A stretch of 36,467 bases of DNA from Muribaculaceae bacterium (GTDB lineage Bacteria; Bacteroidota; Bacteroidia; Bacteroidales; Muribaculaceae). The notes under the pieces are model-generated. The model was not told where the DNA came from. It saw only the letters and a list, made by a program, of their open reading frames with translations, and did not search any database. This document shows positions 1-36,467 of the stretch, piece after piece. How positions within the stretch are numbered: the stretch's first letter is position 1; the number at the start of each line of letters is the position of its first letter. Both the position numbers and the translations under genes were made by a program. The DNA lies in the NCBI GenBank assembly GCA_017451225.1, contig JAFSPZ010000007.1, forward strand, positions 1-36,467. Direction: 5' to 3'.

Positions 1-35
1 CTCTAACCTCTAACCTCTAACCTCTAGCCTCTAAA
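1..35. repeat. 7-bp tandem repeat (ctctaac) at the window edge
   Basis: Five head-to-tail heptamers are visible: three exact ctctaac, then ctctagc and ctctaaa. The array probably continues left of the window. The folA stop codon (17-19 on the minus strand) lies inside it, so the last residues of DHFR are encoded by repeat units. Seven is not a multiple of three, so copy-number change would move the stop codon. Confidence 0.85.
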
Positions 36-541
36 CTAATAGAGCGCTTGCGCTTTAGTGTCATGAAGGTGTAAGGGTAGGGGTTGCGGTCGTCGGCGGG
101 GTGTTCTTCCTGGTCCACTATCTTCCACGAGCGCATGTCGATGCGTGGGAAGTGGGCGTCGACCCCCTCAAACTTGTGGTCTATCACCGTGAGGTAGATA
201 GTGTCCACCAGCGGGAACGTGGCGCGGTAAATCTGCTCGCCGCCAATCACAAACACTTCGCCCGGCATAGTGGCTGCTGCCAGCGCCTCGTCGACGCTGT
301 GCGCAACGGTCACCCCCTGGGCGGCGTAGCCGCGGCTGCGGGTGATGACAATGTTCTGCCGTCCCGGCAGAGCGCCTTTTGGGAACGATTCAAACGTCTT
401 GCGGCCCATCACGATGCTGTGGCCCATTGTCGTTTCCTTAAAATGCCGCATGTCGGCAGGCATGTGGCACAGCAGTTGGCCCTGCTTGCCTATCGCCCCA
501 TTGCGGTCAATCGCTACTATCGCTGAAAGTTTATTGTTCAT
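17..541 (-). CDS. folA: Dihydrofolate reductase
   Basis: Reduces dihydrofolate to tetrahydrofolate with NADPH in the cytoplasm, regenerating the cofactor oxidised by thymidylate synthase. At 174 residues it has the usual DHFR length. Visible landmarks are the N-terminal strand followed by AIGKQGQLL, the acidic active-site residue D30 (PAD, matching Asp27 of the E. coli enzyme), the cofactor-binding segment IVMGRKTFES near residues 43-52, and VIGGEQIY in the C-terminal half. Residue 25 is Cys (LLCH) where many DHFRs have Trp; I believe this variant occurs in other Bacteroidales but cannot check it. The last residues, SLEARG, come from the 7-bp repeats at 1-35 and are probably not part of the fold. 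thyA lies upstream on the same strand with a 269-base gap. I see no TAnnTTTG box close to folA, so co-transcription with thyA is possible. Confidence 0.96.
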   Translation of the reverse strand: MNNKLSAIVAIDRNGAIGKQGQLLCHMPADMRHFKETTMGHSIVMGRKTFESFPKGALPGRQNIVITRSRGYAAQGVTVAHSVDEALAAATMPGEVFVIGGEQIYRATFPLVDTIYLTVIDHKFEGVDAHFPRIDMRSWKIVDQEEHPADDRNPYPYTFMTLKRKRSISLEARG

Positions 542-810
542 AGTTTTTGGTTCTCTTGATGGGCGCTTCGCTTAAAATTGAGTCTAGTTTCAATGCCCTT
601 CGGGCACCGCACACCCCGCTTTGCGTGACTTATGCTTTGAAATCTCCTCGAGCTAAAGGTTGAATTAAAATTTATTTTAAAATTTCATATTCACCCGGTT
701 AGCTAATTTTCATTTCAATTTTCAATTAATTTTGAGCGCGGAGCGCGACCTACGAGTATCTAACGCCCTCGATTCCCGATTCACGTTCCACCTTCATCGT
801 GCCAAAGGCA
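542..810. other. Intergenic region between thyA and folA with simple repeats
   Basis: No gene is visible. The stretch contains a small perfect hairpin (tgccc-ttc-gggca, 594-606), an AT-rich run with recurring aattttca-type words (about 700-735), and the phrase gattcccgattcacg (771-785) just beyond the thyA stop. That phrase resembles the 13-bp tandem repeat at 6862-6913. No TAnnTTTG promoter box facing folA was found. Confidence 0.6.
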
Positions 811-1605
811 CTACACCGAGACTGTTCCCTTTATCAATGGCCATGGGTCGTAGCCTTCGAGCTTGAAGTCGTCGTAGTCGTAGTCGAAGATGCTCTTCAC
901 CTCGGGGTTGAGAATCATGCGGGGCAGTGGGCGCGGCTCGCGGCTCAGCTGCTCATGCACCTGGTCCATGTGGTTGAGGTAGATGTGGGCGTCGCCAAAG
1001 GTATGCACAAAGTCGCCCGGCTCCAGACCCGTCACGTGAGCCACCATCATGCACAGCAGCGCGTAGCTGGCGATGTTGAACGGCACGCCCAGGAACAGGT
1101 CGGCGCTGCGCTGATACAGCTGCAGACTCAGCTTCCCGTTTGCCACATAGAACTGGAACAGCGAGTGGCACGGCGGCAGCTTCATCGTGGGCACTTCGGC
1201 CACGTTCCATGCGCTCACCATTATGCGGCGCGAGTCGGGGGTGTTCTTTATTTGGTCAATCACCTGGCTAATCTGGTCGATGTGGCCGCCGTTATAGTCA
1301 GGCCACGAGCGCCACTGGCTGCCATACACGGGTCCCAGGTCGCCGTTCTCGTCGGCCCACTCGTTCCAGATGCGCACCCCGTGCTCCTGCAGGTAGCGCA
1401 CATTGGTGTCGCCCTTCAGGAACCACAGCAGTTCGTAGATAATCGACTTCAGGTGAACCTTCTTCGTCGTCAGCAGCGGGAAACCCTTGCTCAAGTCACA
1501 ACGTAGCTGATAGCCAAACACGCTCTTCGTGCCAGTACCAGTGCGGTCATGCTTGATGGTGCCATTGTCCAGCACATGCTGCAATAAGTCGAGATATTGT
1601 TTCAT
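811..1605 (-). CDS. thyA: Thymidylate synthase
   Basis: Converts dUMP and 5,10-methylene-tetrahydrofolate to dTMP and dihydrofolate. The product is 264 residues, the same length as E. coli ThyA, and the catalytic cysteine falls at the same position (C146 in PPCHSLFQF). The following [20 protein letters not shown] stretch is the classic dUMP-binding signature, and the N-terminal loop DRTGTGT supplies Arg21. A Bacteroidota-type promoter lies just upstream on the same strand. The partner folA follows in the same direction, a common pairing because ThyA consumes reduced folate that DHFR must restore. Nothing looks truncated or unusual. Confidence 0.98.
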
Positions 1606-1631
1606 TGCAATAGTTCTTTTTTATATAGTCG

Positions 1632-1658
1632 CAAAGGTACCAAATTTTTTTCAGACAA
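1632..1658 (-). promoter_or_regulatory. Putative thyA promoter (TAnnTTTG type)
   Basis: Read on the minus strand, TACCTTTG (1639-1632) matches the Bacteroidota -7 element TAnnTTTG and sits 27 bases before the thyA start. A TTG at 1658-1656 lies 16 bases further upstream, slightly shorter than the usual spacing. The call rests on motif match and position only. Confidence 0.65.
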
Positions 1659-1690
1659 TTAAATACAAATTGTTTTTTTCAGACAATTAA
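1645..1690. repeat. 18-bp direct repeat (T7-cagacaattaa)
   Basis: The word of seven T followed by cagacaattaa occurs at 1645-1662 and again at 1673-1690, ten bases apart, upstream of thyA. A shorter relative, ttttcagacaatta, is at 2341-2354. The first copy overlaps the putative -33 region of the thyA promoter. Confidence 0.7.
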
Positions 1691-1705
1691 GGGCAATAAT
1701 TTTTA

Positions 1706-1774
1706 AGACATAAGAACATAAGAACAAATTGGGCTGCGCCTGGTGGGACAATTTTTGAAAAAAAATTTTAGACA
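1706..1774. repeat. About 70-bp dispersed intergenic repeat, copy 1
   Basis: The segment begins agacataagaacataagaac, continues through gggctgcgcctggtgggaca, and ends with a T/A-rich stretch and agaca. It is nearly identical to 1863-1933. No convincing coding potential or transposase is associated with it. Confidence 0.85.
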
Positions 1775-1822
1775 GGAGTGACAGGATTTATCAGGAGCTA
1801 CAAGATTTCTTGTTTTTCTTGT

Positions 1823-2257
1823 TCAGCTCTTGTCTCTTTTCGGGGCTGCGCATGGTGTTTTTAGACATAAGAACATAAGAACAAATTGGGCTGCGCCTGG
1901 TGGGACAGTTTTTGAAAAAAAATTTTTTAGACAAAAGAACATAAGAACAAATGAATTTTTAATTATTAAAGAGATTGCGGTTATGGAATCATTGGAATCA
2001 TTGGAATCATTGGAATCATTTGAATCGCTTGACTCACCTGATTCACTTGATTCACTTGACTCACTTGACTCACTTGACTCACTTGACTCGCTTGACTCAC
2101 CTGACTCACTTGACTCACTTGACTCACTTGATTCACTTGACTCACTTGACTCACCTGACTCGCTTGACTCACTTGACTCGATTGACTCAGCGTTGATTTT
2201 CAGTGGGTTACAAAAAAGGCGTATTTTAGTGACAAAATTGTTGTTTATAGTTTTCAT
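1823..2257 (-). CDS. Questionable Ser/Glu-repeat protein spanning the minisatellite
   Basis: An open frame of 144 codons reads MKTINNNF and a short basic stretch, then about 23 tripeptides of the S-E-S, G-E-S and N-D-S type, then a hydrophobic, Cys-containing tail read through the dispersed repeats. In its favour is a good minus-strand promoter (TATCTTTG, 2299-2292) with a start codon about 35 bases downstream. Against it, the 9-bp array lacks stop codons in most frames, so it is open on both strands, and the C-terminal third is translated intergenic repeat. No known family is recognised. A non-coding transcript is an equal alternative. Confidence 0.25.
   Translation of the reverse strand: MKTINNNFVTKIRLFCNPLKINAESIESSESSESGESSESSESSESSESSESGESSESSESSESSESSESSESGESSDSNDSNDSNDSNDSITAISLIIKNSFVLMFFCLKNFFSKTVPPGAAQFVLMFLCLKTPCAAPKRDKS
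1863..1952. repeat. Dispersed intergenic repeat, copy 2 plus partial copy 3
   Basis: 1863-1933 repeats 1706-1774 almost base for base (one A to G change and a slightly longer A/T run). A third, partial copy (agacaaaagaacataagaac) starts at 1929. A degenerate core, gggctgcgcatggtg, is also present at 1843-1857 between the full copies. The arrangement suggests local duplication of an intergenic element. Confidence 0.85.
1983..2189. repeat. 23-copy 9-bp minisatellite with GANTC in every unit
   Basis: Twenty-three uninterrupted 9-bp units run from 1983 to 2189 with consensus cttgactca. The first five are ttggaatca-like (GAATC), three carry GATTC and fifteen carry GACTC, so all 23 contain GANTC. 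Other variation is C/T at the second base and A/G at the last. On the plus strand the array reads as an (L/P)-(D/E)-S tripeptide repeat from an ATG at 1983. On the minus strand it reads as an S/G-E-S repeat. There are no spacers, so it is not a CRISPR array. Confidence 0.95.
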
Positions 2258-2291
2258 GGTCGTATATATATTTAATGTTCGCGTGCGAGCG

Positions 2292-2322
2292 CAAAGATAG
2301 GGCTTGATGGAATAGCAAACAA
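2292..2322 (-). promoter_or_regulatory. Putative minus-strand promoter facing the minisatellite
   Basis: On the minus strand TATCTTTG (2299-2292) fits TAnnTTTG and is preceded by TTG (2322-2320) with a 20-base spacer. Transcription would enter the open frame starting at 2257 and cross the GANTC array. This is the only well-formed promoter I see pointing into the array. Confidence 0.55.
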
Positions 2323-2468
2323 TATTAAAAAGCCATCTGCTTTTCAGACAATTACAATCTTTTTATGGCATAAATTAAGCTAAATTAAATTTGCCTGGCT
2401 AAGTTTTAGCCCGCAACCGTGCGTCCTTTGCAACATAAAATTACAATATCCCGGATTTCTTTTTTAAA

Positions 2469-2501
2469 TGTAGACAGTAGTCCGTTGCAAGGTTGTCTAC
2501 A
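2469..2501. promoter_or_regulatory. Probable operator: 8-bp perfect inverted repeat upstream of the XRE gene
   Basis: The arms tgtagaca (2469-2476) and tgtctaca (2494-2501) are perfect complements separated by 17 bases. They flank the -33-like TTG of the XRE promoter. The left half reads gacagtagtccg, resembling the GACT-N3-AGTC/tagtccg style of C-protein operators in restriction-modification systems. Position and symmetry suggest autoregulation by the adjacent XRE protein; binding is inferred. Confidence 0.6.
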
Positions 2502-2515
2502 GAGGGGTAATTTTG
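2485..2515 (+). promoter_or_regulatory. Putative promoter of the XRE/helicase operon
   Basis: TAATTTTG (2508-2515) matches the Bacteroidota -7 element and TTG (2485-2487) lies 20 bases upstream, the expected spacing. Transcription would start near 2520, about a dozen bases before the ATG at 2533. The inverted repeat 2469-2501 surrounds the TTG, so a bound repressor would block the promoter. Confidence 0.65.
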
Positions 2516-2532
2516 CTAGCAAAATTAAAGCT

Positions 2533-2739
2533 ATGAACATTAACGAAAGATTTGGTCAACGCATCAAAGAAATAAGGAAGACTAAAGGCTTGTCACAAGA
2601 GAAGTTAGCCAATCTTGCTGAGGTTGACCGCACCTATTTACCAGAAGTTGAGAGAGGGGAAAGAAATATCTCTCTTGTTATAGCCGAGAAGATTGCAAAC
2701 GCTCTGGGAGAGAAACTATCAAAGATGGTCGAAGACTAA
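2533..2739 (+). CDS. XRE-family helix-turn-helix regulator
   Basis: A 68-residue, single-domain DNA-binding protein of the lambda Cro/CI (XRE) fold. The helix-turn-helix covers roughly residues 17-47, with LSQEKLANLAEVDRTYL as the turn region and the characteristic ERGERNISL after it. It is as small as the controller (C) proteins of restriction-modification systems. I start it at the ATG at 2533 rather than at an upstream in-frame codon near 2419. The extra N-terminus would be translated operator and promoter DNA, and the predicted -7 box at 2508-2515 leaves only a short leader. The helicase-nuclease gene begins 16 bases after its stop, so the two are very likely one operon. Inferred role: control of that operon through the inverted repeat at 2469-2501. 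No DNA methyltransferase is nearby, so it is not a standard restriction-modification controller. Confidence 0.9.
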   Translation: MNINERFGQRIKEIRKTKGLSQEKLANLAEVDRTYLPEVERGERNISLVIAEKIANALGEKLSKMVED

Positions 2740-2755
2740 TAATTTGATTTATAAT

Positions 2756-4852
2756 ATGAGTCGGTATTTCTATAAGTCAGACATATCATCTTTTGTTAAC
2801 AATGATGTAGATAGAATATTTGGTATTATATCTAGAGGAGACGAAGGTGATAGTGTAAGTGAACAAAAATACGCATGGAGTGAAGAGATAGAAATAATGC
2901 AAAAGGTTTTACAGCCATGGAAAGACGAAAATGGCGAAATCATTTTTGAATATTCTATCCCAAGGCTTGGCAAGCGCATTGATGTGGTTCTTCTTTTGCG
3001 TGGTATTATTTTTGTTCTAGAGTTTAAGGCAGGCCAACAAAATTATTTGCAAAGCGATATGGAGCAGGTTATGGATTACGCTCTTGATCTTAAGAATTTT
3101 CATTTGGAAAGCCATAATAAGACAATAGTTCCATTATTAGTTGCAACTGAGGCGCAGATTAGTACAAGTAAATTGTTCTTTTCAATTTATAATGATAATA
3201 TTTATAATCCCCTTCTTTCAAATGCTGACAGCTTAAATAATTTAATTCAGCTAGTTTTTGACAAAGAAATTAATAATATTCATCGTTATGATGATATGTC
3301 TGGGTGGGCTAATGGTAGATATTCACCAACTCCTACAATTATTGAGGCTGCCAGTGCATTATATCAAAGTCATTCAGTTGAAGATATCACACGACATGAA
3401 GCTGCAGGAGAAGCATTAGATAATACAACAGAATTTGTATTAAATATAATAAAAAAAAGTAAGGAAAATGGCGATAAAAGTATTTGCTTTGTGACCGGGG
3501 TTCCTGGTGCAGGTAAAACGCTTGTTGGTTTGAATGTAGCAATACAGCAGTCACTAAAAGAGGAGGATAAGCCAGAAGAAGAAAGAAACTTAGCAGTTTA
3601 CTTATCAGGGAATGGCCCATTAGTTAAAGTGCTGACAGAGGCTTTAGCAAAAGATAAAGTGTTAAAAGACAAGGCAAAAGGCTTAAATAGTAAAATTTCA
3701 GATGCAAGACGTGAGGTTTCCCAATTCATACAAATTATTCATCGCTATAGGGCGAATATGTTGGCAAAAATAAAAACTCCAATTGAGAATGGGACTCTTG
3801 AAATAGATGAGACAAAATCAAAGTCTGACAAATTATCTGGTCATGGAGAAGTTGAACATGTGGCAATATTTGATGAAGCCCAGAGAACGTGGGATTTAGA
3901 ACATTTGTCAAATTGGCTAGCCCGTGGAGGAAGTCGAGGTGGAATGAAAAAAGTGCATAATTTCCCTATGTCCGAGGCTGAATTTTTAATTTGGTCGATG
4001 GATTTGAGAAAAGATTGGGCTGTTATCGTCTGTCTTGTGGGTGGCGGTCAAGAAATAAATTCAGGAGAGGCTGGTATTTCAGAGTGGATACGTGCCATTA
4101 ATGAAACATTCCCTGACTGGAAAGTCTATATTTCGGAGCATCTGACAGATAAAGAGTATGCTGAAGGGAAAGTTATGGAATTAATTAAGGACAATCAAAA
4201 CGTACAAATGGTTGACCAACTGCATCTCGCTGTATCAATGCGTTCATTTAGAGCAGAGAGTTTGTCTGCTTTTGTTCATAATGTATTAGAACGAGATATA
4301 TTGAATGCTCGTGAGAAATATAATAGTTTCAAAGAAAAATATCCTGTTAAATTAACAAGAAATCTGGATAAAGCAAAGGCATGGTTAAAAGAAAAAGCTA
4401 GAGGTACAGAAAGATATGGTATTGTTGTATCTTCACAAGCTTATCGTTTAAAACCTTTAGCTATCGATGTCCGATTACAACCTGATATAGTTAATTGGTT
4501 TCTAGCTGATAAAAATGATGTCCGTTCATCATTGTTTTTGGAAGATGTTGCTACTGAGTTCGATATTCAAGGATTAGAACTTGATTGGATTTGTCTTGTT
4601 TGGGATGGGGATTTCAGGTATACTGATGAAGGATGGGATTATAATTCTTTTAAAGGCTCGAAATGGCATAAAATAAGAAAAAAAGAATCTCAGTCATATC
4701 AACTAAATGCCTATCGAGTTCTTATGACACGTGCTCGTCAAGGAATGATCATATGTGTTCCTAATGGTAATATACAAGACCAGACTCGATTGCCTGATTT
4801 TTATGATGGCACATATAATTATTTGAAAGATATTGGAATTGAAGAAATATAA
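2756..4852 (+). CDS. PD-(D/E)XK nuclease-like / Schlafen-group-3 (DUF2075) helicase
   Basis: A 698-residue, two-part protein. Residues about 40-180 resemble a PD-(D/E)XK nuclease core: an acidic helix (WSEEIEIMQ), then D76 in RIDVV and E89-x-K91 in VLEFKAG. From about residue 240 it is a superfamily-1 NTPase of the DUF2075/Schlafen group 3 type (Pfam PF09848): Walker A GVPGAGKT (248-255), Walker B with DEAQR (373-377), a glycine-rich motif VGGGQEINSGEAG (428-440), QGLELD (605-610) and YRVLMTRARQG (653-663), which matches motif VI with its arginines. All core residues seem intact. The start at 2756 is chosen because the upstream extension lies in the end of the XRE gene. It follows that gene by 16 bases. 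The gene is visibly AT-richer than the flanking core genes, which suggests horizontal gain. Inferred role: nucleic-acid translocase plus nuclease, possibly antiphage. No function is proven. Confidence 0.88.
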   Translation: MSRYFYKSDISSFVNNDVDRIFGIISRGDEGDSVSEQKYAWSEEIEIMQKVLQPWKDENGEIIFEYSIPRLGKRIDVVLLLRGIIFVLEFKAGQQNYLQSDMEQVMDYALDLKNFHLESHNKTIVPLLVATEAQISTSKLFFSIYNDNIYNPLLSNADSLNNLIQLVFDKEINNIHRYDDMSGWANGRYSPTPTIIEAASALYQSHSVEDITRHEAAGEALDNTTEFVLNIIKKSKENGDKSICFVTGVPGAGKTLVGLNVAIQQSLKEEDKPEEERNLAVYLSGNGPLVKVLTEALAKDKVLKDKAKGLNSKISDARREVSQFIQIIHRYRANMLAKIKTPIENGTLEIDETKSKSDKLSGHGEVEHVAIFDEAQRTWDLEHLSNWLARGGSRGGMKKVHNFPMSEAEFLIWSMDLRKDWAVIVCLVGGGQEINSGEAGISEWIRAINETFPDWKVYISEHLTDKEYAEGKVMELIKDNQNVQMVDQLHLAVSMRSFRAESLSAFVHNVLERDILNAREKYNSFKEKYPVKLTRNLDKAKAWLKEKARGTERYGIVVSSQAYRLKPLAIDVRLQPDIVNWFLADKNDVRSSLFLEDVATEFDIQGLELDWICLVWDGDFRYTDEGWDYNSFKGSKWHKIRKKESQSYQLNAYRVLMTRARQGMIICVPNGNIQDQTRLPDFYDGTYNYLKDIGIEEI

Positions 4853-5119
4853 TATTTTACTAGTGAAATAGCTCGCGACAGTAATAATTCCTTTTGTTCT
4901 ATTTGATACAAATATCAAATATATAAGGAATTTCATAATAAAGAAAATTGAAATTAATTGTTTTTAATTGTTTGAATAATCCCGAGCTTGCGAGGCTTTT
5001 TGGCACTGCGAGGGGTTGCTTTTTGAAAGATTTGTTTCCACAGCCGCGTGAGCGGCTTTACTTGACATTTTACCCATAACACTTAACCCTTATTTTTTGT
5101 GTTTTTCGTGAAAAAGGAG
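4853..5119. other. Intergenic region after the helicase gene
   Basis: No gene is visible. It holds AT-rich DNA and a 6-bp hairpin (agccgc-gtga-gcggct, 5042-5057) followed by a few T residues, a weak candidate terminator. It ends at the promoter of the RNA methyltransferase gene. No attachment-site-like duplication matching the left side of the accessory region was noticed. Confidence 0.5.
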
Positions 5120-5127
5120 TACCTTTG
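5096..5127 (+). promoter_or_regulatory. Putative promoter of the RNA methyltransferase gene
   Basis: TACCTTTG (5120-5127) is a match to TAnnTTTG, with TTTG at 5096-5099 and a 20-base spacer. It overlaps a possible upstream start near 5125 and therefore supports the ATG at 5176 as the true start, with a leader of roughly 40 bases. Confidence 0.75.
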
Positions 5128-5175
5128 CAGTGTATTTCACGCATTGTGGAACAACTAACACATATTGAGACAATT

Positions 5176-6804
5176 ATGAGCGAGACATTTGAAATGGTTG
5201 CTAAGACCTTCCAGGGGCTGGAGGGCGTGTTGAGTGATGAACTGACAGCGCTGGGTGCGCAAGATGTGGTGCAGGGTCGCCGCATGGTGTCGTTCAAGGG
5301 CGACAAGGAGCTGATGTACCGGGCAAACTTCTGCCTTCGCACTGCGTTGCGTGTGCTCAAACCCATCTATAAGTTCACTTCTAGCGATGCCGACGACCTC
5401 TATGAGCAGGTGAAGCAGTTCCACTGGGAGGACATCATGACCGAGAGCAGCACGTTCTCGATTGACACCACCGTGTATAGCGAATCGTTCAAGCACTCGC
5501 GATTTGTCACCTACCGCGTGAAAGACGGCATCGCCGACTACTTCATGGAGCAGTGCGGCAAGCGTCCGTCAATTCGTCTCAACGCTCCCGACTACCAATT
5601 TAACGTTCACATCAATGGCAATGATGTGACCATCTCGCTCGACTCGTCGGGTGAGCCCCTTTACAAGCGCGGCTGGCGCGTGGCACAGACCGAAGCGCCC
5701 ATCAACGAGGTGCTGGCTGCCGGCATCATCAAGCTGAGCGGCTGGGACGGCGAGAGCAACTTCGTCGACCCCATGTGCGGCTCGGGAACGTTCCTGATTG
5801 AGGCAGCATTGATAGCCGCCAACATCAACCCCGGCGTGTACCGCAAGGGATATGCGTTCCAGAAGTGGCCCGACTATGACGCCGACCTCTTTGACGACAT
5901 CTACAACGACGACAGCGGCGAGCGTGAGTTCAACCACAAGATTTATGGCTATGACATTCTGGGCAAGGCAGTTGCAGCCAGCAATGCCAACATCAAGAAT
6001 GCGGGCCTCACACAGTATATCGAGGTGGAGCGCGTGCCGCTCGAGGAGCAGGAATCGGCGCCCGAAAAAGGCGTGCTCATCACCAATCCTCCCTATGGCG
6101 AGCGCCTCACCAGCGACGAGCTGCCACAGCTCTATGCCACCCTGGGCACCAAGCTAAAGAAGGTGTTCCTAGGCTATGACTGCTGGCTGATTGTGGGCAG
6201 CAACAAGGAGCTGATTGACAACCTGGGACTGAAGGCATCGCTGCACTATCCGCTGCTCAACGGTGACATCGAGTGCGAGCTGCGTGAGTATGTGATTTTC
6301 GACGGCAGTTTCGACGACATGCGTCGCAAGGGCGGTTCGATTAAGAATACCGACTTCCGCGCCAGCGACAAGCCCACCTATGAGCGCCGCGAGCGCCATG
6401 GCGACGAGCCTCGCCGTGAGTTCAAGCGTGGCGACCGTCGTGAGGGCGACCGCCGTGGTGACCGCCGCAGCGACGACCGTCGCGACCGTGGCCATGGCCG
6501 CGACTTCAAGCGTGAGGGCGACCGCGGAGTGAATCCGGCTCGACGTCGCCGTGAAGACGGCGACCGTGGCGTGAACCCCATGCGCAAGCGCGAGGACGGC
6601 ACCCGTGTGTACCGCACCGACCGCCCCTATGGTGAGGGCGACCGCGAGGGCGAAGGACGTCGCGACATGAAGCGCCGCCGCACGTTCACCTTCCACGGCC
6701 CACAGCTGGGCGAGGATAAGGAGCGCCCCATCTTCAAGGGTCGCCGCAACGGCTGGAAACGCCGCGACGCAGTGGCCGGCGACGGCAGCGAGGAGAAGGA
6801 GTAG
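5176..6804 (+). CDS. rlmL: THUMP-domain SAM-dependent RNA methyltransferase (RlmL/YpsC-like)
   Basis: Methylates a base in structured RNA, by family most likely 23S rRNA guanine N2. The N-terminal part, about residues 1-165, is a THUMP-type RNA-binding region (FQGLEGVLSDEL at its start). The catalytic domain has the SAM motif DPMCGSGTF (198-206) and the active-site NPPYGERL (304-311). The start at 5176 is set by the promoter just upstream. Residues from about 394 to 542 form a highly charged tail rich in Arg, Asp, Gly and Glu, including the near-duplicate pieces DRGVNPARRRRED and DRGVNPMRKRED. Such a tail is absent from typical members, which end soon after the catalytic domain. It probably adds non-specific RNA or ribosome contact. 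Lacking the second methyltransferase of E. coli RlmKL, it resembles B. subtilis YpsC in layout; the exact target base is uncertain. Confidence 0.88.
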   Translation: MSETFEMVAKTFQGLEGVLSDELTALGAQDVVQGRRMVSFKGDKELMYRANFCLRTALRVLKPIYKFTSSDADDLYEQVKQFHWEDIMTESSTFSIDTTVYSESFKHSRFVTYRVKDGIADYFMEQCGKRPSIRLNAPDYQFNVHINGNDVTISLDSSGEPLYKRGWRVAQTEAPINEVLAAGIIKLSGWDGESNFVDPMCGSGTFLIEAALIAANINPGVYRKGYAFQKWPDYDADLFDDIYNDDSGEREFNHKIYGYDILGKAVAASNANIKNAGLTQYIEVERVPLEEQESAPEKGVLITNPPYGERLTSDELPQLYATLGTKLKKVFLGYDCWLIVGSNKELIDNLGLKASLHYPLLNGDIECELREYVIFDGSFDDMRRKGGSIKNTDFRASDKPTYERRERHGDEPRREFKRGDRREGDRRGDRRSDDRRDRGHGRDFKREGDRGVNPARRRREDGDRGVNPMRKREDGTRVYRTDRPYGEGDREGEGRRDMKRRRTFTFHGPQLGEDKERPIFKGRRNGWKRRDAVAGDGSEEKE

Positions 6805-6861
6805 TTTTTCAGTTGACATAGGTAGAAATTGGAAGTAAAATGATAATAGGGGAGGGGCGTC

Positions 6862-6913
6862 GATCACGATTCCCGATCACGATTCCCAATCACGATTCCC
6901 GATCACGATCTCC
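6862..6913. repeat. Four copies of a 13-bp tandem repeat (gatcacgattccc)
   Basis: Units begin at 6862, 6875, 6888 and 6901. The first two are identical, the third begins with a instead of g, and the fourth ends gatctcc. The array ends 11 bases before the next start codon and so lies in its leader or promoter region. A related single phrase occurs at 771-785. Confidence 0.9.
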
Positions 6914-6924
6914 GAAACAAATAA

Positions 6925-7914
6925 ATGGCAAAGAAAGGTAGTTACATAGTAGACTATTTCAACAATCGAGGCTTCTTTGGGTTGTCGATAGTGCTGATGG
7001 TGATTTTCTCGGTCATCGCCAGTGGCAACTTTGAGGTGCCACAGCGTGGCTACGGCACCTTCCATGACATTGCCTCATGGATTTCGAGCAGCGACACATC
7101 GTGCTTTGTCGCCGTGGTGTGCAATGTTGTGATAGGTGTCCTGCTGGTCACCCTCAACATCATGTACCGCTACATCAAGACTTACAACTGCTTCGTGTTT
7201 GCCGCTGTCTTTGTGCTGCTGCAGGGCATCAATCCCTTCCTCAGCACCCGCTTCTTCTCGGGAACGGCAATGTGCCTGGTTGTTGTGATGTCGCTGTTCT
7301 TCATGTTCGAGCAGTATGGCAAGCGTGGAGGGGCTTCGCAAGGCATCTTCTTGGTGATGGCGCTGCTGTCGTTTTTCACGCTCTATCACTATGTGTTCTT
7401 CCTGCTCATGCCGCTGTTTGTAGTGGGCTTCATCTACATGCGCGTGTTCGACATCAGAGGCATCTTTGCCGCGTTCTTCGGCATCTTCACCCCCTACTGG
7501 ATAGCCCTTGGAATGGGACTTGAGCCCCTCTCGGCCTTCCAGGCGCCGCACCTCTCGCAGGTGTGGACGAGCACTCCTGAGTTTGCCGCCAAAGGTTGGG
7601 CTGTGACCATGGCCATCACCACTGTGGCGCTGACGGTGCTGCTCACTGTCTCGAACCTGAAGACGATGCTCAACTATAGCGTGCACGTGCGCGCGTACAA
7701 TAATTTTTTTATAGCCCTGTCGATTTTTGTGGTCTTGATGATGGCTATTGACTACAACGACTTCTTGATATACATGCCGCTACTCAACCTGTGCTTCGCC
7801 ATCCAGTATGGGCACTGGTATGTAATCACTCCCCACGAAACACGCCAGCCAGTGACCCTGTGGCTCATGGTGGCTATGCTCACAGCATTTATCATAGCAA
7901 TGGTTATCGCCTGA
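6925..7914 (+). CDS. Polytopic inner-membrane protein of unknown function
   Basis: A 329-residue protein made largely of hydrophobic segments. I count about nine likely membrane spans, the first at residues 18-35 and the last at the extreme C-terminus (LMVAMLTAFIIAMVIA). The loops are short and there is no signal peptide, conserved catalytic motif or soluble domain that I recognise. Runs such as FVLLQGINPFLS and SFFTLYHYVFFLLMPLF suggest a conserved Bacteroidales membrane family rather than a transporter I can name. Its stop codon overlaps the pdxB start by one base (TGATG), so translation of the two is probably coupled. The 13-bp repeats at 6862-6913 sit directly upstream, and no clear TAnnTTTG box was found there. 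Confidence 0.85.
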   Translation: MAKKGSYIVDYFNNRGFFGLSIVLMVIFSVIASGNFEVPQRGYGTFHDIASWISSSDTSCFVAVVCNVVIGVLLVTLNIMYRYIKTYNCFVFAAVFVLLQGINPFLSTRFFSGTAMCLVVVMSLFFMFEQYGKRGGASQGIFLVMALLSFFTLYHYVFFLLMPLFVVGFIYMRVFDIRGIFAAFFGIFTPYWIALGMGLEPLSAFQAPHLSQVWTSTPEFAAKGWAVTMAITTVALTVLLTVSNLKTMLNYSVHVRAYNNFFIALSIFVVLMMAIDYNDFLIYMPLLNLCFAIQYGHWYVITPHETRQPVTLWLMVAMLTAFIIAMVIA

Positions 7915-8909
7915 TGAAAATTGTCGCCGATAGCAAGATTCCCTATCTCAAAGGCCTGCTTGAGCCACTGGCTCAAGAGGTTACCTACTTGCCTGGTGCC
8001 GGAATGACGTGCCATGACGTGAAAGACGCCCAAGTGCTGCTCACCCGCACCCGCACCCGTTGCGACCGTGCGTTGCTCGAGGGCAGCAAGGTGGAATTCA
8101 TAGGCACAGCAACCATAGGCACCGACCACATCGACCTTGACTACTGCCGCAGCCACGGCATCAAGGTGGTGAACGCTCCGGGCTGCAACGCCCCGGCAGT
8201 GGCGCAATGGGTGCACGCCTCGATACTGCAATGGATTAAGACCCGCAATGTCGATGGACAGCTCACATTGGGCATCGTGGGCGTGGGCCATGTGGGAAGC
8301 ATAGTGGCGCGCTGGGCACGGCAGCTGGGCTACCGAGTGCTGCTCAACGACCCTCCACGAGCTGCCATAGAGGGCAGTGCTGATTTCGACTCGCTCGAAA
8401 CGTTGCAGCGAGAGTGCGACATCATCACGTTCCACACTCCGCTCACCCGCGATGGCGACCATCCCACCTGGCATCTGTGCGACAAGGTCTTTCTCGATGG
8501 CTTGCAGCGTTGCCGCCTAATCGTCAACGCCGCCCGTGGAGCCGTGTGTGACAATGAGGCTCTGCTCCAGTGGCATGGCGACATCGCCCTCGACTGCTGG
8601 GAGGGAGAGCCGGCTATTAACACACAGCTACTCGACAAGGCTTTTGTGGCAACTCCTCACATCGCCGGCTACAGCCTGCAGGGCAAGCAACGTGGCACAG
8701 CGATGATTGTCGAGGCCCTAAACCGCGAGTATGGCTGGGATGTCAAGCCCACTCAAGCCAGCACGCCGCTCAAGGGCGCAGAGCACGTCACAGCGCAGAC
8801 GGTGCTAGACAGCTATGACCCATTGGCCGACACAGCACAGCTAAAGACCTCGCCAGCCACCTTTGAGCAGCAACGCAACACCTACGACCTGCGCCAGGAG
8901 GTGAAATGA
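7914..8909 (+). CDS. pdxB: Erythronate-4-phosphate dehydrogenase
   Basis: Oxidises 4-phosphoerythronate to 2-oxo-3-hydroxy-4-phosphobutanoate, the second step of the DXP-dependent pyridoxal phosphate pathway. The 331-residue protein is a D-2-hydroxyacid dehydrogenase: substrate-domain segment GTATIGTDHID (65-74), NAD-binding GVGHVG (123-128), and the catalytic set R208 (NAARG), a Glu in DCWEGEP (about 232) and H249 (TPHIAGYS). The pattern TPHIAGYSLQGK and the C-terminal FEQQRNTYDLRQE tail are characteristic of PdxB as opposed to SerA-like relatives. The start at 7914 overlaps the previous gene's stop and fits the MKIVADSKIPYL opening; upstream in-frame codons lie inside that gene. It is somewhat shorter than the E. 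coli protein, with a compact dimerisation domain. Confidence 0.93.
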   Translation: MKIVADSKIPYLKGLLEPLAQEVTYLPGAGMTCHDVKDAQVLLTRTRTRCDRALLEGSKVEFIGTATIGTDHIDLDYCRSHGIKVVNAPGCNAPAVAQWVHASILQWIKTRNVDGQLTLGIVGVGHVGSIVARWARQLGYRVLLNDPPRAAIEGSADFDSLETLQRECDIITFHTPLTRDGDHPTWHLCDKVFLDGLQRCRLIVNAARGAVCDNEALLQWHGDIALDCWEGEPAINTQLLDKAFVATPHIAGYSLQGKQRGTAMIVEALNREYGWDVKPTQASTPLKGAEHVTAQTVLDSYDPLADTAQLKTSPATFEQQRNTYDLRQEVK

Positions 8910-8927
8910 GGGGCTGAACGGGGCGGT

Positions 8928-8958
8928 TTTGGCAAATGGCGAAAAATGTGTAACTTTG
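8928..8958 (+). promoter_or_regulatory. Putative promoter of the lipoprotein gene
   Basis: TTTG (8928-8931), a 19-base spacer and TAACTTTG (8951-8958) give a textbook Bacteroidota promoter between pdxB and the gene at 8981. It predicts a leader of about 15-20 bases. Confidence 0.8.
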
Positions 8959-8980
8959 TGGAAACTAAAAACCTGCTAAC

Positions 8981-9961
8981 ATGAAACAGATATCTTTATT
9001 ACTTGCACTTGTGCTGATGCTGGCGAGCTGCCAGCTTGGAGGAAGAGACGGCAACGGACGACTTCCTGGCTCTAACTCGGGTTATACCGACGAGGAGAAA
9101 GAGGAAATCATGAACCAGAACAATCCCATGCGCCAGGGAGCGACCTATTTCCACAGCGCATCGATGGACTACTCGGTGCAATACCCGAACTCGTTTGTCG
9201 ACTTCAAGAAAGACGGCGACCGCGGTTTCACCTGCCACAGCAAGGACGGCTTGGCACGGTTGAAGGTGTGGGGCGAGCCATGCAACATGGAAGTGGAAGA
9301 CTTGATGGCCAAAACGTTGAAGCAATTCAACGATGATGGGGCTAAAGTGGAAAGCTCCGACCTCGAGGACGACTCGTTTGTGATAGAAGGCGATAAGGGC
9401 GACACACATTTCTACCAGCGCACCCTCGTGCACAACGGCAAGAGCGCGACTATGCTCTATGAGTTCAGCACCAAGGAGCGAGACGATATAGACCCCAACG
9501 CCATCTATGTGAGCCTGGGCTCTGAGCTTGGCGAAACACTCATTGCAGGAGCTCCACCAGTAGAGGCTCAGCCCAAGAAAGCCGACCCCAACGCTGTGGC
9601 ACAGGTGGCCTATGTGGGAGAGTGGAACACGTTCTCGACAATGAGGAACGAGGCATTTTTCAAGAAATATCCAGAGTTCAAGGACGTGAATGCCTGGGAG
9701 GCTCAGACCGACGGAAAAGAGGTGTATTTCATCCTTGCAGCGCATGACGACGCCAAAATCACCGTCAAGAACACCAAGACTGGCGAGCGGCTCTACAACC
9801 GCGACAGCCGCCCCTTGATAGTTCGTTGCAATGCCGGCGGCGAGCCCGACATGGAGATTACCATACTTGACAACAGCGGCAACATCACCCGCTACGTGCC
9901 ACGCCACGACAGCAAGAACCATCCTGTTACATCGGCCGGCATCAGCGACATGACCCGTTGA
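8981..9961 (+). CDS. Predicted lipoprotein of unknown function
   Basis: A 326-residue secreted protein. The N-terminus MKQISLLLALVLMLASC is a lipoprotein signal peptide with the lipobox LASC and acylation site C17. A Gly/Asn/Ser-rich linker follows (about residues 19-37). The mature part has two regions: about 50-180, which alternates strands and acidic loops, and about 205-300, where a VAYVGEWNTFSTMRNEAFFK-like stretch precedes strand-rich sequence. I do not recognise a named domain and see no catalytic motif. It has its own promoter at 8928-8958 and is likely monocistronic. Location is probably the outer-membrane inner leaflet or periplasmic face, inferred from the lipobox alone. Antisense open frames across it are shadows. 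Confidence 0.85.
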   Translation: MKQISLLLALVLMLASCQLGGRDGNGRLPGSNSGYTDEEKEEIMNQNNPMRQGATYFHSASMDYSVQYPNSFVDFKKDGDRGFTCHSKDGLARLKVWGEPCNMEVEDLMAKTLKQFNDDGAKVESSDLEDDSFVIEGDKGDTHFYQRTLVHNGKSATMLYEFSTKERDDIDPNAIYVSLGSELGETLIAGAPPVEAQPKKADPNAVAQVAYVGEWNTFSTMRNEAFFKKYPEFKDVNAWEAQTDGKEVYFILAAHDDAKITVKNTKTGERLYNRDSRPLIVRCNAGGEPDMEITILDNSGNITRYVPRHDSKNHPVTSAGISDMTR

Positions 9962-9980
9962 GGCGGTTATCGCAATGGCT

Positions 9981-10038
9981 CCTTGCGGCAATAAGCGCAG
10001 CAAGGACTTTCAGAGGCAAAATCGCCCTCTCTGCTTTT
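9981..10038 (+). terminator. Possible terminator region after the lipoprotein gene
   Basis: Two imperfect hairpins can be drawn: ccttgc/gcaagg (9981-9986 with 10000-10005) and agaggc/gccctct with one bulge (10012-10017 with 10024-10030). The second is followed by ctgcttttt. The structure is weak and the call tentative. Confidence 0.4.
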
Positions 10039-10213
10039 TGGTGGCAGGAAGGGCGATTAACTGTGGCAAAGGCACATTTGTGGAAAAAAGGAAAAAGACA
10101 ATAACAAGGCGGTGACTAAGGAAAAAATGCTCTTGAGAGCTCAAGAAAACACTCAAGAAAGGAAAAATCGTTAAAATTTTACACATTATTATAGTAAATG
10201 TGATTTTTTTGTC

Positions 10214-10221
10214 TAATTTTG
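10214..10221 (+). promoter_or_regulatory. Putative topA -7 element
   Basis: TAATTTTG followed by C matches TAnnTTTG. No convincing TTG is present at the normal distance upstream. It would leave a leader of about 90 bases before the topA ATG, longer than at the other promoters here. Confidence 0.5.
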
Positions 10222-10316
10222 CACCCGATTTTGACAGTAAATTTCGTTGATATTGCCAGTGAATGGCATGCAACGAGTTGATTATTAAGCAAAAAGCAGA
10301 TAAAAATATTTAAACT

Positions 10317-12671
10317 ATGGCAGAAAATCTGGTAATCGTGGAGTCTCCCGCCAAGGCGAAGACCATACAAAAGTTTCTAGGCAAAGACTATAAAGTGATG
10401 TCAAGCTATGGACACATTCGCGACTTGGAGAAGAAAGACTTCAGCATTGACGTGAACAACGATTTTGAACCAGTCTATGTAATACCCGAGGACAAGGAGA
10501 GTCTTGTCGCCGAACTCAAGAAGGCCGCCGAGAGCGCACAGACTGTGTGGCTCGCAAGTGATGAGGACCGCGAGGGAGAAGCTATCGCTTGGCACTTGAG
10601 CGAAGTATTGGGACTGAAGAAAGAGAACACAAAACGCATTGTTTTTCACGAGATTACCAAGCCAGCCATACTTGCTGCAATCGAGAATCCCCGCGACATC
10701 GACGAGAACCTTGTCGACGCTCAGCAGGCACGCCGCGTGCTCGACCGCATTGTGGGTTTTGAGCTCTCGCCAGTGCTGTGGAAGAAGATTAAGCCAGCGT
10801 TGAGCGCCGGACGCGTTCAGAGCGTTGCAGTGCGACTTCTTGCCGAGCGTGAGCAGGAAATACGCAACTTCAAGAGCGAGCAGTACTATCGCGTGGGCAG
10901 CGAGATGCTCACCGTTGACAATAGCATTGTTCCATGTGAGCTGAACAAGCGCTACAGCAACCGCGACGAGGCTGTAGACCTCTTGGAGCACTGCAAGGAC
11001 ACCACCTTTACCGTTGCCGACATCCAGGTTAAGCCAGTGAAGAAATGTCCTGCTCCTCCTTTCACTACCTCTACTCTGCAACAGGAGGCTTCGCGCAAGC
11101 TCGGTTTCTCGGTGGCTCAGACCATGAGAGTGGCTCAGTCGCTCTATGAGGATGGACACATCACCTACATGCGTACTGACTCGGTTAACCTGTCGAGCCT
11201 TGCAATAGGCACTATCAGCAACGAAATTAAAGAGACTCTGGGTGAGAAATATCTCAAGGTGCGCAAGTACCACACCTTGTCGAAGGGTGCGCAAGAGGCT
11301 CACGAGGCAATCCGCCCCACATTCATCAGCAACCACGAGATTACTGGAACTGCGCAGGAGAAAAAGTTGTACAACCTGATTTGGAAGCGCACAATTGCTT
11401 CGCAGATGGCCGATGCACAGCTCGAGAAGACTCAGGTGGACATTAGCATAGCCGGTCGTCCCGAACTGCTGATAGCCAACGGTGAAGTTGTGAAGTTTGA
11501 CGGATTTCTCAAGGTGTATTTCGAGACCGAGGACGAGGATGTTCAGAACAACACCCTCAACGGTGAGTTCCACATGCTGCCACCTCTCAAGGTTAGTGAC
11601 AACCTCTCACTCAAGGAGATGACTGCCACTCAGCGTTTCACCCAGCAGCCCAACCGCTACAGCGAGGCTATGCTCGTGAAGCGTCTGGAGGAGCTTGGCA
11701 TTGGACGTCCATCGACCTATGCACCAACAATCTCAACCATTCAGGCTCGTGATTATGTTGTCAAGGGCGAGAGCAAGGGCGTGAAGCGCAGCTTTGAGCA
11801 AATCACCCTCAAGGGCAACAAGATCAGCACCAAGAGCAAGAGCGAGCTTGTGGGCAACGAGAAGGGCAAACTTATACCCACCGATGTGGGCATGGTAGTC
11901 AACGACTTCCTCACAAAGTATTTTCCACAGATTCTCGACTATAACTTCACTGCCAAGGTGGAGACCGAGTTTGACGACATTGCCGAAGGCAAGCGCAAGT
12001 GGAACGAGGAGATAAAAGACTTCTACACAGGTTTCCACAAGAATATCGAGGAAGTGTCGGCGCTGCGTCTTGAGCACAAAGTGGGAGAGCGCGTTCTGGG
12101 TAACGATCCTGCAACTGGCAAGCCCGTGTCGGTTAAGATTGGCCGTTTCGGTCCTCTTGTACAGCTGGGTAGCACCGACGATGTGGACAAACCACGATTT
12201 GCCTCATTGCAGAAGGACCAGAGCGTGGCAACCATCACCCTCGAAGAGGCTATCAAACTCTTTGACATGCCACGTCACCTTGGCGAGTTTGAGGGAGAGG
12301 AAGTTCAGGTAGCGATAGGACGATTTGGCCCTTACATCAAGCACAATGGCAAGTTTGTCTCAATTCCTAAGGATGTTTCGCCTTACAGCATCACCCTTGA
12401 AGAGGCTTCGCAACTCATTGTAGACAAGCGCGTGAGTGAGGCTAAGAAGGTGCTCAAAACCTTTGATGAAGAGCCTGACATGCAGGTGCTTAATGGACGA
12501 TTTGGCGCCTACATCTGCTACAAGAAGCAGAACTACAAGATTCCCAAGAAGATGAACGCTGAGGAATTGACTCTCGCGGATTGCCGTGCTATTGTTGCCG
12601 ACGAGGCCAATGCAAGCAAGGGTGGTCGCAAGAGCGTAGCCACTCGTCGCAAGGCGACTGCGAAGAAATAA
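10317..12671 (+). CDS. topA: DNA topoisomerase I (type IA)
   Basis: Relaxes negative supercoils by transient single-strand cleavage. The 784-residue protein opens with the TOPRIM domain (LVIVESPAKAKTI; acidic triad in SDEDREGE, 81-88). It continues through LSAGRVQSVAVRLL (162-175) and carries the catalytic tyrosine Y284 in GHITYMRTDSVNLS. The C-terminal third contains repeats of the type IGRFGPLVQLG, IGRFGPYIKHNGKFV and LNGRFGAYICYKKQNY, the Bacteroidota-style C-terminal modules, in place of the Cys4 zinc fingers of the E. coli enzyme. It ends with a basic Lys/Arg/Thr/Ala tail that probably touches DNA. Length and motifs look complete. A strong intrinsic terminator follows 27 bases after the stop, separating it from the dcw cluster. 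Confidence 0.97.
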   Translation: MAENLVIVESPAKAKTIQKFLGKDYKVMSSYGHIRDLEKKDFSIDVNNDFEPVYVIPEDKESLVAELKKAAESAQTVWLASDEDREGEAIAWHLSEVLGLKKENTKRIVFHEITKPAILAAIENPRDIDENLVDAQQARRVLDRIVGFELSPVLWKKIKPALSAGRVQSVAVRLLAEREQEIRNFKSEQYYRVGSEMLTVDNSIVPCELNKRYSNRDEAVDLLEHCKDTTFTVADIQVKPVKKCPAPPFTTSTLQQEASRKLGFSVAQTMRVAQSLYEDGHITYMRTDSVNLSSLAIGTISNEIKETLGEKYLKVRKYHTLSKGAQEAHEAIRPTFISNHEITGTAQEKKLYNLIWKRTIASQMADAQLEKTQVDISIAGRPELLIANGEVVKFDGFLKVYFETEDEDVQNNTLNGEFHMLPPLKVSDNLSLKEMTATQRFTQQPNRYSEAMLVKRLEELGIGRPSTYAPTISTIQARDYVVKGESKGVKRSFEQITLKGNKISTKSKSELVGNEKGKLIPTDVGMVVNDFLTKYFPQILDYNFTAKVETEFDDIAEGKRKWNEEIKDFYTGFHKNIEEVSALRLEHKVGERVLGNDPATGKPVSVKIGRFGPLVQLGSTDDVDKPRFASLQKDQSVATITLEEAIKLFDMPRHLGEFEGEEVQVAIGRFGPYIKHNGKFVSIPKDVSPYSITLEEASQLIVDKRVSEAKKVLKTFDEEPDMQVLNGRFGAYICYKKQNYKIPKKMNAEELTLADCRAIVADEANASKGGRKSVATRRKATAKK

Positions 12672-12698
12672 AAGGCGCTGACAATACGTCTTTTAGAG

Positions 12699-12741
12699 TG
12701 TTCCAGTGATTGTGTAACAGCAATCGCTGGAACATTTTTTT
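12699..12741 (+). terminator. Strong intrinsic terminator after topA
   Basis: A 14-bp stem (12699-12712 with 12721-12734, one G-U pair) with an 8-base loop is followed by seven T residues (12735-12741). It is the clearest rho-independent terminator in the window. Confidence 0.92.
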
Positions 12742-12967
12742 GTGGATAGATTTTTTGAAAAATAGGGTGCCAAAATAGACAGAAAACCGAAGAGAAAAAG
12801 GGGTGTTTGCGACAAGAAATTGTTTACAACCGCAAATGTTTTGATGATTTTTCTTAAATATTTGATAATCAGCGATTAAATAAGATATCCACAAGGTTGT
12901 TAATAACTTTTTTGTAAATAAATGAAAATTTTTTAGTTTGTATTTGTAAATTTCGGTTTTTATTTTG
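12742..12967. other. AT-rich intergenic region between topA and rsmH
   Basis: No gene is present, and in particular no mraZ. The region is AT-rich with long A and T runs. Three 9-mers are one mismatch from a DnaA-box pattern (TTATnCACA): tgtggatag (12741-12749, reverse), atatccaca (12885-12893) and tgttaataa (12898-12906, reverse). This could be chance in AT-rich DNA. Confidence 0.55.
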
Positions 12968-12975
12968 TAATTTTA
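12943..12975 (+). promoter_or_regulatory. Putative promoter of the dcw cluster
   Basis: TTTG (12943-12946), a 21-base spacer and TAATTTTA (12968-12975), one base off TAnnTTTG, lie about 57 bases before the rsmH start. This is the best promoter candidate for the division and cell-wall genes. Confidence 0.5.
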
Positions 12976-13032
12976 CACCCCAATAGCGAAATGCCAAGAT
13001 TCTGACCAATTAAGATTATCGAAAAAAGAGAA

Positions 13033-13956
13033 ATGGAAGCGCCTTTTTACCATATACCAGCATTGCTCCAAGAGAGCGTTAATGGCTTGAATATCAAGCC
13101 TGATGGTGTGTATGTGGATGTAACCTTCGGTGGTGGCGGTCATAGCCGTGCCATCATGGACAGACTGGGTGAAAAAGGCCATCTGTTAGGCTTTGACCAA
13201 GACATGGATGCGTGGGCTAACAGATTGGAAGACAGCCGATTTACATTTGTACACGGAAATTTCTCATTTCTAAAGAATTTTGTCAATTACTATGGATTTA
13301 GCAAGGTTGACGGCATTATAGCCGACCTGGGGGTTTCGTTCCACCACTTTGACGACGAGAAACGTGGGTTCTCGTTCAGGTTTGACAGCGAACTCGACAT
13401 GCGCATGAATCAGTCATCAAGACTTGATGCTCGCACAGTGATTGCAACCTACAGTGAGGAAGAACTGTCGACGATGTTTTACCTCTTTGGAGAGTTGAAG
13501 CAGTCGCGTCGCATGGCAAGCGCAATTGTAAAGGCACGCGCCTCGCGCGACATTGTCACAACAGGTGAGCTTGTCGATGTGGTTAGACCTTACATACGCA
13601 AGTCGCAAGAGAAGAAAGAGCTTGCTCAAGTGTTTCAAGCGCTGCGCATTGAGGTGAATCATGAGATAGACGTGCTAAAGCGCATGCTCCAGCAATCGCT
13701 TGAAGTCCTGAATGCAGGTGGACGACTGGTGGTGATTACCTATCACTCACTTGAAGACAGACTGGTTAAGAACTTTATGCGATCGGGCAATGTGGAAGGC
13801 AAGATCGTGAAGGACTTCTTCGGAAAGGTGGAAACTCCTTGGAAACTTGTGAACAACAAGGTTATCGTGGCCAGCGAAGAAGAGCAGAATGCAAACCCCC
13901 GCTCTCGCAGCGCAAAACTTCGCATTGCCGAACTATTGCAAGCAACCGAGAAGTGA
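13033..13956 (+). CDS. rsmH: 16S rRNA (cytosine-1402-N4)-methyltransferase
   Basis: Adds a methyl group to N4 of C1402 in the decoding centre of 16S rRNA, using SAM. The 307-residue protein has the family opening FYHIPALLQE, the SAM-binding VDVTFGGGGHS (28-38), GFDQDMDA (53-60), IIADLGVS, and the late motif LVVITYHSLEDRLVKNFM with a C-terminal NPRSRSAKLR. All are standard for RsmH (MraW). It is the first gene of the dcw cluster here; mraZ, its usual upstream neighbour, is missing. ftsL follows after 24 bases. Confidence 0.97.
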   Translation: MEAPFYHIPALLQESVNGLNIKPDGVYVDVTFGGGGHSRAIMDRLGEKGHLLGFDQDMDAWANRLEDSRFTFVHGNFSFLKNFVNYYGFSKVDGIIADLGVSFHHFDDEKRGFSFRFDSELDMRMNQSSRLDARTVIATYSEEELSTMFYLFGELKQSRRMASAIVKARASRDIVTTGELVDVVRPYIRKSQEKKELAQVFQALRIEVNHEIDVLKRMLQQSLEVLNAGGRLVVITYHSLEDRLVKNFMRSGNVEGKIVKDFFGKVETPWKLVNNKVIVASEEEQNANPRSRSAKLRIAELLQATEK

Positions 13957-13980
13957 AAGTAATTACTAACAACACAAAAC

Positions 13981-14370
13981 ATGGCAGCAAAGAAACAGAG
14001 AAAGAAAGATAATAAAGAAAAAGACAACCATGGATTTACTCTCAATCCTGTGGTATTGTTGCAGCGCACGCTTCAGGGACGTATGTTCCTCACGCTTGAA
14101 TTCTTCAAGCGCAACTGGCTATATGTGATAGCTGTGACAGTGATGATGCTTATGTACATCAGCAACAAGTATGTCTATCAGAGCGACAAGGCAAAATTGG
14201 GAACACTGAAAGTGATGCTCAACAATGCCAACACCGACTTTGTTGCTGCCAGCTCAAACTACAATTCCCGCATCCTCGAGAGCCAGATGAAAAGTTATAT
14301 AGACTCGATGGGAATTGATTTAAATATATCAAAACAGCCACCCTATAAATTGTCCTCCAAAGAAAAATGA
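13981..14370 (+). CDS. ftsL: FtsL-like divisome protein
   Basis: A 129-residue bitopic membrane protein in the position of ftsL. It has a very basic cytoplasmic N-terminus (AAKKQRKKDNKEK), a single membrane span at about residues 45-60 (YVIAVTVMMLMYIS), and a periplasmic part likely to form a coiled coil. Sequence conservation in FtsL is low, so the call rests on topology, size and location between rsmH and ftsI. In the family it bridges FtsQ/FtsB to FtsW-FtsI and helps activate septal synthesis. Its stop overlaps the ftsI start by four bases (ATGA), which implies coupled translation. Confidence 0.85.
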   Translation: MAAKKQRKKDNKEKDNHGFTLNPVVLLQRTLQGRMFLTLEFFKRNWLYVIAVTVMMLMYISNKYVYQSDKAKLGTLKVMLNNANTDFVAASSNYNSRILESQMKSYIDSMGIDLNISKQPPYKLSSKEK

Positions 14371-16463
14371 AAAAGTCAAACAAACAGCATATATTATTTC
14401 GTTATCTTTTTGTGATAACTGCCATACTGGTATTTGCCTCACTTATTGTTTATAACATGGCAAAGACCTCGGTTATTCATGCCAATGAATGGAACAACAA
14501 GGCCGACAGCCTGCTCACGCGTGAGAGTGTTCTGCACCCAGAGCGTGGACGATTGCTGTCGGACAACGGCAGTGTGCTTGCCGCCAATCTCAACTATTAC
14601 ACCGCACGAATTGACTGGCGCGTAGAAGGCTTCAAGAAAGCCGAGTTCAAGAAGAACCTCGATGCGCTGTGCGACAGTTTGGAAGCATTCATGCCCGAAA
14701 AGAAAACGGCCGCACAATGGAAAGAAGACCTGATGGCTCAGTACGAGTCTAAGAAGAGTTCGGCCTATCGTCTTTTTTCAGGATTAACACATTCACAGTT
14801 TGTACGCCTTAAATCCTTCCCATTTCTCAACCTGCCAAAGACTGAGAACGGCTTTTATTCCGACCCCACAGTAAAACGAGTAAAACCATTTGGGTCGATG
14901 GCCGCTCGAAGCATAGGCAGTGTGGGAGATGACAGTATCACGAAAACACAGCATGGCAAATCGGGGCTTGAAATGGCCCTTGATTCACTGCTCTATGGTG
15001 TGCCCGGCGTGAAGCGCCGCATCCAGCTCACCAACAAGATTGTTGACTGGGAGAGCACACCAGCAGTGCCAGGCTATGACATCACTACAACCATCAATGT
15101 GCAGATGCAGGACATTGTGGAGAATGAGCTCTATAAGATGTGTGTCGAGACTGATGCCGTGTGGGGTACCTGCGTGCTGATGGAAGTGCAAACTGGCGAG
15201 ATAAAAGCAATCTCCAACTTGGAGTGGAGCGATAAACTTCAAGACTATTACGAGGGTCGCAACAATGCCGTGCTGGGCTTTGAGCCAGGTTCGGTTATGA
15301 AACCCATTTCGATGATGGTTGCTCTTGAAGATGGTATTGTAGATGACATCAATGCTCCTATACTCACAGGATCAATCATGTACTATTGCGGAAGCGAGAT
15401 TAAGGACCCCCATGGTGGTTCCGCACTTTCGCCTCGACAGATTATCGAGATGTCGAGCAACATTGGCATGTCGAAGATTATCACCAAGAAATATGGCAAG
15501 AATCCTGGTGGATTCCGTGAGCGTCTAGAGCAGATGGGCTTCTTCGAGCCATTCAACTCTGGAATTGGCGGTGAGCAGGAGCCATTTATCTCAAAGCTGG
15601 GTAACACCAATGCCGACCGTGTGGCTCTTACCCGCATGGCCTATGGTTACGCCACCTTGATACCACCACTACGCACTCTTGCAATATATAATGCTATTGC
15701 CAACGATGGCAAGTATGTTCGCCCCCACTTGGTGAAAAAGCTCACCCGCCCCGGCAGCAATGTGGACTCGATAGTTCCTGTCACCTACGTGCGTGAACAA
15801 GTGTGCAGTCCAGAGAATGCAGAAAAGCTTCGCACTATGTTGCATGATGTGGTGTGGGGAAAAAGCGGAACAGCTCGCAAGTGGGTTCAGGACGAGAATG
15901 TGGAGATAGCCGGCAAGACCGGTACCGCCTATACAGTTCGCAACGACGGTACCTATGGCGAGGAGAAACGACTGGCATTTTGTGGCTTCTTCCCTTACAA
16001 GAACCCAAAATACAGCTGCGTGGTGCTGATGCTTCGTGCCAATCGCGGTGCTGCTGCCAGCAGTGGTGTGGTGCTGAAGAACATTGCTGCTAAGATGTAT
16101 GCTCGCGGCTTACTTGGTGCCAACAGCAATCTAGATAACTCATCTACCCCCAAGCGTGATGTGACAAGCCATACCCAATATGAAAGCACTCCAATCCTTT
16201 ATGCCAACATGCCTCGTTGCCGTATAAACGATATAAAGAACTTTGCCAGCACAGGTAAAGTGAAAGTGATAAACACTCCTGCCAACAGCTCGGCTGGTGT
16301 TCCCAATGTGTCGGGCATGTCGATAAGGGAGGCTGTTTACTGCCTTGAGAAGGTGGGATTGAATGTTCGCTTCAATGGCTGGGGCAGGGTGGTAAAACAG
16401 AGTTTGCCAGCCGGTAGCGCCTTTAACCGAGGAGCTCTCATAACACTCTCATTATCAAGCTAA
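14367..16463 (+). CDS. ftsI: Septal peptidoglycan transpeptidase (PBP3) with PASTA domain
   Basis: Cross-links septal peptidoglycan in complex with FtsW. The 698-residue protein has one N-terminal membrane span (about 11-31), a pedestal domain beginning with RGRLLSDNGSVLA, and a penicillin-binding transpeptidase domain. The three active-site motifs are S309-V-M-K312 (PGSVMKP), S363-S-N365 (EMSSNIGMSK) and K517-T-G519 (AGKTGTA). The last ~50 residues (VPNVSGMSIREAVYCL onward) are a single PASTA domain, a muropeptide-binding module. E. coli FtsI lacks it, but it is found in Bacteroidota and Gram-positive relatives. It starts within the ftsL stop (ATGA). murE begins 34 bases after its end. Confidence 0.96.
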   Translation: MKKSNKQHILFRYLFVITAILVFASLIVYNMAKTSVIHANEWNNKADSLLTRESVLHPERGRLLSDNGSVLAANLNYYTARIDWRVEGFKKAEFKKNLDALCDSLEAFMPEKKTAAQWKEDLMAQYESKKSSAYRLFSGLTHSQFVRLKSFPFLNLPKTENGFYSDPTVKRVKPFGSMAARSIGSVGDDSITKTQHGKSGLEMALDSLLYGVPGVKRRIQLTNKIVDWESTPAVPGYDITTTINVQMQDIVENELYKMCVETDAVWGTCVLMEVQTGEIKAISNLEWSDKLQDYYEGRNNAVLGFEPGSVMKPISMMVALEDGIVDDINAPILTGSIMYYCGSEIKDPHGGSALSPRQIIEMSSNIGMSKIITKKYGKNPGGFRERLEQMGFFEPFNSGIGGEQEPFISKLGNTNADRVALTRMAYGYATLIPPLRTLAIYNAIANDGKYVRPHLVKKLTRPGSNVDSIVPVTYVREQVCSPENAEKLRTMLHDVVWGKSGTARKWVQDENVEIAGKTGTAYTVRNDGTYGEEKRLAFCGFFPYKNPKYSCVVLMLRANRGAAASSGVVLKNIAAKMYARGLLGANSNLDNSSTPKRDVTSHTQYESTPILYANMPRCRINDIKNFASTGKVKVINTPANSSAGVPNVSGMSIREAVYCLEKVGLNVRFNGWGRVVKQSLPAGSAFNRGALITLSLSS

Positions 16464-16497
16464 ATAACAAATGTATAATAGAATAAGTATCTAAAAG

Positions 16498-17964
16498 ATG
16501 AAAGTTAAGAGTTTAAAACAATTGATTAAAGATATAGATGTGCAGAACATCGTTGGTGACATCACAAAGAGCATTAGTGATGTTACTTGCGACTCTCGCA
16601 CTGTGAAAGAGGGAAGCCTCTTTGTGGCAGTGAGAGGTGTATCGGTCGATGCGCATCAGTTCCTGCCTCAAGTTGCTCAAGCAGGAGCCGCCGCTGTAGT
16701 GTGTGAGGAGATTCCTGCCGAGCCACATGAGTCGGTGACCTATGTTCAGGTGCCCAACAGCACAGTTGCGCTGGCTTATCTGGCGAGTGAGTGGTATGAT
16801 AACCCCTCGTCAAAACTCAAGCTCGTGGGAGTTACCGGGACTAATGGTAAGACTACAACCGCGACATTGCTCTATGAGTTGGCCAACTTGATGGGTTATA
16901 AAGCTGGTTTGCTCTCTACCGTGCGCAACATCATCGACAAGAGAGTGGAGCCTGCCAAGCAGACAACCCCCGACCACCTGACTCTAAACCGACTGCTCAG
17001 CGATATGGTGGAAGCAGGCTGTGACTATGCTTTCATGGAGGTGAGCTCTCACGCGTGTGTTCAGCATCGTGTCGATGGATTGAAGTTTGCAGGAGGCATC
17101 TTCACTAATCTAACCCGTGATCACCTTGACTATCATGGCACAGTTGACAATTACATCAACGCCAAGAAAATGTTTTTCGATTCTCTTGACAATGAGGCAT
17201 TTGCCATTATTAATATTGATGACAAGGTGGGCAAGGTGATGGTTCAGAACACTAAGGCTAGTGTTTATACCTACTCGTTGCGCTCACTTGCCGATTTCAA
17301 GTGCCGTGTGATAGAAGACCGTCTTGATGGAACAACACTCACTATTAACGATACCGAGGTTAATGTGCTGTTCACAGGAAGGTTCAATGCCTATAATTTG
17401 ACTTCGGTTTATGCCGCTGCCATCAATCTGGGATGGGATAAGGAGCAAGTGCTTGTGAAGATGAGCCAGCTTGTACCAGTGGCAGGACGATTCCAGACGA
17501 TGCGTTCGCCACGAGGATATACTGCAATTGTGGATTATGCCCACACCCCCGACGCACTTGTTAATGTGCTCGATGCAGCCAATGAGGTGATGAACGGCCG
17601 TGGAACGCTCATCACAGTGTGTGGATGCGGTGGTAACCGTGACAAGGGAAAGCGTCCCATCATGGCCAAGGAGGCAGCTTTGCGCAGTGGCAAGCTCATC
17701 CTCACCAGCGACAATCCCAGATATGAGGACCCCGACGCGATTTTGCGTGACATGGAAGTGGGTTTGCCCGATGACAAGCGCAGCACTACTCTCATGATTA
17801 CCGACCGCCGTCAGGCTATCAAGACTGCATGCCAGCTCGCCCAGGCAGGTGATGTGGTGATAGTTGCCGGTAAGGGACATGAGGATTACCAGGAGATTTG
17901 CGGTGTCAAGCATCATTTCGACGATAGTGAGGTGATAGCCGAAATATTTGACAGCGAGAAATGA
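16498..17964 (+). CDS. murE: UDP-MurNAc-tripeptide synthetase (meso-DAP adding)
   Basis: Adds the third stem-peptide residue to UDP-MurNAc-L-Ala-D-Glu. The 488-residue protein carries the Mur ligase ATP loop GVTGTNGKTTT (111-121), the UDP-binding start SISDVTCDSRTVKEGSLF, and the DNPR motif at 405-408 (TSDNPRYEDP). DNPR is the diagnostic sequence for meso-diaminopimelate rather than L-lysine. That predicts A1gamma-type, DAP-containing peptidoglycan, as expected in Bacteroidota. The gene sits between ftsI and mraY, the standard dcw order. The stop is followed by 48 AT-rich bases before mraY. Confidence 0.97.
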   Translation: MKVKSLKQLIKDIDVQNIVGDITKSISDVTCDSRTVKEGSLFVAVRGVSVDAHQFLPQVAQAGAAAVVCEEIPAEPHESVTYVQVPNSTVALAYLASEWYDNPSSKLKLVGVTGTNGKTTTATLLYELANLMGYKAGLLSTVRNIIDKRVEPAKQTTPDHLTLNRLLSDMVEAGCDYAFMEVSSHACVQHRVDGLKFAGGIFTNLTRDHLDYHGTVDNYINAKKMFFDSLDNEAFAIINIDDKVGKVMVQNTKASVYTYSLRSLADFKCRVIEDRLDGTTLTINDTEVNVLFTGRFNAYNLTSVYAAAINLGWDKEQVLVKMSQLVPVAGRFQTMRSPRGYTAIVDYAHTPDALVNVLDAANEVMNGRGTLITVCGCGGNRDKGKRPIMAKEAALRSGKLILTSDNPRYEDPDAILRDMEVGLPDDKRSTTLMITDRRQAIKTACQLAQAGDVVIVAGKGHEDYQEICGVKHHFDDSEVIAEIFDSEK

Positions 17965-18012
17965 GACACCTTATATAATTTATATACTGATTAATTAAGA
18001 AATAGATAATAT

Positions 18013-19290
18013 ATGCTTTACTACTTGTTTCGCTTTTTAGAGCAGTATAACATACCTGGCTCACACATGTGGCAATACATATCATTCCGTGCATTGTTGA
18101 CGATGATATTGTCACTGGTGCTCTCGGCTTGGCTTGGAGAGAAGTTTATCAAGTATATGCGCCGTCGCAAGATTGGCGAGACACAGCGTGATGCGAGCAT
18201 CGACCCCTTTGGCGAGAAAAAAGTGGGCACTCCATCAATGGGAGGAATTGTTATTATCATTGCAATCTTGCTTCCTGTACTGCTGCTTGGACGCACGCGC
18301 AACATTTATCTTATCTTGATGGTCATCACCACTTTGTGGCTTGGATTCCTTGGATTCTGTGATGATTATATCAAGATATTCCGCAAGCACAAGGAAGGTC
18401 TCAAGGGCAAATACAAAATTATTGGTCAAGTGAGTATTGGTCTCATTGTTGGACTTGTGCTCTGGCTGAGTCCTGACGTTGTCATGCACGAGAACATTGA
18501 GACAGGAAAAAGCGAAATAACACAAGAAGCAGTAGTCGTTCACAAAGACAATCCAGAGAAGTCGTTAAAAACGACTATCCCGTTTGTCAAGAACCATAAC
18601 CTTGACTATGGCGCCCTCACAAGTTGGATGGGTGATTATTCGGGTCCTGCTGGGTGGGCACTTTTTGTGCTGATGACAATTCTTGTGGTGACAGCAGTGA
18701 GCAACGGAGCCAATCTTAATGACGGAATGGATGGCATGTGTGCAGGAAACTCGGCTATCATGGGCGTGGCATTGGGCATACTCGCCTATGTGAGCTCTCA
18801 CATCGAGTATGCCTCCTACCTCAACATAATGTATATCCCCGACAGCCAAGAGCTTGTGGTGTTCATGTGCGCCTTTGTGGGTGCTTTGATAGGTTTCTTG
18901 TGGTACAATGTGTTCCCGGCCCAGATGTTCATGGGCGATACCGGCTCGTTGACCATTGGCGGTATCATTGGCGTGTGTGCCGTGATTATACACAAGGAGC
19001 TGTTGGTTCCCATCTTGTGCGGTGTGTTCCTGATGGAGAGCTTGAGTGTCATAATTCAGACTCAAGTGTTCAAGTTCTACAAGCGCAAGGGTCAGAAGGT
19101 GAGAGTGTTCCGTTCTACTCCCATTCACGACAACTTCCGCAAGCTTGACAAGGACTTGGCGCCCGACAGCCGTTATGTGCTGCGCAACTGGCCAAGCACT
19201 ATGACCCATGAGTCAAAGATTACAATTCGATTCTGGATTGTGACAATCATCCTTGCGGCATTCACTATAATCACATTGAAGATAAGATAA
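18013..19290 (+). CDS. mraY: Phospho-MurNAc-pentapeptide translocase
   Basis: Transfers phospho-MurNAc-pentapeptide from UDP to undecaprenyl phosphate, making lipid I at the inner membrane. The 425-residue polytopic protein has KVGTPSMGG (70-78), the catalytic FCDDYIK (D117, D118) and, later, NGANLNDGMDGM, where many orthologues read NLTDGLDGL; both aspartates are kept. FMGDTGSL and the His-containing segment FRSTPIHDNFRK near the C-terminus complete the signature. At about residues 155-200 there is an extra loop between membrane spans compared with the ~360-residue E. coli protein, which I understand is usual in Bacteroidota. Confidence 0.97.
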   Translation: MLYYLFRFLEQYNIPGSHMWQYISFRALLTMILSLVLSAWLGEKFIKYMRRRKIGETQRDASIDPFGEKKVGTPSMGGIVIIIAILLPVLLLGRTRNIYLILMVITTLWLGFLGFCDDYIKIFRKHKEGLKGKYKIIGQVSIGLIVGLVLWLSPDVVMHENIETGKSEITQEAVVVHKDNPEKSLKTTIPFVKNHNLDYGALTSWMGDYSGPAGWALFVLMTILVVTAVSNGANLNDGMDGMCAGNSAIMGVALGILAYVSSHIEYASYLNIMYIPDSQELVVFMCAFVGALIGFLWYNVFPAQMFMGDTGSLTIGGIIGVCAVIIHKELLVPILCGVFLMESLSVIIQTQVFKFYKRKGQKVRVFRSTPIHDNFRKLDKDLAPDSRYVLRNWPSTMTHESKITIRFWIVTIILAAFTIITLKIR

Positions 19291-19347
19291 AAGCATAAAT
19301 TTTTAGAGTCATCATAGTAAAACGAATTTTAAAAAACACCTAATGAA

Positions 19348-20682
19348 ATGAAACGTTTAGTAGTTATTGGCGGCGGTGAAAGCGGTGTTGGAGCTGCAGT
19401 ACTTGGAAAAGTTAAAGGTATGGATGTGTGGCTATCTGACATGGGTAGCATTGAACCTCGATACAAGGCCATTCTCGACAAGTGGGAGATAGCCTGGGAA
19501 GAGGGACACCACACCGAAGAGAAAGTGCTGGCAGCAGACGAGATTGTCAAGAGCCCTGGCGTGCCCTTGACAGCACCCCTCATTGTCAAAGCCAAGGAAA
19601 TGAACATACCTGTCATCTCTGAGATAGAGCTGGCAGGCCGTTATACCGATGCTAAGATGGTGTGTATTACCGGCAGTAACGGCAAGACCACAACCACCAT
19701 GCTCACCTATCACATCTTCAAGGAGGCTGGGCTAAATGTAGGTCTTGCCGGTAATGTCGGCAAGAGTCTTGCTATGCAAGTCGCTACCGAGAAGCATGAC
19801 GTGTATGTCATAGAGCTTAGTAGTTTCCAGCTCGACAACATGTATGACTTCAAGGCCAATATTGCTGTGATGCTCAATATTACCCCCGACCATCTTGACC
19901 GATATGACTACAAGATGGAGAACTATGCAGCAGCCAAGTTCCGCATCATGCAGAACCAGTCGAGCGAGGACGCGTTCATCTATTGGATGGACGACCCCAT
20001 TATCTCGGCTCAGCTCAAGAGCATGAAGAGCGAGGCACGCATGTTCCCATTCAGTGCTCGCGAGGACGAGTCGTGTGCCGCCTATATGAAAGATGGCAAA
20101 ATTCACATCGATGTTGAAGGCGACGCCTGGTCGATTCCAACCTCGGAGCTGCAGCTCAAGGGGCTCCACAACATCTACAACACCATGGCTGCGAGCATCA
20201 GCGCCTCGTTGATGAACATCAAGAAAGAGAGCATTCGCAAGGCCCTTTCCAGCTTTGAGGCAGTAGAGCACAGGCTGGAGTATGTTCGCACTGTTGATGG
20301 TGTGAGATATATCAATGATTCCAAGGCTACCAATGTGAACAGCACATGGTATGCACTCGAGAGCATGACCGACCCTGTGGTGCTTATCTTGGGAGGTAAG
20401 GACAAGGGAAACGATTATAACGAGATAGCTCAGCTGGTGAAGGATAAGGTTGCTGCTATTGTGTGTCTGGGAGTTGACAACAGCAAACTTCACTCCTTCT
20501 TTGACGGCATGGTTGCTGTAGTGGAAGATGCCCGAAGCATGGAGGAGTGTGTTGCCAAGTGCCGCTCACTGGCTCATGACGGCCAGACTGTCCTACTGTC
20601 GCCTTGCTGTGCAAGTTTTGACCTTTTCCATAGCTATGAAGACCGTGGCGAGCAGTTCAAGGACTGTGTGAACAGGTTGTGA
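19348..20682 (+). CDS. murD: UDP-MurNAc-L-alanine:D-glutamate ligase
   Basis: ATP-dependent addition of D-Glu to UDP-MurNAc-L-Ala in the cytoplasm. The 444-residue product starts with the Rossmann-like VVIGGGESGVGAA (5-17), has the P-loop CITGSNGKTTTT (106-117), the ITPDHLDRY motif and the C-terminal LILGGKDKGNDY. The start at 19348 is required: another ATG five bases upstream is in a different frame and meets a stop after two codons. Its position between mraY and ftsW is canonical. Confidence 0.97.
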   Translation: MKRLVVIGGGESGVGAAVLGKVKGMDVWLSDMGSIEPRYKAILDKWEIAWEEGHHTEEKVLAADEIVKSPGVPLTAPLIVKAKEMNIPVISEIELAGRYTDAKMVCITGSNGKTTTTMLTYHIFKEAGLNVGLAGNVGKSLAMQVATEKHDVYVIELSSFQLDNMYDFKANIAVMLNITPDHLDRYDYKMENYAAAKFRIMQNQSSEDAFIYWMDDPIISAQLKSMKSEARMFPFSAREDESCAAYMKDGKIHIDVEGDAWSIPTSELQLKGLHNIYNTMAASISASLMNIKKESIRKALSSFEAVEHRLEYVRTVDGVRYINDSKATNVNSTWYALESMTDPVVLILGGKDKGNDYNEIAQLVKDKVAAIVCLGVDNSKLHSFFDGMVAVVEDARSMEECVAKCRSLAHDGQTVLLSPCCASFDLFHSYEDRGEQFKDCVNRL

Positions 20683-20723
20683 GAATAGAAAGATGTAATG
20701 ACTTATAAACAAGATGCCGCATA

Positions 20724-22046
20724 ATGGGAGAGAAAGTGTCAAGATATAAAGAAATGTCCAAGCGATATGGCGATCCATGGATTTGGGGTATTTACCTCAC
20801 ACTCGTGGTGCTGTCGATTGTGGAGTCCTACTCGGCTTCAAGTCGAGATGTGGCTCTCTATGGCGTATATAATCCCATTATCAAGCAGGTTATATATCTG
20901 GGTATTGGGTCGGCGTTTGTCGTTGGACTCAGCCGTGTGAACTATAACAACAAGACGTTGCTTCTTGTTCTCATTCCATTGTTGTGGGTGTTCACGTTGT
21001 TTAGTTTGATATATGTACTATTCTTTGGAGAAGTGGTATATGGAGCTCAGAGAGCTTTCACAATTCCAATCATAAACCTGTCGGTACAGCCATCGGAACT
21101 TGCCAAGCTCTCGGCTGTAACAGCACTTGCCTACATCATGGCAAAGAACCAGCAAGACCGAGATGTGTCGACCAAGGGTGTCGCCGTCTCGTCGCTGATT
21201 GTGGCAATGTTTGGCGCCCTCATGATAAAGAGCGGATTGACCAACACGTTGCTGCTGATGTGCATAAGCGGCTCAATGTTTGTTGTGGGTGGTGCCAAGT
21301 GGAAAAAGATAGGTGCTGTGATAATGATATATGCGGTTGTAGCTTGTGTATTCTATTTTTGGAAAGAAGCCAGCGACAAGCGCGAGGAAAATTTGAAGAA
21401 ATACACTACCGAGCAAGTGGAAGATGTGGATAAAAACAAGGTTGTGGACCGTCACGACATGCGAAAAGGCCGTGTTTCGAACTGGATGCGTCGCGACTCT
21501 TTGATTTATGACTCCATCAACAGCAGCAACTCTCAAGAGATGTTCTCAATCATGGCTCAGGCTCATGGTGGGCTCACAGGTGTGGGAATAGGCAACTCTC
21601 GAGAGTGCAGCCGCTTGCCACTTGCATTCAGTGACTATATATTCTCGATAATTATCGAGGAGATAGGAATGATAGGAGGGGTGTTTGTGCTCATCCTGTA
21701 CTTGTGGCTCTTGTCGCGAGCGGCGATGATAGCCCGGCGATGTCATCGAGTGCTGCCGGCGTTGCTCATCATTGGTATGGCGTCGATGATAACCTTCCAA
21801 GCGTTGTTCCACATGGCAATCAACACGGGAGTATTCCCTGTTTCGGGTCAACCGTTGCCGTTGATTTCCAAGGGTGGTACATCAATTTTAGTGACCAGTG
21901 TCGCGATAGGTGTGATGCTCAGTGTGAGCCGCACGATCAGCAACATAACCGATAGTAAAAACAAGGATGAGGGTTTGAAGCTGCCAAGTGGACTTGACGC
22001 AGCTAACCCCACCGAAATGCCTATAAAAAATGAGTGGAAAAACTAA
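20724..22046 (+). CDS. ftsW: Septal peptidoglycan polymerase FtsW (SEDS family)
   Basis: Polymerises lipid II into glycan strands at the septum, working with FtsI. The 440-residue protein has about ten membrane spans. SEDS landmarks are present: VQPSELAKLS in the middle, AHGGLTGVGIGNS, and late PVSGQPLPLISKGGTS before the last spans. A long charged insertion, about residues 215-260 (KEASDKREENLKKY onward), forms the large extracytoplasmic loop and is more hydrophilic than the E. coli counterpart. The C-terminal cytoplasmic tail of about 35 residues overlaps the start of murG by 17 bases, indicating tight coupling. Confidence 0.96.
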   Translation: MGEKVSRYKEMSKRYGDPWIWGIYLTLVVLSIVESYSASSRDVALYGVYNPIIKQVIYLGIGSAFVVGLSRVNYNNKTLLLVLIPLLWVFTLFSLIYVLFFGEVVYGAQRAFTIPIINLSVQPSELAKLSAVTALAYIMAKNQQDRDVSTKGVAVSSLIVAMFGALMIKSGLTNTLLLMCISGSMFVVGGAKWKKIGAVIMIYAVVACVFYFWKEASDKREENLKKYTTEQVEDVDKNKVVDRHDMRKGRVSNWMRRDSLIYDSINSSNSQEMFSIMAQAHGGLTGVGIGNSRECSRLPLAFSDYIFSIIIEEIGMIGGVFVLILYLWLLSRAAMIARRCHRVLPALLIIGMASMITFQALFHMAINTGVFPVSGQPLPLISKGGTSILVTSVAIGVMLSVSRTISNITDSKNKDEGLKLPSGLDAANPTEMPIKNEWKN

Positions 22047-23145
22047 TCAATTAAAAGTGTTGATAAGTGGTGGAGGTACTGGTGGACACATCTTCCCCGC
22101 ATTGTCGATAGCCAACGAAATCAAGCGCAGGCTGCCCCAAGCAAAGATTCTCTTTGTGGGAGCCGAGGGACGCATGGAGATGGAAAGAGTCCCTGCCGCA
22201 GGTTATGAAATCAAGGGTCTGCCTGTTAAAGGTTTTGACCGCAAGCATCTGTTGAATAACTTCAAGATTCTCATGTTGCTCAGGAAGAGCATGAAAATGG
22301 CTCGCAACATTCTCAAGGAGTTTCAACCCAATGTGGCAGTGGGAGTTGGTGGTTATGCCAGTGGTCCCATGCTCAAGGAGTGCCAAAAGATGGGCATCCC
22401 AACCCTGCTTCAAGAGCAAAACTCGTTTGCGGGAGTAACCAATAAGCTTCTTGCCAAGAACGCTCAATGCATCTGTGTGGCCTATGAAGGAATGGAGCGC
22501 TACTTCCCAGCCGACAAGATTGTTCTTACGGGAAATCCTGTGAGAAGAAATCTTCTCGAGTGTGAAGTGACGGTTGAGGAGGCGAGACAGTCGTTTGGAC
22601 TTGACCCCGACAAGCGCACAGTTCTCATTGTGGGTGGAAGCCTTGGAGCCCGCACTATTAACAACAGCATTATGGCAGGGCTTGAGAAAATTGCTCAGCA
22701 TCAAGATATCCAAGTGATTTGGCAAACGGGTGCAATCTATGACGACACTTGTCGTGAAGCACTTGAGTCGTCGCAGGCGGCTAATGTGAAACAAATGGCT
22801 TTTATCTCCAACATGGACAAGGCCTATCGTGCCGCCAACCTGGTGATTTCGCGTGCTGGGGCAAGCTCAATCAGCGAACTTCAGTTGCTGGGTAAGGCCT
22901 CAATACTTGTGCCATCGCCCAATGTAGCCGAGGACCATCAGACCAAGAACGCTATGGCTCTAGTTGACCGCAACGCTGCATTGATGATTGCCGATGCCGA
23001 TGCTGGAGAAAAACTTGTCGACGTAATGCTCGACACAATTGAACAAGAGCCCATCCTTGAGAAACTGAGCGAGAATGTGCTCAAAATGGCGTTGCGTGAC
23101 TCGGCCGAAGTTATTGTGGACAAGGTGCTGCAAATAGCCCGATAA
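22030..23145 (+). CDS. murG: Lipid I N-acetylglucosaminyltransferase
   Basis: Adds GlcNAc to lipid I to form lipid II on the cytoplasmic face of the membrane. The 371-residue GT-B enzyme begins with the glycine-rich loop SGGGTGGHIFPALSIA, has GVGGYASGP and LLQEQNSFAGVTNKLL in the N-terminal domain, and VGGSLGAR and SRAGASSISELQLLGKASI in the donor-binding C-terminal domain. The start at 22030 lies inside ftsW. The alignment of its glycine loop with the family suggests a short, normal N-terminus of about 13 residues. Confidence 0.97.
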   Translation: MSGKTNQLKVLISGGGTGGHIFPALSIANEIKRRLPQAKILFVGAEGRMEMERVPAAGYEIKGLPVKGFDRKHLLNNFKILMLLRKSMKMARNILKEFQPNVAVGVGGYASGPMLKECQKMGIPTLLQEQNSFAGVTNKLLAKNAQCICVAYEGMERYFPADKIVLTGNPVRRNLLECEVTVEEARQSFGLDPDKRTVLIVGGSLGARTINNSIMAGLEKIAQHQDIQVIWQTGAIYDDTCREALESSQAANVKQMAFISNMDKAYRAANLVISRAGASSISELQLLGKASILVPSPNVAEDHQTKNAMALVDRNAALMIADADAGEKLVDVMLDTIEQEPILEKLSENVLKMALRDSAEVIVDKVLQIAR

Positions 23146-23200
23146 TATAGCTCATAGCTTAGTGAGCAATTGATTATTAATAATAGTTTTCATTAGAGAG

Positions 23201-24583
23201 ATGGTAGATTACAAGTCGATATATTTTGTTGGAGCAGGAGGCATAGGTATGGCTGCTCTGGAGCGATTTTTTCTCGCTCAAGGAAAGAAGGTTGCGGGCT
23301 ATGACCGCACTCCGAGTGAGCTCACCAGTGCTTTGATAAATGAAGGCGTGGAGATAGTTTTTGACGAGGACCCCAGCCTCATTCCCGACTATTGTCGAGA
23401 CAAGGACAGCACTCTTGTTGTTTACACTCCAGCAGTGCCCAACGAGCATAAGGGGCTGTGCTACTTCAGGGACAATGGTTTTGAGGTAGTGAAGCGTTCG
23501 CGAGTGCTAGGAATGGTGACTGAAGGCAGCAAGGCACTGTGCTTTGCTGGAACTCACGGAAAGACTACTACATCCAGCATGGCGGCTCACATCCTGCAAG
23601 TTGACGGTGTGGGAAGCAATGCATTCCTGGGAGGCGTGCTACGCAATTACGACAGCAATTTCCTGCTCTCTGAAACAAGTCCTTATTCGGTGATAGAGGC
23701 CGATGAGTTTGACCGTTCATTCCATCAGCTCACACCTTATGTGGCAGTGATTACTGCAACCGACCCCGACCATCTCGACATCTATGGAAACTATGAGAAT
23801 TATCTTGAGGGTTTTGCTCATTTCACCGAGCTCATTAGACCAGATGGCGCGCTGATTGTGCACACCGGCCTTGACTTGAAGCCACGAGTGGCCGAGGGAG
23901 TGAAAGTCTACAGCTACTCGATGACTGAGGGCGACTTCCATGCGGCGCGCGTGCGCAAGGGCAACGGTGAGATAACCTTCGACCTGGTGACCCCTTGGGA
24001 AACGATAGAGAATATATCGCTGGGAGTGCCTGTGGACATCAACATCGAGAATGCAATAGCTGCCATGGCGGCATGCAGGCTGGTTAATGCCAAGCCCGAG
24101 GCAATGCGCTCGGCAATAGCTTCGTTCATGGGACCCAAGCGCAGGTTTGAATTCTGGCTTAAAGAGCCTGGAGAGAATGGAAAGGTCGTTATTGACGACT
24201 ATGCCCATCATCCCAGCGAGCTGGAGGCTAGTATCAAGAGTGTGCGCGAATTGTACAGCGGACGCAAAGTGACAGTTATTTTCCAACCACATCTTTATAC
24301 ACGCACCCGTGATTTTGCCAAGGAGTTTGCCCAGGCACTATCTCATGCCGATGAGGTGATATTGCTGCCCATCTATCCCGCTCGTGAGCTTCCGATAGAA
24401 GGAGTTAGCAGCGAAATTATATTAAAAGATGTGAAATGTGAAAAAAAATCTATTTATAGCAAGGAAAATTTGATTAAGTCAATACATTTGCTTAACTTTG
24501 ATATTTTATTGGTTCTCGGCGCAGGCGACATTGTCAATTTGTTGCCCGAAATTTGTGAACAGGTAAAGAAACAGACTCGTTGA
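23201..24583 (+). CDS. murC: UDP-MurNAc:L-alanine ligase
   Basis: First amino-acid addition in stem-peptide synthesis: joins L-Ala to UDP-MurNAc using ATP. The 460-residue protein has an N-terminal dinucleotide-like fold (FVGAGGIGMAALERF), the P-loop AGTHGKTTTSS (GTHGKTTT at 117-124), the EADEFDRSF segment, ATDPDHLDIYG, and the C-terminal IDDYAHHPSELEASI and FQPHLYTRT motifs. Its stop codon overlaps a TTG that I take as the ftsQ start (TTGA). Ordering murG-murC-ftsQ is normal for Bacteroidota, where murB and ddl are not in the cluster. Confidence 0.97.
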   Translation: MVDYKSIYFVGAGGIGMAALERFFLAQGKKVAGYDRTPSELTSALINEGVEIVFDEDPSLIPDYCRDKDSTLVVYTPAVPNEHKGLCYFRDNGFEVVKRSRVLGMVTEGSKALCFAGTHGKTTTSSMAAHILQVDGVGSNAFLGGVLRNYDSNFLLSETSPYSVIEADEFDRSFHQLTPYVAVITATDPDHLDIYGNYENYLEGFAHFTELIRPDGALIVHTGLDLKPRVAEGVKVYSYSMTEGDFHAARVRKGNGEITFDLVTPWETIENISLGVPVDINIENAIAAMAACRLVNAKPEAMRSAIASFMGPKRRFEFWLKEPGENGKVVIDDYAHHPSELEASIKSVRELYSGRKVTVIFQPHLYTRTRDFAKEFAQALSHADEVILLPIYPARELPIEGVSSEIILKDVKCEKKSIYSKENLIKSIHLLNFDILLVLGAGDIVNLLPEICEQVKKQTR

Positions 24584-25626
24584 AAATTGTTAGATACATA
24601 TTGCTCATTGTTCTCACATCGCTCATGATAGTGGGTATACTGTGGGCTCGTGACAAAAGCCGTGACGAGGTGTGCAACGAAATCAGGGTAGAGGTTGTGA
24701 ATGACGACAGTACTCATTTTGTTACACGAGCAGGCGTTCTTGAAGAGATGGAGCGCAAGCACATCATTGTCAAGGGCAAGCCCATTTGGCAAATCAATGT
24801 CGAGGACATTGAGGCCAAATTGATGCAATCTCAGTACATCGAGTCGGTGCAGTGCATGTTTGAAGATGGTGGTAGCCTCAAGATCAAGGTGGCGCAGATT
24901 GTGCCAGTGATGAGGGTCTTTGACGGAGATCATTCCTACTATCTCAACAAGAATGGAAAGCGCATGCCTGCAGTGTCGACATTCTATGCCGACGTTCCCA
25001 TAGTTGAGGGGCATTTCACCAGGCAGTACAGTCCGTTGCGCTTGCTGCCCATGATAAGGTATGTGGAGAGCGATTCTTCGCTTAATGCACTGGTGACAAT
25101 GTACTGCATGCGTGACACCAATAATATTTTTATCGTGCCATCAATTCATGGACACGTGGTGAACATGGGGCAATGCAATGATTTCGCCAACAAGTTTGCG
25201 AAGCTGAAGCTCTTTTACAAGAAAGTGATGCCGGTCAAGGGATGGATGTACTACGACACCATCTCGGTGAAATGGGATCATCAGGTTGTGGCTACCAGGC
25301 GCGACAAGGTTGTTGAGAGGGTTCAGGAATATAATCCCGAAGAGGATGAGCAGGCCGATGACCCAGGCACAATGCGCATTAGCGACAACAGCAAGGCACC
25401 AGTGAACAAGATGACACGAGAAAAACAGGCTCCAGCGCCAGCACCTGCTGCGACACAACCCTCTGCTCCTAAACCTGCAGCTGCAAAACCAGCAGGGCAG
25501 CCGTCAAAACCGCCAGAGCAGAAGGCTCCCGCAAAGAGTACTCCTCAAAAAACGGCAGCTGCAAAACCAGCATCAACCGCTAAACCTGCTGCAACTAAGC
25601 CAGCAGCTAAGCCAGGGAAAAAATAA
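24580..25626 (+). CDS. ftsQ: FtsQ-type divisome protein with Ala/Pro/Lys-rich tail
   Basis: A bitopic division protein linking early and late divisome components. The start is probably TTG at 24580, overlapping the murC stop as TTGA. It yields KIVRYILLIVLTSLMIVGILWARDK, a proper short cytoplasmic tail plus membrane span. The next ATG lies inside that span and would destroy it. The periplasmic part includes a POTRA-like region (VTRAGVLEEMERKHIIVKG, about 45-110) and the strand-rich FtsQ domain. From about residue 285 to 348 the protein becomes a low-complexity run of Ala, Pro, Lys and Gln, such as APAPAATQPSAPKPAAAKPA, unlike the compact E. coli protein. The tail is predicted to be periplasmic, possibly spanning or contacting peptidoglycan. 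Confidence 0.88.
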   Translation: MKIVRYILLIVLTSLMIVGILWARDKSRDEVCNEIRVEVVNDDSTHFVTRAGVLEEMERKHIIVKGKPIWQINVEDIEAKLMQSQYIESVQCMFEDGGSLKIKVAQIVPVMRVFDGDHSYYLNKNGKRMPAVSTFYADVPIVEGHFTRQYSPLRLLPMIRYVESDSSLNALVTMYCMRDTNNIFIVPSIHGHVVNMGQCNDFANKFAKLKLFYKKVMPVKGWMYYDTISVKWDHQVVATRRDKVVERVQEYNPEEDEQADDPGTMRISDNSKAPVNKMTREKQAPAPAPAATQPSAPKPAAAKPAGQPSKPPEQKAPAKSTPQKTAAAKPASTAKPAATKPAAKPGKK

Positions 25627-25678
25627 ATTTTGAAATAAATTATATAATATATATTATTACACCTATCAACACACTTTT

Positions 25679-27052
25679 ATGGTCAAGACACAATATATAG
25701 CAGCATTAGAGATTGGCAGTTCAAAGATTGTGGGCGCCATCGCCGAGAAATCACCTTCGGGATATGTGCAGATAAATCATCTTGAAGTTGAGAAACTCGT
25801 CAACAGTGTACGTCATGGATGCATACAGAACGTGGAAAACACTAAGGGCGCAATCAATAATATCATCAAGAAGCTCGAGAACCGCGTGGATGGAGTCATC
25901 GAGGAGATATATGTGGGCTTCAGTGGTCGTTCGCTGCATAGCGAGCCCACCGAGGTAAATCACAATCTTGATGCTACAGTTCCCATTACCGACGACGTGC
26001 TTAACCGCATAATCAGAGAGGCCGGGAAAGACCCCATCAAGAATTATGAGACAATAGATGTTGTGCCTCGAACCTACTATGTTGACAAGAATGAGACAAA
26101 GAATCCAAGTGGACAGTTTGGTTCAAACATCAACATCAAGCTCAACCTCATCGTTGCTAAACCCACGCTCAAGCTAAACCTGGAGAGGGTGATGAGCGGT
26201 GGAACAAGGGTGAAAGATTATCTTGTAACTCCATTGGTGGTAGCCGATGAGATACTTGAAGCATCGGAGAAATCGCTAGGATGTATGCTTGTGGACTTGG
26301 GAGCCGAGACAACAACCGTGTCGATATACAAAGACGGCTCGCTCGTTTATCTCACCACATTGCCCATGGGAGGTCGTAACATTACCCGTGATATCACTAC
26401 AGGACTCAACATTCTTGAAGACACAGCCGAGAGGGTGAAGAAGAACATCAGCAACCCGCTGGACAAGAATGTGGAGCATGTGTCGATTGAGGGTGTGAGC
26501 TCAAGCGATGCCGCCAACTATATTGTGGCAAGAACCGGAGAGCTTATTGCCAATATCAAGCAGCAGATTCAGTATGCAGGAGTCAAGACTGTAGATCTTC
26601 ACAATATAGTGCTGATAGGTGGAGGCGCTCAGCTTCAAGGCTTTGCACGCCGTTTGGAGGATGAGGTGAAGCTTAGAGTGCGCATTGGAACTTATCCCAA
26701 ATCGCTCAATATTGTTGACCACAATATCAACCGTGCCGAGTATGTGCAGATTTTTGCCTTGCTCTCAAAGGCCTCTCAAATCATTCCTAGAAATCACTCA
26801 TGCGTGAGTCGTAACACTTATGGCGATTTTGAGCAAGAGGATTATGAATATCCAAGGAGAGAAGAGCGTGAAGAAGAGCAATCATTTGATTATGATAAAT
26901 TTAGACCTGAAGAAATTGCTCCTCGAGCAAAGCGTGCACAACCTTCGACATCACACGCTGAAGAACCACAGCGTCGCAAGAAACCTTCTTGGATAGAGAA
27001 AGCTCGCAAGAAACTGGAGAACATGATGAACGAGCCCGAAGACGATGAATAG
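25679..27052 (+). CDS. ftsA: Cell division protein FtsA
   Basis: Actin-like ATPase that anchors FtsZ to the inner membrane. The 457-residue protein opens with the phosphate-1 motif ALEIGSSKIVGAIAE, has LVDLGAETTTVSIYKDG (phosphate-2 region) and VLIGGGAQLQGFARRLED (adenosine region). The C-terminal portion is strongly charged (REEREEEQSFDYDKF), then basic, and ends in a likely amphipathic membrane-targeting helix WIEKARKKLENMMNEPEDDE. Location directly before ftsZ is canonical. 63 bases separate the two genes. Confidence 0.96.
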   Translation: MVKTQYIAALEIGSSKIVGAIAEKSPSGYVQINHLEVEKLVNSVRHGCIQNVENTKGAINNIIKKLENRVDGVIEEIYVGFSGRSLHSEPTEVNHNLDATVPITDDVLNRIIREAGKDPIKNYETIDVVPRTYYVDKNETKNPSGQFGSNINIKLNLIVAKPTLKLNLERVMSGGTRVKDYLVTPLVVADEILEASEKSLGCMLVDLGAETTTVSIYKDGSLVYLTTLPMGGRNITRDITTGLNILEDTAERVKKNISNPLDKNVEHVSIEGVSSSDAANYIVARTGELIANIKQQIQYAGVKTVDLHNIVLIGGGAQLQGFARRLEDEVKLRVRIGTYPKSLNIVDHNINRAEYVQIFALLSKASQIIPRNHSCVSRNTYGDFEQEDYEYPRREEREEEQSFDYDKFRPEEIAPRAKRAQPSTSHAEEPQRRKKPSWIEKARKKLENMMNEPEDDE

Positions 27053-27115
27053 TCAATTGGGCTAGAATCAGATTATTTCAATTTATTATTAGAAAACACT
27101 TCAATTTAGAAAGAT

Positions 27116-28534
27116 ATGGATAATGAAAATATGGGGAATAACCCCACCATAGGATTTGAAAACGCATCGACTCCAATTATTGAGCAACAAAATATCTTTA
27201 CCGATTTGGAAAAGAATCCAGGATTTGTAGAGCAGAATCCAACGAGTAAGGCCCCTTGCATCATCAAAGTGATAGGAATTGGTGGAGGTGGCAACAATGC
27301 TATCAATCACATGTATGACCAGCATGTGGGTGGCGTATCGTTTGTCGTGATGAACACCGACCGCCAGGCTCTTAACAACTCACCTGTCCCCAACAGGGTG
27401 TTGATAGGTCCTAACACTACCTTTGGCCTGGGAGCAGGAAATCAGCCTGAGCTTGCCAAGCAGGCAGCCGAGGAAAGTGAACAAGAAATAGCGGCGCTCT
27501 TCGACGATGAGACCAAGATGGTCTTTATCACCGCCGGAATGGGTGGCGGAACAGGAACTGGTGCGGCGCCTGTGGTGGCTCGCATAGCGCGTGAGAAAGG
27601 CGTGCTTACCATAGGTATCGTTACCATTCCATTCCTGTTTGAGGGTAAAAAGAAGATTATCAAAGCGTTGAGTGGAGCCGACGAGATGCAGAAGTATGTC
27701 GACGCTCTTCTCATCATCAACAATGAGCGCTTGAGTGAGATATATCCCGACTTGAACTTCATGAATGCCTTTGGCAAGGCCGACGACACACTGTCGGTTG
27801 CCGCTCGAAGCATTAGCGATATTATCAATGTGGATGGCTACATCAATCTTGACTTCAATGATGTCAATACCACTCTGCGTGAAGGTGGAGTTGCTATTAT
27901 CAGTTCGGGATATGGTGAGGGTGAGAATCGTGTGACAAAGGCTATTGAAGACGCTCTCAACTCACCACTGCTCAAGAACCGTGACGTTTATGGTTCTCAA
28001 AAGATATTGATGAACTTCTACTTCTCGAGGAACGCACAGAATGAGTTCAAGATGGCCGAAATTGATGAAATGCGTAATTTCATGACTCAGTTCACTCACG
28101 ATGTAGATGTGATTTGGGGTGTGGCCTATGACGACACTCTGGGAGAGAAGGTGAAAATGACAATGCTTGCGGCTGGTTTCAATGTTTCGCTCGATGCCGA
28201 GACTGCAATAGCCGAGGGCGACCGTAAGAGCGAGTCTAAGGCTGCAGCATCACCTTCAAGCCGAATTGAGCAAGAGTATGGCGAGAAGTTCAATGAACTT
28301 GACATTGACCGTGCCAAGGCTCAGTACATCGTGCTTCGTCCTGAGGATATTGACAACGACGAGATTGTGGACCTGCTTGAGAAGAATCCTGCGTTCAAGC
28401 GCGACCAGCAGGTTAAGAACGTGTTCCGAGAGTTGCAGAATGCTCCAACCAAGCCTGCAGCGCCCAAACCCGTATCGCCGCTTGCCAAAAAGAAACCAAG
28501 CAGCACTACTGCAACCATTTCTTTCAACGATTAA
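27116..28534 (+). CDS. ftsZ: Cell division GTPase FtsZ
   Basis: Tubulin-like GTPase forming the Z ring. Of 472 residues, the first ~47 are a non-conserved N-terminal extension. The GTPase core then gives VIGIGGGGNNAINHM (52-66), the tubulin signature GMGGGTGTGAAPVVA (141-155), and NLDFNDV with its catalytic loop Asp. A variable linker rich in Ala, Pro, Lys and Ser leads to a short C-terminal motif ending ISFND, with P-x-x-x acidic/basic features instead of the typical DIPxFLR peptide. It closes the dcw cluster; serS starts 37 bases later on the same strand, so readthrough is possible. Confidence 0.97.
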   Translation: MDNENMGNNPTIGFENASTPIIEQQNIFTDLEKNPGFVEQNPTSKAPCIIKVIGIGGGGNNAINHMYDQHVGGVSFVVMNTDRQALNNSPVPNRVLIGPNTTFGLGAGNQPELAKQAAEESEQEIAALFDDETKMVFITAGMGGGTGTGAAPVVARIAREKGVLTIGIVTIPFLFEGKKKIIKALSGADEMQKYVDALLIINNERLSEIYPDLNFMNAFGKADDTLSVAARSISDIINVDGYINLDFNDVNTTLREGGVAIISSGYGEGENRVTKAIEDALNSPLLKNRDVYGSQKILMNFYFSRNAQNEFKMAEIDEMRNFMTQFTHDVDVIWGVAYDDTLGEKVKMTMLAAGFNVSLDAETAIAEGDRKSESKAAASPSSRIEQEYGEKFNELDIDRAKAQYIVLRPEDIDNDEIVDLLEKNPAFKRDQQVKNVFRELQNAPTKPAAPKPVSPLAKKKPSSTTATISFND

Positions 28535-28571
28535 TAGACAACCCAAGAATAAAAAAATATAAGACAATATA

Positions 28572-29843
28572 ATGTTAACATTACAATTAATCAACGAGAA
28601 TCCCGAGCATGTGATTGAGCGTCTTGCAGTGAAGAATTTTGATGCAAGAGAGCCCATCATGAAAGTGGTAGAGCTCGACAAGCAGCGCCGTGCCGCTCAA
28701 AAGGAGCGTGACGACAATGCCTCACAGCTCAACAAGATGGCGTCGCAGATTGGCGCCCTCATGAAACAGGGCAAGCGCGACGAGGCCGAGCAGGCCAAAG
28801 CCGCCGTTGCACAACTCAAAGCAACCAACAAAGAAATCGACGACCGCATGACAGCCGCCGCAAGTGAGATAACAGAGATTTTGCTTTCCGTTCCCAATGT
28901 GCCTTACGAAGGAGTGCCCAAGGGCCTCACTGCCGAGGACAATGTAGTGGAAAAGTCTGGTGGTCCTGAGCCTCACTTGAGCGAGGACGCACTGCCACAC
29001 TGGGAACTCGCCAAGAAATATAACCTCATCGACTTTGACCTGGGAGTGAAAATCACAGGTGCTGGTTTCCCTGTCTATGTGGGCAAGGGTGCAAAGCTGC
29101 AGCGTGCTCTTATCCAGTTCTTCCTCGACGAGGCTAGCAAGGCGGGATATGTTGAGATTGAACCTCCATTGGTAGTAAATGAGGCGTCGGGACTTGGCAC
29201 CGGTCAGCTTCCCGATAAGGAAGGACAAATGTATCACTGCCAGGTTGATAATTTCTATCTCATTCCCACTGCCGAGGTGCCTGTGACAAACATGTACCGC
29301 GACGTGATTATCAATCAGGATGACCTCCCCAAGAAAAACTGCGCCTACAGTGCCTGCTTCCGCCGTGAGGCTGGCTCCTATGGCAAGGACGTGCGTGGCT
29401 TGAACCGTCTGCATCAGTTTGACAAGGTGGAGATTGTGCGCATCGAGCGCCCCGAGGACAGCTATGCCGCACTCGAGGAGATGAAAGACCACGTTCAGGG
29501 CTTGCTCGAAAAGCTCGAACTGCCATGGCACATCCTCAGGCTTTGTGGTGGCGACATGAGCTTCACCAGCGCCATTACCTTCGACTTTGAGGTGTGGAGT
29601 GCTGCTCAGAAGCGCTGGCTCGAGGTAAGCTCGGTCTCCAACTTCGAGACCTATCAGGCCAACCGCCTCAAGTGCCGCTATCGTGGCGATGACAAGAAGA
29701 CTCATCTGTGCCACACTCTTAACGGCTCGGCGCTGGCACTGCCTCGCATCGTGGCTGCGTTGCTCGAGAACAACCAGACCCCCGAGGGCATACGCATCCC
29801 CAAGGCTCTCCAGCCTTACACCGGTTTTGACATCATTAACTAA
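28572..29843 (+). CDS. serS: Seryl-tRNA synthetase
   Basis: Class II synthetase charging tRNA-Ser with serine. The 423-residue protein has the N-terminal tRNA-binding coiled coil (about residues 30-100, with heptad-like KERDDNASQLNKMASQIG). The class II core follows: motif 2 FRREAGSYGKDVRGLNRLHQF and motif 3 NGSALALPRIVAALLENNQ. The serine-specific HTLNGSAL context is intact. Length is typical. The gene lies 37 bases after ftsZ, possibly transcribed with the end of the dcw cluster. An inverted repeat follows its stop. Confidence 0.97.
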   Translation: MLTLQLINENPEHVIERLAVKNFDAREPIMKVVELDKQRRAAQKERDDNASQLNKMASQIGALMKQGKRDEAEQAKAAVAQLKATNKEIDDRMTAAASEITEILLSVPNVPYEGVPKGLTAEDNVVEKSGGPEPHLSEDALPHWELAKKYNLIDFDLGVKITGAGFPVYVGKGAKLQRALIQFFLDEASKAGYVEIEPPLVVNEASGLGTGQLPDKEGQMYHCQVDNFYLIPTAEVPVTNMYRDVIINQDDLPKKNCAYSACFRREAGSYGKDVRGLNRLHQFDKVEIVRIERPEDSYAALEEMKDHVQGLLEKLELPWHILRLCGGDMSFTSAITFDFEVWSAAQKRWLEVSSVSNFETYQANRLKCRYRGDDKKTHLCHTLNGSALALPRIVAALLENNQTPEGIRIPKALQPYTGFDIIN

Positions 29844-29865
29844 GAGAGATAACTTTTTTTAATTG

Positions 29866-29905
29866 CAAATGTACATGGAATTCATCGTGGTTCTGTGTAC
29901 ATTTG
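29866..29905. terminator. 10-bp inverted repeat after serS
   Basis: caaatgtaca (29866-29875) and tgtacatttg (29896-29905) are perfect complements with a 20-base loop, 22 bases after the serS stop. No strong T run follows, so it is a possible terminator or processing hairpin rather than a classical one. Confidence 0.5.
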
Positions 29906-30026
29906 TGCTTTATGAGAGGAGTGGCTGGGAATGACCAGGTTTTTATTAAAACTTGTTTTTTTTGAGTTTTTTAGGGATGGAAGCGCTGAATTTTTGTAAC
30001 TTCGCAGTCTAAAAGTTGTTATACCC

Positions 30027-30431
30027 ATGTCGGGACTAAGATTATATAAGAGCGAGAAGCTGTGCAGCAAGATAGAGATTGAAAAGCTGTATGCTCGCGG
30101 GACATCAATAATTGCTTATCCGCTTCGTGCGGTGTGGCTTGAGGTGCCCCGGGATGATTGGCGCCATCCTGTTGCCGCTCGATTCCTTATATCAATCCCC
30201 AAGAAGCGCATTCGCCATGCTGTGGACCGCGTGCTGCTGCGTCGCCGCACTCGTGAGGCATATCGTCTAAACCGCAGTTTCCTTGATGGTGTCGCTCAAG
30301 AAGGCAAGACAGTTCTCATTGGATTCAACTGGCTTGCCAATCATGAGTACAACTATGTTACTATCGAGCGCAGCATGCAAGAAATATTGCGCAAGATTTC
30401 ATCAGCTATCATTCAAGAGAAAGAGGCATGA
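30027..30431 (+). CDS. rnpA: Ribonuclease P protein component
   Basis: Protein subunit that helps the RNase P RNA bind and process the 5' end of precursor tRNAs. The 134-residue basic protein contains the family core [29 protein letters not shown] in two halves, about residues 53-90, corresponding to the conserved RNR helix. A weak -7 element TAACTTCG (29997-30004) lies 23 bases before the start. Its stop overlaps the start of the YidD-TatD gene by four bases (ATGA). The rnpA-yidD pairing is standard and links tRNA processing with membrane protein insertion genes. Confidence 0.93.
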
Positions 30432-31294
30432 AACCGAGCATTAGCAACATATTCAAGTGGTTGCTCATTCTGCCCATCAGGTTCTACCAGAAGTGCATAT
30501 CGCCTCTTACTCCTCCTGCATGCCGCTATACCCCCACTTGCAGTAACTATGCTGTTGAGGCTATTCAGAGCTATGGTCCTATCAAGGGTATGTGGCTAGC
30601 TGTCAAGCGCATTGTGAGCTGCAATCCATGGGGCGGTCATGGCTACGACCCTGTGCCCCCCATCATTACCAATTTCCACAGTCATGATGCCAATGCCGAG
30701 CATGCATTGATAAGTGTTGATGTTGACGATTTCAATCCACAGCCTGGGAAGGTGTATTCGGTGGGAATTCACCCCTGGCATATTGCCGATGACTGGCAAG
30801 AGAAAATATTGCAACTTGAGGAGATGGCGCATCACTACCAAGTGGTGGCAATAGGGGAGACGGGGCTTGACTCGCTAAAAGGCGCCTCGCTTGAATTGCA
30901 GGAGAAGGTGATGCAGGCTCACATTGACATTGCCGTTGCAACAGAGAAGCCACTCATTATACATTGCGTGCGCACCTCGCAGCAAGTACTCAAGCTGTGG
31001 CGGGGCAATCCACAAGCCCACAATGTAGCATGGGTGATTCACGGATTCAGGGGCAACGAGAATGTGGCGCGTGAGCTGGTTGATGCGGGTTTCTATCTGT
31101 CATTTGGTGCAAAGTTTAACGAAAAGGCTCTCGCCATCGCCCCTATAGACCACTTGCTTGTGGAGACCGACGATGAGCCGTCGGTAAACATCAAAGATGT
31201 GTTTAAATCGATAGCTCAAGTTAAGCAGTGCAGCGTGTGGCGCCTGCGCCGCAAGGTTCGCCGCACCGCCCTGAGAATTGTCAAATATAAATAA
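30428..31294 (+). CDS. YidD-TatD fusion protein
   Basis: One 288-residue open frame joins two proteins normally encoded separately. Residues 1-77 are YidD, the membrane-insertion efficiency factor: an amphipathic N-terminus, [19 protein letters not shown] (25-42) and [13 protein letters not shown] (65-77). Residues 81-288 are a TatD-type metal-dependent DNase/hydrolase with HxH (H84, H86), GETGLD (143-148), IIHCVR (H179), IHGFRG (H205) and the acidic ETDDEP (D248). All metal ligands seem present. Almost no linker separates the two domains, as if a stop codon between adjacent yidD and tatD genes was lost. The TatD part is near the short end of the family. The next gene starts one base after the stop. 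Whether both halves work, or a processed product forms, is unknown. Confidence 0.88.
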
Positions 31295-31295
31295 A

Positions 31296-32144
31296 ATGCC
31301 TGATAGCGAAAAAATTTCACAAACTGTTACGGTAGTTATTCCCTTGTATCGCAACAATTTGAGTGCGATTGAACATTGGGCTATAGAGCGCAATCGGCGT
31401 GTGTTGTCGTCGCAGCGAGATGTTGCCATTGTGTGTCCCGATGAGTTAGATTTATCTCCTCTCGATGAGTTGCTGGGCATCACGTCGGGCCGTTGCCGCG
31501 TGGAGCGATTTGCACATTCTTTCTTTGACGGACGTCAGGGTTACAACCAACTCATGCTTAGCCGTCAGTTCTACTCACGATTCAAGCAGTCGCAGTTCAT
31601 AGCAATAATTCAAACTGATGTGGCACTTTTTCACGACTCTCTCGACTACTGGTGCTCTCTCGACTACGATTATGTGGGAGCTCCATGGCTGCCAGCAAGA
31701 AACGAGATAGAGGGATGGAATGTACCCAAACGAGCTATGTATCAAATAAGGTGTGGATGGGCACGGTTTAGAGGAGGATTCCACTCAGTGCAGCTAAAGT
31801 GGAAAGTGGGCAACGGCGGTTTCTCGCTAAGGCGCGTAGAAGCGATGCTGCGCGTGCTAGACAAACATCCTGCCGAGATTGTCGAGATGGCAAAAGATTC
31901 GAGCCATAACTCAAACTTTGAGGATGTGGTTTGGAGTGTGCGCGTCAATGAGTTATGGCCTAACAGCCTGCGCATCCCCGACTATACTACGGCTGCTCAT
32001 TTCTCTATTGAAGGCCATCCCGAGATGGCTATGAGTCTCACTGGTGGCCAGCTGCCTATGGGCACTCATGCATTCTATCGTCATCGCAACCGCAAGTTCT
32101 GGTCTAAATTTTTAGATTTCACTAAAATAGACCATAACATCTGA
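31296..32144 (+). CDS. DUF5672 family glycosyltransferase-like protein
   Basis: A 282-residue protein with a GT-A-like pattern: the N-terminal strand TVTVVIPLYRNN, FIAIIQTDVALF with an acidic residue placed like a DxD site, the YDYVGAPWLP segment, and GNGGFSLRRVEAML. These are the marks I associate with DUF5672. I start it at the ATG at 31296, one base after the previous stop. A TTG at 31278 in the same frame would overlap the upstream gene and adds little. Likely role: transfer of a sugar to a cell-surface glycan. Donor and acceptor are unknown. The gene is followed by a 152-base gap with a separate promoter for the next gene. Confidence 0.82.
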   Translation: MPDSEKISQTVTVVIPLYRNNLSAIEHWAIERNRRVLSSQRDVAIVCPDELDLSPLDELLGITSGRCRVERFAHSFFDGRQGYNQLMLSRQFYSRFKQSQFIAIIQTDVALFHDSLDYWCSLDYDYVGAPWLPARNEIEGWNVPKRAMYQIRCGWARFRGGFHSVQLKWKVGNGGFSLRRVEAMLRVLDKHPAEIVEMAKDSSHNSNFEDVVWSVRVNELWPNSLRIPDYTTAAHFSIEGHPEMAMSLTGGQLPMGTHAFYRHRNRKFWSKFLDFTKIDHNI

Positions 32145-32259
32145 GAATTAGCTGAACCACCTTCTTTGTGATAGCTAATAAGTGCTAAATCAGAAATCGT
32201 GTTCACTATAAAGATTATAGATTTTTGCACCTAAAACTCATTATTTCATATTTTATTAC

Positions 32260-32267
32260 TACATTTG
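32260..32267 (+). promoter_or_regulatory. Putative -7 element of the DUF4254 operon
   Basis: TACATTTG followed by C matches TAnnTTTG and lies 29 bases before the start at 32297. I found no TTG at the expected spacing upstream, so the promoter is supported by the -7 motif alone. Confidence 0.5.
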
Positions 32268-32296
32268 CACGCTATAGAATAAATATCAAATAACAA

Positions 32297-32902
32297 ATGG
32301 ACTTTGCTGAAAGCGCTAATGTCATTTTTGACAAAACAATCAAACTTTATCACGTCACTGACAATGTAGACGCTAAAATTTCGTCACCCTACCCCGAGGG
32401 GACACTTGAGGCTGCACTTTTCACCAAATGCTGGATTGATACTGTGCAGTGGCACCTCGAGGATATAATTCGCAACCCTGATATCGACCCTGTTGAGGCT
32501 CTTGCACTCAAACGTCGCATCGATCACAGCAATCAGGACCGCACCGACCTCGTGGAGGAAATAGACAGCTATTTCCGCAAGTTTTATGAAGGGGTCGAAG
32601 TTCTTCCCGATGCTACAATCAACACTGAGAGTCCTGCATGGGCATTAGACCGCTTGTCGATTCTTGCATTGAAGATATATCACATGCGTGAACAGGTGGA
32701 GCGTGCCGATGCTTCGGCCGAGCACAAAGCTCAATGCCAAGGCAAGCTCGATGTGCTGCTTGAGCAACGCGTAGACTTGATTACAGCCATCGACCAATTG
32801 CTCGCCGATTTCACTACTGGCCGCAAATATATGAAAGTCTATCGGCAGATGAAGATGTATAACGACCCTTCGACCAATCCAGTTTTGTATGGCAAAAAAT
32901 AG
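32297..32902 (+). CDS. DUF4254 domain protein
   Basis: A 201-residue, all-helical looking soluble protein. Marks I associate with DUF4254 include LEAALFTKCWIDTVQWHLED (about 37-56), ALKRRIDHSNQDRTDLVEEID (75-95) and a C-terminal YRQMKMYNDPSTNP. No signal peptide or membrane span is visible. Its molecular role is not established. In Bacteroidota it is regularly found beside family 9 glycosyltransferase genes, and here its end overlaps the glycosyltransferase start by 14 bases. This suggests it helps the same envelope-glycan step. Confidence 0.85.
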   Translation: MDFAESANVIFDKTIKLYHVTDNVDAKISSPYPEGTLEAALFTKCWIDTVQWHLEDIIRNPDIDPVEALALKRRIDHSNQDRTDLVEEIDSYFRKFYEGVEVLPDATINTESPAWALDRLSILALKIYHMREQVERADASAEHKAQCQGKLDVLLEQRVDLITAIDQLLADFTTGRKYMKVYRQMKMYNDPSTNPVLYGKK

Positions 32903-33938
32903 CAGTGACATACTGAAAACTGTTCTTATCACTCGATTCTCGGCATTGGGTGATGTGGCTATGACTATACCCATCGTCTACCCTGTGTGTAAAGCCAATC
33001 CCAAGGTGAACTTTGTCTTCGCTACTCGCAAGATGGCTCAAGGGCTTTTTGTGAACTGCCCTGGAAACCTGATTGTACTGGGCATTGACTTAGACGATTA
33101 CAAAGGAATTAGTGGACCGGTAAAACTTGCTAGCAACTTGCATCATCGCTATGACTTTGACGCTATGGCCGACTTGCATGATGTGATTAGAACCAAACTC
33201 ATGGTTTCAACTCTTAAGCTTAAGGGCGTGAGGGTGGCTACCATCGATAAGGGTCGAAAAGAGAAACGGCAGCTAACAAGTGGAAAGTCGCGCCAGCCAG
33301 TATTGTCAACCCATGCTCGATACAAAGCTGTATTTGGCGAACTCGGGCTTAAGCTCGGCGAGGAATTCACAAGCATTTTCGCTCCAGGCGAGAATCCCAA
33401 GAGCCCCATCGTTCCTGCCAAGGAAGAAGGTTACCGATGGATAGCTATTGCGCCGTTTTCTCAGCACAAGGGCAAGGAGTATCCATTAGAGCAGATGAAG
33501 CTGGTCATTGCCGAAATGTCGCGGTGGGAAAAATGCTATCTGTTCTTGATGGGTGGCGGCAAGAAAGAGCGTGACCTCCTAGACCCCATCATGAAACGTT
33601 ACAGCAATGTGCTGTCGCTGCCACACATCAAGCACTCGTTTGCCGATGAGTTGGCATTGCTTAGCCGTTGCGATGTTGTTCTCACGATGGACTCGGCCAA
33701 CATGCATCTGGCATCGCTTGTGGGAGCTCCGGTGGTGAGCGTGTGGGGTGCAACTCATCCATCGTGTGGATTCTTGGGCTGGCATCAGGCACTCAGAGAC
33801 ACTGTTCAGCTCGACCTTGACTGCCGTCCGTGCTCGGTCTTTGGCAACAAGAAGTGCCGCTATCGTGACTATCATTGCATGAAAGATATAAGTCCCGAAT
33901 TGATACTCGACAAAGTGAAAACAGTACTTGAAAGATGA
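32889..33938 (+). CDS. Family 9 glycosyltransferase (heptosyltransferase-like)
   Basis: A 349-residue GT-B enzyme of the ADP-heptose:LPS heptosyltransferase family. It opens VLITRFSALGDVAMTIPIVYPV (residues about 12-33), the classic GT9 signature with Asp in GDV. The C-terminal domain has WIAIAPFSQHKGKEYP, LMGGGKKERDLLDPI and the sugar-nucleotide binding VLTMDSANMHLASLVGAPVVSVWGATHP. The C-terminus contains a Cys cluster (CRPCSVFGNKKCRYRDYHCM), which might bind a metal or form disulfides. Real substrate may be heptose, Kdo or another core sugar. It overlaps DUF4254 by 14 bases and the epimerase by 4 (ATGA), forming a tight three-gene unit. Confidence 0.9.
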   Translation: MAKNSSDILKTVLITRFSALGDVAMTIPIVYPVCKANPKVNFVFATRKMAQGLFVNCPGNLIVLGIDLDDYKGISGPVKLASNLHHRYDFDAMADLHDVIRTKLMVSTLKLKGVRVATIDKGRKEKRQLTSGKSRQPVLSTHARYKAVFGELGLKLGEEFTSIFAPGENPKSPIVPAKEEGYRWIAIAPFSQHKGKEYPLEQMKLVIAEMSRWEKCYLFLMGGGKKERDLLDPIMKRYSNVLSLPHIKHSFADELALLSRCDVVLTMDSANMHLASLVGAPVVSVWGATHPSCGFLGWHQALRDTVQLDLDCRPCSVFGNKKCRYRDYHCMKDISPELILDKVKTVLER

Positions 33939-34945
33939 CAAAGAAGATACTTATAACAGGAGCCGGAGGCTTCATTGGCGGATACCTGGTAGAAGAGGCG
34001 CTGAACCGTGGTTATGAGACTTGGGCAGCAGTGCGCAAGACCACTAGCCGCAAGTTTCTCACCGATGAGCGCATTCATTTCCTCGAACTCGATTTCACCG
34101 ATGCCGATGCGTTGCACGAAACCCTCAAAAGCCATATTGAAGAGAATGGTAAGTGGAACTATGTGGTCCACAACTTGGGACTTACCAAAGCCACCAACTA
34201 TCTCGACTTTGAGACAGTGAACTATGGCTGCCTGAAAGCAATTGTCGACGAGCTCAAGGAACTTGACGCAGTGCCTGAGGTGTTCTTGATGATGAGCAGT
34301 CTGAGTGTGATGGGTCCAGGCGATGAGAAGAACTACACAGCGTTCAAGAGCGACGATATCCCCACACCAAATACCCGTTATGGAACTTCAAAACTCAAGG
34401 GAGAGACCTACTTGCAGATGCAGAAGGACTTTCCTTACACAATATTCCGCTGCACCGGGGTGTATGGCCCCCATGAGCGTGACTATTTCTTGATGATTAA
34501 GAGCATAAAGCGGGGATTCGACTTCAGTGTTGGATTCAAGAAGCAGATGCTCACCTTCATCTATGTCAAAGACCTTGCACGGGGCGTGATGGATGCCCTG
34601 GAGGCTGGTCCTAAGCACAAAGCCTATTTCATGAGCGAGGACCGCAGCTACACGCAGCAGGAGTTCCGCAAGATAGTGTGCGACGAGCTTGGCAAGAAAG
34701 TTGTGATACCAGTAACTTGCCCGTTGTGGGTGGTGAAGATAGTGTGCCACGTGTCAGAATTCATTGGCAAAGTGACAGGAAAGGCAAGCACCCTCAACCC
34801 CGACAAGTTCCGCATCCTCAAGCAACGCAACTGGCTTTGCGACACAAGCGATGCCGAGCGTGACTTTGGCTTCAAAGCACAATACGACCTCAAACAGGGT
34901 ATTCATGAAGCCATTGAGTGGTATAGAAGCGCCGGGTGGTTGTAG
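33935..34945 (+). CDS. NAD-dependent epimerase/dehydratase (extended SDR)
   Basis: A 336-residue extended short-chain dehydrogenase. The NAD-binding motif GAGGFIG spans about residues 9-15. Active-site residues are Ser121/Ser122 (MMSSLSVMG) and Y149-x3-K153 in RYGTSKLKGE. The C-terminal half binds substrate and includes YFLMIKSIKRGFDF and TFIYVKDLARGVMDAL. Enzymes of this type act on nucleotide sugars or on sterol- and dihydroflavonol-like substrates, and sequence inspection alone does not fix the substrate. Coupling to the glycosyltransferase by an ATGA overlap suggests nucleotide-sugar modification for envelope glycans. tsaD begins 29 bases after its stop. Confidence 0.88.
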   Translation: MTKKILITGAGGFIGGYLVEEALNRGYETWAAVRKTTSRKFLTDERIHFLELDFTDADALHETLKSHIEENGKWNYVVHNLGLTKATNYLDFETVNYGCLKAIVDELKELDAVPEVFLMMSSLSVMGPGDEKNYTAFKSDDIPTPNTRYGTSKLKGETYLQMQKDFPYTIFRCTGVYGPHERDYFLMIKSIKRGFDFSVGFKKQMLTFIYVKDLARGVMDALEAGPKHKAYFMSEDRSYTQQEFRKIVCDELGKKVVIPVTCPLWVVKIVCHVSEFIGKVTGKASTLNPDKFRILKQRNWLCDTSDAERDFGFKAQYDLKQGIHEAIEWYRSAGWL

Positions 34946-34974
34946 ATAGATTATAATGTACAATCTTTAGAAAT

Positions 34975-35985
34975 ATGATTATACTTGGAATTGAGTCGTC
35001 GTGCGACGATACTAGTGCTGCAGTCATCAAGGACTGTGTGTTGTTGAGCAATGTCATCGCTAGCCAAAAGGTGCATGAAGCCTATGGTGGTGTGGTGCCA
35101 GAGCTTGCTTCTCGCGCTCATCAACAAAACATCGTGCCTGTAGTGAGCGAGGCAATACGTCAGGCAGGCATCGACAAGAAAGATATCGACGCTATAGCTT
35201 TCACTCGTGGCCCTGGCTTGCCTGGATCGCTGCATGTGGGCACCTCGTTCAGCAAGGGATTGGCGTTGGCTCTGAATGTTCCGCTTGTCGATGTCAACCA
35301 TCTTCATGGCCATGTACTGGCACATTTCATCAAGGAAGACGAGAATACCGAGGTCCCTGACTTCCCTTTCCTGTGCCTTCTCATCAGCGGTGGAAACTCC
35401 CAGATTATAAAGGTGGAATCGCCCAATGACATGGAGATAATGGGACAAACCATTGACGATGCAGCGGGCGAGGCTTTTGACAAGTGCGCCAAGGTGATGG
35501 GATTGCCATATCCCGGCGGACCATTTATTGATGAACTATCCAAGCAAGGCGATGCCACTCGTTTCAAATTCTCAAAACCTCACATTGAGGGCTACAACTA
35601 TAGCTTCAGCGGACTTAAGACTTCTTTCCTCTACACTCTGCGTGACGAACTCAAGCTCAACCCCAACTTTATTGAGGAGAATAAGGCCGACCTTGCGGCT
35701 TCGCTGCAGAAGACCATTATTGAAATATTAATGGACAAATTTGGCAAGGCAATTAAAGACACTGGTATCAAGACGGTGGCAATAGGTGGCGGTGTGAGCG
35801 CCAACAGCGGTGTGCGTGAGGCTGTGCAGCAGTACTGCGACCGACGTCGCATCAAGGCATTCATTCCCAAGCGCACATTCACCACCGACAACGCCGCCAT
35901 GATAGCTGTTGCGGGCTACTTCAAGTTTAAGAATGGCGAAACCTGCGATATCACAGCGCCACCATTTGCAAGAGTGACAATCTGA
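34975..35985 (+). CDS. tsaD: tRNA N6-threonylcarbamoyladenosine transferase subunit TsaD
   Basis: Transfers the threonylcarbamoyl group from TC-AMP to A37 of ANN-decoding tRNAs, with TsaB and TsaE. The 336-residue protein has the ASKHA fold start LGIESSCDDTSAAV (4-17), YGGVVPELASRAH (37-49) and the metal-binding HLHGH (H109, H113). It continues with LISGGNSQI, the DDAAGEAFDK region and late GGGVSANSGVRE. All hallmarks of bacterial TsaD (Gcp/YgjD) are present. It is the last gene in this run. About 190 AT-rich bases separate it from the next gene. Confidence 0.97.
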   Translation: MIILGIESSCDDTSAAVIKDCVLLSNVIASQKVHEAYGGVVPELASRAHQQNIVPVVSEAIRQAGIDKKDIDAIAFTRGPGLPGSLHVGTSFSKGLALALNVPLVDVNHLHGHVLAHFIKEDENTEVPDFPFLCLLISGGNSQIIKVESPNDMEIMGQTIDDAAGEAFDKCAKVMGLPYPGGPFIDELSKQGDATRFKFSKPHIEGYNYSFSGLKTSFLYTLRDELKLNPNFIEENKADLAASLQKTIIEILMDKFGKAIKDTGIKTVAIGGGVSANSGVREAVQQYCDRRRIKAFIPKRTFTTDNAAMIAVAGYFKFKNGETCDITAPPFARVTI

Positions 35986-36139
35986 TTCGGGGGGGCATAT
36001 CGATGTGTGTCATTTGTAGTAGTCAAAAATCGTTATCAAAAGTTGTGCAAAAAAGCAAAATTTTTTTCAGCAATGTGTAAATAATTAATTCAAGTTCCGC
36101 AAGTTGTTAACTTACTCAACTGTTTTTATTTTTTATTAC

Positions 36140-36169
36140 TATTTTTGTCTGGATTAACGAATAATTTTG
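36140..36169 (+). promoter_or_regulatory. Putative promoter of the terminal TPR gene
   Basis: Two overlapping candidates exist: TATTTTTG (36140-36147) and TAATTTTG (36162-36169), each matching TAnnTTTG. The TTTG of the first could act as the -33 of the second, although the 14-base spacing is short. Confidence 0.5.
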
Positions 36170-36178
36170 ACATTCACC

Positions 36179-36211
36179 ATGACTATCAATAAGTTTAAAC
36201 TACTTGCCTGA
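36179..36211 (+). CDS. Possible ten-codon leader peptide
   Basis: ATG at 36179 opens a frame reading MTINKFKLLA and then TGA. It lies between the putative promoter and the TPR gene start at 36222. It would begin only about ten bases after the -7 element. It could be a translated leader or simply chance; nothing beyond position supports translation. Confidence 0.25.
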   Translation: MTINKFKLLA

Positions 36212-36221
36212 CCTTGCGCCC

Positions 36222-36467
36222 ATGTTTAAGAAATTATGTGCCATATTGATAATGCTGCTGGCATCAGTCATGATGCAAGTCGCTAATGCTTATAACGTAA
36301 ACCAATACAATCAATGGGTAAAGGTATCTACCGAAGATCTGATGCGTCGTGGTCAGGATTACCTTCAAAACAAAGGATGGGTTGACAGCGCGATGGTATG
36401 TTACAGTATCGTTGCCAATCGAGTCCAAAACAACAATTTGGAAAGCAAGGATAAATATCAGATTGCC
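36222..36467 (+). CDS. Secreted TPR-type protein, 5' part only
   Basis: The gene runs off the window after 82 codons. The start MFKKLCAILIMLLASVMMQVANA is a signal peptide with likely cleavage after the ANA near residue 23. After it, STEDLMRRGQDYLQNKGWVDSAMVCYSIVANRVQNN looks like the first tetratricopeptide-like helical pair. In Bacteroidales, proteins with this start often continue into periplasmic TPR sensors ending in a histidine kinase or a LuxR-type DNA-binding domain. That part is not in the window, so the full function cannot be named. Confidence 0.75.
   Translation, partial: MFKKLCAILIMLLASVMMQVANAYNVNQYNQWVKVSTEDLMRRGQDYLQNKGWVDSAMVCYSIVANRVQNNNLESKDKYQIA

Follow-up and report, generated by a model that had tools for sequence, protein, structure and literature searches.

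A PDC-S41 nuclease-helicase beside a C-protein-like regulator: a candidate restriction-type cassette at a variable site in Muribaculaceae

Between core genes of a Muribaculaceae genome lie two adjacent genes, one encoding a 68-residue XRE protein and the other a 698-residue nuclease-helicase. Their presence raises the question of whether the pair acts against invading DNA and, if so, how a nuclease with no methyltransferase beside it would spare the host. The stretch considered here, from this point on the window, is a contig (C41) of 36,467 nucleotides from a 2.28-Mb assembly in 70 contigs, and its features are collected in Table 1. The pair is quite probably a horizontally moving, restriction-type defence cassette, and the large protein is a real, mobile and probably antiviral nuclease-helicase of a candidate family that has already been listed. 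The grounds for this reading are the protein family, the predicted fold, the invariant catalytic residues, the patchy presence, the variable site and the defence neighbours, from which we infer an action on phage or plasmid DNA.

The variable site and its mobile gene

A sequence-only reading had described two genes of these sizes with a 16-base spacing, AT-rich and set between core genes beside repeats. The ORF coordinates bear this out, with 16 bases separating the XRE stop from the helicase ATG. The pair has a GC content of 35%, whereas the genes on either side have 58-60%, and the core flanks are thyA and the gene for a THUMP/UPF0020 methyltransferase, which we take to be Rlm-type. The repeats form an array of about two dozen imperfect 9-bp units (TCACTTGAC, TGGAATCAT) in which several frames stay open. 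Window positions 5176-35985 resemble core genes, including topA-type, mur ligase and ftsA/ftsZ genes, among the best 25 of 39 families. In the variable segment, these two genes alone are recognisable by ORF list and Pfam. The statement that no methyltransferase accompanies them also stands, none being found in the segment or, by PADLOC, among the 27 other ORFs of the window, of which one matched the DpdF model as the single PADLOC match in that set. The 22 named relatives are all Bacteroidota, and many come from ruminant guts.

Table 1. Positions of the features in and around the gene pair (window coordinates)
Feature	Position	Strand	Basis
Left core flank, thyA	811..1605	-	sequence search
Segment absent from empty sites of two same-genus genomes	1645..5100 (approximate)	n/a	limits judged by eye
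Imperfect 9-bp tandem repeats	1984..2189	n/a	inside variable segment
C-protein-like operator, 33 bp	2469..2501	n/a	sequence; layout as in excerpts of PMC3115060
Putative Bacteroidota promoter	2484..2515	+	-33 GTTGC (2484-2488), 20 nt, -7 TAATTTTG (2508-2515); sequence only
Perfect 10+10 bp palindrome over -7 element	2508..2527	n/a	sequence
XRE / C (controller) protein, 68 aa	2533..2739	+	HTH_3; PADLOC Control_protein; PDB C.BclI, C.AhdI
Nuclease-helicase, 698 aa, PADLOC PDC-S41	2756..4852	+	882 bits; invariant catalytic residues
Predicted PD-(D/E)XK nuclease domain, residues 1-173	2756..3274	+	predicted fold; Can2/Cdn1/McrC matches
SF1 motor, SLFN-g3_helicase, residues 241-669	3476..4762	+	PF09848 E 2e-76
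Right core flank, THUMP/UPF0020 methyltransferase	5176..6804	+	sequence search

The flanking methyltransferase is present in 97 of 101 same-genus genomes. Twenty regions upstream of it were examined, four of them shortened by contig ends; thyA was in reach in five and was not seen in the other 15. Two of the five intervals are empty (L207 and L212; 277 and 298 bp). A third holds a PLD-DEAD-DUF3427 protein (PADLOC mREase_IV, 3.9e-171), a fourth encodes an AAA protein (REase_II, 1e-43) together with a gene whose LlaJI match falls just under the Pfam cut-off, and the fifth has a Sel1-repeat gene. The site between the two core flanks is variable, and in some relatives it is occupied by restriction-type genes. 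Whether the pair might be a stable core gene at this locus had been posed as a check, and the two empty sites rule out that reading. No transposon or integrase gene was seen in the segment by ORF list, and no target duplication was noticed there by eye. In G040, a 57% homologue without an XRE gene occupies the equivalent place. Across L207, L212, L209, L211, L214 and L068, the thyA/Rlm interval is found empty or with DUF3427, AAA plus LlaJI-like, Sel1 or PDC-S41 contents.

At E<=0.001, the large gene has matches in 45 of 397 family, 22 of 393 order and 23 of 395 phylum genomes, with the window's own counted in each. Wide regions were taken, the window apart, from 30 of the 45, 16 of the 22 (G007 included) and 21 of the 23; genomes without one have mostly partial or split matches. 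L025 (43% identity over 48 residues) was excluded at the start, and L066, L068 and L143 were dropped as copies of L010, L021 and L016, which leaves 90 loci. The tree and residue counts use 84, excluding the partial L022-L024, L164 and L170 as well as L144 (in-frame stop, too short), and count both members of the identical L147/L148 and near-identical L017/L018 protein pairs. In a quick gene tree, which crosses host families, the closest sequence to the window's gene is one from Muribaculaceae (78% identity). Among same-genus genomes, several have members of a 57% clade and others of a 76% clade, and the gene therefore moves between lineages.

The PADLOC scan of neighbours (E<=1e-15) took the two closest ORFs to either side at 37 of 42 loci, or 148 ORFs by a simple length rule; the plasmid loci L084-L085 and L067 stood outside this list. 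Among the best 25 of 180 families, matches were to PDC-S07 (8) and to PDC-S02, BrxP, SoFic and Vsr (2 each), with single strong matches to MTase_II, REase_II, DrmMII, PDC-S05, PDC-S08, PDC-S68, PDC-S72 and AriAB. Because several families may match one protein, no total of defence genes is given. As a control, 131 ORFs from 17 regions in 17 homologue-carrying genomes returned 32 families, each of the best 25 matching one ORF, and most of these matches are taken to be generic helicase or regulator models. Relative to these regions, chosen arbitrarily and non-randomly at one per genome (20 requested, 3 absent), the homologues do show the enrichment near defence genes for which a search had been advised. 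Many homologues have no recognised defence gene next door, with single or few matches among the 148 neighbours. An Exiguobacterium plasmid homologue adjoins genes annotated as McrC, AAA ATPase, HNH and DNA methyltransferase, and one on a Niallia megaplasmid adjoins McrBC-like and type I RM-like genes, as judged by eye. The gene immediately upstream of this Niallia homologue, whose identity is 29%, encodes an HNH-NUDIX fusion protein (L085:6623-7972).

A Dna2/AddAB-like enzyme of DNA repair or recombination, with no special anti-invader role, could also move with islands by chance. We regard this as unlikely for a gene found in so few of the family genomes, at a site that alternates with restriction genes, with homologues lying near defence genes when compared to the control and, in the window, with likely C-protein control, which excerpts of PMC3115060 present as typical of restriction genes.

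A controller-type regulator and its putative operator

In the proposed defence cassette, the small protein is nearest in sequence to known C proteins, both in PADLOC (Control_protein, E 3e-22) and in the PDB, and it matches PF01381 HTH_3 in Pfam (E 7e-13). At E<=1e-6 it matches four solved structures, namely C.BclI (5.6e-15), C.AhdI (6.3e-14), a helix-turn-helix protein and the regulatory protein 4fn3. Upstream lies a symmetric element, TGTAGACA-N17-TGTCTACA, with outer TG..CA, a GAC-N4-GTC left box, a central GT at 2484-2485 and a degenerate right box. The plan of C-protein sites, according to excerpts of PMC3115060, is two quasi-palindromic boxes (GACTtatAGTC) with a central GT and outer TG..CA over about 35 bp. 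As 10% of shuffled versions of the operator stretch are expected to contain a perfect 8-bp inverted repeat, shape alone is weak; the putative operator owes its significance to layout and position. The analogy drawn earlier with C-protein-regulated restriction systems is right for this locus in its regulator and, apart from the degenerate right box, in its operator layout.

Bacteroidota promoters follow a -33/-7 consensus, and the right arm of the operator sits between a -33-like GTTGC and a -7-like TAATTTTG. The palindrome over the -7 element is a possible second binding site. The upstream regions of L175 and L176 contain a stretch similar to that of the window, GACnnTACTCCGTTG, and a CCGTTG-N12-CA spacing, read by eye, is common to these three loci and is not found in L017/L018. 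A 15-base footprint pattern, drawn up post hoc from loci already inspected, is found twice with two mismatches allowed, against 1.86 expected, a frequency no lower than chance would give; the pattern is unique only when matched exactly. A MAFFT alignment of five promoter stretches, some of them badly placed, did not recover the footprint.

Among the homologues, an XRE-domain gene lies directly upstream of the helicase at 6 of the 84 loci where the upstream sequence is long enough; as the scan used three XRE queries, unlike HTH genes could have escaped this count. Five of the six genes are small (window, L017, L018, L175 and L176), a label that changes three times on the gene tree; the sixth, at L150, encodes a 168-aa XRE-domain protein and ends 2 bp before the helicase. 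The XREs directly upstream at L175 and L176, from another family of the same class, are 56-57% identical to that of the window. No XRE of the window's kind was found in 165 kb of control DNA. At L153, the gene for a 165-aa XRE-domain protein ends 285 bp before the helicase, and the C-terminal part of the L150 and L153 proteins is conserved. An HTH-like ORF is also present in L077, at a distance of 441 bp upstream. The helicase of L017 and L018 is preceded by two different XRE genes in tandem and followed by a NUDIX gene, and the surroundings contain genes that cluster by BLAST and, nearby, a Vsr gene.

An obligate XRE-helicase pair is rejected on the count of six loci. The two-gene, regulator-controlled system proposed by the sequence-only reading fits this locus, where an XRE gene precedes a nuclease, and is not supported as a general description of the family. 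Much the same evidence bears on a toxin-antitoxin or mobile-element maintenance pair with no part in defence. A small HTH gene does precede a nuclease, and the XRE protein matches the TA antitoxin subfamily TIGR03070, below cut-off. Nevertheless, 78 of 84 homologues are not immediately preceded by any XRE-domain gene, and there is therefore no obligate antitoxin of the XRE kind; since the XRE is also nearest to C proteins, we consider a pair of this type very improbable.

Control of the operon by the C protein is likely. The protein would bind the 33-bp operator, whose layout is seen in the window, over a shared promoter, and would first activate its operon and later restrain it, which would save a new host from too rapid an exposure to the nuclease.

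Architecture of the nuclease-helicase

The large protein matches the PADLOC PDC-S41 model at full length (E 5e-266), over positions 1-653 of the model's 657. The earlier call of a candidate defence module is therefore not new in itself, since the family is already listed as a candidate. The sole Pfam match above cut-off is PF09848 (258 bits), in agreement with the Schlafen group 3 SF1 motor first recognised from the sequence. The N-terminal region has E65, D76, E89-x-K91 and Q104-x3-Y108, which together presumably correspond to a RecB/Cas4-type set and contain the D76, E89-x-K91 core noted before. None of these six nuclease residues varies among the 84 aligned sequences (window counted), whose identities to the window go down to 28%, and the same holds for the motor residues Walker K254, D373-E374, R496 and R659. 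A structure model of the N-terminal region (pLDDT 88, pTM 0.88) is confident for residues 1-200, and structure comparison matches the predicted fold to the PD-(D/E)XK nucleases Can2, Cdn1 and McrC. The alpha-beta-beta-beta-alpha-beta core with D..ExK is present in the model, and the structural check suggested for this region thus favours a PD-(D/E)XK nuclease.

The full-length model is weak (pLDDT 64, pTM 0.41), and both AAA+ and SF1 proteins were matched by its middle region; SLFN and ORC matches were also returned and, because of this weakness, are not taken as proof. A PDB sequence-profile search gave one weak match, to zeta toxin (E 0.03), over the Walker region, and detected no sequence similarity to solved Dna2, AddAB, RecB or SLFN11/14 structures. 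Likewise, the type IV model mREase_IV of PADLOC had no match to the large protein at E<=1, and neither Pfam nor PADLOC found a known modified-base reader in the pair. That the protein targets RNA, as human Schlafens do, and so aborts infection is the least credible alternative, given an N-terminal PD-(D/E)XK domain with the usual nuclease residues, no Schlafen core RNase domain by Pfam, and best fold matches to DNA-acting nucleases, some of which we take to act on RNA as well.

Dna2 carries its nuclease N-terminal to an SF1 motor. From the Dna2-like domain order of the large protein, it is probable that the RecB/Cas4-like nuclease at the N-terminus of the motor would load on a DNA end, flap or fork and, once loaded, translocate and cut. 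Our best reading of PDC-S41 is of an end-processing, possibly modification-dependent restriction nuclease-helicase, which would be dosed at the window by a C protein.

NUDIX partners and comparison with known systems

At 14 of the 87 loci with enough sequence, the helicase is followed by a NUDIX gene in the same orientation, at gaps of -46 to 302 bp; one of the 14 is a remnant (L009). This partner is commoner than the XRE and non-obligate, being absent next door at 73 of 87 loci, and the trait changes eight times on the quick tree. Most homologues have neither partner. The 165 kb of control DNA yielded no NUDIX gene. PADLOC places the L004 copy in PDC-S07 (1.4e-46), along with 8 of the 148 scanned neighbours, a scan that took in only part of the 14 partners. 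The closest solved relative of the L004 copy is 3GWY (E 4.7e-24), Bacteroides fragilis Q5LBB1. In excerpts of PMC5158307, this enzyme hydrolyses 5-Me-dCTP and 5-hydroxymethyl-dCTP, both at a kcat/Km of 4-5 million per M per s, and its value for 5-OH-dCTP is about 50-fold lower. Excerpts of two further papers report PDC-S07 co-localised with type IV RM in 23 of 23 occurrences in S. suis (PMC12813430) and 1672 PDC-S07 occurrences, frequent in rumen genomes (PMC13356809).

Five DUF3427 loci occur in 5 of 198 genomes of the window's family. At three of the five, L246, L247 and L249, the DUF3427 gene is directly followed, after a gap of about 0-25 bp worked out by hand, by a PDC-S07-similar NUDIX gene that shares 33-46% identity with the partner. 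The window's own helicase has no adjacent NUDIX, and a 63% identical one is present on another contig (C34); in genome G361, no NUDIX was found. In the family sample, a close NUDIX occurs in 19 of 198 genomes and accompanies PDC-S41 in three (G000, G040 and G109), on different contigs. Three observed against about 2.7 expected, the latter from our own count of 28 helicase genomes among G000-G198, is not above chance in this one family sample.

Modification dependence is proposed for PDC-S41 because its NUDIX partner is shared with DUF3427 type IV-like genes. The NUDIX at related loci points to modified cytosine as a possible means by which virus is told from self, more than to the DNA ends, replication forks or RNA named in the sequence-only reading, and our hypothesis, which fits best with this partner, is that self is spared through recognition of modified (5-substituted cytosine) DNA. 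More tentatively, and with considerable doubt, PDC-S41 and PDC-S07 may form one modification-dependent immune system, in which the nuclease would destroy 5-substituted-cytosine DNA and the NUDIX would clean the pool. By destroying 5-methyl- and 5-hydroxymethyl-dCTP, the NUDIX would keep such bases out of host DNA, and the clean nucleotide pool would mark self in place of a methyltransferase; the C protein of the window would be another safety device for the same nuclease. A methyltransferase-less nuclease must spare self somehow, and pool cleaning, if true, is a distinct answer. The biochemical handle is a nucleotide-pool enzyme whose closest solved relative acts on phage-type modified dCTP.

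The window protein has no sequence similarity to the solved structures of Dna2, AddAB and RecB or of SLFN11/14, and it has the group 3 helicase domain of Schlafen proteins without their core RNase domain. With type IV restriction (McrBC, PLD-DEAD-DUF3427), the pair shares the lack of a methyltransferase and an McrC-like nuclease fold; PDC-S41 loci share a similar NUDIX partner with DUF3427, and a DUF3427 enzyme occupies the window's site in one relative. Unlike type IV systems, the pair gave no match to a type IV model or to a known reader of modified bases, and its motor differs. The resemblance to C.BclI/C.AhdI-type R-M extends to the XRE sequence, much of the operator layout and a regulator directly before the nuclease gene, whereas the window segment has no methyltransferase, its nuclease is a helicase fusion and its right box is degenerate; C-protein control beyond classical R-M systems is thus suggested. 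A NUDIX partner of the kind of PDC-S07, Q5LBB1 (3GWY) and E. coli NudG (2RRK) is seen in the L004 copy, although it is not adjacent to the window's gene. PDC families derive from 'guilt by embedding', and most are without validation according to excerpts of PMC12988326. In the literature searched, the name PDC-S41 is absent, and we found no functional test of the family and no prior report of Schlafen group 3 pairs like these or of a controller protein with a helicase; among the matches listed for NUDIX with type IV or DUF3427, none reports a pairing with PDC-S41. The links of PDC-S41 to C proteins, PDC-S07 and type IV restriction are new among the literature matches listed, and they connect two candidate families with one another and with type IV restriction. 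As PDC-S41 is already a PADLOC-listed candidate defence family, the system is not categorically new; PADLOC lists the family alone, whereas the window adds C-protein control and related loci add a NUDIX partner.
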